In this document: positions 1 through 58,318 of the stretch, one piece after another
Position numbering within the stretch: position 1 is the stretch's first letter
Layout of the letters: the number at the start of each line of letters is the position of its first letter
Assembly (NCBI GenBank): GCA_035295165.1
Contig: DATGJN010000007.1
Span: 1-58,318 of the forward strand
Direction: 5' to 3'
Source: a bacterium
GTDB taxonomy: Bacteria > Sysuimicrobiota > Sysuimicrobiia > Sysuimicrobiales > Segetimicrobiaceae
DNA: 58,318 nt
Notes under the pieces: generated by a model
Databases searched by the model: none
What the model was told of the DNA's origin: nothing
What the model saw: the letters and a program-made list of their open reading frames with translations, nothing else
Translations under genes and position numbers: made by a program

Positions 1-375
1 CTCGGGCCGCTGACGCTGGGGACGAAGCACGGGCCGGTGTTCCTGGGGCGGGACCTCGTGGAGAGCCGGAACTACTCGGACGAGATCGCCTACGAGATCG
101 ACAAGGAGGTCCGCCGCATCATCGACGAGTGCTACAGCCGGGCGCGGCAGGTCCTGACCGAACACAAGGTCCTGCTGGAGCGGATCGCCAAGGCACTGCT
201 GGAGCGGGAGTCGCTCGAGAGCGACGAGCTCGATGCGCTCATCGCAGGTCAGCCCCTGCCGCCCGATCTGCCGACGTCGGTGACGCCGACGCCCGCGGTG
301 ACCCAAGAGGTCACCTCATTCCCTCGGCCGGAGGCGCCGGTCCCGCCGGCGCTCGCGCCGAAGACGACCGGTTGA
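1..375 (+). CDS. ftsH: ATP-dependent zinc metalloprotease FtsH, C-terminal part
   Basis: The reading frame is open from the first base of the window and ends with TGA at 373-375, so only the last 124 codons are present. The sequence matches the helical C-terminal part of the M41 peptidase domain: a GPVFLGRD-like stretch, then YSDEIA, then a helix rich in Arg and Glu ending in a flexible Pro/Thr-rich tail. The AAA+ and HExxH parts lie outside the window. FtsH is a membrane-anchored quality-control protease. In Firmicutes it sits close to folate genes and coaX, as here. A very strong hairpin follows 40 bp downstream. Confidence 0.93.
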   Translation, partial: LGPLTLGTKHGPVFLGRDLVESRNYSDEIAYEIDKEVRRIIDECYSRARQVLTEHKVLLERIAKALLERESLESDELDALIAGQPLPPDLPTSVTPTPAVTQEVTSFPRPEAPVPPALAPKTTG

Positions 376-415
376 GGGTACGGATCAGACATTCTTGAGC
401 GGCAGTTTCGGAAGG

Positions 416-449
416 CGGCGGGGGAGGAGCATATGCTCCTCCCCCGCCG
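416..449 (+). terminator. 34-bp perfect palindrome downstream of ftsH
   Basis: Positions 416-432 and 433-449 are exact reverse complements, 17 bp each arm, GC-rich with CATATG in the centre. As RNA it would form a stem of about 15 bp with a 4-nt loop. There is no U-run after it, so it is either a U-less terminator of ftsH or an mRNA 3'-end stabiliser. Its position 40 bp after the ftsH stop and before the next gene fits either role. Confidence 0.55.
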
Positions 450-547
450 AACAATGAACCGCATCCGGGATGTCCCTCGCGAGCACGCTCGGGCCCCACG
501 AATTCGCTGCGGTGGTGCGAAGGCTCGGGCCGGAGAGGGGGAGCGCG

Positions 548-1144
548 ATGATCCAAATTCCCGAGTACACGATCGAGCCGCGCGTCGAGGTGGCCGCTGC
601 GACCACGGCGTTGCTGATCGTCGACATGCAGAACGATTTTGTCGATCCCCAGGGGCGCCTCTACGTGCCGGGCGCCCAGAACACCGTCCCCGTGATCGCG
701 GGGCTGCTGGCCACCGCACGCGCCCACGAGATGTCCGTGATCTACACGCAGGATTGGCACGAGCCGGACGATCCGGAGGCGGCGCTGTGGGGCCCGCACG
801 CCGAGGCAGGCACCTGGGGCGCGGAGATCGTCCCGGCGCTCGCGCCCAGGGCGGGCGAGCTCGTCGTCCGGAAGGTGCGCTACGACGGGTTCTATGGGAC
901 CCCGCTGGAGCATGAGCTCCACCGGCGCCGGATCGACACGCTCATCGTCGTCGGCACGGTGAGCAACATCTGCGTGCTGCACACGGCGGGCAGCGCGGCG
1001 CTGCGGTGGTTCCGCGTGATCGTGCCGGTGGACGCGGTATCGGCGCTCACGGAGTTCGACCAGCACGCGACGTTCCGCCAGATCGCGTTTCTCTATCGCG
1101 GCACGCTCGTCCCAAGCGGCGGGATCGCCGTGCGCGCCCGTTGA
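548..1144 (+). CDS. isochorismatase-family cysteine hydrolase (nicotinamidase-like)
   Basis: The product has 198 aa, the usual size for this family. The catalytic triad of the family is visible: Asp26 in LLIVDMQNDF, Lys109 in VVRKVRYDGF, and the nucleophile Cys142 in SNICVLHTA. Members hydrolyse amide or enol-ether bonds, for example nicotinamide to nicotinate, isochorismate, or N-carbamoyl compounds. The DMQNDF motif and total length favour a nicotinamidase-like enzyme, but the metal-binding His pattern is not clear enough to fix the substrate. The start at ATG 548 is preferred over an upstream in-frame GTG near 470 because of the purine-rich GGAGAGGGGG at 532-541 and because the family begins shortly before the DMQ motif. 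Confidence 0.85.
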   Translation: MIQIPEYTIEPRVEVAAATTALLIVDMQNDFVDPQGRLYVPGAQNTVPVIAGLLATARAHEMSVIYTQDWHEPDDPEAALWGPHAEAGTWGAEIVPALAPRAGELVVRKVRYDGFYGTPLEHELHRRRIDTLIVVGTVSNICVLHTAGSAALRWFRVIVPVDAVSALTEFDQHATFRQIAFLYRGTLVPSGGIAVRAR

Positions 1145-1222
1145 GCGCCGTCAGGCACGCCGGCTGTGCTATCATGGGGGCTGGTTACAACCCCGCGCGG
1201 GGCGGGTAGAGGGGGAGTCGAC

Positions 1223-1771
1223 GTGCTCAAGATCCGCAGAGCGTCCGCCGCCACCGGGAAGGCGAAGCCCCAGGGAGCACACGCCGAGCGGCACGCGCTG
1301 AGCCGTTCCGCCAGGCTGCTCAAGACCCAGGGACGAACGATTCCGTGGAAGCACACCGCGGTGTACGCGGCCATCGTGATCGTCGTCGCGATCGCGGTGG
1401 CGCTGTGGGACCACGCCTACGAAGCGCGGCAGGCGGCGCTGTTCCAGCCCCCGCCGCCGTCGGTGCTGGCGAAGAATCTGGTCGAGGACATCGTGGGCCC
1501 CAACACGGTCAAGGCCGTGTCCCTGGATCAAAAGACCGGGACGCTCGAGATGACCGTGCAGGACGTGCTGATCAAGTCCGGCCAGTCGCGCGACGAACAG
1601 CGAAAGAACGTAGCCGCCGAGGGCACCCTCGCGATTCAGTTCATCCAGGGCAAGATGCCGATGAAGGCCATCACGCTGCACATCGTGAACGGTGCCCGCG
1701 CGCTCGCGACCGTGAGCCTCACACCTGGGGCGAAAGCGCCGACGACGCAGTTCGCCCCGGGGTTGCAGTAG
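1223..1771 (+). CDS. hypothetical single-pass membrane protein
   Basis: The product has 182 aa. A basic cytoplasmic N-terminus (residues 1-44, rich in Arg and Lys) is followed by one hydrophobic segment at about residues 45-63, and then an extracytoplasmic domain of about 115 residues with alternating beta-like and polar stretches. I do not recognise the family. The GTG start at 1223 has a good ribosome-binding site (AGAGGGGG, 1208-1215). The gene converges with the SIMPL-domain gene, leaving only 3 bp between the stop codons. Confidence 0.72.
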   Translation: MLKIRRASAATGKAKPQGAHAERHALSRSARLLKTQGRTIPWKHTAVYAAIVIVVAIAVALWDHAYEARQAALFQPPPPSVLAKNLVEDIVGPNTVKAVSLDQKTGTLEMTVQDVLIKSGQSRDEQRKNVAAEGTLAIQFIQGKMPMKAITLHIVNGARALATVSLTPGAKAPTTQFAPGLQ

Positions 1772-1774
1772 CCG

Positions 1775-2485
1775 TCAGAACGCGTACACGGCCCGCACGC
1801 TCGCCGCAACCGACACGGTGCCGGGCAGCACGGGTGTAGACACCTCGGCCGCGGCAAACCGCGGCGCGACGGTCTGTCCGACCTGCTCGATCCGGACCAG
1901 GTGGATCGGGCCCACGCCGGCGGCGGTGGCCAGCGTCGTGGCCATGGCCTGCGCGTTTTGCACGGCCAACTGAAGCGCACGCGTCCGCTCGCTTGACGCA
2001 TCGCGCAGACCGAACGATAGACCCTCGACCTCGTTGGCGCCCGCGCCGACCGCGGCGTCGATGACACGACCCGTCAGGCCGAGGTCGTCCACGGTGACCG
2101 TCACCCGGTTCGTCGCCGCGTAGCCGGTGATCGGGCCGGTGCCGGGTCCGGGCGCCCGCTGGGGCGCCAGTTCCACGCCGCTCGTCCGTATCCGGTCCTT
2201 CGGAATGCCGAGCGCCGTGACCTGGTGGATCACCTGGGTCATCGCAGCGTTGTTGGCGTTCTGCGCGTCCTGCGCCGTTCGGCGGACCGTCTGCACGCCC
2301 ACCGTGACGGTCGCCTGATCCGGCGTCGCGTCGACCGAGCCCTCGCCGGTGACGACGATGACGCGGGCTCCGCCGCCGCCCATCACGGGCGCCCCCTGGG
2401 CCTGAGACACCGGGGGCGTCGCGGCCAAGAGGGCCACTACCCCCACGATTCCGAGCACGGTGGTCGTCCTCGCGAATGATCGCAT
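1775..2485 (-). CDS. SIMPL-domain (DUF541) periplasmic or exported protein
   Basis: The product has 236 aa. A signal peptide spans residues 1 to about 30: Arg-containing n-region, Val/Leu/Ala core, and an Ala-x-Ala-type cleavage region. The mature part opens with VVTGEGSVDATPDQATV, the hallmark opening of SIMPL/DUF541 proteins (E. coli YggE-like), and continues through the typical NNAAMTQVI and GLTGRVIDAAVGAGAN stretches. These proteins are exported and linked to oxidative-stress tolerance, but their biochemical role is not established. ATG 2485 is chosen because a GGGAGGA ribosome site precedes it. The frame is open further upstream, but that part has no signal-peptide character. Confidence 0.88.
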   Translation of the reverse strand: MRSFARTTTVLGIVGVVALLAATPPVSQAQGAPVMGGGGARVIVVTGEGSVDATPDQATVTVGVQTVRRTAQDAQNANNAAMTQVIHQVTALGIPKDRIRTSGVELAPQRAPGPGTGPITGYAATNRVTVTVDDLGLTGRVIDAAVGAGANEVEGLSFGLRDASSERTRALQLAVQNAQAMATTLATAAGVGPIHLVRIEQVGQTVAPRFAAAEVSTPVLPGTVSVAASVRAVYAF

Positions 2486-2686
2486 TCGTGTCCTCCCGGT
2501 CGAGCGTCTGAACCCGCCGCCTGCATTGGCCGGCTGCGGGTGGTGGCTGTGCGCCGCATCGTAAACGCGGCGGGGGAGCCGAAGGTTCCCGCGCCGTCCG
2601 CGGCGCGGGAGGGAAGGTCCGGCGCCGACACGAAGCAGCGTGTCGGCATCCGGACCTGTCGATGGTATCCTGGGATGGAGGGATTC

Positions 2687-3046
2687 ATGTTCGCGTTGAA
2701 CTTCTACTCCGCGGTGTTTGCGCACGCGCTGCGTGACGGGAGCAAGACCCTAACGATCCGTCTGGGCGACAAGCGTGACAAGTACCAAGCCGGGCAGCTC
2801 GTCTGGGTGACCGTCGGCCAGCGCTACGGCACGCGCCAGCGGATCTTCACGGCGGTGATCGACCGTGTGGAGACCAAGCTCCTCCGCGATGTATCCCCCC
2901 GCGAGATCGAGCGCGACAACCCGGCGACGCGGGAGCACGCGGAGCTGACCGAGTTCCTCTCGAAGATCTACGCTCGGCGGGTCGGACAGGAAGACCTCGT
3001 GACCGTCATCCACTTCTCGCGCGTGACCGACGCGCGCGACGATTAG
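2687..3046 (+). CDS. ASCH-domain RNA-binding-like protein
   Basis: The product has 119 aa. It reads as a small beta-barrel of the ASCH/PUA-like superfamily: FYSAVFAHALRDGSKTLTIR at the start, GQLVWVTVGQRYG in the middle, and a C-terminal helix with the TEFLSKIY element. ASCH proteins are thought to bind RNA or modified nucleotides, and the substrate here cannot be read. Start choice: ATG 2687 follows GGAGGG (2677-2682) with good spacing. ATG 2675 is an in-frame alternative that adds four residues. It lies 41 bp upstream of folP. Confidence 0.75.
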   Translation: MFALNFYSAVFAHALRDGSKTLTIRLGDKRDKYQAGQLVWVTVGQRYGTRQRIFTAVIDRVETKLLRDVSPREIERDNPATREHAELTEFLSKIYARRVGQEDLVTVIHFSRVTDARDD

Positions 3047-3087
3047 CCCGGCCGCCCCGCCCCGCTCGCCGGGGACCCATTCCGTCC

Positions 3088-3963
3088 ATGTCGTCTGAGC
3101 GTACGCACAGCGCTCCACCCCCTCCGATTCGGTGCGGCGCCGCGGTCCTGGAATTCAGTCGCCGGACGCTCGTGGCGGGTATCGTGAACATGTCCCCCGA
3201 CTCGTTCGCGGGCGACGGACTGGCGGGTGACCCCGGCGCGGCGGAAGCCCGCGGCCACGCGTGGCGCGAGGCGGGCGCGGACGTGCTCGACGTGGGCGGG
3301 CGCTCGACGCGTCCGGGCGCGCCGCCGGTGGCCGTGGAGGAGGAGCTCCGGCTGACGATTCCCGCGGTGCGCCGGCTGGCGTCCGTTGGCCTGCCCATCA
3401 GCGTGGACACCTTTTCCGCCGCGGTCGCAGCCGCGGCGCTGGACGCGGGGGCGTCGATGATCAACGACGTCACCGCACTCCGCGGCGACCCCGGAATGGC
3501 GCCGCTCGCGGCGCGCGCAGGCGTCCCCGTCGTCTTGATGGATTGGGACGACCGGCGGGACGCGGCCGACGTCACCGCCGAGACCGCGCGGTTTCTCCGG
3601 GAACGCGTCGCCGCGGCGGCGGCACACGGGATCGACGAGCTCCGGCTCATCGTGGATCCCGGGTACGGGTTTGGCCTCACGCTGCGGCAAAACATGGAGC
3701 TGCTGCGCCGCCTCGGCGAGCTGCGCGCGCTCGGCCGCCCGCTGCTGATCGGGACATCGCGCAAGGGGAGCATCGGAAAGGTGTTGAACCTTCCGGTTCA
3801 TGATCGCCTGGAGGGCACCGCAGCGACCGTGGCCATCGCGATCGCCCACGGCGCCGACATCGTGCGCGTGCACGACGTCGGGGCGATGGTCCGCGTCGCC
3901 CGGATGACCGACGCGATCGTGCGAGGCGTGCCCGAGACGGCACCGCCGGAGGGGCCCGCGTGA
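3088..3963 (+). CDS. folP: dihydropteroate synthase
   Basis: The product has 291 aa, the usual length. It condenses 6-hydroxymethyl-dihydropterin pyrophosphate with p-aminobenzoate in folate synthesis. TIM-barrel landmarks are present in order: IVNMSPDSF (pterin/phosphate loop 1), VGGRSTRPGA, SVDTFSAAV, INDVTAL, DPGYGFG, GTSRKGSIG (Lys and Arg of the pABA site) and VHDVGAM. Loop 1 reads NMSPDSF where NVTPDSF is commoner, and the usual LMHM after strand 5 is VLMDWDD, so pterin-site details are divergent. It overlaps folB by 4 bp (GTGA), which implies translational coupling in a folP-folB-folK operon. Confidence 0.96.
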   Translation: MSSERTHSAPPPPIRCGAAVLEFSRRTLVAGIVNMSPDSFAGDGLAGDPGAAEARGHAWREAGADVLDVGGRSTRPGAPPVAVEEELRLTIPAVRRLASVGLPISVDTFSAAVAAAALDAGASMINDVTALRGDPGMAPLAARAGVPVVLMDWDDRRDAADVTAETARFLRERVAAAAAHGIDELRLIVDPGYGFGLTLRQNMELLRRLGELRALGRPLLIGTSRKGSIGKVLNLPVHDRLEGTAATVAIAIAHGADIVRVHDVGAMVRVARMTDAIVRGVPETAPPEGPA

Positions 3964-4322
3964 GTGAACGCATCGTGCTCGCCGAGATGGCGTTCTACGC
4001 GCATCACGGCATCCTCGCACAAGAGCAGGCGGAGGGCCAGATCTTCATCGTGGACCTCACGGTCGACACCGATCTCCACCGCGCCGGCCACACCGACGAT
4101 CTGGGCGACACGCTCGACTATCGGGACCTCTACGCGCGGGTGCGCGACGTGATGGCTGGCGGGCCCTACCGTCTCCTCGAAGCCGTCGCGGAGGCCGTGG
4201 CGCACCGAATCTTGGAGATCGAGCGGGTGCGGGGCGTGACCGTGCGCGTCCGGAAGCCGCACGTGCGGCTCGGCGGCCCGCTCGCCTACGCCGCCGTCGA
4301 GATCGAGCGTCGACGGGCATGA
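3960..4322 (+). CDS. folB: dihydroneopterin aldolase
   Basis: The product has 120 aa, standard for FolB. It converts 7,8-dihydroneopterin to 6-hydroxymethyl-dihydropterin and glycolaldehyde. Family features are the opening MAFYAHHGIL segment (tyrosine and HHG of the active site), DLTVDTDLHRAGHTDDLGDTLDY, the E..A..I helix, and the closing VRVRKPHVRLGGPLAYAAVEI with the catalytic Lys. The GTG start overlaps the folP stop, and its own stop overlaps the start of the fused folK, so the three genes are tightly coupled. Confidence 0.96.
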   Translation: MSERIVLAEMAFYAHHGILAQEQAEGQIFIVDLTVDTDLHRAGHTDDLGDTLDYRDLYARVRDVMAGGPYRLLEAVAEAVAHRILEIERVRGVTVRVRKPHVRLGGPLAYAAVEIERRRA

Positions 4323-5467
4323 TCGACGCGGCTCGACGCGCCTGGGTGCGTCGAGCGGTTTGGCTCGAGGTGGGGTCGATCTTCTGGATGCTCGCCGAGG
4401 GCGGTGTCGCGGTGGCCGCGGGCGCTGCGGCCGGCTCGCTGTCGCTCATGGCGTTCGGGTTGGACAGTCTGATCGAGTTGTGCTCGGCGTCGGTCGTGTT
4501 GTGGCGGTTGTGGGTCGAGGAGATGGCGGGTCGCGTGGACGGCGCCGCGGAGCTGGTGGAGGACGCAGAGCACCGGGCCGCTCGGTTCGTCGCGCTGAGT
4601 CTCGGCGCGCTCGCACTGTACATCCTGATCGGCGCCGGCCGGGCGCTCCTCCTGGGGGCGACGCCCAGGGCGAGCCTGTGGGGGGTGGTGGTGGCGATCG
4701 CAGCCGCGGTTGCCATGCCGGCGCTCTGGGCGGTAAAGGCGCGGGCGGCGACCGAGATCGGCAGCGGCGCATTGCGCGAGGACGGCGTGAGCAACCTCGC
4801 ATGCGGCGCGATGGCGCTGGTGTTGCTCGGCGGGCTCGTGGCGCAGCGGTGGGGGGTGCGGTGGGCGGACCCCGCCGCCGCGCTCGTGATCGGCGCGCTG
4901 GTCGCCCGCGAAGGCGTCGAGGCGTGGGGGCGCGTGCATGAACGCGAACGCCCGCTCGTGCGGGCCTTCCTCGGTCTCGGCTCCAACGTCGGGGACCGCG
5001 CGTACTGGTTGGCGTCCGCGGTCGAGGGTCTGAACGCGGGCGGCGTCCGCGTCGTTCGGCGTTCGCGCGTCTACGAGACACCCCCGTGGGGAAAGACCGA
5101 CCAAGGGCCGTTCCTCAACCAGGTCGTCGAGGTGGAGACCGCACTCGCGCCGCGCGACCTGCTGGCGCGATGCCGAGCCGTGGAGCGTGCGCTCGGACGT
5201 GTCCGGGGCGAGCGGTGGGGCCCCCGGAACATCGATGTGGACGTGCTCCTCTACGGCGACGCAACGATCCGCCTGCGCGATCTCGTCGTGCCCCACCCGG
5301 AACTGCACCGGCGGGCGTTCGTGCTCGTGCCGCTGCTCGAACTGCGGCCGCAGTTGACGCTGCCGGACGGGCGGGTGGTCGCTACGCTGTTGGAAGCGCT
5401 GCCCGAGCGGACCGCGATCACGCCGGTGGAGGCGGCGCCGCGAGAGGGCGCCGCACAGCGGACCTGA
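4319..5467 (+). CDS. folK: fusion: cation-efflux-type membrane domain + HPPK (FolK)
   Basis: This is one uninterrupted frame of 382 codons with two unrelated parts. Residues 1 to about 210 form five or six hydrophobic helices of the cation diffusion facilitator type (FGLDSLIEL in TM2; ALREDGVSNL, ADPAAALVIG and VAREGVEAW later). The metal-site pattern is weak: the second HxxxD motif is not recognisable. Residues about 212-380 are complete 6-hydroxymethyl-dihydropterin pyrophosphokinase: FLGLGSNVGDR, YETPPWGKTDQGPFLN, RWGPRNIDVDVLLYG (catalytic Asp pair) and VPHPELHRRAFVL. ATG 4319 overlaps the folB stop. No stop codon separates the parts. An in-frame GTG at 4934 could also start FolK alone, but its ribosome site is poor. 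The HPPK function is certain. The transport role, and whether a true fusion protein exists in the cell, are inferred. Confidence 0.88.
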   Translation: MIDAARRAWVRRAVWLEVGSIFWMLAEGGVAVAAGAAAGSLSLMAFGLDSLIELCSASVVLWRLWVEEMAGRVDGAAELVEDAEHRAARFVALSLGALALYILIGAGRALLLGATPRASLWGVVVAIAAAVAMPALWAVKARAATEIGSGALREDGVSNLACGAMALVLLGGLVAQRWGVRWADPAAALVIGALVAREGVEAWGRVHERERPLVRAFLGLGSNVGDRAYWLASAVEGLNAGGVRVVRRSRVYETPPWGKTDQGPFLNQVVEVETALAPRDLLARCRAVERALGRVRGERWGPRNIDVDVLLYGDATIRLRDLVVPHPELHRRAFVLVPLLELRPQLTLPDGRVVATLLEALPERTAITPVEAAPREGAAQRT

Positions 5468-5496
5468 GCGTCCCCGCCGTTCGGCGGCACAACACG

Positions 5497-6282
5497 ATGG
5501 ACGAGTACACCTCCGAGCGGCTCGCCGGGGCTCTCGACACCCGCAGAATCGGCCGGCGCCTGCGCTGGTACCGGACCCTCCCGTCCACGAACGACGTCGC
5601 AATGCGCCTGGCCGACCTCGGCGAGCCGGAGGGCGTCGTGATCGTCGCCGAAGAGCAGACGGCGGGGCGGGGCAGGCTCGGACGCGCCTGGGCCTCGCCG
5701 CGCGGCGGGGTGTGGCTGTCCGTGATCCTGAGGCCGGGACTCGCGGTGTCCCAGGTGCCGCTCGTCGGGCTAGCGACGGCGGTTGCGGCGGCGCGCGCCA
5801 TTGGCGAGAGCACGGGGCTCGCGGCGCGGGTCAAGTGGCCCAATGACGTGTTGGTGCGGGGCGCCAAGGTGGTGGGGATTCTCTCCGAGACCGGGTCTGG
5901 CGCGGCGTGGGTCGTCCTCGGTGTCGGGATCAACGCGAATGTGCCGCGGGTCCTCCTGCCCAAGGAGACGGGCTACCCGGTCACGTCGCTGGCCGAATGC
6001 TCCGGAGGCCCGGTCGACCGCGTGGGTCTCGTCCGGACGCTGCTGTGCGAGATCGAGAAGGCGTACGACGCGCTGCAAGACGAGGGGGCGGGCCCGGTGC
6101 TGACGGCGTGGCGGGAGCTTTCGGAGACGATCGGCCGAGTGGTGCGAGTGCACGGCGCCACGCGCGAATTCGAGGGGCTGGCGACCGACGTCGACGCGGA
6201 TGGGGCCCTGCTGGTGCGACTGCCCGACGGCCGCGTCGAGCGGGTCGTGGCGGGCGAGGTCACCGTGAGGGGGCGCGGATGA
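5497..6282 (+). CDS. birA: biotin-[acetyl-CoA-carboxylase] ligase, monofunctional
   Basis: The product has 261 aa. It makes biotinyl-AMP and transfers biotin to carrier proteins such as AccB. Catalytic-domain motifs visible are STNDVA, EEQTAGRGRLGR (biotinyl-AMP loop) and KWPNDVLV (catalytic Lys). A short C-terminal beta domain (VRVHGATREFEG to VAGEVTVR) closes the protein. There is no N-terminal helix-turn-helix, so it is a group I enzyme that cannot repress biotin genes. ATG 5497 is the first start consistent with the family; upstream in-frame sequence is the shadow of folK. It overlaps bioY by 4 bp. Confidence 0.94.
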   Translation: MDEYTSERLAGALDTRRIGRRLRWYRTLPSTNDVAMRLADLGEPEGVVIVAEEQTAGRGRLGRAWASPRGGVWLSVILRPGLAVSQVPLVGLATAVAAARAIGESTGLAARVKWPNDVLVRGAKVVGILSETGSGAAWVVLGVGINANVPRVLLPKETGYPVTSLAECSGGPVDRVGLVRTLLCEIEKAYDALQDEGAGPVLTAWRELSETIGRVVRVHGATREFEGLATDVDADGALLVRLPDGRVERVVAGEVTVRGRG

Positions 6283-6869
6283 GGCCGGATCACACGACGG
6301 GAGGGGAAGCGCGCGGCGGCGCGTGGTCCACGCGCGACGTCGTTCTCGGGGGGGTGTTTGCGGCACTGACGGCCGTGGGCGCGCAGGTCGAAACGCCGCT
6401 GCCGTTCTCGCCGGTCCCGGTCGTGCTCAGCAACTTCTTCGCGGTGCTCGCGGGCTTGACGCTCGGGGCGCGACTCGGCGCGATGAGCCAGGTCGCCTAC
6501 GCGCTCGCCGGCGTGGCGGGCCTGCCCGTCTTCGCAGGGCTGCGCGGAGGGGGTGCAGTGCTCGCAGGGCCGACGGGCGGATATCTCGTGGGATTCGTGC
6601 TGGCGGCCGCGGTCGCGGGGGCGCTGAGAGGCCCGCTCCCGATCGGGTCACGGCGCGCGGCCTGGGCGGCGGCGGCCGCCGCCGCGGTGATCTACGTGCC
6701 CGGCGTTCCCTGGCTCGCTGCGACGACGGGGATGAGCGCGCATCGGGCGTTCTTTGTCGGGGTGCTCCCGTTTCTCCCCGGCGACGCGTTGAAGACGGTG
6801 GCGGCTGCGATCGTCGCGCCGTCGCTGGCGCGCGTCGCCGCGACCCGAACCGGCCGGTTGGCGTTGTGA
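6279..6869 (+). CDS. bioY: biotin transporter BioY (ECF S component)
   Basis: The product has 196 aa with six hydrophobic helices. BioY signatures include the PLPFSPVPVVLSNFF stretch, a GARLGAMSQVAYALAG loop, GPTGGYLVGF (biotin-binding segment) and FLPGDALKTVAAA near the C-terminus. BioY captures biotin at the membrane, alone or with EcfAT modules, which are not in this window. Its coupling to birA (ATGA overlap) makes a biotin capture-and-attachment unit, which suggests the organism salvages biotin. It also overlaps the next gene by 4 bp (GTGA). Confidence 0.94.
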   Translation: MRPDHTTGGEARGGAWSTRDVVLGGVFAALTAVGAQVETPLPFSPVPVVLSNFFAVLAGLTLGARLGAMSQVAYALAGVAGLPVFAGLRGGGAVLAGPTGGYLVGFVLAAAVAGALRGPLPIGSRRAAWAAAAAAAVIYVPGVPWLAATTGMSAHRAFFVGVLPFLPGDALKTVAAAIVAPSLARVAATRTGRLAL

Positions 6870-7861
6870 CCGCGGGTGAGCGCGGCGCACCGCGTCGCGG
6901 GATCACAGACGTCGCCGGGATCGCCGTGGGGCACGCCACGGACCTTGTCCACCTCACGGGGTGCACCGTGGTGCTGTGCGAGGGCGGCGCCGTGTGCGGC
7001 GGCGCGGCGCTCGGGGGCGCGCCCGGGACCCGCGAGACCGATCTGCTCCGTTCGGAGAACCGCGTCGATCGGATGCACGCGGCACTGCTCTCGGGCGGCA
7101 GCGCGTTCGGACTGGCCGCCGCCGACGGGGTGATGCGATACCTGGAACGCCGCGGCGTCGGGTACGAGACGCCTGTCGCCCGCGTCCCCATCGTGCCGGC
7201 CGCCGTGCTCTTCGATCTCGGGCTCGGGAGCCCAAACGTCCGTCCCGATGTGAACATGGGCGAGGATGCGTGCCGCGCCGCACACGGCGGGGTCGTTGAA
7301 GAAGGGTGCATCGGTGCGGGGACGGGCGCGTCGGTCGGCAAATTGCTTGGGGCGGCGGGCGCCATGAAGTCCGGGATCGGGACCTGGAGCGTGCGCGCCG
7401 GGGGCGGCATCGTGGTGGGCGCGCTCGTGGCGACGAACGCGTTCGGCGACGTCGTGGACGATCGCACCGGGACGATTGTGGCCGGTGCGCGCGATCCGGC
7501 GACGGGGCGCTTCGTGGACACCGCGGCACGCCTGCGGGCGGGCGAGGATCCCGACCGAGGCGGGCGGCGGGGCGGCGACGCGCTGGAGCACACCACGATC
7601 GGTGTGGTCGCTACGGACGCCGCGCTGACGAAGGCGCAGGCGGCCAGGCTCGCGATCGCCGCGCACACAGGCCTCGCGCGGGTCGTGCGCCCGTCGCACA
7701 CGATGGTGGACGGAGACACGTTCTTCGTCATGGGCGCCGGAGACCGCGAGGTGGATCTCCTCGTGCTTGAGGCGGCCGTCGCAGATGTGGTCGCCGCGGC
7801 GGTGCTGCGGTCGGTCCGCGCCGCGGTGACGCTCGGCGGGGTGCCCGGGCTCGCGGGGTAG
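6866..7861 (+). CDS. P1 family (DmpA/S58-type) peptidase
   Basis: The product has 331 aa. Family motifs of the Ntn-hydrolase-like P1/DmpA group are clear: the GITDVAGIAVGH opening, LLSGGSAFGLAAADGV, the GAGTGASVGK segment that carries the self-processing region, GALVATNAFGDV, and ATDAALTKAQA followed by RPSHTMVDGDT. Known members are aminopeptidases or beta-peptidases that cut themselves into two subunits. The substrate here is unknown. It is translationally coupled to bioY, but no functional link to biotin is evident. Confidence 0.88.
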   Translation: MTAGERGAPRRGITDVAGIAVGHATDLVHLTGCTVVLCEGGAVCGGAALGGAPGTRETDLLRSENRVDRMHAALLSGGSAFGLAAADGVMRYLERRGVGYETPVARVPIVPAAVLFDLGLGSPNVRPDVNMGEDACRAAHGGVVEEGCIGAGTGASVGKLLGAAGAMKSGIGTWSVRAGGGIVVGALVATNAFGDVVDDRTGTIVAGARDPATGRFVDTAARLRAGEDPDRGGRRGGDALEHTTIGVVATDAALTKAQAARLAIAAHTGLARVVRPSHTMVDGDTFFVMGAGDREVDLLVLEAAVADVVAAAVLRSVRAAVTLGGVPGLAG

Positions 7862-7887
7862 GCGCCGCTTCCACGGGGGGAAGGGGC

Positions 7888-7916
7888 TTGTCCGGGACGT
7901 TCGCTCCTGGTACGCT
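7888..7916 (+). promoter_or_regulatory. putative promoter of coaX
   Basis: TTGTCC (7888-7893) and TACGCT (7911-7916) are separated by 17 bp, in the 169-bp gap ahead of coaX. This matches the housekeeping sigma spacing with moderate hexamers and would leave a leader of about 110 nt. Confidence 0.4.
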
Positions 7917-8030
7917 ACCTCTGGCCGATATCCCGAGAGGAATCGGACCGGCGACGATGCCTGCCGTGTCCAGGGCCGCGCGCGATACCGTCCGGTACTG
8001 CCGGGCAGACTGGAACGGGAGGGATCCCCG

Positions 8031-8837
8031 ATGCTTCTCGCCGTCGACGTTGGGAACACCTTGATCAAGCTCGCATTGTTTCGTGACGACGTGCGGATCG
8101 CCCACTGGTACACGGCGACCGATCGGGAGCGCACGGCCGACGAGTACGCGATGCTGTGGCGGCAGTTCCTCGAGTTCCGCGGGCACGGGTTCGCCGACGT
8201 GTCGGGCGTGGTCGTCGCCTGCGTCGTGCCCTCGCTCGCCGAGACGCTCCGCCAGTTGTGTCGCGAGTACCTCCACCGCTCGCCCCTTGAGGTGGGGCCG
8301 GGGATTCGCACGGGGATGCGGATCCTGTACGAGAACCCCCGCGAGGTCGGCGCAGACCGCATCGCGAACGCGATCGCCGCGTACGCGAGATTCGGCGGCC
8401 CCGTCATCATCGTGGCGTTGGGGACCGCGACGGTATTTACGGTCGTGTCGAACGAGGGCGACTTCGTCGGCGGCGCGATCGCGCCCGGGGTCGGGATCTC
8501 CGTGGAGGCACTGGTGCGGCACGCCGCGCAGCTCCGCAAGGTCGAGCTCGTGCGCCCGCCGCAGGTGATCGCCCGCAACACCGTCACCGCGATGCAGGCC
8601 GGCGTGCTGTACGGCGTCGTGGGCCAGATCGAGGGGATTGTGGCGCGGATGCAACAGGAACTCGGAACGCGCGCGACCGTGGTCGCGACCGGCGGGTTCG
8701 CCGAACTGATCGGCGCCGAGTGCCGCTGCGTCGACCACGTCGACCCGCTGTTGGCGCTGGAGGGGCTGCGGCTGCTCTACGAGCGGAACAGCGGGGAGGA
8801 GAGGCGCGGCAGCGAGTCTAAGGACACGGTGCGATGA
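8031..8837 (+). CDS. coaX: type III pantothenate kinase, active-site Asp replaced
   Basis: The product has 268 aa. It would phosphorylate pantothenate as the first step of CoA synthesis. ASKHA-fold motifs are present: VDVGNT with Asp6, NPREVGADR with Asp109, and GTATVF. In characterised type III enzymes three aspartates bind the metal and substrates (Asp6, Asp105 and Asp125 in T. maritima). The third should fall 20 residues after the GADR Asp. Here that position is Ala129 (GCG at 8415-8417, in VALGTATVF instead of the usual VDFGTATTF). The rest of the fold looks intact (GGAIAPG, VLYGVVGQIEG, ATGGFAELI). Activity may be altered, or another kinase may exist. It overlaps the next gene by 4 bp. 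Confidence 0.9.
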   Translation: MLLAVDVGNTLIKLALFRDDVRIAHWYTATDRERTADEYAMLWRQFLEFRGHGFADVSGVVVACVVPSLAETLRQLCREYLHRSPLEVGPGIRTGMRILYENPREVGADRIANAIAAYARFGGPVIIVALGTATVFTVVSNEGDFVGGAIAPGVGISVEALVRHAAQLRKVELVRPPQVIARNTVTAMQAGVLYGVVGQIEGIVARMQQELGTRATVVATGGFAELIGAECRCVDHVDPLLALEGLRLLYERNSGEERRGSESKDTVR

Positions 8838-9745
8838 AGCGGGTCGTCAGCGTGAGCCTCGGCAGTAGCACGCGCGACAAGCGCGTCGAGATCGAGATCC
8901 TCGGGGAGCCGTTCGTCGTCGAGCGCATCGGGACGAACGGCGACATGACGCGGTTCAAGGCGCTCGTGGAAGAGCTCGACGGCCGGGTGGACGCGATCGG
9001 GATGGGAGGGATCGATCTCTACCTCCGCGCCGGCGACCGCCGATACCAGATCCGCGACGCGGCGCGGTTGATCGCTGGTGTGCACCGCACGCCGGTCGTG
9101 GACGGTGGCGGGATCAAGACCTCGTGGGAAAAGTATCTCATCCTCGACTATCTGCCGACGCAGGCCGGCGTCTCGTTCGCCGGACGCCGCGTGCTGTTGG
9201 TGAGCAGCGTCGACCGGTACGGGATGGCGGAGGCGTTTACGCAAGCGGGAGCCGAGACGCTGTTCGGCGATTTCTATTTCGCCCTCGGCATCCCGGTGCC
9301 GATGCGCCGCCTCGGCACCGTCCGGCTGCTCGCGGCGGCCATGCTTCCGGTGGTGACGAAGCTGCCGTTTCAGATGCTCTACCCGACCGGGGCGAAGCAG
9401 GAACGGACGACGCCGAAGTACCCGCAGCTCTTCCGGTGGGCGGAGGTCGTGGCCGGGGACTTCCATTTCATTCGCCGGTACATGCCGGACGATCTGGCCG
9501 GCAAGACGATCTTCACCCAGACCATCACGCCGGAGGACCGCGCCGCGCTTGGGCATCGCGGGGCGGCCGCGCTGATCACGGCGGCCCCGGACATCGAGGG
9601 ACGGTCGTTCGCAACCAACGTCCTGGAGGGGATCGTCGTGGCGCTCTCCGGGCGGCGCAGCGAGGATCTGACCCCGGACGACTTCGTGCAGTGGATGCTC
9701 CGCGCGGGATTCCGTCCGCGCGTGGAGCGCCTCGCGGCGTCCTGA
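8834..9745 (+). CDS. conserved protein of the type annotated 'quinate 5-dehydrogenase'
   Basis: The product has 303 aa, soluble. I recognise the opening (SVSLGSSTRDKRVEIEILGE, then ERIGTNGDMTRF) from conserved Firmicutes proteins often named quinate 5-dehydrogenase without experimental support. No classical GxGxxG dinucleotide motif is obvious, although VDGGGIKTSWE and RRVLLVSSVDRYGMAEA could be nucleotide- or ligand-binding turns. The C-terminus contains FATNVLEGIVVAL. The start overlaps the coaX stop (ATGA), and 15 bp separate its stop from the AAR-like gene, so the two probably act in one pathway. The function is unknown. Confidence 0.68.
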   Translation: MKRVVSVSLGSSTRDKRVEIEILGEPFVVERIGTNGDMTRFKALVEELDGRVDAIGMGGIDLYLRAGDRRYQIRDAARLIAGVHRTPVVDGGGIKTSWEKYLILDYLPTQAGVSFAGRRVLLVSSVDRYGMAEAFTQAGAETLFGDFYFALGIPVPMRRLGTVRLLAAAMLPVVTKLPFQMLYPTGAKQERTTPKYPQLFRWAEVVAGDFHFIRRYMPDDLAGKTIFTQTITPEDRAALGHRGAAALITAAPDIEGRSFATNVLEGIVVALSGRRSEDLTPDDFVQWMLRAGFRPRVERLAAS

Positions 9746-9760
9746 ACGCGGGATACGGCG

Positions 9761-10903
9761 ATGAGCGGTTCGATCGGCCGGTTTGGACTGGTGATCCACC
9801 CCCAGAACATCGCGGACTTCACCAAGAAGTTTCCGCTCACGCGTCTGTTACCGGGCGGCCTCGTGGAGCGGATCTTCCAGGTGGTGCCGCCGTTCGAGGC
9901 GTCGCACATCACCGGGGTGGTATCGGCCACGGGTGCGCGGGCGGAGGGTTGGTTCATCGCGCTGCCGTGGACGCCCCGCGTGCTCTTGGCGACCCCGCCC
10001 GAGCTGACGTATCCTCGGCTGATCCAGGCCGGGCGGATCGCCGAACGCTTGGGCGCCGGCATCGTCGGGCTCGCGGCGTTCACGAAGGTCGTCGGCGATC
10101 GGGGCGTGTCGGTGGCGCGCGCACTCACCGCCGGTGTCACCACCGGCAACAGCCTGACCGCCGCGACCGCGGTGGAGGGTGCGCTGGTCGCGGCGTCCCG
10201 GATGGGTCTGGACGCCCGCGCGGCCCGGGTGGCGGTCATCGGCGCCACCGGCTCGATCGGCGGGGCGTGCAGCCAGATGCTCGCGCCGCAGGTCGGCGAG
10301 CTCATGTTGGTTGCACGGACCCGTGATCGCCTCGAGCGTCTCGCCGGCCGGCTGCGCGAGATCGCCGCGACGCCCGTCTCGATCACGTCCGACGTCCGCG
10401 CGGCGGTCGGCGCGGCGGACGTCGTCATCACGGTCAGCTCCGCGATCGACGTGCTGATCGAGCCGGAGGACATCCGGCCCGGCGCCGTCGTCTGCGACGT
10501 CGCGCGTCCCAGGAACGTTTCGCGCCTGGTGTACGAGCGCCGGCGGGACGTACTCGTGATCGACGGCGGGGTCATCGAGGTGCCGGGGCCCGTCGATTTC
10601 GGTCTCGATTTCGGGTTTCCGCCGGGCGCGTGCGAGGCCTGCATGGCCGAGACGATCCTGCTGGCCCTCGAGCAGCGCTACGAGGACTACACCGTGGGCC
10701 CAGAGATCGAGCTGGCCAAGGCGGAGGAGATTCACGCCCTCATGCGCAAGCATGGGTTCCGCCTGTCCGGATTGCGCCGGTTCGAGCGTAAGATTTCCGA
10801 TGAAGAACTCGACGCGATTCGCGCCGCGGCCCGCGGGGCCCGGCCTCACGTCGCCGCGCCCCGGACCGGGGCGCGGGACGCCGTGGTCCCGGAAGGCCTT
10901 TGA
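9761..10903 (+). CDS. acyl-ACP reductase (AAR)-like Rossmann oxidoreductase
   Basis: The product has 380 aa. It resembles the cyanobacterial long-chain acyl-ACP reductase over most of its length. Shared features are an early SHITGVVSATGARAEG segment (AAR: VTSVTGKTIEG-like), LAAFTKVV, TTGNSLTAA, the NAD(P)-binding VIGATGSIGGACS, LMLVARTRDRLERL, and the ACMAETILLALE segment. In the last of these, Cys294 aligns with the catalytic, acyl-enzyme-forming Cys of AAR (Cys294 in Synechococcus). It is therefore likely an NAD(P)H-dependent reductase acting on an acyl thioester. Automatic annotation might call it shikimate dehydrogenase-like. The stop codon overlaps the -35 hexamer of the greA promoter. 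Confidence 0.72.
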   Translation: MSGSIGRFGLVIHPQNIADFTKKFPLTRLLPGGLVERIFQVVPPFEASHITGVVSATGARAEGWFIALPWTPRVLLATPPELTYPRLIQAGRIAERLGAGIVGLAAFTKVVGDRGVSVARALTAGVTTGNSLTAATAVEGALVAASRMGLDARAARVAVIGATGSIGGACSQMLAPQVGELMLVARTRDRLERLAGRLREIAATPVSITSDVRAAVGAADVVITVSSAIDVLIEPEDIRPGAVVCDVARPRNVSRLVYERRRDVLVIDGGVIEVPGPVDFGLDFGFPPGACEACMAETILLALEQRYEDYTVGPEIELAKAEEIHALMRKHGFRLSGLRRFERKISDEELDAIRAAARGARPHVAAPRTGARDAVVPEGL

Positions 10904-10928
10904 CAAGGTGTCCACCGTTATGTATACT
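10900..10928 (+). promoter_or_regulatory. near-consensus promoter of greA
   Basis: A perfect TTGACA (10900-10905) and TATACT (10923-10928) are spaced by 17 bp. The -35 box overlaps the stop codon of the preceding gene. Transcription would begin near 10935, giving a leader of about 115 nt that contains a strong hairpin. Confidence 0.85.
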
Positions 10929-10951
10929 CGCGGGAGTTCGAGGCGGAAGTT

Positions 10952-10979
10952 CGAGGCTGAGGGGTGTCCCTCAGTCTCG
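10952..10979 (+). promoter_or_regulatory. 12-bp hairpin in the greA leader
   Basis: Positions 10952-10963 pair with 10968-10979 over 12 bp (one G-U) around a GTGT loop. It starts about 17 nt after the predicted transcription start. A direct repeat AGTTCGAGGC (10935-10944 and 10949-10958) runs into its left arm, which could permit an alternative fold. No U-run follows, so a pause site or regulatory stem is as likely as an attenuator. Confidence 0.55.
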
Positions 10980-11050
10980 TATCCTCTTATAACGGGGTTT
11001 GCGCCGCCTCCGGTAACGGGGCCGGCCGCCCCCAGGTGAGTTGACCGGTC

Positions 11051-11524
11051 ATGGACGAGAAGGAAACCATCCTGACGCCCGAAGGCTTGCGCAAGCTTGA
11101 GGAAGAGCTGGATCACCTCAAGACGGTGAAGCGCAAGGAAGTCGCCGAACGAATCAAGCAGGCCAAAGAGTTCGGCGATCTGGCCGAGAATTCGGAGTAC
11201 GAGGACGCCAAGAATGAGCAGGCGTTCACGGAAGGCCGGATTCTCACGCTCGAGGGAATGCTCCGCAGCGTAAAGGTGATCAACAACCACGAAGTCCGCT
11301 CGGACGTGGTGACGATCGGGAGCACCGTCAAGATCGCCGACGAGTCCGGCGAAGATCTCACCTACACGATCGTCGGATCCGCCGAGGCGGACCCGCTGCG
11401 CGACAAGATCAGCAACGAGTCGCCGGTGGGACGTGCACTCCTCGGCAAGCGGAAGGGGCAGGTCGTGACGGTCCAGGTCCCGGCCGGCACCATTCGTTAC
11501 ACGATTCGGGGCATCAAGCGGTGA
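11051..11524 (+). CDS. greA: transcription elongation factor GreA
   Basis: The product has 157 aa, standard. GreA stimulates RNA polymerase to cleave backtracked transcripts. The N-terminal coiled coil carries [17 protein letters not shown] and the tip [14 protein letters not shown], with the acidic residues that enter the secondary channel. The C-terminal FKBP-like domain ends with [12 protein letters not shown]. It is preceded by its own strong promoter and structured leader, unlike the coupled genes upstream. Confidence 0.97.
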
Positions 11525-12098
11525 ACTCGGCGGTCGGAGCGCCCGGGACGTTGCACGCGGGCGCCCCGTCGACCGGACACGACAGGGCCCGCCCGGTGTG
11601 ATCGGGCGGAACTCGATCAACCGACACGCGTTCCTCCGTCTTCCGCCGGTTTCCGTCGCTCTTGCGTCCCGCCTCCGCTGTACTCGGCGTCACGGTGCTG
11701 CGGCGGGGCCGCGGCGGTTCGGCCGCCCCTGCCGCGTCGACCCGACAAAGTACACGTCGTGGGCGACCCACGGATGGGGAACATACTAGAGTAGGGGCGT
11801 CTCGCGCCCGAGAAAGTGCGAGACGGCAGGAGTCCGTGGCGGAGCGAAGAAAAGAAGCCCAGACTCTCGCCCGACCGTCGACGCGACGGCCGGGGGTGGG
11901 AATGGCGGGGGGGACGCTGAGCGTAGTGCTCAACAGGATCTCTCCCTCGTGCTCTGCCGGCCGGCCGGATCGGGGACACGGAGCGTTCGGAGCAGCGAAC
12001 AACGATCATGGCAGGACTCGTACCAGTGGGTAGCGGTCGCAGACGTCGGCGCCGGTTCGCGATGGAGAGATCCCGGCAGAGGGGAGGTCACCCGCGAA
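11525..12098 (+). other. 574-bp non-coding region upstream of clpC with several hairpins
   Basis: No convincing gene is present. Hairpins visible include CCGCCCG/CGGGCGG (11589-11609), CGTGGG/CCCACG (11758-11772) and GTCTCGC/GCGAGAC (11799-11824). In Bacillus this interval holds ctsR-mcsA-mcsB, and none of them is here. A CATACT (11782-11787) could be a weak -10. The last 300 bp may be a structured 5' leader of clpC. Confidence 0.4.
11589..11609 (+). terminator. hairpin downstream of greA
   Basis: A 7-bp perfect stem (11589-11595 with 11603-11609) and 7-nt loop lies 65 bp after the greA stop. There is no U-run. A possible weak terminator. Confidence 0.35.
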
Positions 12099-14564
12099 AT
12101 GTTTGAACGGTTTACCGAACGTGCCCGCCGCGTCATCATCCTCGCGCAGGAGGAGGCGAAGCGGCTCAATCATAGCGCGGTCGGTACGGAGCATATCCTC
12201 CTCGGTATCATCCGCGAGGGCGAGGGCGTGGCCAGCAAGGTCCTCGAGTCCCTCAACATCAACCCGGACCGTGTCCGCGCGGAGATCGAGAGCGCGATCG
12301 GCCGGGGCGAGCGGACGCCCTACGAAGAGGTGGCGTTTACCCCGCGGGCCAAGAAGGTCCTGGAGCTCGCGCTCGACGAGGCCCGGAGGTTGGGGCACAA
12401 CTACATCGGCACCGAGCATCTGCTACTCGGGTTGATCCGCGAGGGCGAGGGCGTAGCCGCGCGCGTGCTCGAGGCCATGGGCGCGGACCTCGAGCGAGTT
12501 CGCTCGCAGGTCGTGTACCTCCTCGGGGAAGAGGGCACGGCGTCGTACACCAAGCAGGCGAGCAAGACCCCGACGCTCGACGAATTTGGCCGCGATCTGA
12601 CGAAGCATGCCCGTGACAACAAACTTGACCCGGTGATTGGGCGCGAGCGGGAGATCGAGCGCGTGATCCAGGTGCTCTCCCGGCGTACCAAGAACAACCC
12701 GGCCCTGATCGGCGAACCGGGCGTGGGGAAGACCGCGATCACCGAGGGGCTCGCCCAGCGAATCGTTCGGGGTGACGTCCCCGAGGTGCTCAGGACGAAG
12801 CGCGTGGTGCAGCTCGACCTCGCGGCGCTCGTCGCCGGTACCAAGTACCGGGGCGAGTTCGAAGAGCGGATGAAGAAAGTGATGGAGGAAATCCGGAAGG
12901 CCCAGGGCGAGGTCATCTTGTTCGTGGATGAGCTCCACACGCTGGTGGGCGCCGGGGCTGCGGAAGGCGCGATCGACGCGAGCAACATCCTCAAGCCGTC
13001 CCTGTCGCGGGGCGAGCTCCAGTGCATCGGCGCCACGACCCTGGACGAGTACCGGAAGTACGTCGAGCGCGATGCGGCGCTGGAGCGCCGGTTCGCGCCG
13101 ATCCTTGTGGCCGAGCCGACCGTGGAGCAGAGCATCGAGATCCTGCGCGGGCTCCGCGAGCGGTACGAGGCTCACCACGGCGTCAAGATCAGCGACGAGG
13201 CGCTTGTCGCCGCAGCGACGCTGGCCGACAAGTACATCTCGGACCGGTTCCTGCCCGATAAGGCGATCGACCTCATGGACGAGGCTGCGAGCAAGATCCG
13301 CCTGCAGGCGAGCTTCCTGCCTCAGGAAGTGCGGCAGGCGCTTGAGAAGGCCGACCGGGTCCGCCGGGAAAAGGAAGAGGCGATCAAGGGGCAGGACTTC
13401 GAGAAAGCCGCGAGCCTCCGTGACAAGGAGAAGGTGCTCCGCCAGAAGCTGGAGGAGCTCGAGAGCTCCTGGAAGACCGACAAGGGGCGGGATATCACGA
13501 CGGTCAGCGCGGACGACATCGCCGACATCGTGTCCAGCTGGACGGGGATCCCCGTGATGCGCCTCGTCGAGGAGGAGACCGAGAAGCTCCTCCGCATGGA
13601 GGATTCGCTGCACAAGCGGATCGTTGGACAGGAAGAGGCCGTGCGCGCGGTGTCGCGCGCGGTCCGGCGTGCACGCGCCGGGCTCAAGGACGCGCGCCGA
13701 CCGATCGGGTCGTTCATCTTCCTCGGCCCCACGGGCGTCGGGAAGACGGAGCTGACGCTCGCGCTCGCCGAGTTCCTGTTCGGGGACGAGGGGGCGGTCA
13801 TCCGCATCGACATGTCCGAGTACACGGAGCGCCACACCGTGTCCCGGCTCGTCGGGGCCCCTCCGGGGTACGTGGGGTACGAGGAGGGCGGCCAGCTCAC
13901 CGAGCAGGTGCGTCGGCGGCCGTACTGCGTCGTGCTCCTGGACGAAATCGAGAAGGCCCATCCCGAGATCTTCAACGTGCTGCTCCAGATTCTGGAGGAC
14001 GGGCGGCTCACGGACGCGCAGGGGCGCACCGTGGACTTCAAGAACTGCGTCGTGATCATGACGAGCAACGTCGGCGCGCCGCAGATTCAGCGGGACACGA
14101 CGTTCGGATTCCGTGCGCCGGACACGGAGGCGGCGGAGACGCAGCGCTCGTACGACCGGATGAAGACGCACGTGATGGAGGAGCTGCGCCGCACGTTCCG
14201 GCCGGAGTTCCTGAATCGCGTGGACGAGATCATCGTGTTCCGGCCGCTGTCGCGCGAGCAGATCGCGTTGATCGTGGACATCCTGATGGAGCGGGTGCGT
14301 CGCGAGATCCGCGGACAGGGAATGGAGCTGATCCTGACCGACGCGGCGCGCGAGGTGCTGGCACAGGAAGGATTCGACCCGCAGTACGGCGCGCGGCCGC
14401 TCCGGCGCGCGATCCAGCGCCTGGTCGAGGACCCGCTGTCCGACGACATGCTGCGCGGAAAGTTCAGCGCCGGCGACAAGATCGTGCTGGACGCGCGGGA
14501 CGGACAGGTGGTGTTCGAGAAGAAGCGGGAACCGGAGCCGGTATCCGCCGACACGGGATCATAA
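12099..14564 (+). CDS. clpC: AAA+ protease ATPase ClpC
   Basis: The product has 821 aa, full length. ClpC unfolds substrates for ClpP. It begins [13 protein letters not shown] with two Clp-N repeats (to about residue 145). The first AAA+ domain has Walker A GEPGVGKT at 205. A UVR-type coiled middle segment lies at about 425-455 ([16 protein letters not shown]). The second AAA+ domain has Walker A GPTGVGKT at 543, followed by [17 protein letters not shown] and LLDEIEKAH. The IGF/VGF-type ClpP-docking loop is expected in domain 2 but was not checked in detail. ATG 12099 has GGGGAGG 12 bp upstream. No ctsR or mcsAB genes precede it, so heat-shock control must differ from Bacillus. Confidence 0.97.
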
Positions 14565-14587
14565 CACAGCGCGGGGCAGATGAGCGT

Positions 14588-14627
14588 GCGGCGGCCCGGG
14601 CGAGCAGCCCGGGCCGCCGCTTCTCCT
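14588..14627 (+). terminator. strong terminator between clpC and radA
   Basis: A perfect 14-bp GC stem (14588-14601 with 14607-14620) with a GAGCA loop is followed by TTCTCCT. This is the shape of an intrinsic terminator, though the U-run is interrupted. It would separate clpC from radA. Confidence 0.75.
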
Positions 14628-14652
14628 GACACCGATCCACAGGGAGCGTGTC

Positions 14653-16068
14653 GTGGCGAGACTGGGAGGCGATGCCGGGCAGCCTGGGCGGATCGTCTAC
14701 GTATGCCAAGCCTGCGGCTACGAGTCACCCAAATGGCTCGGGCGCTGCCCGAACTGCACCGGCTGGAACACACTCGTTGAGGAGGTGTTGCCGGCACTCC
14801 CGAAGAGTGCCGGCGGCCGGGCCCGCGCGACCGGGTCTGCCGGGGGAGGAGCGGCAGCGGTCGCGACGCCGATCACCGAGGTGGCGCTCGGGGACGAGCC
14901 CCGTGTTGCCGTGGGCATCGGCGAGGTCGACCGCGTGCTCGGCGGCGGACTTGTGCCGGGATCGCTCGTGCTGATCGGCGGCGATCCGGGCGTCGGCAAG
15001 TCCACGCTCGCGTTGGGAATCGCGCATCACATCGCCGCGGCCCGCGCCGTCCTGTACGTGTCCGGCGAGGAGTCGGCGCGGCAGACGAAGATGCGGGCGG
15101 GCCGGCTCGGGGTGGACGCGCCTCGCCTGCTCGTGCTCGCGGAGACGGATCTCACCCGGATCATCGCGCAGATCGCGGACACCCGCGCGGCGCTCGTCAT
15201 CATCGACTCCATCCAGACGATGTACCGGCCGGACCTTCCGGGCGCGCCGGGCAGCGTCGGGCAGATCCGGGAGTGCACGGGCGATCTGCTGCGCGTGGCG
15301 AAGACCGAGGACGGCCCCGCGATCCTGATCGTCGGCCACGTCACCAAGGACGGCGCGATCGCGGGCCCCCGGGTGTTGGAGCATATGGTGGACACGGTGC
15401 TCTACTTCGAGGGCGAACGACATCACGCGTATCGCGTGTTGCGCGCGACCAAAAACCGGTTCGGCTCGACGAACGAGATCGGCGTGTTCGCGATGGGCGG
15501 GCGCGGGCTCTCGCCGGTGCCGGATCCGTCGGCGTTGTTTCTTGCGGAACGTCCCGCCGATGCCCCGGGGTCCGCCGTCGTCTGCGCGATCGAGGGCACG
15601 CGTCCGATCCTGCTTGAGGTCCAGGCGCTCGTGACGCGGACGCCGTTCGGGATGCCGCGCCGGACGGCGTCCGGCGTCGACTACAACCGCATGCTGCTGT
15701 TGCTCGCGGTGCTCGAGAAGCGCGCCGGGCTCCACCTCGGCGCGTGCGACGTGTACGTCAGCGTCGCGGGCGGGGTGCGGGTGGACGAGCCGGCGGCGGA
15801 TCTGGGCGTGGCCTGTGCCGTCGCGGGAAGCCATCGCGACCGCGCCGTGGAGGGATCCACCGCGGTCGTCGGCGAGGTGGGACTCGGGGGCGAGATCCGC
15901 GCAGTCAGCCAGATCGGCCGGCGGGTCGCGGAGGCGGCGAAGCTGGGGTTCCGGCGAGTGGTGCTGCCCCAGGCCAACCTCGCCGGCATGGACGCGGACG
16001 AGGCGACCGGGGTCGAGCTCGTGGGCGTTGCACGGATCGGCCAGGCGCTGGAACTGTTGCTGGGCTGA
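14653..16068 (+). CDS. radA: DNA repair protein RadA
   Basis: The product has 471 aa. RadA (Sms) is a RecA-like branch-migration helicase. The N-terminal zinc finger is C18-x2-C21 and C32-x2-C35. The RecA-like core has Walker A GGDPGVGKS at 109 and Walker B LVIIDS. The RadA-specific KNRFG motif is at 267, and a Lon-like C-terminal domain follows. The GTG start at 14653 has AGGGAG upstream. In Firmicutes disA follows radA. Here the next gene lies on the opposite strand and no disA is present. Confidence 0.97.
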   Translation: MARLGGDAGQPGRIVYVCQACGYESPKWLGRCPNCTGWNTLVEEVLPALPKSAGGRARATGSAGGGAAAVATPITEVALGDEPRVAVGIGEVDRVLGGGLVPGSLVLIGGDPGVGKSTLALGIAHHIAAARAVLYVSGEESARQTKMRAGRLGVDAPRLLVLAETDLTRIIAQIADTRAALVIIDSIQTMYRPDLPGAPGSVGQIRECTGDLLRVAKTEDGPAILIVGHVTKDGAIAGPRVLEHMVDTVLYFEGERHHAYRVLRATKNRFGSTNEIGVFAMGGRGLSPVPDPSALFLAERPADAPGSAVVCAIEGTRPILLEVQALVTRTPFGMPRRTASGVDYNRMLLLLAVLEKRAGLHLGACDVYVSVAGGVRVDEPAADLGVACAVAGSHRDRAVEGSTAVVGEVGLGGEIRAVSQIGRRVAEAAKLGFRRVVLPQANLAGMDADEATGVELVGVARIGQALELLLG

Positions 16069-16098
16069 CGCGGCCCGCTGCGGGGTGCGGCGGCCGCC

Positions 16099-16491
16099 CT
16101 ACTTCAGCGTAAAGATGCCGAGGCTCTTTACCCGGCTGTGTTCCTTCTTCTGGATCGCGTCCAGATCGAGTGTGAAGATGCTGCACAGCGCCGCCGTATA
16201 AAACAGCGCCGCGCCGATCTCCGTTTCCACCGCCTCGCGGCACCGTTCGCACAGCGTCCCAGACACGTGCGTGTCGAGGTAAGCTCGGACCTCCGCGAGA
16301 CTCAGGTCGGTCGGAAACTGCTGCTTCGCCGCGTTGACGGTCACGCAGCCGCAGCTCGTGACGGCCTTGGCCACGGCGCGGCTCACGCGCGCCGTGGATT
16401 CCTGAAGCTTGCTGAGGACGTCGAGGATGCTGCGGTGGCGGATCAAGTACTCGTCCACCTGTTCCTGGAACCGCGGCCGAGTTTCCTTCAT
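16099..16491 (-). CDS. conserved Firmicutes-type protein (DUF1573-annotated family)
   Basis: The product has 130 aa, soluble and probably helical. I recognise the pattern RHRSILDVLSKLQES, the TSCGCV motif, DLSLAEVRAYLDTH, LCERCREAVE and the ending KSLGIFTLK from a small family common in Firmicutes such as Desulfotomaculum, often labelled DUF1573. The CGC and CERC cysteines could bind a metal. The function is unknown. ATG 16491 is chosen; the upstream GTG 16494 adds one residue. It has its own consensus promoter on the minus strand and converges with radA. Confidence 0.72.
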   Translation of the reverse strand: MKETRPRFQEQVDEYLIRHRSILDVLSKLQESTARVSRAVAKAVTSCGCVTVNAAKQQFPTDLSLAEVRAYLDTHVSGTLCERCREAVETEIGAALFYTAALCSIFTLDLDAIQKKEHSRVKSLGIFTLK

Positions 16492-16523
16492 CACCGGGAC
16501 ACCCCCCCTGTTCGAACGGCCCC

Positions 16524-16552
16524 ATTATGCGGCGGCGTCGGCCCAGTGTCAA
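16524..16552 (-). promoter_or_regulatory. consensus promoter of the DUF1573-type gene
   Basis: On the minus strand a perfect TTGACA (16552-16547) and CATAAT (16529-16524) are separated by 17 bp, about 30 bp upstream of the gene start. Confidence 0.8.
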
Positions 16553-16621
16553 GCAAACCGGCGGGTTCGCACCGCGCGGACGGTTGTTGATGCGCGTGGG
16601 GCTCCGGGCGCCGCGAGGCCG

Positions 16622-16630
16622 TGATATAAT
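16622..16630 (+). promoter_or_regulatory. extended -10 promoter for ispDF
   Basis: TGATATAAT is a perfect TGn-TATAAT extended -10 element. No good -35 hexamer lies at the right distance, which is acceptable for extended -10 promoters. It is divergent from the DUF1573-type gene promoter and lies 171 bp upstream of the chosen ispDF start. Confidence 0.65.
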
Positions 16631-16801
16631 GGGGGCCGCGCGATCCAATCCTTGGGCTGCCCGTCGCGGTCCCCCCCGCGCCGATGGTGTGGGCGGGCGC
16701 CGGTGAGCGGGCCGTTTACTGTTCGCGACGGTGTGCGTGGTGATCGATTGTCGGATGATCCTGATGAGTTCGACGGCGTGTATACGGATCGGCGTGACCC
16801 G

Positions 16802-18007
16802 GTGAGCCTCCTCCCGGCCGCGGTCGGCGCGGTCGTGCCGGCGGCGGGACGCGGCGAGCGCTTCCGCGGAGCCGTCCCGAAGTCACTCGTGCCCCTACAC
16901 GGACGTCCCCTGGTGCAGTACGCGCTCGAGACGCTGCACCGCGTCGAGGAGGTCGTCGCGATCGTGGTGGTCGGACCCGCATACGCGCTCGGTGCGATGC
17001 GGGAATTGGTGGCGAGCGCGGGCCTGGACAAGGTCACGGCGGTGGTTCCCGGCGGTGCCGACCGGCAGGCGTCCGTGGCCAGAGGTCTCGAGGCGCTGCC
17101 CGTCGCCGCGGACTTGGTGCTCGTGCATGATGGCGCCCGTCCGTGCGCCTCACCGTCACTCGCTCGCGCCGTCGCGGCGGCGGCCGCCACCGCGGGCGCG
17201 GCGACGGCGGCTGTGGCGGTCGAGGAGACGATCAAGCGGGGGCAGGAAGGATGGGTCGCGTCCACGCTGGACCGCTCGCAGCTGTACCGAATTCAGACGC
17301 CGCAGGCGTTTCATCGCGCGCTGCTCGAACGCGCGCACCGCGAGGCTGCGCGCGCGGGGTTTCATGGGACCGACGATGCCTCGCTGGTCGAGCGGCTCGG
17401 CCACCCGGTCCGGCTCGTCGCGGGTGAGCCGGCGAATCTGAAAGTCACCGTGCCCGAGGATCTCGCCGTCGCGGAAGCGCTGCTGCGTCGCGCGGGGGCG
17501 CCGGCGCAGACGGCGCGGGTCGGCTTAGGATTCGACGCACACCGGTTCGTGGAGGGTCGCCCGCTCATGCTCGGCGGCGTCGAGATCCCGTGGCCTCGCG
17601 GACTCGCAGGATGGTCGGACGCGGACGCCGTCGTGCACGCGATCATGGACGCACTGCTCGGCGCCGCCGGGTGCGGCGACATCGGGCAACACTTTCCGCC
17701 TGGCGATCCCGCGTACGCGGGCGCGGACAGCCTGGCGCTGCTCGGACACGTGCGCGACCTGCTGGCCGCGCGCGGGTGGCGCGCCGCCCACGTCGACGTC
17801 GTCGTGATGGCGGAGGCTCCGCGGCTCGCGCCGCACATCCCCGCGATGCGCGCGGCGATCGGCGGGGTGCTGGGCCTCGGCGCGGACGCCGTGAACCTGA
17901 AGGCGACGACGCTGGAGGGGATGGGCGCCTTGGGACGCGAAGAGGGGATCGCGGCTCAGGCGGTGGCGACCCTCGCGCCGACGGCGATCGGCGGCCGGGC
18001 CGGGTGA
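16802..18007 (+). CDS. ispDF: bifunctional IspD-IspF of the MEP isoprenoid pathway
   Basis: The product has 401 aa with two enzymes in one chain. Residues about 8-240 are 2-C-methyl-erythritol 4-phosphate cytidylyltransferase: AVVPAAGRGERF, PKSLVPLHGRPL, LVHDGARPCA and the TPQAFH loop. Residues about 241-395 are MECDP synthase: GLGFDAHRF (zinc Asp and His), GWSDADAVVHAIMDALLGAAGCGDIGQHFP and AINLKATT-like NLKATTLEGMGALGR. IspF normally follows IspD as a separate gene in Firmicutes. The fusion is known in some proteobacteria. The frame is open back to 16652, and GTG 16802 is chosen because IspD normally begins a few residues before AVVPAAGRG. No strong ribosome site decides it. Confidence 0.9.
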   Translation: MSLLPAAVGAVVPAAGRGERFRGAVPKSLVPLHGRPLVQYALETLHRVEEVVAIVVVGPAYALGAMRELVASAGLDKVTAVVPGGADRQASVARGLEALPVAADLVLVHDGARPCASPSLARAVAAAAATAGAATAAVAVEETIKRGQEGWVASTLDRSQLYRIQTPQAFHRALLERAHREAARAGFHGTDDASLVERLGHPVRLVAGEPANLKVTVPEDLAVAEALLRRAGAPAQTARVGLGFDAHRFVEGRPLMLGGVEIPWPRGLAGWSDADAVVHAIMDALLGAAGCGDIGQHFPPGDPAYAGADSLALLGHVRDLLAARGWRAAHVDVVVMAEAPRLAPHIPAMRAAIGGVLGLGADAVNLKATTLEGMGALGREEGIAAQAVATLAPTAIGGRAG

Positions 18008-18381
18008 TGGCGTCGACGCGTGCGCCTCGGATCCAAGGGCCGCGGGGACCGGCGCGTGTCCGCGAGAAGTACTCCCGGAGCGCACACCTCGTGCTGATCG
18101 AGCGTTGTGCGGTGTGCGAACCCGTGACCGTCGAGCTCGAACCCGGAACCCGCCGTCCGCAACCGGCCGGATTCTGGCGGGGAACCAGGTTTCACCACAT
18201 CGTTCGGATCCTGGAGCGCCGCTCCGAGCTGGGCACCAGCTACCTCCGTGTGCTTGCCGATCGTGGGTGCTACGACCTCCGGCGGGTGACGGCCGCGGAC
18301 CCCGAGACGTGGCGCTCCGAAGGCCGGTGGGAGCTCGTCGCCGAGCTCACCGCGATTCCACTGAGGCACCGCTCGCCGTGA
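18007..18381 (+). CDS. hypothetical small protein (possible DUF6504-like fold)
   Basis: The product has 124 aa. The basic N-terminus (residues 1-35) is followed by a domain with CEPVTVELEPG, FWRGTRFHHIVRILERR and YLRVLADRGCYDLRRV. This spacing recalls the short beta-rich DUF6504-type domain (a 'W-x-G-R-x-Y-x-V' strand pair), but I cannot confirm it. The ATG overlaps the ispDF stop by one base and cysS starts 16 bp downstream, so it belongs to the same transcription unit. Confidence 0.6.
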   Translation: MASTRAPRIQGPRGPARVREKYSRSAHLVLIERCAVCEPVTVELEPGTRRPQPAGFWRGTRFHHIVRILERRSELGTSYLRVLADRGCYDLRRVTAADPETWRSEGRWELVAELTAIPLRHRSP

Positions 18382-18397
18382 GCGGGTGGAGGGCGCA

Positions 18398-20035
18398 ATG
18401 ACGCTCAAGATCTACAACACGCTGGCCCGACGGAAAGAGGAGTTCGCCCCGCTCGTCCCGGGCCGCGTGGCGATGTACGTGTGCGGACCCAACCTGTACG
18501 GGCCGTCACACGTCGGGCACGCGATGTCCTTCCTGGTGTTCGACGTGGTCCACCGGTATCTCGAATACCGCGGGTATCGCGTCACCCACGTGCAGAACTT
18601 CACCGACGTTGAAGACCGCATCATCGAGACGGCGCGGCAGGAAGGCACCACGATCCAAGCGCTCGCGGCGCGGTACATCGACCGGTTTCTCCGAGAGATG
18701 GACGGGCTCGGGATCCGACGGGCGGACCACTACCCGCGCGCGACCGAGACCGTGCCGAAGATGATCGAGATCATCCAAGGCCTCGAACGGCGCGGCTTGG
18801 CGTACGCTGTGGACGGAGACGTGTTCTTCCGGGTCGCGGCGTTCCCGCGCTACGGCCGCCTCTCCGGGCGGTCGCTCGACGAGATGCAGGCGGGCGCGCG
18901 GATCGAGGTCGATCCTCGCAAGGAGCACCCCATGGACTTCGTGCTCTGGAAGGCCGCGAAGCCGGACGAGCCCAAATGGGACAGCCCCTGGGGCGCGGGG
19001 CGCCCCGGATGGCACATCGAGTGCTCGGCGATGTCGATCTCGCTGCTCGGGCCGCAGCTCGACATCCACGGCGGCGGGCAGGACGTGGTGTTTCCGCACC
19101 ACGAGAACGAGATCGCGCAGTCGGAGGGATACACCGGCAAGCATCCGTTCGTCCGGTACTGGGTGCACAACGGGCTCCTCCGGCTGACCGCCGACCAGGA
19201 GAAGATGACCCGCCACCTCGGGAACATCGTGTCGATCCGCGAGGCCCTCCAGCGCTTCCATCCCGACACGATCCGCGTGTTCGTGTTGTCGTCGCACTAC
19301 CGCAGTCCCACGTTGTGGAGCGACGAGGCGCTCGAGGCGGCGACGCGCGGGGCGGAGCGTCTTCGGACCGCGCTCGAGAACGCGGACGATGTGCTCGCCG
19401 GTCCGTCATCGCAGGCCGGCGCGCCGCGGGACGGCGCCGCCGAGCCGGATCGGGTGTTTGCGGAACTTGGCGCCGCGCTCCGCGCGGGACCGGACGCGAT
19501 CCGCGCACGGTTCGAGACCGCGATGGACGATGACTTCAACACCCCGGGCGGGCTCGCGGCGCTGTTCGACCTCGCGAGCGCGATCAACCGGGTCGTGGAT
19601 GCGGTGGCCAAGCGCCGCGTGGCGCTCGGGCCGGACGGGCGGGCGACGCTTGCCGGCGGGGTCGCACTGCTGCGCGAGCTCGGGGCCGTCCTGGGCCTGC
19701 GCCTTGTCGCGACTGCGACCCCGGTGCAGGCCGCGTCCCTGTACCGGCTCGCACGGGAGTTGGCGCAGGAACGCCCCGACCTGTTCGACCCCGCGCGGCT
19801 CGCCGCCATGCCAGCGCCCGCTGCCGTGGGCGACGACGGCGCCGACGCTGGCGGCGCGCAGGCGCCGTCGGCCGACGCCGTGTTTCAGCCGCTCGTGGAG
19901 CTGATCGCGGAGGGGCGCATGCGCGCCCGGCAGGCGAAGGACTGGGCCACCGGCGACCGCGTGCGGGCGCGTCTTGCGGAACTCGGCGTGCTGCTCGAGG
20001 ACACGCCGGGTGGGTTCAAGTGGCGGGTGCGCTGA
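18398..20035 (+). CDS. cysS: cysteinyl-tRNA synthetase
   Basis: The product has 545 aa, somewhat long (E. coli 461). The class I signature is CGPNLYGPSHVGHA (HIGH-type). Zinc-site elements are CGP, GWHIECSAM and HHENEIAQSE. The second signature, normally KMSKSLGN, reads KMTRHLGN (Lys269-His273), so the second lysine and serine are replaced by Arg and His. An Ala/Pro-rich insertion lies near the C-terminal domain (about residues 465-495). Position between ispDF and rlmB is the Firmicutes order. ATG 18398 has GGTGGAGGG upstream. It overlaps rlmB by 16 bp. Confidence 0.96.
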   Translation: MTLKIYNTLARRKEEFAPLVPGRVAMYVCGPNLYGPSHVGHAMSFLVFDVVHRYLEYRGYRVTHVQNFTDVEDRIIETARQEGTTIQALAARYIDRFLREMDGLGIRRADHYPRATETVPKMIEIIQGLERRGLAYAVDGDVFFRVAAFPRYGRLSGRSLDEMQAGARIEVDPRKEHPMDFVLWKAAKPDEPKWDSPWGAGRPGWHIECSAMSISLLGPQLDIHGGGQDVVFPHHENEIAQSEGYTGKHPFVRYWVHNGLLRLTADQEKMTRHLGNIVSIREALQRFHPDTIRVFVLSSHYRSPTLWSDEALEAATRGAERLRTALENADDVLAGPSSQAGAPRDGAAEPDRVFAELGAALRAGPDAIRARFETAMDDDFNTPGGLAALFDLASAINRVVDAVAKRRVALGPDGRATLAGGVALLRELGAVLGLRLVATATPVQAASLYRLARELAQERPDLFDPARLAAMPAPAAVGDDGADAGGAQAPSADAVFQPLVELIAEGRMRARQAKDWATGDRVRARLAELGVLLEDTPGGFKWRVR

Positions 20036-20817
20036 AGCCGTCGGAGCGGCCGGAGGACAACGTCCTGCTGGGCCCTCACGCGGTGCTCGAAGCGCTGCGG
20101 GCGGGTCGGCCGATGTCGCGAGTGCTCCTGTCCGCGGGCTCGCACGTGCGTGGGCCGCTCGAGATGATCGTGCGGGAGGCGCGGGCCAGGCACGTGCCCG
20201 TGCAGTCTGTGGACCGACGGCGGCTCGAGCTGTTGGCCCGCGGTGTCCGGCATCAAGGTGTGGCCGCGATCGCCGCGGAGCAGGCGCTCGTGGGCCTCGA
20301 TGAGGTGCTCGCGCGTGCGGGCGGGCGCGGGGAGGCCCCGTTTCTGATCGCGCTCGACGGCGTGGAGGATCCGCACAACCTCGGCGCGGTGATCCGGACC
20401 GCGGAGGCCGCTGGCGCGCACGGGGTGATCGTGCCGCGGCGGCGCGCCGCTGGACTTGGTCCCGCGGCGGTGCGGGCGGCCGCCGGCGCGACCGCGCACC
20501 TGCCCGTCGCCGGCGTGGCCAACCTTGTGGCCGCACTGGAGCGTCTCAAGGCGGACGGCGTGTGGGTCGTCGGCTCGGACGCGGGCGCCGCGGAGTCATA
20601 CGATAGTGGGTCCCTCGTTCCGCCGATTGCACTCGTGGTCGGGGGAGAGGGGCGTGGGCTTCACCGGCTCGTGCGGGAGCGATGCGACCGCGTTGTGCGC
20701 ATCCCGCTGTGGGGGCGTGTCCAGTCGCTCAACGTCTCGGTCGCGGCCGCGCTCCTGTTGTACGAGGTGGCGCGACGACGCGATGCGGCGCGGACGCAGT
20801 CCGGAATGTCTCGGTGA
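20020..20817 (+). CDS. rlmB: TrmH/RlmB-type 23S rRNA (guanosine-2'-O) methyltransferase
   Basis: The product has 265 aa. The N-terminal substrate-binding part starts NVLLGPHAVLEALRAG. The SPOUT catalytic part shows DGVEDPHNLGAVIRTAEAAG (motif 1), VVGGEGRGLHRLV (motif 2) and IPLWGRVQSLNVSVAAALLLYE (motif 3, knot). RlmB methylates G2251 of 23S rRNA in E. coli, and other members of the family act on tRNA. Gene position before sigH supports RlmB. The GTG start lies inside the end of cysS. Confidence 0.93.
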   Translation: MAGALKPSERPEDNVLLGPHAVLEALRAGRPMSRVLLSAGSHVRGPLEMIVREARARHVPVQSVDRRRLELLARGVRHQGVAAIAAEQALVGLDEVLARAGGRGEAPFLIALDGVEDPHNLGAVIRTAEAAGAHGVIVPRRRAAGLGPAAVRAAAGATAHLPVAGVANLVAALERLKADGVWVVGSDAGAAESYDSGSLVPPIALVVGGEGRGLHRLVRERCDRVVRIPLWGRVQSLNVSVAAALLLYEVARRRDAARTQSGMSR

Positions 20818-20841
20818 TCGTCGGAATGTATCATGTTAGTA

Positions 20842-20870
20842 TTGACTCGGTGTAGCGGCGTTCGTATAAT
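20842..20870 (+). promoter_or_regulatory. near-consensus promoter of sigH
   Basis: TTGACT (20842-20847) and a perfect TATAAT (20865-20870) are spaced by 17 bp. The leader of about 110 nt contains a CGCCCGA/TCGGGCG hairpin (20925-20943). Confidence 0.85.
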
Positions 20871-20986
20871 GACGGTGGCGTTCGGGAGCGACCCAAACGA
20901 GCACCTGATGGGATCCCCGGCGGTCGCCCGACACAATCGGGCGGTTCCAGGTCCCCGTAGCGAGGTTCGAGCGAGCCAGGCATGAC

Positions 20987-21682
20987 GTGGCAGAGCAGGC
21001 CAGCGACAGGGCGACAGTCCGGGCGGAGGCGAGAGGCGTGGTAGTTGCGCGCAGGCCAGTCGTGATCCCGTCATACCAAGAAATGGTCGATGAACAGCTC
21101 GTGGATTGCGCGAAGAGTGGAGACGAGTTCGCTGCTGAGTTCTTAATCAACAAGTACCGCAACTTCGTCCGCGTCAAAGCCAAAGCGTACTTCCTGATCG
21201 GCGCCGATCGCGAGGACATCATCCAGGAAGGCATGATCGGCCTCTACAAAGCGATCCGGGATTTCCGCCGGGAGAAGCTGTCCTCGTTCCGCGCGTTCGC
21301 TGAGTTGTGCATCACCCGCCAGATCATCACCGCGATCAAGACAGCGACCCGGCAAAAACACATCCCGCTCAACTCGTACATCTCGCTGAACAAGCCCATC
21401 TACGACGAGGACTCCGATAGAACGCTGCTCGACGTGATCAGCAGCATCAAGGTGTCGGATCCCGAGGAGTTGGTGATCAACCAGGAAGCCTCCCAGACGA
21501 TGCGGGAGCGCATCCGGAAGAATCTGAGCGATCTCGAGTGCCGCGTGTTGACGGCCTACCTGGAAGGCAAGTCGTACCAGGAGATGGCCACCGAGCTGCA
21601 CCGGCACGTGAAGTCCATCGACAACGCGCTGCAGCGGGTCAAGCGCAAGCTGGAACGGAACCTGGAGGGCGAGGAAGAGTAG
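20987..21682 (+). CDS. sigH: RNA polymerase sigma factor SigH (sigma-30 type)
   Basis: The product has 231 aa. The sigma-H hallmarks are MVDEQLVDCAKSGDEFAAEFLINKYRNFV, region 2 with AKAYFLIGADREDIIQEGMIGLYKAIRDF, ITRQIITAIKTATRQKH, PLNSYISLNKPIYDEDSDRTLLDV, and a region 4 helix-turn-helix (LECRVLTAYLEGKSYQEMA). In Bacillus SigH controls entry into sporulation and competence, and its role in this organism is not known. GTG 20987 is chosen. A downstream GTG at 21041 is possible and would remove a poorly conserved N-terminal extension. A strong vegetative promoter precedes it. Confidence 0.93.
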   Translation: MAEQASDRATVRAEARGVVVARRPVVIPSYQEMVDEQLVDCAKSGDEFAAEFLINKYRNFVRVKAKAYFLIGADREDIIQEGMIGLYKAIRDFRREKLSSFRAFAELCITRQIITAIKTATRQKHIPLNSYISLNKPIYDEDSDRTLLDVISSIKVSDPEELVINQEASQTMRERIRKNLSDLECRVLTAYLEGKSYQEMATELHRHVKSIDNALQRVKRKLERNLEGEEE

Positions 21683-21739
21683 GGTCGTTCGCAACCGGCG
21701 CCGGCCGGTTCGAGGGTCCCACCCTCTCGATCTCAACAG

Positions 21740-21780
21740 CAGCACCGGCCCCGCGACTCGCGGGGCCGGTGCTGTTTCAT
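21740..21780. terminator. bidirectional terminator between sigH and moaA
   Basis: A perfect 16-bp stem (21740-21755 with 21759-21774) with an ACT loop is followed by TTTC on the plus strand. It sits between two convergent genes and could serve both. Confidence 0.85.
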
Positions 21781-21807
21781 ACGCGACCAGGAGCGCGCCG
21801 CCGCCGG

Positions 21808-22782
21808 TCAGCCGCCGATCTGGGACATCACCCGGCGCCGCGGGATCACGTTCCTAGCGAGTCCGTGTCCCCACGGTTTCCGGTACGCCGCGGCGCGAAA
21901 CCGTTCACGGATCTCGTCGTAGGTGGCCCCAGCGCGCAGCGGTGTGCGCAGGTCCACTTCGTCGTCCCTCAGCAGGCACAGTCGGAGCTTTCCCTCGGCC
22001 GTGAGCCGCAACCGCCCGCATTGCGCGCAGAACGGCTGGCTGACCGAGCTGATGAACCCAAGCGTCCCGGGGGCATCCCCGAGACGGTACGTGCGCGCCG
22101 GGTCGTATCCGGTCACGTCCAGCGGCACGAGCGGACCGAGCGCGGCCTCGATCGTCGCCATCGTCTCGGCGGTCGGTACGTACGCGTTCTGCTGAAATCC
22201 CGCGACGCTACCGAACGGCATCATCTCGATGAATCGCACGGCCCAGTCACGCTGCAGGGTCAGGCGCGCGAGGTCGACGACCTCGCCCTCGTTGTACCCG
22301 CGGACGACGACCGCGTTCAACTTGATGGGCCTGAGCCCCGCGGCCTCGGCGGCATCCAAGCCGTCGAGCACGTCTTGGAGGTTGCCCCAGCGCGTGATCC
22401 GGCGAAACTTCTCGGGGTCGAGGCTGTCCAGGCTGACGTTGACGCGCTTGAGGCCCGCCTCCGCAAGGAGCCGGGCCAGCGCGCCGAGCCGGACGCCGTT
22501 CGTCGTCATCGCGACGTCCTGAATACCTGGGATCGCGGCGACCCGCCTCACCAGATCCGCGAGCGCCGGCCTCACGGTCGGCTCGCCGCCGGTGAGGCGC
22601 ACCTTTCGCACGCCGAGCTCCGCGGCCGCACGCAGGATCGTCAAGATCTCGTCGTCGGTGAGGATCTCCTCGCGAGGTTTGAAGACCATTTCCTCGGGCA
22701 TGCAATATACGCACCGCAGATTGCAGCGGTCCGTGAGCGAGATGCGCAGATCTCGAATGTCCCGACCATACTGATCCTGCAT
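21808..22782 (-). CDS. moaA: GTP 3',8-cyclase MoaA (molybdenum cofactor synthesis)
   Basis: The product has 324 aa. It is a radical SAM enzyme with the first cluster motif C20-x3-C24-x2-C27 in TDRCNLRCVYC, then KVRLTGGEPTVR and the C-terminal cluster cysteines in PFCAQCGRLRLTAEGKLRLCL. It ends in Gly-Gly, as active MoaA proteins do. It makes 3',8-cyclo-7,8-dihydro-GTP, the first pterin intermediate. Start choice: ATG 22782 has GGAG 6 bp upstream, which lies inside the longer alternative starting at ATG 22794. No other moa gene is nearby. Confidence 0.96.
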   Translation of the reverse strand: MQDQYGRDIRDLRISLTDRCNLRCVYCMPEEMVFKPREEILTDDEILTILRAAAELGVRKVRLTGGEPTVRPALADLVRRVAAIPGIQDVAMTTNGVRLGALARLLAEAGLKRVNVSLDSLDPEKFRRITRWGNLQDVLDGLDAAEAAGLRPIKLNAVVVRGYNEGEVVDLARLTLQRDWAVRFIEMMPFGSVAGFQQNAYVPTAETMATIEAALGPLVPLDVTGYDPARTYRLGDAPGTLGFISSVSQPFCAQCGRLRLTAEGKLRLCLLRDDEVDLRTPLRAGATYDEIRERFRAAAYRKPWGHGLARNVIPRRRVMSQIGG

Positions 22783-22847
22783 CGTAGCTCCCATCGGGGC
22801 AGCCGCGCCGCGTGTGCACGGCTTCGGGTCGGCGACCGCACCTATCC

Positions 22848-22856
22848 ATTATAACA
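22848..22856 (-). promoter_or_regulatory. extended -10 promoter of moaA
   Basis: On the minus strand TGTTATAAT (22856-22848) is a perfect TGn-TATAAT element, about 65 bp upstream of moaA. No -35 hexamer is recognisable. Confidence 0.65.
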
Positions 22857-22931
22857 CCCGGCGGCGTCCCGCCCCGGGCGCCCCCCGGCATGGCCGCCGA
22901 GAGGCGTCCGTTGCGACACGACGTCCCTGCC

Positions 22932-22961
22932 TTGCCCTGGCGTTGCGGTCTCTGCTATGCT
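22932..22961 (+). promoter_or_regulatory. putative promoter of tRNA-Thr
   Basis: TTGCCC (22932-22937) and TATGCT (22956-22961) are spaced by 18 bp and end 16 bp before the tRNA. Confidence 0.55.
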
Positions 22962-22977
22962 ACCAATGCGCGCTCTG

Positions 22978-23053
22978 GCCCTCGTAGCTCAATCGGCAGA
23001 GCACCTCATTTGTAATGAGGGGGTTACCGGTTCAACTCCGGTCGAGGGCTCCA
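22978..23053 (+). tRNA. tRNA-Thr (anticodon TGT)
   Basis: It is a complete 76-nt cloverleaf. The acceptor GCCCTCG pairs with CGAGGGC, the D-arm contains TAGCTCAATCGGCAGAGC, and the anticodon stem CTCAT/ATGAG encloses TTTGTAA with anticodon TGT. The T-arm is ACCGG-TTCAACT-CCGGT, and CCA is encoded (23051-23053). Its 3' 37 nt recur in degenerate form at 23720-23755. Confidence 0.97.
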
Positions 23054-23142
23054 CCACCGACCTCAGAATATTCTTCCCCTCAGGGAGTAACGGATTTCTC
23101 TGCAGCGTAATTGCCTAACGTCCCGCGTGCTCATGCAACGCT

Positions 23143-23243
23143 GCACGGCCACCGGGTGAAACGCCCGAGGACTGCCCCGGGACGAGGTTCGACCGCCGGG
23201 GTGGCGGACAAACTCGGGAGGGGACCACCACGGGCTGCCGTGC
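23143..23243 (+). ncRNA. candidate structured RNA, nested three-stem fold
   Basis: Three nested complementary segments are visible: GCACGGC (23143-23149) with GCCGTGC (23237-23243), CCCGAG (23164-23169) with CTCGGG (23213-23218), and CCCCGG (23175-23180) with CCGGGG (23196-23201) closing a loop with GGTTCGACC. It lies between tRNA-Thr and a small ORF. It matches no riboswitch consensus I could recall (c-di-GMP, c-di-AMP, cobalamin and ZTP were compared). In GC-rich DNA some pairing arises by chance. Confidence 0.3.
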
Positions 23244-23338
23244 GATCCCGATCAGGGTGTCCGTCGACGCTCGAACGTCTAGGGCATCGTGGGCGCGGGC
23301 ACAAGACACAGCAGAGAGGGCAGGGGAGGGAACAGCAG

Positions 23339-23533
23339 ATGGCGATTCCGGCTGCGAAAGAACCGCAGACTGCAGCGTCCCGAAGTGTCCGGGCACAACA
23401 CGAGCAGGTTGCAGACTTCGCGCAAGTCGTGATCGAACTAAAGAATATGAACCGTCATCTCGAGCGGATCGGTAACACGCTGGTGGCAATTCGGGAGGCG
23501 ATGACGGAGAGAGAACACCCGTTGGATCTATAG
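23339..23533 (+). CDS. small hypothetical protein, helical
   Basis: The product has 64 aa. Residues about 22-55 (QVADFAQVVIELKNMNRHLERIG and on) form an amphipathic or coiled-coil helix, and the ends are polar. A ribosome site GGGGAGGG lies about 10 bp upstream. It sits in the 0.7-kb segment bounded by tRNA-Thr and the copy of its 3' end, so it may be the only surviving gene of an integrated element. No family is recognised. Confidence 0.5.
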   Translation: MAIPAAKEPQTAASRSVRAQHEQVADFAQVVIELKNMNRHLERIGNTLVAIREAMTEREHPLDL

Positions 23534-23597
23534 GGACGCGATCCGCAACGAACGGAGCCGCCGAAACCTGCGGTTCCCATGGCATGGGAGGGGGCGT

Positions 23598-23643
23598 GGA
23601 CGGTCCGATGTGCCTGGCCGTTGTGCAGGCCGTTCGACCGTCC
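23598..23643 (+). other. 46-nt two-step hairpin after the small ORF
   Basis: GGACGGTC (23598-23605) pairs with GACCGTCC (23636-23643), and an inner GCCTG (23612-23616) pairs with CAGGC (23626-23630). It lies 65 bp downstream of the small ORF and could be its terminator or a recombination-site structure. No U-run follows. Confidence 0.4.
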
Positions 23644-23719
23644 GTAGACGTGCGCCCCTGGCCATCTGGAATATCCGATAGCCTCGTCAGCGCCGCGAAC
23701 AACGCCGAGTGTGCGACAC

Positions 23720-23755
23720 GAGGGGCTACCGGTTCAACTTCGGCGGAGGGCTCCA
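23720..23755 (+). repeat. degenerate copy of the tRNA-Thr 3' end (att-like direct repeat)
   Basis: This segment repeats the variable-loop to CCA part of tRNA-Thr (23017-23053) in the same orientation. It has ACCGGTTCAACT and GGAGGGCTCCA in common, with one indel and about four substitutions. The T-stem is no longer complementary, so it is not functional. Direct duplication of a tRNA 3' end is what site-specific integration leaves. The copy also encodes, in antisense, the C-terminus of the STAS gene. Confidence 0.75.
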
Positions 23756-24160
23756 GTGTAACGCCTCGGTCGCCGCCTGCACCGTCGGAAAAATCTGTAT
23801 CTTCTGTTGGAGCGACAAGACCGAGAAGATCCGCCACATCAACGTCGACGTGAACGTGACCGCGAATTCGACTCGTCGGGCGTGACACCGGTCGTGCACC
23901 TTGATCAGCGTGTTCAGGCCGGTGCTATCGATGTACGCCACGCGCGACAAATCGACGATGAGCGGCAAGCTGCTGCTCCGGAGTCCCTGGTCGCAGACGT
24001 CTTCCAGGGTGTGCACGTTGCTGAGATCGACTTCCCCACGCACCGTCACGACGTTAATCGTTTCCCGCTTATCCAACGTGCAGTGCAAGGGATTGTCGCT
24101 TCCCCACTCAACGGGAACCAAAAGACGACCCCACGGCATGACATCGAACACGACGATCAC
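23726..24160 (-). CDS. STAS-domain protein (anti-sigma factor antagonist type)
   Basis: The product has 144 aa. The STAS core spans about residues 30-130: VVTVRGEVDLSNVHTLEDV, LIVDLSRVAYIDSTGLNTLIK with the phosphorylatable Ser in DSTGL, and QKIQIFPTVQAATEAL. Such proteins bind anti-sigma kinases in partner-switch systems. No kinase or sigma partner is adjacent. The last nine residues (WSPPPKLNR) are encoded by the reverse strand of the tRNA-Thr fragment, so the original C-terminus was probably replaced when the element integrated. An N-terminal extension of about 28 residues is unlike family members, and the start is uncertain. Confidence 0.82.
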   Translation of the reverse strand: MIVVFDVMPWGRLLVPVEWGSDNPLHCTLDKRETINVVTVRGEVDLSNVHTLEDVCDQGLRSSSLPLIVDLSRVAYIDSTGLNTLIKVHDRCHARRVEFAVTFTSTLMWRIFSVLSLQQKIQIFPTVQAATEALHWSPPPKLNR

Positions 24161-24454
24161 ACGCTAACGTCCACGTCGGCGAGCATCTTGTCTCATCGTG
24201 GCGGCGCGCCCGCCCCGATCGAGCACCGTCGGATCGTCGACGCCACCACGGATAACGCGTTCCCCGCGCGCGCGCATCCGGCGGCCGCCGTGGGAAGGGG
24301 AGTGACCGACCCTGACGAAGTGGGTGGCCATGCTCGCCATGAGGGAGGTCCCCGACTCGGCTCCCGTCGAGGGTGTGTTCCCTGTGCGACCTCGCGGGCG
24401 CGGCCCGGTGCGAGGCCGCGCCCCGAACCGGGTGACCCGCGGAGCGCCGCTGCG
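24161..24454. other. divergent intergenic region, no gene seen
   Basis: The region lies between the STAS gene and the Wzz-like gene, which are transcribed away from each other. It must hold both promoters, but I find no hexamer pair good enough to call. It shows no repeats or RNA structure beyond GC-rich noise. Confidence 0.35.
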
Positions 24455-25258
24455 ATGACGATCAGCGAGTTCTGGGCAGCGCTGAGCCGCTCCTGGCGGC
24501 TGGGTGCGGCGGTGTTCGCGGTGTGCACGGCCGCCGGGGTGATCGCGGGCGTGCTCACCCGCCCCGCGTACGAGGCGACCGCGGTGTTTCAGGTCGAGCA
24601 ACTCGCCGACATCGGCGGCTCGGTCTCGTGGGATACCCCGCATTCCGTGCGGCCCCGCCTCAATGTCGACGTGCTGGAGAAGTGGCTCGGCGGGGCGGAC
24701 GTGCTCGACCGCATCGTCGCGCTCGCGGGCGCGCAGGGACAGGTGACGCCCGCCGCACTCCGGCGCGATCTGCTTGTGATTCCGGCCGGCGATATCGGTC
24801 TGTACGAGGTCACCGCCCGGAGCGCTTCGCCTGATCTCGCTCCGCGGATCGCCGACGCCGCGGCTGCGGTGCTCGCCGACCGGGCGGCGCGGTTTGTCGC
24901 GCTCGAGCAGGACGCGACGCTGACCCGGCTCCGTCGCACCCTGGTCGAGACCAACGCGCTGCTTGCCGCGCCCGCCGCGACCGGGGTATCTCCGGCCGAT
25001 GGCACGGCGCCCGCGCAGGTTCGACGCCAGGCCGCGTTCGACGCGGCCAAGACGTTGGAGCAACAGATCGTGCTCCTTGAGGCCAACCAGAAGGCGTCGC
25101 CGCCGAAGGCGACCATGGTCGAGCGGGCGGCCCGGCCGGTCGCCCCGGTCACCGCCGGGCGCGTGCTGTACGCATGGTTTGGCGCCACCTCCGGGTTCGT
25201 CCTGGCCATCGCGGTGGTCCTAGTCCGCGACGGACTCCGCCGCACGGCGACGGAGTGA
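24455..25258 (+). CDS. Wzz-like polysaccharide co-polymerase / chain-length determinant
   Basis: The product has 267 aa. It has an N-terminal transmembrane helix (about residues 16-36, LGAAVFAVCTAAGVIAGVL), then YEATAVFQVEQ typical of Wzz beta strands, a helical periplasmic region with conserved Arg/Glu heptads (about 130-215), a proline-containing segment ERAARPVAPVTAG, and a C-terminal transmembrane helix (about 235-258). This layout is that of PCP proteins that set polysaccharide chain length. There is no fused tyrosine kinase domain. It overlaps the next gene (GTGA), which codes a polymerase-like membrane protein, so the two probably act together in export of a surface polysaccharide. Confidence 0.72.
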   Translation: MTISEFWAALSRSWRLGAAVFAVCTAAGVIAGVLTRPAYEATAVFQVEQLADIGGSVSWDTPHSVRPRLNVDVLEKWLGGADVLDRIVALAGAQGQVTPAALRRDLLVIPAGDIGLYEVTARSASPDLAPRIADAAAAVLADRAARFVALEQDATLTRLRRTLVETNALLAAPAATGVSPADGTAPAQVRRQAAFDAAKTLEQQIVLLEANQKASPPKATMVERAARPVAPVTAGRVLYAWFGATSGFVLAIAVVLVRDGLRRTATE

Positions 25259-26781
25259 GCGTCTCCGCACCGGCCCGGACGCCCGGCGTGGTCGCCGCCG
25301 CGGGGTCCGGCGCGTGCAGCGTGATCGGCATCCTCCTCTGGGGCTGCGTATGGCCCGCCCACGCGCCCCTCGCCCTCGGCGTCGCGGCGGTCACGGCGCT
25401 GCTGTGGGTGCCCATCGTGGTCGCGGCCGGTCGGGGGCGGATCGATCCGTTCGAGCCCGCGATCCTCGTCAGCTTCTTCTATGGCATGGGGTTTCCCGTC
25501 GGGGCGGTAATGGCGCTCGCGGTCGGGCTCGAGTTCGATCCCGCGGTGTCGCTGGCGTGGTTCCCCGCGGCGCTCGGCGTCGCCGCGATAGGACTCGCCG
25601 CCTGGCTTCTCGGTTACTACACCGGACCGGGTGCGGGGGTGGCGCGGGCGCTTCCGCCGGTGCCGCCCCGCTGGGATGGGCCGAAGGTTGCCGCGGGGAC
25701 GGCCGTGCTCGCGCTGGTCGGATGGTCCGCGCAGATCCTCTTCGTGCTCAAGGGAGGCTACCTCCACACGTTTCGCACCCAGATCGCGACGCAGTGGTCG
25801 ACCACCGCGGGTTGGCTCGCGGGATTCGCCATCGTTGCGCTGCTGTTCGCCGCGACGAGACACTACGAGCGTGTCCGCGCCGGACGGCCGTCGCGGCTCT
25901 GGCAGGCGGCGTTTCTGGCTCTGCTCGTCGCCCAGCTCGCGTACGCCCTCCCGAGCGGCTGGCGGCAGCCGGCACTGGCAGCGCTGCTCGTGCCCGTAAT
26001 CGCGGCGCACTACATGCTCGGACGCATCCGGTGGAACCTCGTCGTGGCGGCCGGCCTCGTCGCCGTGCTGCTGATCTTCCCCGTCTTGAACGTCTACCGG
26101 ACCGCCTTAGCCAGCGAGGCCAACACGAACCTGCTCCATCCATCCTCCGCGTCGGTCGGGGCGTTGCGGCACGCCGCCGTCGACACCTGGCACAGTTTGG
26201 CCGGGCTCGGGGTCGTGCACCTCGCCTCGCTGTCGGTGCGGACGTTCGCCGAGCGGTTGAACATGGTCCAGATCGTGGCCGCGATCGTTCGCCGGACGCC
26301 GTCGGAGTGGCCGTTTGCGTGGGGCCGCACGTTCGAACCGTTCTGGACCTCGTTGGCGCCGCCGAGGTTCCTCATCCGCAAACCCGCGACGAGCGTTGGC
26401 GGCGTGGCGTTCGCCCACCAGTACCACCTCATTCATCCCGGGGACACCCTGACGTCGGTCGCGCCGACGCGTCTCGGCGAGCTGTATCTCGACTTCTGGC
26501 TGCCGGGGGTGGTGCTCGGGATGTGGATCGAAGGCGTGCTCGCGCGGCTCGTCTACACCTATCTCATTGCGGCGCGCCCGGGCGCTCCCTCTCCTATCGG
26601 GGTGATCTTGTACGGCGTCTTCGTCCTGACCTTCGTGGAGTTCACCGCGTTCGCGGACTACGCGCTGATGCTCAAGCAGTTCTTGGTGCTCTTCGTGCTG
26701 CTGATGTGGATGGCGTCCTCTGCGAGGGAGCGGCGCGTCGTGACCGCCCCCGCCGCGGTCGCGCCGGAGGCAGGTTCGTAG
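25255..26781 (+). CDS. polytopic membrane protein, O-antigen polymerase-like
   Basis: The product has 508 aa with about 12 hydrophobic segments and a large loop (about residues 285-415) containing the RTPSEWPFAWGRTFEPFWTS stretch and HQYHLIHPGDT. The overall plan, and LGELYLDFWLPGVVLGMWIEG near the end, resemble Wzy/O-antigen ligase or EpsG-type polymerases. The start is GTG 25255, coupled to the Wzz-like gene. No glycosyltransferases are adjacent, so the polysaccharide is unknown. Confidence 0.65.
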   Translation: MSVSAPARTPGVVAAAGSGACSVIGILLWGCVWPAHAPLALGVAAVTALLWVPIVVAAGRGRIDPFEPAILVSFFYGMGFPVGAVMALAVGLEFDPAVSLAWFPAALGVAAIGLAAWLLGYYTGPGAGVARALPPVPPRWDGPKVAAGTAVLALVGWSAQILFVLKGGYLHTFRTQIATQWSTTAGWLAGFAIVALLFAATRHYERVRAGRPSRLWQAAFLALLVAQLAYALPSGWRQPALAALLVPVIAAHYMLGRIRWNLVVAAGLVAVLLIFPVLNVYRTALASEANTNLLHPSSASVGALRHAAVDTWHSLAGLGVVHLASLSVRTFAERLNMVQIVAAIVRRTPSEWPFAWGRTFEPFWTSLAPPRFLIRKPATSVGGVAFAHQYHLIHPGDTLTSVAPTRLGELYLDFWLPGVVLGMWIEGVLARLVYTYLIAARPGAPSPIGVILYGVFVLTFVEFTAFADYALMLKQFLVLFVLLMWMASSARERRVVTAPAAVAPEAGS

Positions 26782-26875
26782 TGCGCACGGCCACGCGGCC
26801 GCCGCCCCGGTCGCGGTACTGACCGATCCGTGCACGGCGCGGACGGGCGTGCAGGGCGGGCGAGGGGGCAGGGCG

Positions 26876-27070
26876 ATGCGCTGGGGACGCGCGGTGCTGG
26901 GCGTGGTGATGATGGCGATCGGCGGGGTGTGGTTCCTGCAGGGCATCCGCATCCTGCCCGGCAGCTTCATGACGGGGTCCAGATTCTGGGCGATGGCGGG
27001 CGCGGTCGTGGGGCTCGCCGGCCTGTCGGTGCTGGCGTCACTCGGACGCGTGCGCGGGCGGGGGGCGTAG
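26876..27070 (+). CDS. small membrane protein, two helices
   Basis: The product has 64 aa. Two hydrophobic helices are separated by LQGIRILPGSFMTGSRFWA. I recognise this LPGSFMTG-containing small protein from many actinobacterial and related genomes, where it has no known function. AGGGGG lies upstream of ATG 26876. Confidence 0.65.
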   Translation: MRWGRAVLGVVMMAIGGVWFLQGIRILPGSFMTGSRFWAMAGAVVGLAGLSVLASLGRVRGRGA

Positions 27071-27078
27071 CGCGCCGC

Positions 27079-28200
27079 TCAGCGGTCGTCCGGCTCGTCG
27101 TGCTCCGTGCCGATGCTTCGCCACGCGGTGCGCTGCCAATTGTCCCGCACGCCGTCCGCGGGGAGCCAGGGCGGGAGCGGGAGGAGCAGGCGTCGCGCCA
27201 GGCCGTGCACATACGGTTCATACATCTCGCGAAGCTCTTGCAACCGCGCGGCCGATGCCGCGTCGTTGCGCATCGCCACCCCGGCGTCGCCCAGTTGCTT
27301 CCAGAGACGCGTGAGATCCGTTGGCGGAAGGCGGTCCCGGCTCGGGAACCGCGGTGGCGCACCTAGAATCTGGCAGAGATCCACGACGGCGTGGCGCGCC
27401 ATCGCGAACGTGAGCGACGCACTTCTCACCGGCGCGCCCTCGACGCTGGATATGAGCACCGCGCACGCGTCGAGTACCGCGGTCAGCGCCGACAACCACG
27501 ACTGGTTGTCGTGTTGCGATCGGAAGTACCCGAGGATCGGATAGGAGATCATCGACTCGAGCAGTTGCGCGGACCACAGCTCCCACTCCTGGAGGAACGG
27601 CGCGAGCAGCGTGTCCCGGCCGTCCGGGCCCAGCCGCCGCAGCAGCTCGCCGGCCGTGGGCGGGGAGCCCGCCCAGGCATCCAGCAGGGATACCCGCGTC
27701 TCACGCCGCGAGAACCCTTGGTACAGCACCGGCAGGTACGAAATCACCAAGGCGAGGAACCCGAGGCCGAGGCCGGATTCGAGCACGGTGATGAAGCGCG
27801 CCGGACCGGAACGGGGCACGACGTCGCCGAGGCCGAGGGTGAAGAACGTCGTGCCGCTCATGTAGAGATCGGTGCTGAACCGCACCGCGCCCTCGGGCGT
27901 CGCCAACCGAGATCCAAACGCGGTCTGCACCAACGCGAATCCGACGATCAGACCGAGCGCCCAGGTGCCGAAGAGCGCAATCACGGCGAGCGGCCCGAAA
28001 TAGCTGAGCAGCGCCTCGCGGCGCGGACGGTGAAGGGTCCGTCGGGCGAGGATCCTCCAGAATTTCCACCCGGAGACGATGATCATCCGGGTCAGCCGGA
28101 CCCGCCGCGTCACCCGGCGCGGCAGAATCATGGTTTCGAACGCATCCCACAGGACGATCAGGATGATGAGGACACCGGCGATGCCGGCCACGTCCGCCAT
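27079..28200 (-). CDS. two-pass ion channel, K+ channel-like pore
   Basis: The product has 373 aa. The N-terminal helix is at residues 1-20, a second hydrophobic region lies at about 60-90, and then comes a pore loop STDLYMSGTTFFTLGLGDVVP and a following helix (about 130-155). The filter reads TLGLGD where K+ channels have TVGYGD, so ion selectivity is uncertain. The remaining 210 residues are a soluble helical domain without a recognisable RCK/TrkA fold. ATG 28200 has GGGGGGAAA upstream. The stop is 8 bp from the convergent small membrane protein. Confidence 0.8.
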   Translation of the reverse strand: MADVAGIAGVLIILIVLWDAFETMILPRRVTRRVRLTRMIIVSGWKFWRILARRTLHRPRREALLSYFGPLAVIALFGTWALGLIVGFALVQTAFGSRLATPEGAVRFSTDLYMSGTTFFTLGLGDVVPRSGPARFITVLESGLGLGFLALVISYLPVLYQGFSRRETRVSLLDAWAGSPPTAGELLRRLGPDGRDTLLAPFLQEWELWSAQLLESMISYPILGYFRSQHDNQSWLSALTAVLDACAVLISSVEGAPVRSASLTFAMARHAVVDLCQILGAPPRFPSRDRLPPTDLTRLWKQLGDAGVAMRNDAASAARLQELREMYEPYVHGLARRLLLPLPPWLPADGVRDNWQRTAWRSIGTEHDEPDDR

Positions 28201-28232
28201 CGGTTTCCCCCCGAACAGGCCCCAGTGCCCCG

Positions 28233-29627
28233 TCAGCGTGCGGCGTTCGTTGCTAGGTTCCGCGTCGTATCGATCGTCACCTCGACCGACAGCCCAAGCT
28301 GCAGGTCGGTTGGCGCGTCGTCGAGCGCGATCCTGATCGGCACACGCTGCACGACCTTGGTGAAGTTCCCGGTCGCGTTCTGCGGCGGCAACAACGAGAG
28401 CGCGGCGCCGGTCGCGGGGCCGAGGCGCTCCACACGGCCGTGGAACGTCTGTCGCAGCAGATCGACCCGTACCGTGGCTGGCTGGCCGACGCGGACCCTC
28501 GTGAGCTGGGTTTCCTTGAAGTTCGCTTCCACCCACTTGTGCAGCCGCACGATGGTCAGGAGCGTCTGCCCCGGCTGGACGACCTGGCCGGGCTGGACCG
28601 GAACCTGGTTCGCGACGACGCCGTCCACCGACGCGACGATACGGGTATCCTGTAGTTGCTCTTGCACGGCCGCGAGTTGTGCCTGCGCTTGAGCGACCGC
28701 CGCCTCGGCCGACGCGAGTTGGGCTTGCCGTTCCCGCGTCACATCGAAGCCGGTCTGTGCGCTCGCCACCCCCGCCTGGGCCTGCCGGCGTTGGGCCAGG
28801 GCGCCGGTGATGTCCTGACGGCTGATCTCGACCTGCATCTGGTTGGCCTCGGCGGATGCGAGCGCGGCGCGCGCCTGCGTGACGGCATCCCGCGCGCCCC
28901 GGTCTTGGGCCACGGCCGCGTCGTACGCCGCCTGCGCTTGATCGACATCCTGCTGCGCGACCGCCCCCTGGGCCAGCAGCGTCTTGTCCCGCGACAGCGT
29001 GCGCTGCGCGGTTGCAAGGGCCGAGCGCGCGGACACCGCCTGCCCCTGCGCCGCGCTCAACTGCGCCTCCGCCTGCAACACGGCCTGCCGGAGGGTTCGC
29101 TCCTGTATGGCGACCGTGGTCTGCGTCTGCGGCACGTGCGCGTCCGCGGCGGCGAGCGTCGCGTTGGCCTGCGCCACGCTCGCCGCGGTCTGGCTCTGTT
29201 GCGTGACCAGCGCGGCGCGGGCCTGGGCCACGTTCGCTTCGGCGGCCCGGATCGCCGCGAGGTCCTGTTCCGCCGCGATCCGCGCGTCGGTGGGGTCGAG
29301 CTCGACCAGAACCTGTCCCTGTGCGACGCGCTCGGACCCCTGCACGGAGACGCGCAGGACGCGGCCGGCGATCTTGGCGCTGACGAGCACCGTGTCGCCC
29401 TGGACGTACGCATCATCGGTGCTCGGATGAACGGCGGCGTCGCTGAAGTAGTGCATCGCATAGACGACCGCGGCGGCGACGACGATCAGCGCGACGACGA
29501 AGACCCAAGTCCGGCGCGCCACTCCGTTTCGGCTCGTCTGCGCGGTCCCTCCTGGAGCGGGAGAGGGGGGACCGGATGCGGGCGCGCCGGACCGATCTCC
29601 TGGGGTCCCTGGGTGTTCTGGCGTCAT
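28233..29627 (-). CDS. emrA: HlyD/EmrA-family membrane fusion protein
   Basis: The product has 464 aa. A polar N-terminus is followed by a single transmembrane helix (about residues 41-60), the TDDAYVQGDTVLVSAKIAGRV lipoyl/biotinyl-like half motif, a long coiled-coil region rich in Ala and Gln (about 110-320), and the second half QDTRIVASVDGVV followed by the beta-barrel HKWVEANFKETQL. This is the EmrA plan. It pairs with the divergently transcribed EmrB-like transporter to form a drug efflux pump. ATG 29627 is chosen; the frame is open to 29699 and the ribosome site is weak. Confidence 0.9.
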   Translation of the reverse strand: MTPEHPGTPGDRSGAPASGPPSPAPGGTAQTSRNGVARRTWVFVVALIVVAAAVVYAMHYFSDAAVHPSTDDAYVQGDTVLVSAKIAGRVLRVSVQGSERVAQGQVLVELDPTDARIAAEQDLAAIRAAEANVAQARAALVTQQSQTAASVAQANATLAAADAHVPQTQTTVAIQERTLRQAVLQAEAQLSAAQGQAVSARSALATAQRTLSRDKTLLAQGAVAQQDVDQAQAAYDAAVAQDRGARDAVTQARAALASAEANQMQVEISRQDITGALAQRRQAQAGVASAQTGFDVTRERQAQLASAEAAVAQAQAQLAAVQEQLQDTRIVASVDGVVANQVPVQPGQVVQPGQTLLTIVRLHKWVEANFKETQLTRVRVGQPATVRVDLLRQTFHGRVERLGPATGAALSLLPPQNATGNFTKVVQRVPIRIALDDAPTDLQLGLSVEVTIDTTRNLATNAAR

Positions 29628-29731
29628 CTGGTGGCGTTCCGACCCGACATGATGGCCACTCTCCCACGAACGGAACGCGTTGGGCACGCCTCGATCCATC
29701 CGATCTCGCCCGCGGGCTGCGGCACCATGAC

Positions 29732-29745
29732 TGAACGTTCGTTCA
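29732..29745. promoter_or_regulatory. operator-like inverted repeat between emrA and emrB
   Basis: TGAACG-TT-CGTTCA is a perfect 6-bp inverted repeat with a 2-bp centre, the shape of TetR-family operators. It lies in the 190-bp divergent promoter region of the efflux genes. A direct repeat CGTCAACG occurs twice nearby (29768-29775 and 29783-29790). No TetR gene is adjacent. Confidence 0.6.
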
Positions 29746-29817
29746 TGGGATTGTATGCCCCGACGTGCGTCAACGACACCTCCGTCAACGTTGGCCCCCC
29801 GATGGTATCATGAGGCA

Positions 29818-31434
29818 GTGACGTCGAAGAGTTGGACGCTCGTCGCAGCGGTGCTCGGGTCGGGCATCACGTACCTCGACTCGAGCGTGGTGACCGTGGC
29901 GCTTCCCCGCATCGGGCGCGAACTCCCGCATGCACACCTCGGGGTGCTCGAGGGACAGACGTACGTCTACAACGGCTACCTGCTCACGTTGAGCGCGCTG
30001 CTCATTCTCGCGGGCGCCCTGACTGACTACTACGGCCGCCGGCGGATGTTCGCGATCGGGATTCTCGGATTCGGCGCGACGTCGCTCCTCTGCGGCCTCG
30101 CTCCGACGCTCGAACTGTTGGTGGTGTTTCGCGTGCTCCAAGGCGCGGCGGGCGCGTTCCTCGTGCCGGGCGCGCTCTCGCTGATTACGACGACGTTCAC
30201 GGGGGAAGAGCAGGGGCGCGCGTTCGGCATCTGGTCCGGCGCGGCGGCCGCGATCACCATCCTCGGGCCGTTCATCGGCGGCGTGCTCGTCGACACGCTG
30301 ACGTGGCGGGCGGCGTTTCTCATGAACCTCCCGTTCGTGGCGCTCGCGGTGTGGGTGGTGGCACGCCACGTCCGGGAGAGCCGCGATCCGCAGGCGGCCC
30401 GCGGGTTCGACATCCCGGGCACGATCACGGCCGCGCTCGCGATCGGCGGTCTCGTCTTCGGCGCGATCTACGGACAGCAGCGGGCCTGGCGGGATCCCAT
30501 GGCGTTCGTCGCGCTCGCGGTCGGCGTCGCGGCCGCGGTGGCGCTGGTGCCGTTGATGACGCGCCGTCCCCACCCTCTGGTGCCGCCGGAACTGTTCCGG
30601 TCGCGTAACTTCACGGTGACCAATCTCTCGACGTTCGTCATCTACGGCGCGTTCGCGGTCGTATTCTACTGCCTGCCGCTGTTCATGCAGGGGACGCTCG
30701 GGTATACCGCCGCCGCGGTTGGGCTCGCGACGCTGCCCGTGAGCGTGCTGCTGGCGCTGTTCTCGGCGCGGTTCGGCGTGCTCGCCGCGCGGTATGGCCC
30801 GCGCTGGTTCATGGCGGGCGGCCCGGCGTTGATTGCGCTCGGCGTGCTGTGGCTCGCGCGGGTGCCCGCGTCGAGCCCGATGTGGCGGTTGCGCCCCGCG
30901 GATCCTGGGACGTATCTTCCGCCGTGGGGATACGCGGTCGACTTCCTGCCTGGGCTGCTCGTGTTCGGCGCGGGGCTGATGATCATGGTCGCGCCGCTGA
31001 CGACGACCCTCATGACGTCGGTGGAGGCGCGGCACGCGGGACTGGCTTCCGCGATCAACAACGCGGTCGCCGAACTTGGGCCGCAACTCATCGGCGCGAT
31101 CGCGTTCGTCGTGATCACCGCGGCGTTCTACTCGGCGCTCGCGGCCCGCGCGCCTGGGTTGGAGGTCGGGTCACCCCATGTGCGCCAGTTGCTGGCCCCG
31201 CTGAACGCGCCGGCGCCGGGCGCTCCCGCCGCGGCGGCGGCCGCCGCACGCGCGGCGTCGGCGTTCGGGTTTCATCTCGCGATGCTGCTCGGGGCCGCGT
31301 TGTTGTCCCTTGGGGCGCTGATCAACGCGATTGGGATTCGCGGAGGAGGGACCGTCTCGGCGCGCCCGGTACGGTCCGTAAGCAGGCACTGGCGACGCGC
31401 GTCGCACGCGGTGCCGCAGGACTCGGAGCCGTAG
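29818..31434 (+). CDS. emrB: MFS transporter, DHA2/EmrB family
   Basis: The product has 538 aa with 14 predicted helices. MFS signatures include ITYLDSSVVTVALPRIGRELP in helix 1 (D1 motif of DHA2 proteins), GALTDYYGRRRMF (motif A), RVLQGAAGAFLVPGALSLI (motif B) and GIWSGAAAAITILGPFIGGVL (motif C, antiporter). It exports toxic organic compounds using the proton gradient, probably through the EmrA-like protein encoded divergently. GTG 29818 is preferred over an open frame reaching 29755. Confidence 0.92.
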   Translation: MTSKSWTLVAAVLGSGITYLDSSVVTVALPRIGRELPHAHLGVLEGQTYVYNGYLLTLSALLILAGALTDYYGRRRMFAIGILGFGATSLLCGLAPTLELLVVFRVLQGAAGAFLVPGALSLITTTFTGEEQGRAFGIWSGAAAAITILGPFIGGVLVDTLTWRAAFLMNLPFVALAVWVVARHVRESRDPQAARGFDIPGTITAALAIGGLVFGAIYGQQRAWRDPMAFVALAVGVAAAVALVPLMTRRPHPLVPPELFRSRNFTVTNLSTFVIYGAFAVVFYCLPLFMQGTLGYTAAAVGLATLPVSVLLALFSARFGVLAARYGPRWFMAGGPALIALGVLWLARVPASSPMWRLRPADPGTYLPPWGYAVDFLPGLLVFGAGLMIMVAPLTTTLMTSVEARHAGLASAINNAVAELGPQLIGAIAFVVITAAFYSALAARAPGLEVGSPHVRQLLAPLNAPAPGAPAAAAAAARAASAFGFHLAMLLGAALLSLGALINAIGIRGGGTVSARPVRSVSRHWRRASHAVPQDSEP

Positions 31435-31496
31435 CCCCGGAGGAACGCCGCCCGCGACCGCGCGGCACCACGCCCCTCGGAGGCGCCGCCACGCCC

Positions 31497-31916
31497 TCAG
31501 GCTCGCCGGCGGTTCATCCCTGCGCTGCGCGCGGGCAGCATCCCAGCGCGAGCCGAGACGGCGGCGCGTGGGACCGGCTGGCGGTTTTCAGACGCGGCCT
31601 CCGCCGCAAGGTGACGGCGGGCCCAGCGATCGATCGCCTGGATCACGGCGTCGAGCTCAACGCCCCGCGGGGTCAGCTCGTAGCTCGTCTTCGGCGGCAT
31701 CACGGAGTGGACGGTCTTCTTCACGACCCCGAGCGACTCCAGCCCGTCCAGCCGCTGCGCCAGCGTCGTCGTGTTGCATCCGCCGATCGCCCGGCTCAGG
31801 TCGTTGAACCCCCGTGGGCCGTCCAGGAGGGTGCGCACGATGTGGAGCACCCATTTCTCCTGCAGGAGATTGATGGCCCGGGAGGCCGGGCAGAATGCCG
31901 CGTCGTCGTGTGCCAT
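31497..31916 (-). CDS. HxlR-family transcriptional regulator
   Basis: The product has 139 aa. The winged-helix core has ASRAINLLQEKWVLHIVRTLLDGPRGFNDLSRAIGGCNTTTLAQRLDGLESLGVV and KTSYELTPRGVELDAVI. The conserved Cys near the N-terminus (AFCPAS) may sense electrophiles or redox state, as in YodB/HypR-type members. The C-terminal 25 residues are a basic tail. It is divergent from the YceI gene, with two palindromes between them, and probably represses itself and that gene. Confidence 0.9.
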   Translation of the reverse strand: MAHDDAAFCPASRAINLLQEKWVLHIVRTLLDGPRGFNDLSRAIGGCNTTTLAQRLDGLESLGVVKKTVHSVMPPKTSYELTPRGVELDAVIQAIDRWARRHLAAEAASENRQPVPRAAVSARAGMLPARSAGMNRRRA

Positions 31917-31951
31917 CTCCACGCAACGGTAGCACGCCGTCGCACAAATAT

Positions 31952-31986
31952 CAAGTACTTGACTATTTCGAGTACTCCATGATACT
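31952..31986 (+). promoter_or_regulatory. yceI promoter with HxlR-type operator palindromes
   Basis: CAAGTACTTG (31952-31961) and GAGTACTC (31970-31977) are perfect palindromes around AGTACT. They overlap a -35 TTGACT (31959-31964) and the spacer before -10 GATACT (31981-31986, 16 bp). A bound repressor here would block the promoter. The arrangement matches regulation by the adjacent HxlR protein. Confidence 0.7.
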
Positions 31987-32025
31987 GTGCACATAGACAA
32001 ACGGACCAGACAGGGAGGGACGTCA

Positions 32026-32559
32026 ATGCCGTGGACCATCGATCCGAGCCACTCGCACCTCGATTTTTCCATCAGACACATGGGGATCTCAACCGTCCGG
32101 GGACGGTTCAAGAAGTTCAACGCAGAGATCGCCGAGGCGAACAGTACGCTGCGTGGCCTCAACATCGCTGTCGACGCCGCGAGCATCGATACAGGTGAGC
32201 CTCAGCGGGACCAACACCTGCGCTCGGGAGACTTCTTCGACGTTGAGAAGTATCCTGAGATCCGGTTCAGGAGCACGGCGGTGTCGTCTCGCGGTCAGGG
32301 ACGATATCTCGTCAGCGGGGATCTGAAGATCCGCGACACGACGCGCCCGGTCAGTTTCGAGGTCGACGTCACAGACCCCGTCAAGGACCCGTGGGGCAAC
32401 ACCCGTGCCGCTGCGACCGGGAAGGGAAAGCTGAACCGGAAGGAGTGGGGGCTGAACTGGAACAAGGCGTTGGAGCTGGGCGGGTGGCTCGTCGGCGACG
32501 ATGTGCAGTTCACGTTCGATATCGAGGCGGTGGCGGCCGCGTCGGTCGCGGCACGGTAG
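32026..32559 (+). CDS. YceI-family lipocalin-like protein
   Basis: The product has 177 aa. Family signatures are WTIDPSHSHLDFSIRHMGISTVRGRFKKF, DTGEPQRDQHLRSGDFFDVEKYPEIRF and TRPVSFEVDVT. YceI proteins form a beta-barrel that binds polyisoprenoids or amphiphiles. This copy has no signal peptide and is therefore cytoplasmic. ATG 32026 has CAGGGAGGG upstream. The promoter overlaps likely HxlR operators, which suggests induction by stress. Confidence 0.93.
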   Translation: MPWTIDPSHSHLDFSIRHMGISTVRGRFKKFNAEIAEANSTLRGLNIAVDAASIDTGEPQRDQHLRSGDFFDVEKYPEIRFRSTAVSSRGQGRYLVSGDLKIRDTTRPVSFEVDVTDPVKDPWGNTRAAATGKGKLNRKEWGLNWNKALELGGWLVGDDVQFTFDIEAVAAASVAAR

Positions 32560-32598
32560 GATCGCCGCGGTCGCCTGTCGCGCGACCGAGGAAACATG

Positions 32599-32632
32599 AG
32601 GGCGGGGCTCCCTTGGGGCCCCGCCCTTCGTC
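32599..32632 (+). terminator. terminator of yceI
   Basis: A 10-bp perfect GC stem (32599-32608 with 32618-32627) and 9-nt loop is followed by a short T-containing tail, 40 bp after the stop. Confidence 0.65.
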
Positions 32633-32745
32633 GTCGCGGATGCCCTCGACCGGCGGGCGCGGAGGCGCTGCGCTGCCGGTTGCGCGGGAACCGACGCTTG
32701 TCTCGGTGAAGGTCTAACCGGAGGCACGCGAGAGGGGGACGGACC

Positions 32746-33756
32746 GTGAAAGCGATCGTGCTGCATGGCGTGGGCAACCCCGATATGCTCCGCTTGGAGG
32801 ACGTCCCGGATCCGGTTCCGTCGGCGGGACAGGTCGTGGTGCGCCTGCGGGCCGCCGCGCTGAATCACCGCGATCTCTTCATCTGCCAAGGTCAGTATGC
32901 CGGGCTTCGCTTCCCGATCATTCCGGGTTCCGACGGGGTGGGTGTGGTCGCCGCGGTCGGCCCGGGCGTGACGGGGGTGCGGCAGGGAGACCCGGTCGTC
33001 ATCAACCCCAGTCTCGAGTGGGGCGACGACACGCGCGTCGAGGGCCCCCGGTGGCGCATCCTTGGACTGCCCGAGAACGGCACGTTTGCGGGCATGGTCA
33101 CCGTGCCGGCCGCAAACGTCTTCCCCGTGCCGGCCGGCCTGTCGGACGAGGCGGCGGCGGCGCTTCCGCTCGCGGGGCTGACCGCGTACCGCGCCGTGGT
33201 GACGCGAGGCCGCGTGCAACGAGGCGAGACGGTGCTCGTGCTCGGGATCGGCGGCGGCGTCGCGACGTTCGCGCTGCTGATTGCCAAGCACGCCGGCGCG
33301 CGGGTGCTCGTGACGTCGAGCAGCGACGCCAAACTGGAACGCGCGCGGGCCTTGGGCGCCGACGCCGGGTTCAACTATCAGACAGCCGATTGGGTCACGC
33401 TGGCCAAGGAGGCCACCGGAGGCGCCGGGCCGGACCTGATCGTGGATGGCACCGGTGGCGCGCCGTTCGATCAAGCGCTGGACGCGGTCCGTTCCGGAGG
33501 ACGCGTGGTAACATACGGGGCAACGCTTGGTCCCGTGCCCCAACTGACGGTGCGCCGGATCTTCTGGAAACTCCTCGACGTGCTCGGGACGAAGATGGGG
33601 TCCCCCGAGGATTTCCGAGGGATGCTGGCCTTATTCGATCAAGCCCGGCTCCGCCCCGTCGTGGACCGCGTCTACCCCCTGGCCGAGGCGGGGCAGGCAC
33701 TCGCGCACATGGCGCAGGCGGCACAGTTCGGGAAGATCGTGCTCCGGATCGCGTAG
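32746..33756 (+). CDS. zinc-type alcohol dehydrogenase / quinone oxidoreductase family
   Basis: The product has 336 aa. The medium-chain dehydrogenase plan is clear: the N-terminal GroES-like domain (NHRDLFICQGQYAG, GSDGVGVVAAVG) and the Rossmann domain with VLVLGIGGGVATFALLIAKHAGA. The structural-zinc cysteines are absent and no catalytic Cys-His pair is evident, so a quinone or enone reductase is more likely than an alcohol dehydrogenase. The cofactor should be NAD(P)H. GTG 32746 starts the gene. Confidence 0.85.
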   Translation: MKAIVLHGVGNPDMLRLEDVPDPVPSAGQVVVRLRAAALNHRDLFICQGQYAGLRFPIIPGSDGVGVVAAVGPGVTGVRQGDPVVINPSLEWGDDTRVEGPRWRILGLPENGTFAGMVTVPAANVFPVPAGLSDEAAAALPLAGLTAYRAVVTRGRVQRGETVLVLGIGGGVATFALLIAKHAGARVLVTSSSDAKLERARALGADAGFNYQTADWVTLAKEATGGAGPDLIVDGTGGAPFDQALDAVRSGGRVVTYGATLGPVPQLTVRRIFWKLLDVLGTKMGSPEDFRGMLALFDQARLRPVVDRVYPLAEAGQALAHMAQAAQFGKIVLRIA

Positions 33757-33773
33757 CCGCGGCGCCCTCGGCC

Positions 33774-34136
33774 TCAGTAGAAGGTGTGCCTGGCGATGCG
33801 CCGGTCCTCGAGGGTCTCGCGCGATTTCATGGCCGAGTAGACCATGACGAACGGCAACAGGACGCCGCCCGAGAGTGTCGCGAGCAGGAGCAGGATGATC
33901 CCGTGGAACCAGATGCCTTCCGCGATGAACCACACCGGGCCGAGGAAGAACGCCCACCAGTTCCAGCCGAGCTTCGGCGGCGTCACGTGACCCAGCACGT
34001 CCCGCGCCACGAACTCCGTGGGCGACGCACCGACCCTGAGCGGCTGGTAGTGCGACAACGCCTGCGTCAGCCAGATGAAGAAGACCAGCAGACCGAACAG
34101 GATAAGGCCGAACGTCGCGATCGCCGACGCTTCCAC
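33774..34136 (-). CDS. DUF2628-like small membrane protein
   Basis: The product has 120 aa. It has an N-terminal helix (about residues 4-24), then PPKLGWNWWAFFLGPVWFIAEGIW, which is the WxAFFFGPxWF-type signature of DUF2628 proteins, followed by two further helices and a basic tail. The function is unknown. The GTG start at 34136 (or 34142) is chosen from the GAGG upstream. It converges with the preceding oxidoreductase gene. Confidence 0.68.
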   Translation of the reverse strand: MEASAIATFGLILFGLLVFFIWLTQALSHYQPLRVGASPTEFVARDVLGHVTPPKLGWNWWAFFLGPVWFIAEGIWFHGIILLLLATLSGGVLLPFVMVYSAMKSRETLEDRRIARHTFY

Positions 34137-34271
34137 ACGCACACCTCGTCGATCCTCGAATCTCGGCGGCCGGGCCGCCTCCGGGTGGTATTTCGCGGTG
34201 TTGCGACGAATCTCCTTACCCAAGGACGCGTTCGCGCCGGGTGAGCGCGGTGACGGAGACGAGGTGACGGC

Positions 34272-35054
34272 ATGGCCGGAGGATCGTTTGCGGGGCGCGG
34301 GGTGATCGTCACGGGGGCGGGGGCGGGGATCGGTCGCGGGATCGCGACGGCGTTCGCCCGCGAGGGAGCGTGCGTCGCCGTCGTGGATATCAACGCCGAG
34401 ACGGTGGCGGAGACGGCGGCGGCTCTCGCCGCAGGACCGGGCACGGCGTGCGCCGTCGCCGGCGACGTCGGCTCCGCGGAGGGGGTTGAGCGCATCATGG
34501 CGGAAGTCACCCGCCGCCTCGACCGGATCGAGGTGCTGGTCAACGACGCCGGCGTGTACCCGAACTGCCCGGTCATCGAGATGCCCGAGGACCAGTGGGA
34601 TCGCGTGATCGACACGAACCTCAAGGGGACGTTCCTGATGTGCCGCGCGGTTGCGCGCCGCATGGTCGAGCAGCGCGTCGCGGGCTCCATCGTCAACATT
34701 GCCTCGGGCGCATACAAGTCGGCGCGCCGCGGCGCGTCGCATTACTGCGCCAGCAAGGCCGGCATTGTCATGTTCAGCAAGGTCCTGGCGCAGGAGCTCG
34801 CGGCACATCAGATTCGCGTGAACGTGGTGTCCCCGGGCCTCATCGACGTCGGCCGGCGCGGCGACGTCAACCCCAACTACAAGGAGACGCTGTTGCGGAA
34901 CATTCCGTGGGGACGGATGGGCGAGCCTCTGGAGATCGCCGAGGCGGTGCTGTTCATGTCGTCACCCGGCGCGTCGTACGTCACCGGTTCGGTGCTCGAT
35001 GTGGACGGCGGATCCAGCGCGGGGCGGTTCTTCCTCCCCTACAGCCGCGGATGA
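34272..35054 (+). CDS. short-chain dehydrogenase/reductase
   Basis: The product has 260 aa. It is a classical SDR with cofactor motif TGAGAGIGRGIA at residues 15-26, an acidic residue after strand 2 (VVDIN) that favours NAD, NDAGVYP in place of NNAG, and the catalytic Ser-Tyr-Lys in NIASGA and HYCASKAG. It ends GSVLDVDGGSSAG. Overlap of 4 bp (ATGA) with the Cgl0159-like gene indicates a two-gene unit, possibly for sugar or polyol oxidation. Confidence 0.9.
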   Translation: MAGGSFAGRGVIVTGAGAGIGRGIATAFAREGACVAVVDINAETVAETAAALAAGPGTACAVAGDVGSAEGVERIMAEVTRRLDRIEVLVNDAGVYPNCPVIEMPEDQWDRVIDTNLKGTFLMCRAVARRMVEQRVAGSIVNIASGAYKSARRGASHYCASKAGIVMFSKVLAQELAAHQIRVNVVSPGLIDVGRRGDVNPNYKETLLRNIPWGRMGEPLEIAEAVLFMSSPGASYVTGSVLDVDGGSSAGRFFLPYSRG

Positions 35055-36148
35055 TGCACGACGATGCGAGCCGCGGCGAACCGCGGCGGACGCGGTCGAC
35101 TCCCACGGCGGGCGCGGGCCGGGGGTTCGATCCCGCGGCGTTTCTGCCCCGGGCGTGGTATGAGGCGCTGATCGATCTCCGACTGCGCGACCCCGAGGCC
35201 GCGCTGGCCGAGGCGGAGGCGCGCACCCGCCGGGCGGTGCCGGCGCCGACCGGCCGGCTCCTGGTGCTCGCGGCCGACCATCCCGCGCGCATGGTCACGC
35301 GGGCCGGCGCCGATCCGGTGGCGATGGGGGATCGGTGGATGCTGTTGAGCCGCGTCCTGCGCGTGTTGACGGCGCCGGGGGTGGACGGGCTCATGGCGAC
35401 GCCCGACGTCGCCGAGGAAATCCTGCTCCTGAGCCACCTCGCCCGACGGCGGTCCGGACGTGGCTGGCTCGACGACAAGGTGATCCTCGGCTGCATGAAC
35501 CGCGGTGGGTTGTCCGGAACGGTGTTCGAAATCGACGATCGCATGACGGCGTTCACGGTCGACGGCATGGTGCGCCTGCGTTGCGACGGCGCCAAACTCA
35601 TGGTGCGGGTCGATCCTCAGGATGCGGTCACGCCGGTGACCCTGGAGACATGCGCGCACGCGATCGACGCGTGCCATGCGGCGGGCCTCACCGTCTTCTT
35701 GGAAGCGTTCCTCGTGGACCGCACGCCGGCGGGGCCGCGCCCGCGCACCGACGCGGAGAGCCTCATTCGCGCGGCGGGCGTGGCGGCCGGCCTCGGCACC
35801 TCGACCGCGCACACCTGGCTCAAGCTCCCGTACGGCGCGGGGTACGATCGCGTCGCCGCCGCGACCACCCTGCCGATCTTGATGTTGGGCGGAGAGGTGC
35901 GGGACGATCCCCAGATCGTCCTGGACGAGTTCGCCGCCGGTATGGCGGCCGGCCCGACCGTTCGCGGGGCGCTCGTCGGCCGAAACATTTCCTTCGCGCC
36001 GAACGAAGATCCACGCGCGCTGGCCGTGGCGACGGCTGCGGTGGTCCACCGCGGCGCCACGGGTGCGGAGGCGAGGGAGTTGATCGCGGGCGAGCGCGGG
36101 CGTGAGTTCGACAGCGTCACGCGGCTGGGCGACGCTCCCGGGGCCTGA
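35051..36148 (+). CDS. Cgl0159-family (beta/alpha)8 aldolase-like protein
   Basis: The product has 365 aa. It has the recognisable stretches of the Cgl0159 family: LLVLAADHPARMV, GVDGLMATPDVAEEILLL, VILGCMNRGGLSGTVFEIDDRMTAF, AKLMVRVDPQD, TAHTWLKLPYG and ILMLGGEVRDDPQ. Homologues occur in actinobacterial inositol catabolism clusters, next to dehydrogenases. The likely role is a class I aldolase acting on a keto-deoxy sugar phosphate, with the Lys of TWLKLP as Schiff-base candidate. The reaction is inferred. It is coupled to the SDR. Confidence 0.85.
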   Translation: MMHDDASRGEPRRTRSTPTAGAGRGFDPAAFLPRAWYEALIDLRLRDPEAALAEAEARTRRAVPAPTGRLLVLAADHPARMVTRAGADPVAMGDRWMLLSRVLRVLTAPGVDGLMATPDVAEEILLLSHLARRRSGRGWLDDKVILGCMNRGGLSGTVFEIDDRMTAFTVDGMVRLRCDGAKLMVRVDPQDAVTPVTLETCAHAIDACHAAGLTVFLEAFLVDRTPAGPRPRTDAESLIRAAGVAAGLGTSTAHTWLKLPYGAGYDRVAAATTLPILMLGGEVRDDPQIVLDEFAAGMAAGPTVRGALVGRNISFAPNEDPRALAVATAAVVHRGATGAEARELIAGERGREFDSVTRLGDAPGA

Positions 36149-36154
36149 TCGGTC

Positions 36155-36177
36155 CGGGGCGGGCGTCGCCCGCCCCG
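36155..36177 (+). terminator. hairpin after the Cgl0159-like gene
   Basis: A perfect 10-bp stem (36155-36164 with 36168-36177) with a GTC loop follows 6 bp after the stop. There is no U-run. Likely transcription end before the next gene. Confidence 0.55.
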
Positions 36178-36244
36178 CGCACGTGGCCGGGGGTGGCCCT
36201 CCGGAGCGGAACTTGCATTCACCATGTGCCAAGGAGGCGGTCCC

Positions 36245-37237
36245 GTGATTCGGGTCGGCGTGATGGTGGAGGGACAGGAAGGGCTGACGTGGGACCGCTG
36301 GCGGCGGATCGCGGAGACCGCGGAGGCGGCGGGGTTCGAGTCGCTGTGGCGCTCCGACCATTTATTCTCGCTATTCGGTGTGGAGACGAGGCCGGGGCTG
36401 GATGCCTGGACGTCGCTCGCCGCGCTCGCGACGATGACACGCCGCCTCCGGTTCGGTCCGCTCGTGTCGCCGATCACGTTCTACCATCCCGCCGTCCTCG
36501 CGCGCCACGCGGCTGCCGTCGATGTGCTCTCGGGCGGGCGGCTGGAACTCGGCATCGGCGCGGGGTGGCACGACCGCGAGCACGAAGCGTTCGGCGTTCC
36601 ATACCCACGGGTGGGTGAGCGGATCCGGCGGTTGGACGAAGCCGCGCACGTGATCCGCGCCCTGTGGGGGGACGGGCCGGCACGGTTCGACGGGCGGTAC
36701 TACCGGCTGGCCGGCGCCGTGGGGTGGCCGAAGCCGACGCAGCGACCTGCGCCGCCGCTCGTCATCGGCGGCAAGGGCCCGCGGTTGCTCGAGGTCGTCG
36801 CGAAGCACGCCGATGAGTGGAACTGCGGTGGGTCGCAGCCCCCTGCGGCCGTCCGAGCGCGCCGGGCGATTCTCGAGACCGCGTGCCGCGCGATGGGACG
36901 AGATCCGACCGCCATCCGCTACTCATGGATGGGGGCGTTCATCATCGGCGAGTCCCGCGCCGCCTTGGACGCGCGGGCGCGTAAGATTCAAGAGTACGTG
37001 ATCACCCGCGCGGGGGAGTCGCCTCACCAACTTCCGGAGACGCTCCGGTCCACGGGGTGGCTCGTGGGGACGCCCGGGGAGATCGTCGAGCAGGTGGCTG
37101 CGCTGGCGGCCGAAGGGATCGAGCGCGTGATGCTGCAGTACTTCGATCAGGAGGACCTGGACGCGCTACGCTTGATCGGCGAGCAGGTGATCCCGCGCCT
37201 TCGCAACGTGACGGCGACGCGGCCGCCGCTGTCGTAG
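36245..37237 (+). CDS. LLM-class (F420/flavin-dependent) oxidoreductase
   Basis: The product has 330 aa. The luciferase-like TIM barrel has GVMVEGQEGLTWDRWRRIAETAEAAGFESLWRSDHLF, LRFGPLVSPITFYHPAVLAR, GRLELGIGAGWHDREHEAFGVPYP and PPLVIGGKGPRLLEVVAKHADEWN. These are typical of F420-dependent members, but FMN cannot be excluded and no F420 biosynthesis gene is in the window. GTG 36245 has a perfect AAGGAGG (36231-36237) upstream. Confidence 0.87.
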   Translation: MIRVGVMVEGQEGLTWDRWRRIAETAEAAGFESLWRSDHLFSLFGVETRPGLDAWTSLAALATMTRRLRFGPLVSPITFYHPAVLARHAAAVDVLSGGRLELGIGAGWHDREHEAFGVPYPRVGERIRRLDEAAHVIRALWGDGPARFDGRYYRLAGAVGWPKPTQRPAPPLVIGGKGPRLLEVVAKHADEWNCGGSQPPAAVRARRAILETACRAMGRDPTAIRYSWMGAFIIGESRAALDARARKIQEYVITRAGESPHQLPETLRSTGWLVGTPGEIVEQVAALAAEGIERVMLQYFDQEDLDALRLIGEQVIPRLRNVTATRPPLS

Positions 37238-37295
37238 CGCCTAGGCCCCATCGCATCGATCGGTGTCTGGCGCCTGCGCACCGGGCGGCGTCCCG

Positions 37296-37325
37296 TTGAC
37301 AGGCGCGGCGATGGCCCACTACAAT
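37296..37325 (+). promoter_or_regulatory. promoter of tRNA-Tyr
   Basis: A perfect TTGACA (37296-37301) and TACAAT (37320-37325) are spaced by 18 bp and end 19 bp before the tRNA. Confidence 0.8.
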
Positions 37326-37344
37326 CACGCAGGAGTGCCAGTAC

Positions 37345-37431
37345 GGGGAGGTACCCAAGCGGCCAAAGGGGGCTGACTGTAGATCAGCTGGCGGAATGCC
37401 TTCGGAGGTTCGAATCCTTCCCTCCCCACCA
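37345..37431 (+). tRNA. tRNA-Tyr (anticodon GTA)
   Basis: It is an 87-nt class II tRNA with a long variable arm (CTGGCGGAATGCCTTCGG region). Acceptor GGGGAGG/CCTCCCC, anticodon stem CTGA/TCAG with loop containing GTA, T-arm GAGGTTCGAATCCTTC, discriminator A and encoded CCA. Confidence 0.96.
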
Positions 37432-37447
37432 AACCCAGCGAGACGCG

Positions 37448-37474
37448 ACGCCCGGCCACCGGCCGGGCGTTTCC
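37448..37474 (+). terminator. terminator of tRNA-Tyr
   Basis: A 10-bp stem (37448-37457 with 37461-37470) with an ACC loop is followed by TTCC, 17 bp after the tRNA end. Confidence 0.7.
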
Positions 37475-37488
37475 GCTGGGCCCGCTCA

Positions 37489-37700
37489 GCGCAGGTCGAT
37501 CGGGCGTTCTCCAGCCGCCCGGTCAGCGCGACCCGCTGGTCGTCGTTGGGGTACGCACGTAACCCTTCGGTGAGCGCCGACTGCGCGTCGGTGAGCGTCC
37601 GGCGGCGACGCGCGCGCCCAAGCCGCCACGCGATCCGACGCCTGGTCGGTCACGGTGACCGTGTATGAGCCGGTCCGGACAGCGTGCCGTGATCGCGGGC
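37489..37700 (-). pseudogene. possible decayed coding remnant, TPR-like
   Basis: On the minus strand one frame reads SYTVTVTDQASDRVAAW, and a different frame downstream reads LTDAQSALTEGLRAYPNDDQ followed by RVALTGRLENAR. These look like a beta-domain strand and a tetratricopeptide-like helix pair split by a frameshift. No intact frame joins them. The strand then runs into the tRNA-Tyr terminator. Supporting evidence is only the protein-like texture. Confidence 0.25.
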
Positions 37701-37856
37701 ACGGCGGCGGGGCCGATCCGCCCCGTGGCTCCGGGTGTTCGCCCGTGCCCATCCATGCTCCCGCTCGCTCGCACCCGGCGAACTCGGTGCGGAAGGTCTA
37801 GCCCCCGACAGTTCCGGGCACAACGGTTGCGCAGGCGTGAACGGGGCGGGGGGGCC

Positions 37857-38264
37857 GTGCCGGAACTCGCGAGCGTCACGGACGTCGACAGCCAGCAGCG
37901 ACAGGGGCAGGAGCAGCAGGAACCGATACGCTGTTTCAAGTGCCCCAGAGAACGCGGGAAAGACGAACCCGGGTGGTATTTCCTCGACCCCTCGCGGTTG
38001 CGTGGTTCCTTGCGGCGCCACATCGTGTTCGTGTGTCCCGCGCACTACGAACAGTTCGCCGCCGCCGAGCGGGCCAGGTGGGACGCCGCCGGCGAACCTG
38101 TGTTCTCCTCTCAACTGCCACCGCTGACGATGGCCGACCCGTCCGTCGACGCGCCGATGCCGCCCGCACTTCCCCCGCTCACGCCGCCGGACGCGCAGGA
38201 GCCCTCGCCGTCACCGCTGGCCGGCGAGATGATGTTCCCAACTTCGATCATCGCCGCGACATAA
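37857..38264 (+). CDS. hypothetical small Cys-containing protein
   Basis: The product has 135 aa. Residues about 25-80 contain CFKCPRERG and, after about 30 residues, FVCPAHYEQF, a pattern (CxxC ... CxxH) that could bind zinc. The C-terminal 50 residues are Pro-rich and low complexity. GTG 37857 follows a G-rich stretch that could bind ribosomes. No family is recognised, and the frame is open further upstream without conserved character. Confidence 0.45.
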   Translation: MPELASVTDVDSQQRQGQEQQEPIRCFKCPRERGKDEPGWYFLDPSRLRGSLRRHIVFVCPAHYEQFAAAERARWDAAGEPVFSSQLPPLTMADPSVDAPMPPALPPLTPPDAQEPSPSPLAGEMMFPTSIIAAT

Positions 38265-38459
38265 CTCCGGGCGCCGCGGGTGCGGCGCCGGGTGCGGCAT
38301 TGGTCTCGATACCGACTCCCCACAACGTCTACGGCGTGCCGCCCCTCGGTGCCCGCCTTGCTCGGGCGCCATCACGGACATCGCCACATTCGTCCCGCGG
38401 ATCGTCGACGCGCAGCGTCGACGGCGACGATCTGTTGGGTCCCGGTCGCGGCACCCATC

Positions 38460-38490
38460 GCGGGAAATTCCCGCCCCGATCTGCTATAGT
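38460..38490 (+). promoter_or_regulatory. palindrome and -10 upstream of tRNA-Gly
   Basis: GCGGGAA-A-TTCCCGC (38460-38474) is a perfect 7-bp inverted repeat lying where the -35 box should be. A TATAGT -10 (38485-38490) follows, 27 bp before the tRNA. The palindrome could be a repressor or activator site. Confidence 0.45.
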
Positions 38491-38517
38491 AATGGCCGGA
38501 GTTCGCGATCGGTCGAT

Positions 38518-38591
38518 GCGGGAGTAGCTCAATGGTAGAGTGCCAGCCTTCCAAGCTGGCGATGCGGGTTCGATTCCCGTCTCCCGCTCCA
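38518..38591 (+). tRNA. tRNA-Gly (anticodon TCC)
   Basis: It is a 74-nt cloverleaf. Acceptor GCGGGAG/CTCCCGC, D-arm TAGCTCAATGGTAGAG, anticodon stem CCAGC/GCTGG around CTTCCAA (TCC), T-arm GCGGGTTCGATTCCCGT, and encoded CCA. Confidence 0.97.
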
Positions 38592-38785
38592 ACGTCGTCT
38601 TCGGTGTGGGCGTTGCAGGATGCGGCGAGCCACCCGACCGGCGTGTCGCGAGGCGGGGGCAGCCGCGAAGCAGACCTGAAGATTCGGGCGCATCGCCAGG
38701 GAGGAACGGGCGGGGCGGCGAAATAGGGGCGCGCGCATCCTGCCCGGGTGCGCGTCCTGTGCCGGCCAACGGCTGAGGAGGCGGT

Positions 38786-39058
38786 ATGAACAAGGAAGAA
38801 CTGGTCGACCACGTGGCCCAAGGGACGGGTCAGACGAAGAAGCAGGCGATGGTGATCGTCGATGCCGTGTTCGCGAGCATCGCCGACGCGCTGCGGCGCG
38901 GCGAGAAGGTCACCGTCGTGGGGTTCGGGACGTTCCAAGTCAAGTCCCGCGCGGCGCGCGACGGCCGGAACCCCAAGACCGGCGACAAGATCCATATCCC
39001 CTCTCGAAAGGTACCGGCCTTCACGGCGGGCAAGGACCTGAAGGCCGAGGTCAACTGA
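38786..39058 (+). CDS. hup: DNA-binding protein HU
   Basis: The product has 90 aa, standard. MNKEELVDHVA, the GFGTFQVKSRAARDGRNPKTGDKIHIPSRKVPAF arm signature with the intercalating Pro in GRNPKTG, and KDLKAEVN are all typical of HU. It compacts the nucleoid. A perfect GGAGG lies upstream. Confidence 0.97.
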   Translation: MNKEELVDHVAQGTGQTKKQAMVIVDAVFASIADALRRGEKVTVVGFGTFQVKSRAARDGRNPKTGDKIHIPSRKVPAFTAGKDLKAEVN

Positions 39059-39083
39059 CGCGACGCGGAACGAGGACGGTTGT

Positions 39084-39116
39084 GCGGCGGGCCGCAGCGA
39101 CGGCCCGCCGCGCGTT
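39084..39116 (+). terminator. terminator of hup
   Basis: An 11-bp perfect GC stem (39084-39094 with 39101-39111), loop CAGCGA, then GCGTT, 26 bp after the stop of hup. Confidence 0.6.
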
Positions 39117-39143
39117 CAACGACGGGAATCCCGGAGCGACGAC

Positions 39144-40004
39144 GTGGCGGCGAAGATCCTCGACGGCAACGCGCTGATGCGGGCGCGCCGGGCCGGACTC
39201 GCGGCGGAGGTGGAGGCGTTCATCGCGAAACACGGCGTCGCGCCGTGCCTCGCCGCGATCCTGGTCGGCGACGACCCCGCGTCCCACTCCTACGTCAAGA
39301 GCAAGGCCCGCGACGCGGGCCGCGTCGGGATGCGGTCCGAGACGTTTCACCTGGCGGCGTCGACGACGCCCGCAGAGCTGCTCGCGCTGATCGACGATCT
39401 GAACGCACGGCGCGATGTGCACGGGATTTTGCCGCAACTGCCGCTACCGCGACAGATCGATCCGGATCTCGTGTTCGAACGGCTGCGGCCCGAGAAAGAC
39501 GTGGACGGGCTCACGCCGGCGAACCTCGGGCGTCTGGTGATCGGGCGCGCCCGGCTCGTGCCCTGCACGCCGCTCGGCGTCATGGCGCTGATCGATGCCG
39601 CCGGGGTCGACCTCGCGGGGCGGGAGGCGGTGGTCGTCGGCCGCAGCACGATCGTCGGGAAGCCCACCGCGCTGTTGCTGCTGCAGCGACACGCGACCGT
39701 GACGATGTGTCACTCGCGCACCGCCGACCTGGCGGGGCACATCGGCCGCGCCGACATCCTCGTCAGCGCGGTGGGGCAGGCCCGGTTGGTCCGGCGGGAG
39801 ATGGTGAAGCTCGGCGCGGTCGTGATCGACGTCGGCATCAGTCGCGTCGGCGGCGATCTCGTGGGCGACGTGGACTTCGAGGCGGTCCGGGAAGTCGCGG
39901 GGGCGATCACGCCGATGCCCGGCGGGACCGGCCCGATGACGAGGGCGATGCTGCTGGAGAACACGCTGGCCGCGGCGCGGTGGCAACTTGAGGCGTCCGC
40001 GTGA
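39144..40004 (+). CDS. folD: methylenetetrahydrofolate dehydrogenase/cyclohydrolase FolD
   Basis: The product has 286 aa, standard. FolD interconverts 5,10-methylene-, methenyl- and 10-formyl-THF. The catalytic Lys is in SYVKSKARDAG, followed by GILPQLPLP, KDVDGLTPANLGRL, PCTPLGVM, VVVGRSTIVGKP (NADP loop) and PMPGGTGPMTRAMLLENT. The GTG start is at 39144. The stop overlaps folC (GTGA). Confidence 0.97.
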   Translation: MAAKILDGNALMRARRAGLAAEVEAFIAKHGVAPCLAAILVGDDPASHSYVKSKARDAGRVGMRSETFHLAASTTPAELLALIDDLNARRDVHGILPQLPLPRQIDPDLVFERLRPEKDVDGLTPANLGRLVIGRARLVPCTPLGVMALIDAAGVDLAGREAVVVGRSTIVGKPTALLLLQRHATVTMCHSRTADLAGHIGRADILVSAVGQARLVRREMVKLGAVVIDVGISRVGGDLVGDVDFEAVREVAGAITPMPGGTGPMTRAMLLENTLAAARWQLEASA

Positions 40005-41332
40005 CCTACGCCGAGGCGCTGCGGTATCTCGAGGACCTCATCAAACCCGACCGGCCGCGGCGGCCCTACACCGAGGTGAAGCTCGCCCGCATGCGTGACC
40101 TGCTCGCGCGTCTCGGCGATCCCCAGTCGCGCCTGCGCGCCGTTCTCGTCGCCGGCACGAAGGGAAAGGGCTCGGCGGCGGTCATGATCGCGGAGATGCT
40201 CAAGACGGCGGGGTACCGCGTCGGCTTGGCGGTGAAGCCGCACCTCGTAGACTACCGGGAGCGCATCCAGGTCGACGGCCAGATGATCGGGAAGGCCGAG
40301 CTCGCCGCGTTGGTCGCGTCGGTTCGCCCGGCTGTCGAGGCGGGTAGCGTGGAGCCCTGGGGCCTCGCCACGTACGTCGAGACGACCGTCGCGATGGCGT
40401 TCACGTACTTCGTCCGTCGAGAGGTGGACGTTGCGGTCGTCGAGGTGGGGATCGGCGGCCGCCTCGACGCGACGAATACGCTGGACCCGGCCGTCTCGGT
40501 GATCACGCCGATCAGCTACGATCACACCGAGCTACTCGGCACGACGCTGGACGCGATCGCCCGTGAGAAGGCGGGGATCATTCGTGCCCAGGGGCGCGTG
40601 GTGTCGGCGCCGCAGCCCGACGAAGCGGGTGCCGTGATCGCGGAGACGTGCGCGGCGCAGGGCGCGCGGCTCGTCCGGGTCGGCCGGGATGTCCGGGTGG
40701 CGCTGCACGAGGCGTCCCTCGACGGCGTGCATGCGACGATCGACGGCCTCCGCGGCCGGTACGACGTGCGGGTACCTCTCCTGGGACGGCACCAGGCGCA
40801 GAACGCCGCCACGGCGATCGCGACGGTCGAGCTGCTCGGCGACGTCGGCGTCGACGTGCCCGCCGACGCAATCCGCGCCGGGTTGAGCTCGGTGCGTTGG
40901 CCGGCCCGTGTGGAGTTGGTCGGGACCCATCCGTACACGATCGTCGACGCAGGCCACAACCCCGCGTCGATGGCCGCGCTGCGCGAGACGCTGCACGAAC
41001 TCCTCGGACATCGCCGGCTCGTGCTCGTCTTCGGGATGCTCGCCACCAAGGACTACCGCACCGTGACGGCGTTGATCGCGCCGCTCGCCGATCAAACCGT
41101 GACGACCCGTCCGGACAACCCTCACGCGCTGCCGGCCGCCGATCTCGCGGACGAGGTTCGCCGGTACACGCCCAACGTGGTTGCGATCGACGACTGGCGT
41201 CTCGCCCTGGCCGAGGCGAAGCGGCTGGCGCAGCCCGAGGACGTGCTCGTGGTCACCGGTTCCTTCTACTTCGTCGGCGAGGCCCGCGAACGGCTGCTCC
41301 GGAGGAAGGCCGCGGCGCCGGCGAGAAGGTAG
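40001..41332 (+). CDS. folC: folylpolyglutamate / dihydrofolate synthase
   Basis: The product has 443 aa. It adds glutamate to folates. The Mur-ligase-like P-loop AGTKGKGS is at residues 51-58, then KPHLVDYRERIQVDG (folate loop), EVGIGGRLDATN, SYDHTELLGTTLDAIAREKAGI and DAGHNPASM. It is coupled to folD and is followed 7 bp later by lysS, so one-carbon and tRNA charging genes share a transcript. Confidence 0.96.
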   Translation: MTYAEALRYLEDLIKPDRPRRPYTEVKLARMRDLLARLGDPQSRLRAVLVAGTKGKGSAAVMIAEMLKTAGYRVGLAVKPHLVDYRERIQVDGQMIGKAELAALVASVRPAVEAGSVEPWGLATYVETTVAMAFTYFVRREVDVAVVEVGIGGRLDATNTLDPAVSVITPISYDHTELLGTTLDAIAREKAGIIRAQGRVVSAPQPDEAGAVIAETCAAQGARLVRVGRDVRVALHEASLDGVHATIDGLRGRYDVRVPLLGRHQAQNAATAIATVELLGDVGVDVPADAIRAGLSSVRWPARVELVGTHPYTIVDAGHNPASMAALRETLHELLGHRRLVLVFGMLATKDYRTVTALIAPLADQTVTTRPDNPHALPAADLADEVRRYTPNVVAIDDWRLALAEAKRLAQPEDVLVVTGSFYFVGEARERLLRRKAAAPARR

Positions 41333-41339
41333 AATCGAG

Positions 41340-43028
41340 ATGTGGGTTGACCTGCTGGCGGAAGAGCTGCGCAAGTCGTCGCCGGGTCCGCACGTGGTGA
41401 ACGACGCGAAGACGCCGTCCGGCCACGTGCCGGTCGCGCATCTGCGGGGTGTGCTGATGCACGACTGCGTCGCGCGGGCGCTGCGCGATGCCGGCGCCCC
41501 GACGACGTTCCTCTACGGGTTCGACGACTACGACCCGATGGACGATCTCCCGCCGGCGCTGCCGGACTACGCCCGGTACATGGGCATGCCCTTTGCCATG
41601 ATCCCGTCGCCCGACGGCCGCGCCCCGAGTTACGGCCACTTCTATGCGGCCGAGTTTGCCGACGCGTTCAACCGGCTCGGCGCGCACCCGACGATCTATC
41701 GCACCTCGGAGATGTACCGCAGCGGCGGTTTCGACGACGGGATCCGCCGCGCGCTGGATCGGGTGGAGACGATCCGGACCGTCTACCGGGACGTGACGCA
41801 CAGCAAGCGCATCGACGACCATTGGTGGCCCGTTCAGGTGCTCTGTGAGCGCTGCGGGCGCATCGGGACGACGAACGTGCTGGCGTGGGACGGGGACCAG
41901 GTCGAGTACGTGTGCGCGCCGGACAAGGTCGCGTGGGCCCAGGGCTGCGGGTATCGGGGCAAGCGCTCGCCGTTCCGCGGCGGCGCGAAGCTGCTGTACC
42001 GCGTCGAGTGGCCGGCGAAGTGGTCGGCGCTCGGGGTCACGGTGGAAGGGGCCGGGAAAGACCACATGACGCGCGGCGGGACGCACGACGTGGCGCGCGA
42101 GGTCAGCGTCCATGTCTTCGGACGGTCGGCGCCGTTTTCGTTCGCCTACGAGTTTCTGCTGTACGGCGGCAAGAAGATGAGCACGTCCAAGGCCGTCGGC
42201 ACCACCGCGTCGGAAATCCTCCAGGTGTTGCGGGCCGAACTGGCGCGGTTCTTGATCGTCCGTCCGTTGCCCCGCCGCCAGGTGGAGTTCGATCCCGGCG
42301 GCGACACGATCCCCAACCTGTACGACGAGTACGATCGCGCGGCCGCGGCCTTCTTCAAGGAGACCGACAACCCGGATCTTGCGCGCACGTTCTACTTCGC
42401 GCGCGTCGATGCTCCGCCACCGCACTGCTACCGGCCGAGATTCGTGAAGGTCGCCTACCTGACCCAGATGCCATCGGTCGATCTCCCGCGGGCGGTCGCA
42501 CGCGACAAGGGGGCGCCGCTGACCGATGACGATCGCGGGGAACTGGCGCACCGCGTCGCGGACGCCCGACGGTGGCTCGCGACCTACGCCCCGGAACACT
42601 ACAAGTTCGAGGTGCGCGACTCGGTACCGTCGAGCGCCGCCGTGCTCACGCCCACGCAGCGACGCTACCTGCTGCGGGTGGCCGACGCCATCGAGACCGG
42701 CCCCCGCGCGGGCAGCGCGGACACCTCGCCATCGAGCGCGCCTGTTGGCGGCCGTCCCACCGCGCCAGCGGAGACGCGTGGGCGCGCCATGACCCTCGAC
42801 GATCGCCGGCCGCCCGCCGGCGCGCCGCCCTGGACGGGAGAGCAACTGCACGCGCGCCTCCACGAGCTCAAGGAGGAGATCGGGCTGAGCCCGCGGGAGG
42901 CGTTCGGCGCGATCTATCAGGCGTTCCTCGGGAAGGACTCGGGACCGCAGGCGGGGTGGCTGCTCGCCGCGCTCGATCCGCAGTTCGTGTTGAACCGGCT
43001 CAGGGAGGTAGCGCGTGATGCAGCCTGA
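41340..43028 (+). CDS. lysS: lysyl-tRNA synthetase, class I (archaeal type)
   Basis: The product has 562 aa. Class I LysRS features are KTPSGHVPVAHLRGVLMHD (HIGH-equivalent), YGFDDYDPMDDLP, the zinc-like CERCGR, EGAGKDHMTRGGTHDVA and KKMSTSKAVG (KMSKS-equivalent, about residue 278). A C-terminal anticodon-binding helical domain ends PQFVLNRL. Class I LysRS is the archaeal form and is also found in spirochetes, alphaproteobacteria and scattered other bacteria. A Ser/Pro/Ala-rich linker (about residues 455-490) is unusual. The stop overlaps the next gene by 11 bp. Confidence 0.95.
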   Translation: MWVDLLAEELRKSSPGPHVVNDAKTPSGHVPVAHLRGVLMHDCVARALRDAGAPTTFLYGFDDYDPMDDLPPALPDYARYMGMPFAMIPSPDGRAPSYGHFYAAEFADAFNRLGAHPTIYRTSEMYRSGGFDDGIRRALDRVETIRTVYRDVTHSKRIDDHWWPVQVLCERCGRIGTTNVLAWDGDQVEYVCAPDKVAWAQGCGYRGKRSPFRGGAKLLYRVEWPAKWSALGVTVEGAGKDHMTRGGTHDVAREVSVHVFGRSAPFSFAYEFLLYGGKKMSTSKAVGTTASEILQVLRAELARFLIVRPLPRRQVEFDPGGDTIPNLYDEYDRAAAAFFKETDNPDLARTFYFARVDAPPPHCYRPRFVKVAYLTQMPSVDLPRAVARDKGAPLTDDDRGELAHRVADARRWLATYAPEHYKFEVRDSVPSSAAVLTPTQRRYLLRVADAIETGPRAGSADTSPSSAPVGGRPTAPAETRGRAMTLDDRRPPAGAPPWTGEQLHARLHELKEEIGLSPREAFGAIYQAFLGKDSGPQAGWLLAALDPQFVLNRLREVARDAA

Positions 43029-43989
43029 AGGAAGCGGCGGTCGCGCCTGCGTGGTGGCCGTGCTGAAGAGCCTGGACGCGCGACGTGTCGCGCAGATCGG
43101 GGCGGTGGATCCGCGTGTCCGTGTCGTCCCCGTGACCGATCGCACCACGTGGTACGAGGAGGCGCCGCACGCCGAGGTCATCCTGGGCTTTCGGCCGCTG
43201 CGCGAAGGCGCGACACGGTCCCAGGCCCTGAAGTGGGTGCACCAGGGGGGAGCCGGCGTCGAGAACCTCACCGAGGACGTCGCCGGGACGGAGATCGTGG
43301 TGACCAACACCCATGTCCATGGGGACACGATCGCCGAGCACGTCCTCGCGCTGATGCTCGCGCACACGCGCCGGCTGCGGGAACTGTTTCAGTACCAGGA
43401 CCGCCGGGAGTGGGGGCACGACGCCGTCCGCGCACACCGGCTGCTCGCCGGACACACCATCGGCGTTCTGGGGCTCGGCACGATCGGACAGGCGGTCGCC
43501 CGGCGCGCCGCCGCATTTGGGATGCGCGTCTGGGGTACGCGGCGACACCCGGCGGCTGTCGAGGGCGTCGAGCGCGTGTTGCCGCCGAGCGGGCTCGACG
43601 ATGTGCTGCGGGTCTCGGATGTGCTGGCGGTGACGCTGCCGTTGACCCGTGAGACCCGCGGTCTCATCGGCGCGCGCGAGCTCGGGCTGTTGCCGCGCGG
43701 CGCGTTCCTCGTGAACATCGGTCGCGGCCCGATCATCGACGAGCCGGCCCTCATCGACGCCCTGCGCAGCGGGCGGCTCGGGGGCGCGGGGCTGGACGTG
43801 TTCGTGCAGGAACCCCTCCCCGCCACGAGCCCGCTGTGGACCGCGCCGAATCTGATCGTGTCACCTCACACCTCGGGGGGATTCCCCGGGTACACCGACC
43901 AGATGATCGCGTTGTTTTGCGACAACCTTCGGAGGTACTTGACGGGACAGCCACTCCGCAACGTCGTCGATACGGCCCTGGGCTACTAA
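43018..43989 (+). CDS. D-2-hydroxyacid dehydrogenase (NAD-dependent)
   Basis: The product has 323 aa. The substrate domain has HQGGAGVENLTE. The Rossmann core is IGVLGLGTIGQAVARRAAAFGM at about 148-169. Catalytic residues are Arg in NIGRGPIIDEPALIDALRSGRLGGAGLDVF, Glu in QEPLP and His in SPHTSG. It probably reduces a 2-keto acid or oxidises the D-hydroxy acid. The substrate is unknown. ATG 43018 (GTG 43015 is the alternative) overlaps the lysS end. Confidence 0.92.
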   Translation: MQPEGSGGRACVVAVLKSLDARRVAQIGAVDPRVRVVPVTDRTTWYEEAPHAEVILGFRPLREGATRSQALKWVHQGGAGVENLTEDVAGTEIVVTNTHVHGDTIAEHVLALMLAHTRRLRELFQYQDRREWGHDAVRAHRLLAGHTIGVLGLGTIGQAVARRAAAFGMRVWGTRRHPAAVEGVERVLPPSGLDDVLRVSDVLAVTLPLTRETRGLIGARELGLLPRGAFLVNIGRGPIIDEPALIDALRSGRLGGAGLDVFVQEPLPATSPLWTAPNLIVSPHTSGGFPGYTDQMIALFCDNLRRYLTGQPLRNVVDTALGY

Positions 43990-44014
43990 AACGCCCGAAC
44001 AGGGAGGACGTACC

Positions 44015-46099
44015 GTGAAGCGATACCCGAGTGATCGCATTCGGAACGTCGCCGTCGCCGGCCATGGCGGGACCGGGAAGACCTCGCTCGTCGAGGCGAT
44101 GCTGTTTGCCGCGAAAGCGATCGATCGCCTCGGCCGGGTCGAGGACGGGACAACCACGACCGACTTCGACCCCGAGGAAGTGCGCCGCAAGATCACGGTC
44201 AGCGCGGCGCTGGCCCCGCTGGAGTGGCAGGATCACAAGATCAACCTCATCGACACCCCGGGCTATCCCGACTTCATCGGTGAGGTGACCGGTGCGTTGG
44301 CCGCCGTGGAGAGCGTGCTGCTTGCGGTGGACGCGGTGGCCGGCATCGAGGTGCAGACCGACAAGGTCTGGGCGATCGCCGCGCGGGCGCGGGCCAGCCG
44401 GATCATCGCGGTGACGCGGATGGACCGCGAGAACGCGGCGTTTCCGAGGGTGTTGGAGGATCTGCAGCAGAAGTTCGGACGACAGGTCGTCGCGCTTGAG
44501 TGGCCGATCGGCAGCGAGGCGTCGTTCAACGGCGTGGTGGACGTGCTGACGATGAAGGCGTACGGTGACGCCGGGCCGATCCCGATCGAGAAGGTCCCGC
44601 CCGACGTCCTCGCGGCGGCCAAGGCGGCGAGGGAGCGGCTTACGGAGGCGGTCGCCGAGACCGACGAGGCGCTGACGGAGGCGTACCTTGAACAAGGCGA
44701 GCTGTCCGACGAAACCCTCGCGAACGGGCTCCGCGCGGGCGTCCGCGCCGCGTCGCTCGTGCCGGTATTCTGTGTGGCCGCCAACCGGGGGCGCGGCGTG
44801 GCGCCGTTGCTCGACGAGTTGGTGCGCCTGCTGCCCGCGCCGACCGAGCGCGAGCCCGCCGCCGCGCGCGACGCGAAAGGCGGTGCTGTCGCGCTGACCC
44901 CGGACCCGACCGCCCCGCTCGCCGCCCAGGTGTGGAAGACGATGGCCGACCCCTACGTCGGCAAGCTCTCCTACCTGCGTGTCTTCTCCGGCACGCTTCG
45001 ATCGGATGCGCAAGTGTGGAACGCCGGCAAGGCCAAGACGGAGCGCATCGGCCAGTTGCTGCTGATCCGCGGCAAGCAGCAGGAGCCGGTTGCGGAGGTG
45101 CCGGCCGGCGACATCGGCGCGGTCGCCAAGCTCGCCGACACAGGGACGGGCGATACCCTCGCGGAGAAGGACAAGGCGCTGACCCTTCCGTCGATCGAGT
45201 TCCCGAAGCCGGCGATCTCAATGGCGATCCAGCCGAAGAGCAAGGCGGACGAGGACAAACTCGGTACCGCGCTGGGCCGACTCGTTGAGGAAGACCACAC
45301 GCTCAATGTGCGGCGTGCCGCGGAGATGCACCAGACGATCCTCTCGGGCATGGGGGAGTCACACCTGGAGATCGTCGCCGATCGGCTCCGGCGGAAATTC
45401 GGCGTGGACGTCGTGCTGTCGGTGCCGCGTGTGCCCTACCGCGAGACCGTGCGCGCGCACGCGCGCGTCCAGGGCAAGTACAAGAAGCAGACGGGCGGCC
45501 GCGGCCAGTACGGTGACTGCTGGATCGAACTCGACCCCAAGCCCAGGAGCGGTGGCTACGAGTTCGTGGACAAGGTGTTCGGCGGCGCGATCCCGCGACA
45601 GTTCATTCCTGCCGTCGAGAAGGGCGTCAAGGACGCGATGGACGAGGGCATCGTCGCCGGCTACCCTGTGGTGGACATCCGTGTCACCCTCGTCGACGGG
45701 TCCTACCACGACGTAGACTCATCCGAAATGGCGTTCAAGATCGCAGGCTCGATGGCGTTCAAGAAGGCGATGCAGGAGGCCAAACCGGTGTTGCTGGAGC
45801 CGGTCGCTACCGTCGCGGTGCACGTGCCGGAAGACGAGATGGGGGACATCATCGGGGACCTCAACGCGAAGCGCGGGCATATCCAAGGGATGGAACCCGG
45901 CGGCGATGGGACCACCACGGTCCGCGCGCAGGTGCCGATAGCGGAGATGCTCCGGTACGCGTCAGACCTCCGGTCGCTCACGGGGGGGCGCGGCACCTTT
46001 GAGATGGAGTTCTCGCACTACGCGGAAGTGCCGTCGCATATCGCGGACAAGGTGACCGCCGAGGCGCGAAAGCAGAAGGAGGCGGTCGAAGCCCACTGA
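44015..46099 (+). CDS. EF-G-like translation GTPase with altered G4 motif
   Basis: The product has 694 aa, all five EF-G domains. G1 is GHGGTGKT (16-23), unlike the GHIDAGKT of canonical EF-G. G3 is DTPGYPDF. The G4 motif is TRMD (134-137) instead of NKxD, which loses the Asn that normally selects guanine. Domain II to V landmarks follow: PKSKADEDKLG, GGRGQYG, and SSEMAFKIAGSMAFKKAM. This is the EF-G2/EF-G-like paralogue group, whose role differs from ordinary translocation. A canonical fusA should exist elsewhere. It lies 26 bp after the dehydrogenase gene. Confidence 0.9.
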   Translation: MKRYPSDRIRNVAVAGHGGTGKTSLVEAMLFAAKAIDRLGRVEDGTTTTDFDPEEVRRKITVSAALAPLEWQDHKINLIDTPGYPDFIGEVTGALAAVESVLLAVDAVAGIEVQTDKVWAIAARARASRIIAVTRMDRENAAFPRVLEDLQQKFGRQVVALEWPIGSEASFNGVVDVLTMKAYGDAGPIPIEKVPPDVLAAAKAARERLTEAVAETDEALTEAYLEQGELSDETLANGLRAGVRAASLVPVFCVAANRGRGVAPLLDELVRLLPAPTEREPAAARDAKGGAVALTPDPTAPLAAQVWKTMADPYVGKLSYLRVFSGTLRSDAQVWNAGKAKTERIGQLLLIRGKQQEPVAEVPAGDIGAVAKLADTGTGDTLAEKDKALTLPSIEFPKPAISMAIQPKSKADEDKLGTALGRLVEEDHTLNVRRAAEMHQTILSGMGESHLEIVADRLRRKFGVDVVLSVPRVPYRETVRAHARVQGKYKKQTGGRGQYGDCWIELDPKPRSGGYEFVDKVFGGAIPRQFIPAVEKGVKDAMDEGIVAGYPVVDIRVTLVDGSYHDVDSSEMAFKIAGSMAFKKAMQEAKPVLLEPVATVAVHVPEDEMGDIIGDLNAKRGHIQGMEPGGDGTTTVRAQVPIAEMLRYASDLRSLTGGRGTFEMEFSHYAEVPSHIADKVTAEARKQKEAVEAH

Positions 46100-46100
46100 G

Positions 46101-46120
46101 GACGGCGGCGCGCCGCCGTC
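46101..46120 (+). terminator. palindrome after the EF-G-like gene
   Basis: A perfect 20-bp palindrome (46101-46110 and 46111-46120) directly follows the stop. Its RNA stem would be 8 bp. There is no U-run. Confidence 0.45.
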
Positions 46121-46143
46121 ACATCACGCGCGGGGGACGCATC

Positions 46144-46416
46144 ATGCAGTTCATGATCGTTGAACGCTTCCGGAACCGTGACGCGCGGGCGGTGTACCGT
46201 CGTCTCCGCGACGAAGGCCGCGGCATCCCGGACGGCCTGAAGTACGTTGGGAGCTGGATCGAGGCGAACTTTGACCGGTGTTTCCAGATCATGGAGTGTG
46301 ACGACGCGCGCCTGCTGCACCAATGGGTCGCGTTTTGGAGCGACCTCATCGAGTTCGAGATCGTGCCGGTCGTGTCGTCCGCGGAGGTGCGTCAGACAAT
46401 CGAGCCGCTGCTCTGA
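46144..46416 (+). CDS. DUF3303 family protein
   Basis: The product has 90 aa. FMIVERFRNRDARAVYRRLRDEGRGIPDGLKYVGSWIEANFDRCFQIMECDD is the standard DUF3303 sequence, a small ferredoxin-like fold of unknown function. An AGGGGGAC-like stretch (GGGGGAC, 46132-46138) is upstream. It is convergent with the NamZ gene. Confidence 0.9.
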   Translation: MQFMIVERFRNRDARAVYRRLRDEGRGIPDGLKYVGSWIEANFDRCFQIMECDDARLLHQWVAFWSDLIEFEIVPVVSSAEVRQTIEPLL

Positions 46417-46490
46417 CCCGCCGACGGGGTGACGAGGTCGGGCGACCAGGTCTCGGCCCCGGCGCCTGCCGGGACAGCGCGACGCGTCCG

Positions 46491-47753
46491 TCAGTGGTAG
46501 AGGAGATATCGTTCCCGGGCCTTGAGGAATCGCGCGAGGCCCGGTTCCCATGGCGCTTCGATCTGCTCCGGCGTGCGGCCGGCGGCGAGCCCCAAGCGCA
46601 CCTGGTTCGTGCCCATGTCGAGGTCGAACGTGTACTGGCCCCCGAAGGCGGCGCCCCAACGGAACTGGCTGGGATAGAGCTGGTGGACCACGTACAGAAT
46701 TTGCAGCATCAGATCTACCGGTCGGTAGACGGCCCGGTCCGTGACGCGGATCTCGACGCCACCGAACTCCGGTCCGCCTGTGGAGGTCCACGGCTCGCCC
46801 CGCCAGTAGTCTTCCCGAAACGCGACGCCGCCCGGCCGCAGCGCCTCGAGCCCGGCGCGCAGATGCCACGGCTGGATAAAGGTGCCGCCAACCAGCTCGA
46901 ACGGCTCGGTCGTCAGCACCCCGACGGACAGGTTCGTGTCGCCGATCGGCCCCGTGACGGGGTACAACTCCGCCGTCCGATAGTGCGGGATGCCCGGGGA
47001 CGTCATGACCCACGGCAGCCCGGTCTGGTCGAACCACATCGATCGATGCCAGCCCTCCATCGGGACCACGACCAGGTTTGCGCCGATGCCGAACTCGCCG
47101 TTGAAGAAGCGCGCCAGCTCGCCGATCGTCATCCCGTACAGAATCGGGATCGGGTACAGGCCGAAGAACGAGGTCCACTTCGGATCGAGCACCGGGCCGG
47201 CGACGAGGTCGCCCGAGAGAGGGTCGGGCCGGTCCAGCACGACGACCGGAATGCCTTGCGCCGCGGCCGCCTGCATCGAGACGGCGAGCGTCGACATGTA
47301 TGTGTAGAACCGCGCCCCGACGTCTTGGATATCGAAGACGAGCACGTCGATGCCGCGGAGCATCGCTGCGGTGGGCTTGCGCGTCGCCCCGTACAGGCTA
47401 TAGACGGGCAGGCCGGTCTTGGGATCCACGCTGTTTTTCACTAGGGCGCCGGCGCCCTGGTCGCCGCGGACGCCGTGCTCGGGGCCGAACAACGCGACGA
47501 GGTGGATATCGTGGTCCGCGGCGAGGAGGTCCGCCGTGCTGCGGAGACGCGCGTCCACGCCGCTCGGATTCGTGATCAGCCCCACGCGCTTGCCGCGCAC
47601 GACGTCGGGCGGATTCTCGAGGAAGACATCCAACCCTGTCCGCACGAGGGGAGTCGCCGAGGGACTGATCGGATACGACTGGGGGAGCGCTGCGACCGGC
47701 GCCACGAGCGCCGTCGCCAGGCAGATCGCCAGGACCCTGAGCAGCGTTGTCAT
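46491..47753 (-). CDS. namZ: exo-beta-N-acetylmuramidase NamZ-type (DUF1343)
   Basis: The product has 420 aa. A signal peptide covers about residues 1-22 (LLRVLAICLATALVAPVAA). DUF1343 landmarks are GKRVGLITNPSGVD, LVALFGPEHGVRGDQGAG, DVLVFDIQDVGARFYTYMSTL, VVVLDRPDP, PWVMTSPGIPHYRTAELYPVTG and GTFIQPWHLR. NamZ removes N-acetylmuramic acid from peptidoglycan fragments for recycling. No MurNAc kinase or transporter gene is adjacent. ATG 47753 is chosen for the signal peptide, and the frame is open to 47837. Confidence 0.9.
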   Translation of the reverse strand: MTTLLRVLAICLATALVAPVAALPQSYPISPSATPLVRTGLDVFLENPPDVVRGKRVGLITNPSGVDARLRSTADLLAADHDIHLVALFGPEHGVRGDQGAGALVKNSVDPKTGLPVYSLYGATRKPTAAMLRGIDVLVFDIQDVGARFYTYMSTLAVSMQAAAAQGIPVVVLDRPDPLSGDLVAGPVLDPKWTSFFGLYPIPILYGMTIGELARFFNGEFGIGANLVVVPMEGWHRSMWFDQTGLPWVMTSPGIPHYRTAELYPVTGPIGDTNLSVGVLTTEPFELVGGTFIQPWHLRAGLEALRPGGVAFREDYWRGEPWTSTGGPEFGGVEIRVTDRAVYRPVDLMLQILYVVHQLYPSQFRWGAAFGGQYTFDLDMGTNQVRLGLAAGRTPEQIEAPWEPGLARFLKARERYLLYH

Positions 47754-47875
47754 TTGTTCGACCACATCGTGTCCCACCGACACGCGATCCGGATGATAGT
47801 TCGCCGCGTCGCGTGCCGACGCCTTGACCCACCGCAAGCGCGCGCGCAGCGTTCCGCCCCGCGCGGGCGCGTTCC

Positions 47876-47904
47876 TTGACGGGGTGGGGACGATACCGTA
47901 GAAT
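47876..47904 (+). promoter_or_regulatory. promoter of tRNA-Val
   Basis: TTGACG (47876-47881) and TAGAAT (47899-47904) are spaced by 17 bp and end 12 bp before the tRNA. Confidence 0.75.
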
Positions 47905-47916
47905 CCGAGACGAACC

Positions 47917-47992
47917 GGGCGCGTAGCTCAGGGGTCAGAGCGCTTCCTTGACACGGAAGAGGTCCGAGGTTCAAGTCCTCGCGCGCCCACCA
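47917..47992 (+). tRNA. tRNA-Val (anticodon GAC)
   Basis: It is a 76-nt cloverleaf. Acceptor GGGCGCG/CGCGCCC, D-arm TAGCTCAGGGGTCAGAGC, anticodon stem CTTCC/GGAAG with TTGACAC (GAC), T-arm GAGGTTCAAGTCCTC, discriminator A and encoded CCA. A tyrosine-integrase remnant starts within 130 bp of its 3' end. Confidence 0.97.
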
Positions 47993-48002
47993 TGCTTGCT
48001 AG

Positions 48003-48282
48003 ATGACGCTTTCAGCCATCGGTGAGCCCCAAACCCGAGCCGACGGGCAAACGGCTCACGGAGGGGATCGGCGATCGGCCAGGGGCTCACGGCCCCTCAG
48101 CGAGCGGGGCTCGCCGAACACAGCCGGATGTCCGCATTCCCTCCGACACTTCGTGGCAACCTCTTGGTTCCGGAACGGCGTCGACCTCGACGAGGTGCGG
48201 CGGTAAGAGCCAGACCACGACCGTGGATCTCCCGAAAACCCACTGGATGGTTGGGGCGATCGAGAGGATGCGCCTCGACTGA
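48003..48282 (+). pseudogene. tyrosine recombinase (integrase) remnant
   Basis: One frame reads CPHSLRHFVATSWFRNGVDLDEVRR and then stops at 48204-48206. This is the box II region of tyrosine integrases, with the His and Arg of HxLR. A second frame continues just downstream with KTHWMVGAIERMRLD, like an integrase C-terminus after the catalytic Tyr segment, which is lost. No intact start or N-terminal domain is present. It is therefore a decayed 3' end of an integrase beside its tRNA-Val target. Confidence 0.75.
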
Positions 48283-48371
48283 GGAGACATGCCCTTGGGC
48301 ATAAATGTCGGATGCTACCGGCCCCGGATCCCGAGCGCGCCCGCGATGGTGGCTCGTGTGGTAGAGGGGGA

Positions 48372-49682
48372 ATGACTATGAAGCCCCGAGCGCTACAGAT
48401 GATGTTGAGCGTCGTGCTCGCTGGTCTCCTCGCATCGGCAAGTCCGGCGTTGGGAGCCAACGCGGATGCTGGGTTGGCGATTGCGGCCTTGCACGTCTTG
48501 GAACAACGGTACGTGAAGGCGGTGCAACCTGTCACGCTGCTGAACGCCGCCGTCGATTCGCTGCGTAAGACCACCCACGAGGACCTACCTGAGATTCCTG
48601 ACGGTACGCTCGGCGCTCAGGCGGAGGGAGTGTTCCGACAGGATTTCGCCAGGGCTGCCCAGGCCGACACCGCGAACGACGGAACGCTCGCGTATCAGAC
48701 AACGCGAGACATGCTGGCATCGCTTCACGATACGCACACCTTCTATCTTGATCCCGCGCAATTCAAAGAATGGCAGGACCGGTATGCCGGCAAACCTGGC
48801 TATGCTGGCGTCGGTTCTCTGTTGGCATCAATCAAGGACAGCGCTGGGACAATCCTGATGGTGTACGTTGCGGCGGTGTTCCCAAGGTCTCCAGCCGCCG
48901 TTGCGGGGCTTCAGCGCTTCGATCAGATCGTTCAAGTCGATGGCACACCGATAGCCCCAGCTGTCACGCCTCTTGATGTGGCCAGGATCGTGCGGGGGCC
49001 GATCGGGTCGACGGTCACGCTCACCCTCAGGCGGAAGGGACGCGATGTCATGCTCACCGCAACGCGGCAAGCGATCGAAGCTCCGGTTCTGTCAACGGAG
49101 ATGGTTCGCCCGGGCATCGCGTACCTGCACCTGTTCCAGTTCACCACGGGCGCCGCGGATCAATTTCGGAGTGCGGTAAGGTCACTTGAAGCGCAGGGCT
49201 CGCTTCGAGGTGTGATCTTGGACCTTCGAGAGAATGGCGGAGGCCTGTATTCGGAGATGCAAGGCGTCGCAGGCACGCTTCTGCCCACCGGCACGCTCCT
49301 TGCGCATGCCGTTAGTCATGAGGGCCCTTCTCAATTTGTTGCGACGGGGACTCCGCTCCTGGCGCAGATTCCGCTTGTTGTGCTGACGGATGGTAATACG
49401 GCTTCGAACGGCGAAGTGCTCAGCCTCGCACTCCATGACGCTCACCGGGCAACGCTGATCGGTGAGAAGACGCAGGGCGCCCTCGGAGAAACCATTACCT
49501 TGCTCCTACCGGCCGGAGGGATGGGTGTGACGATCGCGGAAGTCAACGGACCCCAATACGAGCAGGTTGAGGGCGTTGGGATTGGCCCAGACCAGGTTGT
49601 GTCGCTCACAGTACAAGACGTGTCGGATGGCGCGGACCCCCAACTCGATGCGGCCCTCAAGGCGGTAGGCGCAGGGAACTAG
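48372..49682 (+). CDS. S41 family peptidase (C-terminal processing type)
   Basis: The product has 436 aa. A signal peptide spans residues 1 to about 26 (VVLAGLLASASPALG). A PDZ domain lies at about 145-235 (AAVAGLQRFDQIVQVDGTPI). The tail-specific protease core has GVILDLRENGGGL, LTDGNTASNGEVLSLAL with the candidate nucleophile Ser, and LIGEKTQGALGE with the general-base Lys. It is exported. Codon third positions are less GC-rich than in neighbouring core genes, and it follows the integrase remnant, so it may have been acquired. ATG 48372 has GAGGGGG upstream. Confidence 0.9.
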   Translation: MTMKPRALQMMLSVVLAGLLASASPALGANADAGLAIAALHVLEQRYVKAVQPVTLLNAAVDSLRKTTHEDLPEIPDGTLGAQAEGVFRQDFARAAQADTANDGTLAYQTTRDMLASLHDTHTFYLDPAQFKEWQDRYAGKPGYAGVGSLLASIKDSAGTILMVYVAAVFPRSPAAVAGLQRFDQIVQVDGTPIAPAVTPLDVARIVRGPIGSTVTLTLRRKGRDVMLTATRQAIEAPVLSTEMVRPGIAYLHLFQFTTGAADQFRSAVRSLEAQGSLRGVILDLRENGGGLYSEMQGVAGTLLPTGTLLAHAVSHEGPSQFVATGTPLLAQIPLVVLTDGNTASNGEVLSLALHDAHRATLIGEKTQGALGETITLLLPAGGMGVTIAEVNGPQYEQVEGVGIGPDQVVSLTVQDVSDGADPQLDAALKAVGAGN

Positions 49683-50168
49683 AGTCGAAATTGGGATCTC
49701 TGATGTACGCCCTCGCCGAGTCGGCACGTTGGGGGTGGCAGACAGACAACATCGCCGAGGTGTCCTGGTGAGGGAAGCGTGTAGACCGAACTAGAGGCGA
49801 CCTCGCACCTGGCCCCTTCTGGCCTAAGTTTCCCGGGCCGTGGTCCGGAGGCTATCGGGCTGTGGCCTGATCCATAGCCGTCCCCTCGCACGATCCTGAC
49901 GCGGCGACCGCGCAATGGGCGACGCGCACGGCCCGCAGGTTTGACCCCCCGTGGTTGGGGTTACGGGCGGGCCCCCCACCATCAGGACCGGTCGTCCGCG
50001 ACCGGCCTGCCGACGCGGACGGGTTGGCAGCGTGCGTTCAAGCACGGCGTCCGTTGAGGTCGCGACATCACACTTGAATACATCGACCGCCCGATAGTCC
50101 ATACCGTATGGGGTATGCTACTTTTGCTGTGACGGCGCAATAGCGCCGATCGAAAAGGGGGCGCTGCG
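49683..50168 (+). other. 486-bp non-coding region upstream of the sulfide operon
   Basis: I find no credible gene. A CCGGTCG/CGACCGG hairpin with a TCCG loop is at 49988-50005. The CstR-type operator and the start of the sulfide operon transcript lie at the 3' end. A TATGCT (50114-50119) overlapping the operator is the best -10 candidate. A TTGAAT (50074-50079) is badly spaced for it. Confidence 0.4.
50100..50117. promoter_or_regulatory. CstR/CsoR-type operator of the sulfide operon
   Basis: CATACC-GTATGG-GGTATG is a 6-bp inverted repeat with a 6-bp G-rich spacer, the ATACC...GGTAT form bound by CsoR/CstR repressors. It lies 52 bp upstream of the first gene of the operon that ends with a CstR-like gene, and it overlaps a -10-like TATGCT. 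Confidence 0.75.
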
Positions 50169-50621
50169 ATGAGTAAGACGTTGGATGTCGGGTCGAGAGA
50201 AAGTGCCGGGTCCGTGGCGACCGGCAAGGTCTCGATCATCATGTTCAGCGGCACCGCCGACAAGTTCATTCCGCTTGGGGTGATCGCACAGGCCGCGGCG
50301 GCGATGGAGATGCAGGTCAACATCTTTGTGACGGGGTTCGGGCTGCTCGGATTCACCAAGACGCCCCACGACCTTCCGTTTCCCGCGGAGTTCGCTTCGA
50401 TGGCCCCGGCGCTGGCGCAGGGTATGAAGGCGGCCCGCGTCGAGCCGTGGGATGCGATGCTGCGGCAGGCCAAGGAGTTGGGCGCTGAGGTGTACGTGTG
50501 CTCGATGATGGCCGGGGTCATGGGACTTGACAAGGCCGACTTCAACGACCTCGTCGACGATGTCGTTGGCGCCGCCACGTTCCTCGAGATGGCCGGCGGT
50601 GGCCAAACCCTCTTCATCTGA
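50169..50621 (+). CDS. DsrE/DsrE2-family sulfur-transfer protein
   Basis: The product has 150 aa. DsrE2-like features are VSIIMFSGTADKFIPLGVIAQAAAAMEMQVNIFVTGFG, AEVYVCSMMAGVMGL with conserved Cys111, and VVGAATFLEMA. These proteins bind persulfide sulfur and exchange it with TusA. It is first in the operon DsrE-tusA-sqr-fadL-cstR, just after the putative operator. GGGGGCGC stands in for a ribosome site. Confidence 0.88.
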   Translation: MSKTLDVGSRESAGSVATGKVSIIMFSGTADKFIPLGVIAQAAAAMEMQVNIFVTGFGLLGFTKTPHDLPFPAEFASMAPALAQGMKAARVEPWDAMLRQAKELGAEVYVCSMMAGVMGLDKADFNDLVDDVVGAATFLEMAGGGQTLFI

Positions 50622-50631
50622 GGTGATACCG

Positions 50632-50883
50632 ATGGACGGCACACCGGCAGCCGCACCACGGACGTTTGTCGACTCCCGGGGCTCGTCGTGCCCCGGGCCG
50701 ATTACCGATCTTGCGCTCGCCTACCGGCGCGCGAAGGTCGGAGACGTCATCGAACTCTGGGCGACCGACCCCGGGGTCAAGCCCGACGTCCAGGCGTGGG
50801 CGGCGAAAACGCGCAACCAGATCGTGTCCATTGAGGACCAGGCCGACAAGATCGTGGCCGTCGTCCGCATTCTGAGGCGATGA
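50632..50883 (+). CDS. tusA: TusA-family sulfurtransferase
   Basis: The product has 83 aa. The family signature CPGP (Cys20-Pro23) sits at the end of strand 1 in SRGSSCPGPITDLALAYRRAKVGDVIELWATD. TusA carries sulfane sulfur as a Cys persulfide. In this operon it would accept sulfur produced by the sulfide:quinone oxidoreductase, together with the DsrE-like protein. GAGGTGAT lies upstream of ATG 50632. Confidence 0.92.
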   Translation: MDGTPAAAPRTFVDSRGSSCPGPITDLALAYRRAKVGDVIELWATDPGVKPDVQAWAAKTRNQIVSIEDQADKIVAVVRILRR

Positions 50884-50893
50884 GGCGATACCC

Positions 50894-52093
50894 ATGAAAC
50901 GAGTGGTGATCGTCGGCGGCGGGGCCGGGGCGACGATTCTGGCCAATGCGCTCGACCGGCGGCGATTCGAGGTCCTCGTTATCAGCCAGTCGGCGGTGCA
51001 CATGTTCCAGCCGGCGCTCCTCTACGTCGCGTTCAAGAATGCGAACCCGCGCATCGTGCGCGACGAACGACGGCTGCTGCCGCGCCACGTCCGATTCATC
51101 GAAGAGGCGGTGACGCGCATCGATCTCGCCGCGCACACTGTCGCCACGGGCGCTGGCAGCTGGTACGACTACGATTCGGTCGTCGTCGCAACCGGTGTGC
51201 GGACCGATCCCGGGCAGATCCCTGGGCTCGTCGAGGTCAACCGGCAGTTCGGCGATTACCACAGCAGCATCGCCCACGCCCAGAAGGTGTGGGCGCATCT
51301 CAATGCCTTCCGCGGCGGGACCATCGTGCTGGGACAAAGCTCGCCGCTGATCAAGTGTCCGCCGTCGCCGGTGGAAGGCATGCTCTTGCTCGAGGAGTTG
51401 TTGCACAAGCGTGGCCTGCGAGGCAAGACGCGGCTCGTGTTCATCTCACCGTATCCACGCGCCTACCCGGCGGAGCCGATGAACCAGATCGTCGAACCGA
51501 TCATGCGCAAACGCGGGATCGAGATCTTCCCGTTCTTCGATCTGGACCGGATCGATCCCGCGACCCGCACGATCTCTTCGATCGAAGGCGACGAGATTCA
51601 GTACGACCTGCCGATCTTGATTCCGCCGTTCGTTGGCGCGGATATCGCGTACGAACCGGCCGCCGTTCTCGATGCCAACCGCTTCGTGGTGACCGACAAG
51701 GAGACGCTGCGTATCAAGGGAGTCGACGACGCGTTCGCGATCGGCGACGGCACTAATCTGCCGACCTCCAAGGCCGGCGTGGGCGCTCATCTCGAGGCGA
51801 AAGTCGTGGCGGGCCTGCTGGAGGGCGCGCCGCTGAAGTTCCACGGCCGGACGCACTGTGCAGTTGACCTGGCGTACGGCATGGGCACGTTCGTCATTGG
51901 ATCATACACGGCGCCCGTCCTGAAGTGTCCGCCGAGCCGGCTGAACCACATGATGAAGATGATGATGGCGCACATCTACTGGCTGAGCCTGCGCGGGACA
52001 CTTGAACCGGTGTTCGACTGGTACTTCGCGTACACGGATCCCGACCGGCGGCTGAAAGCCAAGGTCCACGCACCCGGCGAACACGCGGCCTGA
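50894..52093 (+). CDS. sqr: sulfide:quinone oxidoreductase (FAD-dependent)
   Basis: The product has 399 aa. The FAD-binding dinucleotide fold starts VVIVGGGAGATILANAL, with VVVATGVRTDP and IGDGTNLPTSKAGVGAHLEAKVV. Two cysteines of the SQR active site are placed as in known enzymes: Cys155 in SPLIKCPPSPVEGM and Cys345 in APVLKCPPSRLNHM. It oxidises sulfide and passes electrons to quinone at the membrane, probably through the amphipathic C-terminal part (NHMMKMMMAHIYWLSL). NDH-2-type function is less likely because of the cysteine pair and the neighbours. Confidence 0.9.
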   Translation: MKRVVIVGGGAGATILANALDRRRFEVLVISQSAVHMFQPALLYVAFKNANPRIVRDERRLLPRHVRFIEEAVTRIDLAAHTVATGAGSWYDYDSVVVATGVRTDPGQIPGLVEVNRQFGDYHSSIAHAQKVWAHLNAFRGGTIVLGQSSPLIKCPPSPVEGMLLLEELLHKRGLRGKTRLVFISPYPRAYPAEPMNQIVEPIMRKRGIEIFPFFDLDRIDPATRTISSIEGDEIQYDLPILIPPFVGADIAYEPAAVLDANRFVVTDKETLRIKGVDDAFAIGDGTNLPTSKAGVGAHLEAKVVAGLLEGAPLKFHGRTHCAVDLAYGMGTFVIGSYTAPVLKCPPSRLNHMMKMMMAHIYWLSLRGTLEPVFDWYFAYTDPDRRLKAKVHAPGEHAA

Positions 52094-52229
52094 CGGGCGG
52101 AGGCGCGGCCGGAGAGGAGAGGGGAGGGGAGGGCCCTGGGCCGCCGGACCCGCACGATCGGAGAGAATCGCACAGGACCCTGAGCAGAAAGGTCGTCCGG
52201 GCCGCAGTGGATTCATGACAGTCGCGAGG

Positions 52230-52269
52230 CGCGCGACCACGTACCTCATGGGCGGCACGAGGTCGCGCG
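52230..52269 (+). other. 9-bp hairpin between sqr and the fadL-type gene
   Basis: CGCGCGACC (52230-52238) pairs with GGTCGCGCG (52261-52269). It lies in a 232-bp gap and could reduce expression of the downstream genes, or mark a former junction. There is no U-run. Confidence 0.4.
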
Positions 52270-52325
52270 GGCGGCGTAACCGGGTGGAGCGGTGAGCGGA
52301 GGCAAACGCTATTGGGGGGAGTTCC

Positions 52326-53265
52326 ATGAAGACAACGTTCAGTACTGGGCTCTCGTTGGTCGCCCTGGTCATTGCGGTTGCGTTCGCTGCGCCTTCCGCC
52401 TATGCGACGGACGGGTACTTTAGCCACGGATACGGCCTGTACGAGTCGGGGATGGGCGGCGCCGGCGTCGCCTACCCGCAAGACTGCATGGCCGCCGCGA
52501 CCAATCCAGCCGGCATGGTCCTGATCGGCAACTGCACCGTGCTTGGGGTGACTTATTTCCGGCCGCAACGGGGTGCGGTGATCACTGGCAGCGGTGCCGG
52601 TGCGAACGGGACCTACAACGGGAACGGGTACAACGATTTCTATATCCCGCAGTTCGGTTACAACCGCATGCTGAACGACACCATGTCGCTCGGCATTTCG
52701 GTGTACGGTAATGGCGGCATGAATACCTCATACACGACGGCGATTCCGCTGTTCGGGACGACGCCGGCGGGCGTGGATCTCGAGCAGCTCATCATCGCGC
52801 CGACATTCGCGTGGAAGATCAACCCGTCAAACGCGATCGGTGTGTCGGTGAACTTTGCGTATCAGATGTTCTCAGCGTACGGCCTGCAGAATTTTGACAA
52901 CGCCGCGATCTCGACGGCCGCCGGGCACGTGACGAACAACGGCCAGGACACCGCCACCGGCTGGGGTGTGCGCATCGGCTGGACCGGCCAGGTCAGTCCC
53001 ACCGTGACCCTCGGGGCGACGTACCAGACCGTGACGTCGATGAGCAAGTGTGCTCTTTAACATTCTGGCCCCGGGCGTGGTCACGGACCACGTGACCGTG
53101 GGCCTGACGTGGACGCCGTCGCCGAATCAGGAACTGACGGTAGCCTACATGCACGCGTTTGCGAACTCGGTCACTGGCCCGATCCCCGCCGCGTTCGGCG
53201 GCGGCACCGCGAACATCAACCTGAGCGAGGACTCGCTCGGCGTCGCGTACCGTTGGAGGTTTTGA
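52326..53265 (+). pseudogene. FadL/OmpP1-type outer membrane protein, broken by internal deletion
   Basis: Residues 1 to about 241 (52326-53047) read as a signal peptide (VIAVAFAAPSAYA), then GYFSHGYGLYESGMGGAGVAYPQD and AATNPAGM, and continue to YQTVTSMSK. The frame then ends CAL-stop at 53060. A second frame from 53050 gives LFNILAPGVVTDHVTVGLTW and a normal C-terminus NINLSEDSLGVAYRWRF ending at 53265. Intact homologues have roughly 110-120 more residues between TSMSK and FNILAPGV. So an internal deletion with a frame change has occurred near 53047. The C-terminal Phe fits outer-membrane insertion. It lies between sqr and the repressor gene. Confidence 0.82.
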
Positions 53266-53267
53266 GC

Positions 53268-53588
53268 ATGGGACGCTTGTCGACAACTGAGAAGGCGAAC
53301 ACGCTGGTTCAAGTGGACGACGAGGTGCGGTTAGAGCACGAGGCTCTGGTGGCGCGGCTCCGCCGAGTGGAAGGACAGATCCGCGGGCTGCAGCGCCTGC
53401 TGGAGGAGGGGGCCTCGTGCGAGGTCGTGGCCCAGCAGCTTTTTGCGGCGAAGGCGGCACTGGAAAAGATCGGCGTCCGCCTGTTCGTGGCGAACATGCG
53501 GAGCTGTCTGTCCCGGGACCTCGCTGGAGATACCAACGCTCGGCGTGCGTTGGACCGGATTACGGAGGTGTTTGCGCGGCTCGCGTGA
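53268..53588 (+). CDS. cstR: CsoR/CstR-family persulfide-sensing repressor
   Basis: The product has 106 aa. The all-helical family core is ARLRRVEGQIRGLQRLLEEGASCEVVAQQLFAAKAAL. Cys51 and Cys80 are 29 residues apart, as are Cys31 and Cys60 of CstR. The copper-liganding His of CsoR (four residues before the second Cys) is Asn76 here (NMRSC), which favours persulfide sensing over Cu(I). With sqr, TusA and DsrE genes upstream and an ATACC...GGTAT operator ahead of the operon, auto-regulation is very likely. Confidence 0.88.
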   Translation: MGRLSTTEKANTLVQVDDEVRLEHEALVARLRRVEGQIRGLQRLLEEGASCEVVAQQLFAAKAALEKIGVRLFVANMRSCLSRDLAGDTNARRALDRITEVFARLA

Positions 53589-53721
53589 CGTGACGATTCC
53601 GCCCACCAATCAAGCGTGGGCGCGGTCGCTGGGCATTGGGGGCGCCGGCTTTGTTCGGGTCGCCCGGATCGCGGAGAAAGGACGCGCAGGGGTGGCCGTC
53701 ACGGTTGCATCCTTGCCTGCT

Positions 53722-54276
53722 CTATCCGATCGCTTCGGCTTTGTGACCCTCAACCAGTTTCAGAATCGTCGCCCAGTTCCTCGTGGTGATATCCTTGCCG
53801 AATTGCTTCTCTAGAAATGTCATAAGATCGGGGGTGCCGGTGTCGGGGGAAAGGGTGACAGCGCTGCATATCTCTCGATCTGAAACAGAGACAATGGCAA
53901 AGTCTTTGTCGGGCGATCTATACGGGGTCTTGAGCGCGGTCTGTGGTTTGTGGGCCAGAAACGTTACATAGAGTTTGGTCTTGGGTGTGATGCGTACCTG
54001 TCTGAACGGCCTTCTGTGAACGAGCGCCTGCAGGTCTCCGATCGTGCGAACGATCACGCCAGCGTCAAAGCCAAACCGATTCCTCAGTGTTTGCTCGATT
54101 CGCGTTCGTAACGCTGTGGCGCTTTGCCCCCGGGTCGCAAAGACCACGTTGCCGCTCGCGATGTATGTTGTGACATCCGCAAATCCAAGCGATTTGAATG
54201 CTTGCTGCAAGTCATCCATCTTGACCCGACGCCCACCGACGTTAATGCCCCTCAGAAAGGCTGCGTGCTCAGCCAT
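53722..54276 (-). CDS. DUF1697 family protein
   Basis: The product has 184 aa. The start AFLRGINVGGRRVKMDDLQQAFKSLGFADVTTYIASGNVVF is the diagnostic DUF1697 opening, and TRNWATILKLVE the closing. The function is unknown. Codon use is visibly less GC-rich than in core genes. It overlaps the YdeI gene by 8 bp, forming a two-gene unit typical of recently acquired accessory genes. Confidence 0.9.
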   Translation of the reverse strand: MAEHAAFLRGINVGGRRVKMDDLQQAFKSLGFADVTTYIASGNVVFATRGQSATALRTRIEQTLRNRFGFDAGVIVRTIGDLQALVHRRPFRQVRITPKTKLYVTFLAHKPQTALKTPYRSPDKDFAIVSVSDREICSAVTLSPDTGTPDLMTFLEKQFGKDITTRNWATILKLVEGHKAEAIG

Positions 54277-54850
54277 GAAACGTCTGTCCCTGGGCCAGCA
54301 TCGCCAGGATTCTGGTGAGACGCTTCTGCCGCGTTCCCGGCGTCTTCGCGGTCTGCAACCTCCAGGCAATGGCATACACATTGGTTCTGTTCAGCGTGGT
54401 GTAGAAGGCGTGGGCTCTCGTGTTCTCGGCGAGTCCTCGACGCAAATCATCGGGCACTCTCATCTTGCTGGCCGGGTCGTACGCGGCGTTCCAGCGACCG
54501 TCCTGTTTGGCTGCCTCGATCTCTTTGACCCCTGCTGCACGCATTTTTCCGGCTTTAGCAAGGCGCTCGGCGCGCTCTCTGTTTCTCTTTGACCAAACAC
54601 TCTTAGGTCGTCGGGGAGTAAACTTGCGCAGCCAGGACCTCTCGTCGTACCTCTTGAGCTGTCCGTCTATCCACCCGCAGCAGAGCGCCTCGTCCAGGGC
54701 CTCATCGTAAGAGACCGTAGAGACCGCAGAGTCTCTTTTGAACAACCGGAGCCAAATGCCGTTCGACCTGGCGTGGTTCTTGGCAAGCCACTGTTTCCAC
54801 TCCTTGGCAGATGAAAAGGCGACGATGCCCAACTCTGTTTCGGCGCTCAT
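54269..54850 (-). CDS. YdeI/OmdA-family protein
   Basis: The product has 193 aa. Signatures are FSSAKEWKQWLAKNHARSNGIWLRLFK, YDEALDEALCCGWIDGQLKRYDERSWLRKFTPRRPKSVWSKRN and WNAAYDPASKMRVPDDL. YdeI-type proteins are linked to cell-envelope stress or polymyxin tolerance in some species, but their biochemistry is unclear. Lower GC than core genes. It is the upstream member of the pair with DUF1697. Confidence 0.88.
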   Translation of the reverse strand: MSAETELGIVAFSSAKEWKQWLAKNHARSNGIWLRLFKRDSAVSTVSYDEALDEALCCGWIDGQLKRYDERSWLRKFTPRRPKSVWSKRNRERAERLAKAGKMRAAGVKEIEAAKQDGRWNAAYDPASKMRVPDDLRRGLAENTRAHAFYTTLNRTNVYAIAWRLQTAKTPGTRQKRLTRILAMLAQGQTFHG

Positions 54851-55063
54851 CTCAGCCTCTCTGTGGGTTCGGTTGCGAGATCCCATTCTACCGCCAAGGA
54901 ATGTGGCTTCTTATGCTCGCGCCCTCAGTGGCGGTCCCCTAGGCTATCGCACCGCCTGCTGAGTTCAAATCTGAGTTCGCATCCGAACGTATCGATCGGC
55001 CACCGCCTCCGCGCGGCGGACGAAAAGTGGTCGGTCATGAGATCAGGAGGCAGACGTAACATG

Positions 55064-55641
55064 CTACTGGTATCTTGCCCCAGACGCCGCTGCTCCCATC
55101 GCTGCGACGGGTTGGTAGCGCAGCGCGACGACTCCGGTCGGCAAGCTCGTCGCGCCAATCAGTCGCATCCGCATGTTTTCGCCCTCCCGAAAGAGGAGCC
55201 TACCGCGGCCCACGAAGAGGGGAAAGATGAAAGCCGCACCTCATCGAGCAAGCCGTGTTGCAGCAGAGTCTGTGCAAGGAGGCCATGGCCGTATATGGCA
55301 AGATCTGTGCCAGCTTCCCGTTTAAGCTTGCTCACCAAGTCCACGACGTCGACGTCGCCTTTCATGATGGTCGAGTTGTTCCAAGCGGCCTCGTGCAAGG
55401 TCGACGAGAAGACGTACTTGCGGACGCTGTTGATTCGATCGGCAAAATCGCCGGGTTGGCCGGCCCAATCCCTCGCCAGCATTTCATATGTCCGTCTTCC
55501 CAGCAACATGCCGTCGCTCTCCAAAAGCCGCTCAAACGCGCCCTTCTGAAACCCATCGTCGAGGTAGCGTCCGACCCATCCCGCTGGGTCTTCAATGACG
55601 CCGTCGAGCGTCACCAAGGTGGATTCGATGATCTTCCGCAT
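55064..55641 (-). pseudogene. RibD/dihydrofolate-reductase-like protein, frameshifted
   Basis: The first 140 or so codons (from ATG 55641) read MRKIIESTLVTLDGVIEDPAGW, GMLLGRRTYEMLA, KYVFSSTL and DLAIYGHGLLAQTLLQHGLLDEVRL, the RibD C-terminal-like family. The frame then ends prematurely at 55159. Shifting frame near 55215 restores FPLFVGRGRLLFREGEN, LIGATSLPTGVVALRYQ and a stop at 55064-55066, which is the expected C-terminus. A single base is missing. It is a recent pseudogene or a sequencing error. Confidence 0.78.
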
Positions 55642-56055
55642 GGGTATCCCTCCTTTCGTTGGGCTCTGCCGGTCATCCTAGCGATGAGCTCAGCGCCTGC
55701 GCTTGAGGAAGCGCGATGCTCCACCTCAGCAGACGGACTGGGCGAGGAATGCTGGATGGCTAAGACGCCGGCCCATGCACGGTCCTCCTCTCTTCCTCGT
55801 TTCGTGGATAGTCGAACGGGCCGGTGCGAGATCGACATAGCCGCAAGCCCGAGAAGGGATGGCTCGGGGCAGGATGTCCTGCGAATCCCCGACTCCATCG
55901 CTCACCCCGGTGGTCGAGGATCCTGGTCAGTCGGACGTCGAGGGTGAGATCCGGAGCGCGACTGAGGACGGGTCTGCCATGATCGAGCGAGGCGCTGCCC
56001 GCCAGACCCCCATACGGTTAGCAGGACTTACGAGGATTCTGTGGAAAATGACTGA
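55642..56055. other. 414-bp intergenic region, no gene seen
   Basis: The region lies between two divergent genes. It should contain promoters for the reductase-like gene and the GntR operon, but no clear hexamer pair stands out. Short open frames here have no protein-like composition. Confidence 0.35.
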
Positions 56056-56071
56056 TGTCAGATGTCTAACA
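56056..56071. promoter_or_regulatory. imperfect palindrome at the gntR start
   Basis: TGTCAGATGTCTAACA matches its reverse complement at 12 of 16 positions and overlaps the start codon of the GntR gene. GntR/HutC-type operators have GT-N-TA-N-AC-like forms. Autorepression is plausible but unproven. Confidence 0.35.
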
Positions 56072-56826
56072 AAGCCTTGCGGCGACTTCACACACGCGAC
56101 CGGCGAACATTGCCGGACCTGGTACGCGAAGCCGTTCTCGAAGTGATCGCCGATCGGCACTTGAAGCCGGGTGACCAGTTGCTCCCCGAACCGGCGCTGG
56201 CGGCGATGCTGGCCGTGAGTCGCGCGACGCTGCGAGAGGCGATTCGGATGCTCGAGTTAGAAGGAGTGCTCCTGCGGACTCGCGGAGTCGGCACTTTCGT
56301 CGCCGGCGCGCCGTTCCTACGGAACAACCTCAACGCGAACTTCGGGGTGACCGACCTCATTCGGTCCGAGGGGCACGTGCCTGGGACCGTCGACCGGACC
56401 GCCAAGATTACCCTTCCAACGGCAACGGTGCGGACCGCGCTCGGCCTTGCCGAGGGCGCACAGGCTGTTGTGATCGAACGCACTCGCACGGCAGACGGTC
56501 GTCCGGTTGTGCGTTCGACTGACATCTTGCCAACGGCGTTGATACCGGCCGGCGTCGACCCCCTCACGGTGGGTGAGGAGTCTTTGTACAAGTGGTTGCA
56601 GACCCGATGCGGCGTGATCATTCACCATGGGGTCGCGCGAATCCAATCGGTCGCGGCGACCGCGCCGCTTGCCAACCTTCTCAACGTTCGGCGCGGTACA
56701 CCGCTTTTGCTGTTGGAACAGGTGGACTATGCGGGCGACAACCGCCCCGCATTGTACTCGCTCGAGTATCACGTTTCGGACGCGTTCGAGGTCACAATTC
56801 AACGCGCAGGGCCAAGGAGAGGATGA
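56062..56826 (+). CDS. GntR-family regulator (HutC/UTRA-type effector domain)
   Basis: The product has 254 aa. The N-terminal winged helix is at about 17-82: LPDLVREAVLEVIADRHLKPGDQLLPEPALAAMLAVSRATLREAIRMLELEGVLLRTRGVGTFV. The C-terminal domain (about 95-250) has the UTRA-like layout VVIERTRTADGRPVVRSTDIL and RGTPLLLLEQVDYAGDNRPALYSLEYH, which binds a small sugar or sugar-phosphate-like ligand. It is coupled to two aldolase genes and likely controls them in response to their substrate. Confidence 0.9.
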   Translation: MSNKALRRLHTRDRRTLPDLVREAVLEVIADRHLKPGDQLLPEPALAAMLAVSRATLREAIRMLELEGVLLRTRGVGTFVAGAPFLRNNLNANFGVTDLIRSEGHVPGTVDRTAKITLPTATVRTALGLAEGAQAVVIERTRTADGRPVVRSTDILPTALIPAGVDPLTVGEESLYKWLQTRCGVIIHHGVARIQSVAATAPLANLLNVRRGTPLLLLEQVDYAGDNRPALYSLEYHVSDAFEVTIQRAGPRRG

Positions 56827-57659
56827 TGAGCACCGGCAAAGCGTTGCGCCTGGGACGGCTGATTGACGCGCAGACGAACACATGTGTCGTGTGCGCGTTG
56901 GACCACGCGATGACGTCGCCCGTCTTGTTGACGGGGTTGGTTGACATTCGGGCCCGAACTCGTGACGCGGTGGAGGGGGGCGCCAACGTGTTCATGCTGG
57001 CCCCGGGCCTGCTGGACCAGGTGGTGCAGGAATTTCGCAGCACGACCGCACTCGCGCTCATGCTCACCGCTTCCGCCGCCGGCCGACCCAGCGGGGCGGT
57101 GGTCACTCCGATCAACTCGGTAGAGTGGGCCCTTCGCGCGGGCGCCGACGCGGTGGTCGCGTACGTGGCGCTCGCGGGCGAGAACGAGCCGGCGATCATC
57201 TCCTACGTGTCACAGCTGGCCGAAGCCTGCGACCGGTGGGGGATGCCGTTCATCGCCGAGGCTGAGTGGCCGAACGCGTATGCGGGCCCGACGGATGTCG
57301 GAGGGACCCTGGGCATCGACTACCTGCTCCGCAACGCCCGGTTGTGCGCCGAGCTCGGCGCAGACATCGTGAAGGTGAATTGGAGTGGGGATGCGGAGTC
57401 GTTTGGTCGGATCGTCGAGGCGACGCGTCGGCCCGTGATCCTCGCCGGCGGCACGGTTCTGAGCGATGCGGAACTGCTTGGTCGAATGGAACAAGCTGTC
57501 GGCGTGGGGGCGATCGGATGCTCGGTCGGGCGCAACATCTTCGAGCATCCGTCTCCGCGTGGGATCACGCGGGCGCTCTGCCGGGTGATCCGGGAGCGCT
57601 GGACAGCGCGCCAAGCGCTCGACGAGCTTCGCGCGACCGTTGGTGCCCAATGCCGCTAA
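56826..57659 (+). CDS. class I aldolase of the FbaB/DeoC-LacD type
   Basis: The product has 277 aa. TIM-barrel aldolase features are VCALDHAMTSP near the N-terminus, GGANVFMLAPG, GADAVVAYVALAGENE, FIAEAEWPNAYAG, ADIVKVNWSGD with the candidate Schiff-base Lys, and VILAGGTVLSDAELL followed by GCSVGRNIFEHPSP. These match the DhnA/FbaB/LsrF group. ATG 56826 (alternative 56823) follows AAGGAGAGG. The substrate is unknown. Together with the class II aldolase it suggests breakdown of a keto-sugar phosphate. Confidence 0.85.
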   Translation: MSTGKALRLGRLIDAQTNTCVVCALDHAMTSPVLLTGLVDIRARTRDAVEGGANVFMLAPGLLDQVVQEFRSTTALALMLTASAAGRPSGAVVTPINSVEWALRAGADAVVAYVALAGENEPAIISYVSQLAEACDRWGMPFIAEAEWPNAYAGPTDVGGTLGIDYLLRNARLCAELGADIVKVNWSGDAESFGRIVEATRRPVILAGGTVLSDAELLGRMEQAVGVGAIGCSVGRNIFEHPSPRGITRALCRVIRERWTARQALDELRATVGAQCR

Positions 57660-58318
57660 CGAACCTCGCCCCGTTGCTCTCGCATGCGCGGACCGGCGGC
57701 TACGCCGTGGGCGCGTTCAGCACTGTCGACCTAGACCTTCCCCAGGTGATCATCGATGCGGCCGTGGCGGCGGACGCTCCAGTCGTCGTGGCGTTGACCG
57801 CCGCACGGGCCGCGGGCATGGATTTGCACGCCCTGGCGGCCTCGGTCCGGGCGCGGGCCGAGCGCGTCTTGATTCCTGTGGTGCTGCATCTGGACCACGG
57901 GCAGACTCGAACGATCGTCGACGAGGCCATGGACGCCGGGTTCACGTCCGTCATGTTCGATGGGTACGGCCTCCCGCTTGACGAGAAGTGGCGACAGACT
58001 CGCGAGCTCGTGACGATCGCCCACCGCCGGGGCATTACGGTCGAGGCGGAGATGGGTCATATTACACGGCGGGAGGACCTCGAGGCGGGCGGTCCGTCGG
58101 TTCAGGATCAGCTCACGGACCCCAACACGGCCATTGCGTTCGCCCGGGACACTGGTCTCGACTGCCTGGCCGTGGCGATCGGTAACGTTCACCACTTAAT
58201 GCCGGGAGGGGCTTCCCTGGATTTGGATCGGCTCCGCACCATCGTCGCCGTGGCGCCATGCCCCTTGTCGCTGCACGGCGGCTCCGGGGTTGGGGATGAT
58301 GACCTTCGGACGGCGATT
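57650..58318 (+). CDS. class II fructose/tagatose-bisphosphate aldolase-like, 3' end beyond window
   Basis: The frame begins at ATG 57650, overlapping the preceding gene by 10 bp, and is still open at the window end (223 codons). Class II zinc-site motifs are VVLHLDHGQT (HxDHG), EAEMGHI (catalytic/metal Glu) and LAVAIGNVHH, which takes the place of the usual GTxHG. LSLHGGSG carries the next metal-binding His. The replacement of HG by HH is a divergence. It is a likely partner of the class I aldolase under the GntR regulator. Confidence 0.85.
   Translation, partial: MPLTNLAPLLSHARTGGYAVGAFSTVDLDLPQVIIDAAVAADAPVVVALTAARAAGMDLHALAASVRARAERVLIPVVLHLDHGQTRTIVDEAMDAGFTSVMFDGYGLPLDEKWRQTRELVTIAHRRGITVEAEMGHITRREDLEAGGPSVQDQLTDPNTAIAFARDTGLDCLAVAIGNVHHLMPGGASLDLDRLRTIVAVAPCPLSLHGGSGVGDDDLRTAI

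Follow-up and report, generated by a model that had tools for sequence, protein, structure and literature searches.

A predicted CstR-type sulfide-oxidation operon with a decayed fadL, probably a passenger, in a draft bacterial genome

Does a compact set of sulfur genes in this genome carry its own persulfide sensor, and is an outer-membrane porin part of the set? The window analyzed here is contig C7, a stretch of 58,318 bp from a draft genome (MAG) of 4.79 Mb that is 98% complete. The original prediction read five genes in line near its end, for a DsrE2-like protein, TusA, sulfide:quinone oxidoreductase (SQR), a FadL-type porin and a CstR-type repressor, behind an ATACC...GGTAT operator. Reading frames and Pfam profiles identify four intact, open and co-oriented genes on the + strand, encoding the DsrE-like protein, TusA, SQR and a CsoR-family repressor. 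The proposed gene order holds for these four, but not for fadL, whose frame is broken, and judged from its reading frames the unit is therefore an operon of four working genes with a porin remnant rather than one of five genes.

Features of the operon region, with coordinates in the window and strand:
50101..50116, no strand: operator ATACCGTATGGGGTAT, an exact ATACC-N6-GGTAT palindrome 68 bp before dsrE.
50169..50621, + strand: DsrE/DsrE2-like sulfur carrier, 150 aa, with a single Cys (VYVCSMM); Pfam DrsE_2 2.6e-17, DsrE 8.8e-9.
50632..50883, + strand: TusA-like sulfurtransferase, 83 aa, with a Cys-Pro-Gly-Pro motif read from the sequence; Pfam TusA 1.6e-16.
50894..52093, + strand: SQR, 399 aa; Pfam Pyr_redox_2 and PDB matches to SQOR, the best at 2.5e-25.
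52170..52279, + strand: 3' end of a citrate synthase gene, decayed and frameshifted; frameshift-aware score 90, and the same gene precedes fadL in a relative (G004).
52326..53265, + strand: fadL/ompP1 pseudogene; Pfam Toluene_X 2.2e-14 and DNA alignment with the intact G004 copy.
53268..53588, + strand: CsoR-family repressor, 106 aa, Cys51-Asn76-Cys80 (alignment numbering); Pfam Trns_repr_metal (PF02583) 4.7e-19.

A search of solved structures returned human SQOR as the best match to the window's SQR, and residues Cys155 and Cys322 align with the catalytic cysteine pair of the human enzyme. Both cysteines are invariant in an alignment of 8 homologs, and the protein combines them with the FAD/pyridine nucleotide-disulfide fold (Pyr_redox_2), as expected of the family. 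A further SQR cysteine, Cys345 in a Lys-Cys-Pro-Pro motif, is shared by none of seven aligned relatives. The DsrE-like protein scores only 31 bits against a cut-off of 210 for the NCBIfam DsrE2 equivalog, and we therefore name it only DsrE/DsrE2-like. No rhodanese, persulfide dioxygenase or sulfite exporter adjoins the operon genes, in contrast to the cst operon of staphylococci, which counts against the explanation that we favor.

We then considered what the repressor is likely to sense. The protein clearly belongs to the CsoR/DUF156 family, and its two cysteines are 29 residues apart, with Asn between them in place of the Cu(I)-ligand His of CsoR. This Cys-Asn-Cys pattern and its spacing match chain 7mq1 of Streptococcus pneumoniae CstR in an alignment, and the pattern is common to all three operon repressors of the family, those of the window genome, G007 and G009. 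By overall sequence, the best solved match is the copper CsoR 4m1p and not CstR, and in the tree its grouping with 7mq1 is weak (85/69, with a long branch). Because of these two results, the label "CstR-type" rests on the sensor residues and on genomic context. A plasmid search returned distant CsoRs only.

The match to 4m1p, together with a weak match to NCBIfam RicR, would also suit a copper-sensing CsoR, in which case the operon would be a copper or general thiol-stress unit. We consider this very unlikely and rejected it on two grounds: all three operon repressors have Asn where CsoR has its copper-ligand His, and the window's genome encodes a second CsoR-family member, which has Cys-His-Cys residues, adjoins the copper ATPase gene copA and serves as a built-in control. 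The genes that would be under control are, moreover, sulfur genes.

The operator predicted at the front of the operon is present as an exact palindrome. The sequence ATACCGTATGGGGTAT is the sole exact ATACC-N6-GGTAT match in 58 kb, a length in which about 5 matches with up to two mismatches are expected by chance. For the relaxed pattern ATACY-N6-RGTAT, the 4.79-Mb genome contains only two exact sites, and for the reversed control pattern none. The second site, on contig C66, is probably a chance occurrence, because the gene that follows it encodes an ABC substrate-binding protein and no sulfur gene is present there. The putative operator of the window covers the presumed -10 region and promoter spacer of dsrE.

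Comparison of related operons links the operator to the repressor. The dsrE-tusA-sqr trio occurs in six genomes of the family, with SQR proteins 75-82% identical to that of the window. In three of the six (the window genome, G007 and G009), cstR follows sqr and the palindrome lies 67-69 bp upstream of dsrE; the other three (G004, G005 and G006) have neither, although sqr lies at a contig end in G004, so that the absence of cstR there rests on a whole-genome search. When the six promoters are aligned, their frame is conserved, but the palindrome is found only where cstR is present and is scrambled in the relatives that lack it. The G007 operator is not identical to that of the window and carries one mismatch. 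A genome of another family, G012, has a divergent CsoR-like gene together with an operator site in front of dsrE. Counting all loci with a recognisable dsrE, we found the operator within 300 bp of this gene at 4/4 loci with a repressor versus 0/32 without one, the latter being distinct loci with a full upstream region; because the relatives are not independent, this contrast overstates the statistics. One further genome, G015, has a site with two mismatches and a Cys-Gly-Cys repressor elsewhere in the genome. Together, the Cys-Asn-Cys pattern and the co-occurrence of operator and repressor support, at the level of sequence, the claim of a CstR-type repressor.

The same kind of site extends beyond the family. 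The His-less CsoRs of the order form one well-supported group (97/96) in a tree that separates the residue classes. Allowing up to one mismatch, ATACY-N6-RGTAT is present within about 1.5 kb at 12 of 16 loci of the sister clade with Cys-Gly/Ser-Cys residues and at none of the 13 Cys-His-Cys CsoR loci of the order; the site accompanies His-less CsoRs only. Some of the sister-clade sites precede dsrE-type (in some cases directly), OsmC or thioredoxin-like genes, as named by eye from the translations. The CsoRs of this clade (L048 and L141-L154), which have Cys-Gly-Cys or Cys-Ser-Cys residues, have dsrE, OsmC and double-thioredoxin genes as neighbors and an operator of the kind found in the window. 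It is possible, at somewhat less than even odds, that His-less dithiol CsoRs (Cys-Asn-Cys and Cys-Gly/Ser-Cys) and a shared ATACY-N6-RGTAT operator govern variable sulfur-carrier genes across the order, with operator and repressor acquired or lost as a pair; the effector of the Cys-Gly-Cys branch may differ from that of CstR.

The porin gene has a different history. A stop at 53058 ends the fadL frame after the N-terminal part (52326-53060, 244 aa), and the C-terminal remainder (53050-53265) continues in a different frame. Aligned at the DNA level with the intact 428-aa copy of G004, a genome of the same family, the window's fadL lacks 347 bp at about 53049, a length that is not a multiple of three and shifts the frame, with a 2-bp GT overlap at the breakpoint. 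The complete open reading frame of a functional FadL/OmpP1 protein is thus lacking in this assembly. FadL is also rare in the order, where only 2 of 43 genomes have it, and it is absent from every related dsrE-tusA-sqr locus. The intact G004 gene is flanked by genes for citrate synthase and for a branched-chain-type ABC substrate-binding protein, and not by sulfur genes.

A trace of this G004 neighborhood is found in the window, where the 232 bp before fadL hold a frameshifted remnant of a G004-type citrate synthase C-terminus. Its frameshift-aware score of 90 compares with a mean of 26 (sd 5, maximum 54) for 246 random window segments. A direct comparison at the DNA level between the sqr-fadL gap and the end of the G004 citrate synthase gene was unconvincing, as 6 of 576 control segments scored as high. 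The window genome's own citrate synthase match is only 36% identical to that of G004. The distance between sqr and cstR is 33 bp in G007 and about 120 bp in G009, compared with 1,174 bp in the window. Based on the deletion, the rarity of fadL, the shared citrate synthase neighbor and the short gaps in G007 and G009, the most likely history is that a gltA-fadL fragment was inserted between sqr and cstR and then decayed.

Two other accounts of fadL were considered. It could be a functional fifth gene, in which case uptake of a hydrophobic sulfur compound across the outer membrane would be tied to sulfide oxidation within one unit. Its orientation, a stop codon only 2 bp before the cstR start, and the outer membrane of the host would all be compatible with such a role, but the deletion and frameshift, the lack of fadL in any other dsrE-tusA-sqr locus, the non-sulfur neighbors of the intact G004 gene and the decayed citrate synthase tail upstream make it extremely improbable. 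Alternatively, the deletion could be an artefact of assembly, and the living cell would then have an intact, wedged fadL that is read through from the operon and has no sulfur role. In favor of this, the window comes from a MAG, the break shows the GT overlap, and the N-terminal part of fadL matches the intact copy at 83% identity, which also means that the decay, if real, is recent. The neighboring citrate synthase remnant is plainly decayed, however, and the rest of the operon is undisrupted, and we regard an artefact as unlikely.

We therefore rejected the porin as part of the operon, and the outer-membrane uptake that had been tied to sulfur use falls with it, since fadL is a pseudogene in this assembly. 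The original prediction had proposed a search for the same gene order with an intact FadL elsewhere; none of 80 sqr loci fetched from other genomes has fadL, and a search of a literature library found no paper linking FadL to sulfide:quinone oxidoreductase operons. The two-membrane host that had been deduced from the porin is correct on other grounds, as the genome encodes the outer membrane assembly protein BamA/Omp85 and therefore has an outer membrane, but this does not follow from fadL.

The surroundings of the operon are also distinctive. Across the operon and its flanks (48000-56000), G+C drops from about 0.70 to 0.60-0.64. The operon is absent from the two congeners, and its flanking genes lack synteny in relatives. 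For these reasons, the region may be an island. Among named genomes, the dsrE-tusA-sqr trio, with SQR proteins of 45-68% identity, is found in drafts labelled Acidobacteria, Actinomycetes, Elusimicrobia, Myxococcales, Dormiibacterota and even Micrarchaeota (L058-L075), a spread that reflects either wide transfer or misbinned contigs.

Building on the observed gene content, conserved cysteines, operator conservation with its link to the repressor, and decay and origin of the porin, we propose a repressible dsrE-tusA-sqr-cstR operon that is derepressed by sulfide or persulfide and in which fadL is a decayed passenger. We give this reading a probability of roughly 0.85. Repression, persulfide sensing and the flow of electrons and sulfur are modeled on CstR of Staphylococcus aureus (PMC5480029) and YrkD of Bacillus licheniformis (PMC9918477). 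When reactive sulfur is absent, the reduced CstR-type repressor would bind ATACC-N6-GGTAT, covering the -10 region and the promoter spacer, and keep the operon off. As sulfide or persulfide rises, di- or polysulfide bridges would form between Cys51 and Cys80, and the repressor would leave the DNA. SQR would then oxidize sulfide at Cys155/Cys322 and reduce the quinone pool. The sulfane sulfur would pass by way of TusA and the DsrE-like protein to an acceptor that is presumably encoded outside the operon. The fadL remnant between sqr and cstR would have arrived with the tail of the citrate synthase gene and would take no part. The sensor residues, the SQR cysteines, the Cys-Pro-x-Pro motif of TusA and the co-occurrence of operator and repressor thus bear out, as far as sequence can, the prediction of an operon for sulfide oxidation and persulfide transfer that has a CstR-type sensor and an operator of its own. 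These results add a diderm lineage that has received little study to those with predicted or known CstR-type control of sulfide oxidation, and they dispose of an attractive but mistaken link between a porin and sulfur uptake. They also provide a natural comparison, in which the same operon occurs with and without its repressor and the operator vanishes together with it.

CstR-type control outside the staphylococci has already been published, for B. licheniformis YrkD (PMC9918477) and Thermus thermophilus TTHA1953 (PMC10318464). In S. aureus, CstR is the CsoR-family dithiol repressor (Cys31/Cys60) of the cst operon (PMC5480029), and the window resembles this system in its type of repressor, in the cysteine spacing of 29 and in the association with sqr and DsrE/TusA sulfurtransferase activities. 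The staphylococcal operon, however, has CstA, in which rhodanese, TusA and DsrE are fused, together with a second enzyme, CstB (PMC5480029), whereas the window has separate small dsrE and tusA genes and none of the others. YrkD is a CstR homolog that is released by sulfane sulfur and controls dsrE, tusA, sqr and more (PMC9918477). The window shares this combination of a CstR-type repressor with dsrE, tusA and sqr, but it has four genes, compared with 11 in the yrkD cluster, which includes persulfide dioxygenases and a two-component system (PMC9918477). TTHA1953 is a two-cysteine CsoR-like repressor of sulfur oxidation in a diderm, and its tested consensus site also holds ATACC...GGTAT, although the arrangement TAC-N2-TAC-N4-GTA-N2-GTA differs in spacing from the window operator (PMC10318464). 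TTHA1953 acts on sox genes that lie far away from its own gene, and it was not released by NaHS (PMC10318464). Against this background, the striking claim of a porin does not hold, and what is new is a further member of the published CstR-type control, with a compact gene set.
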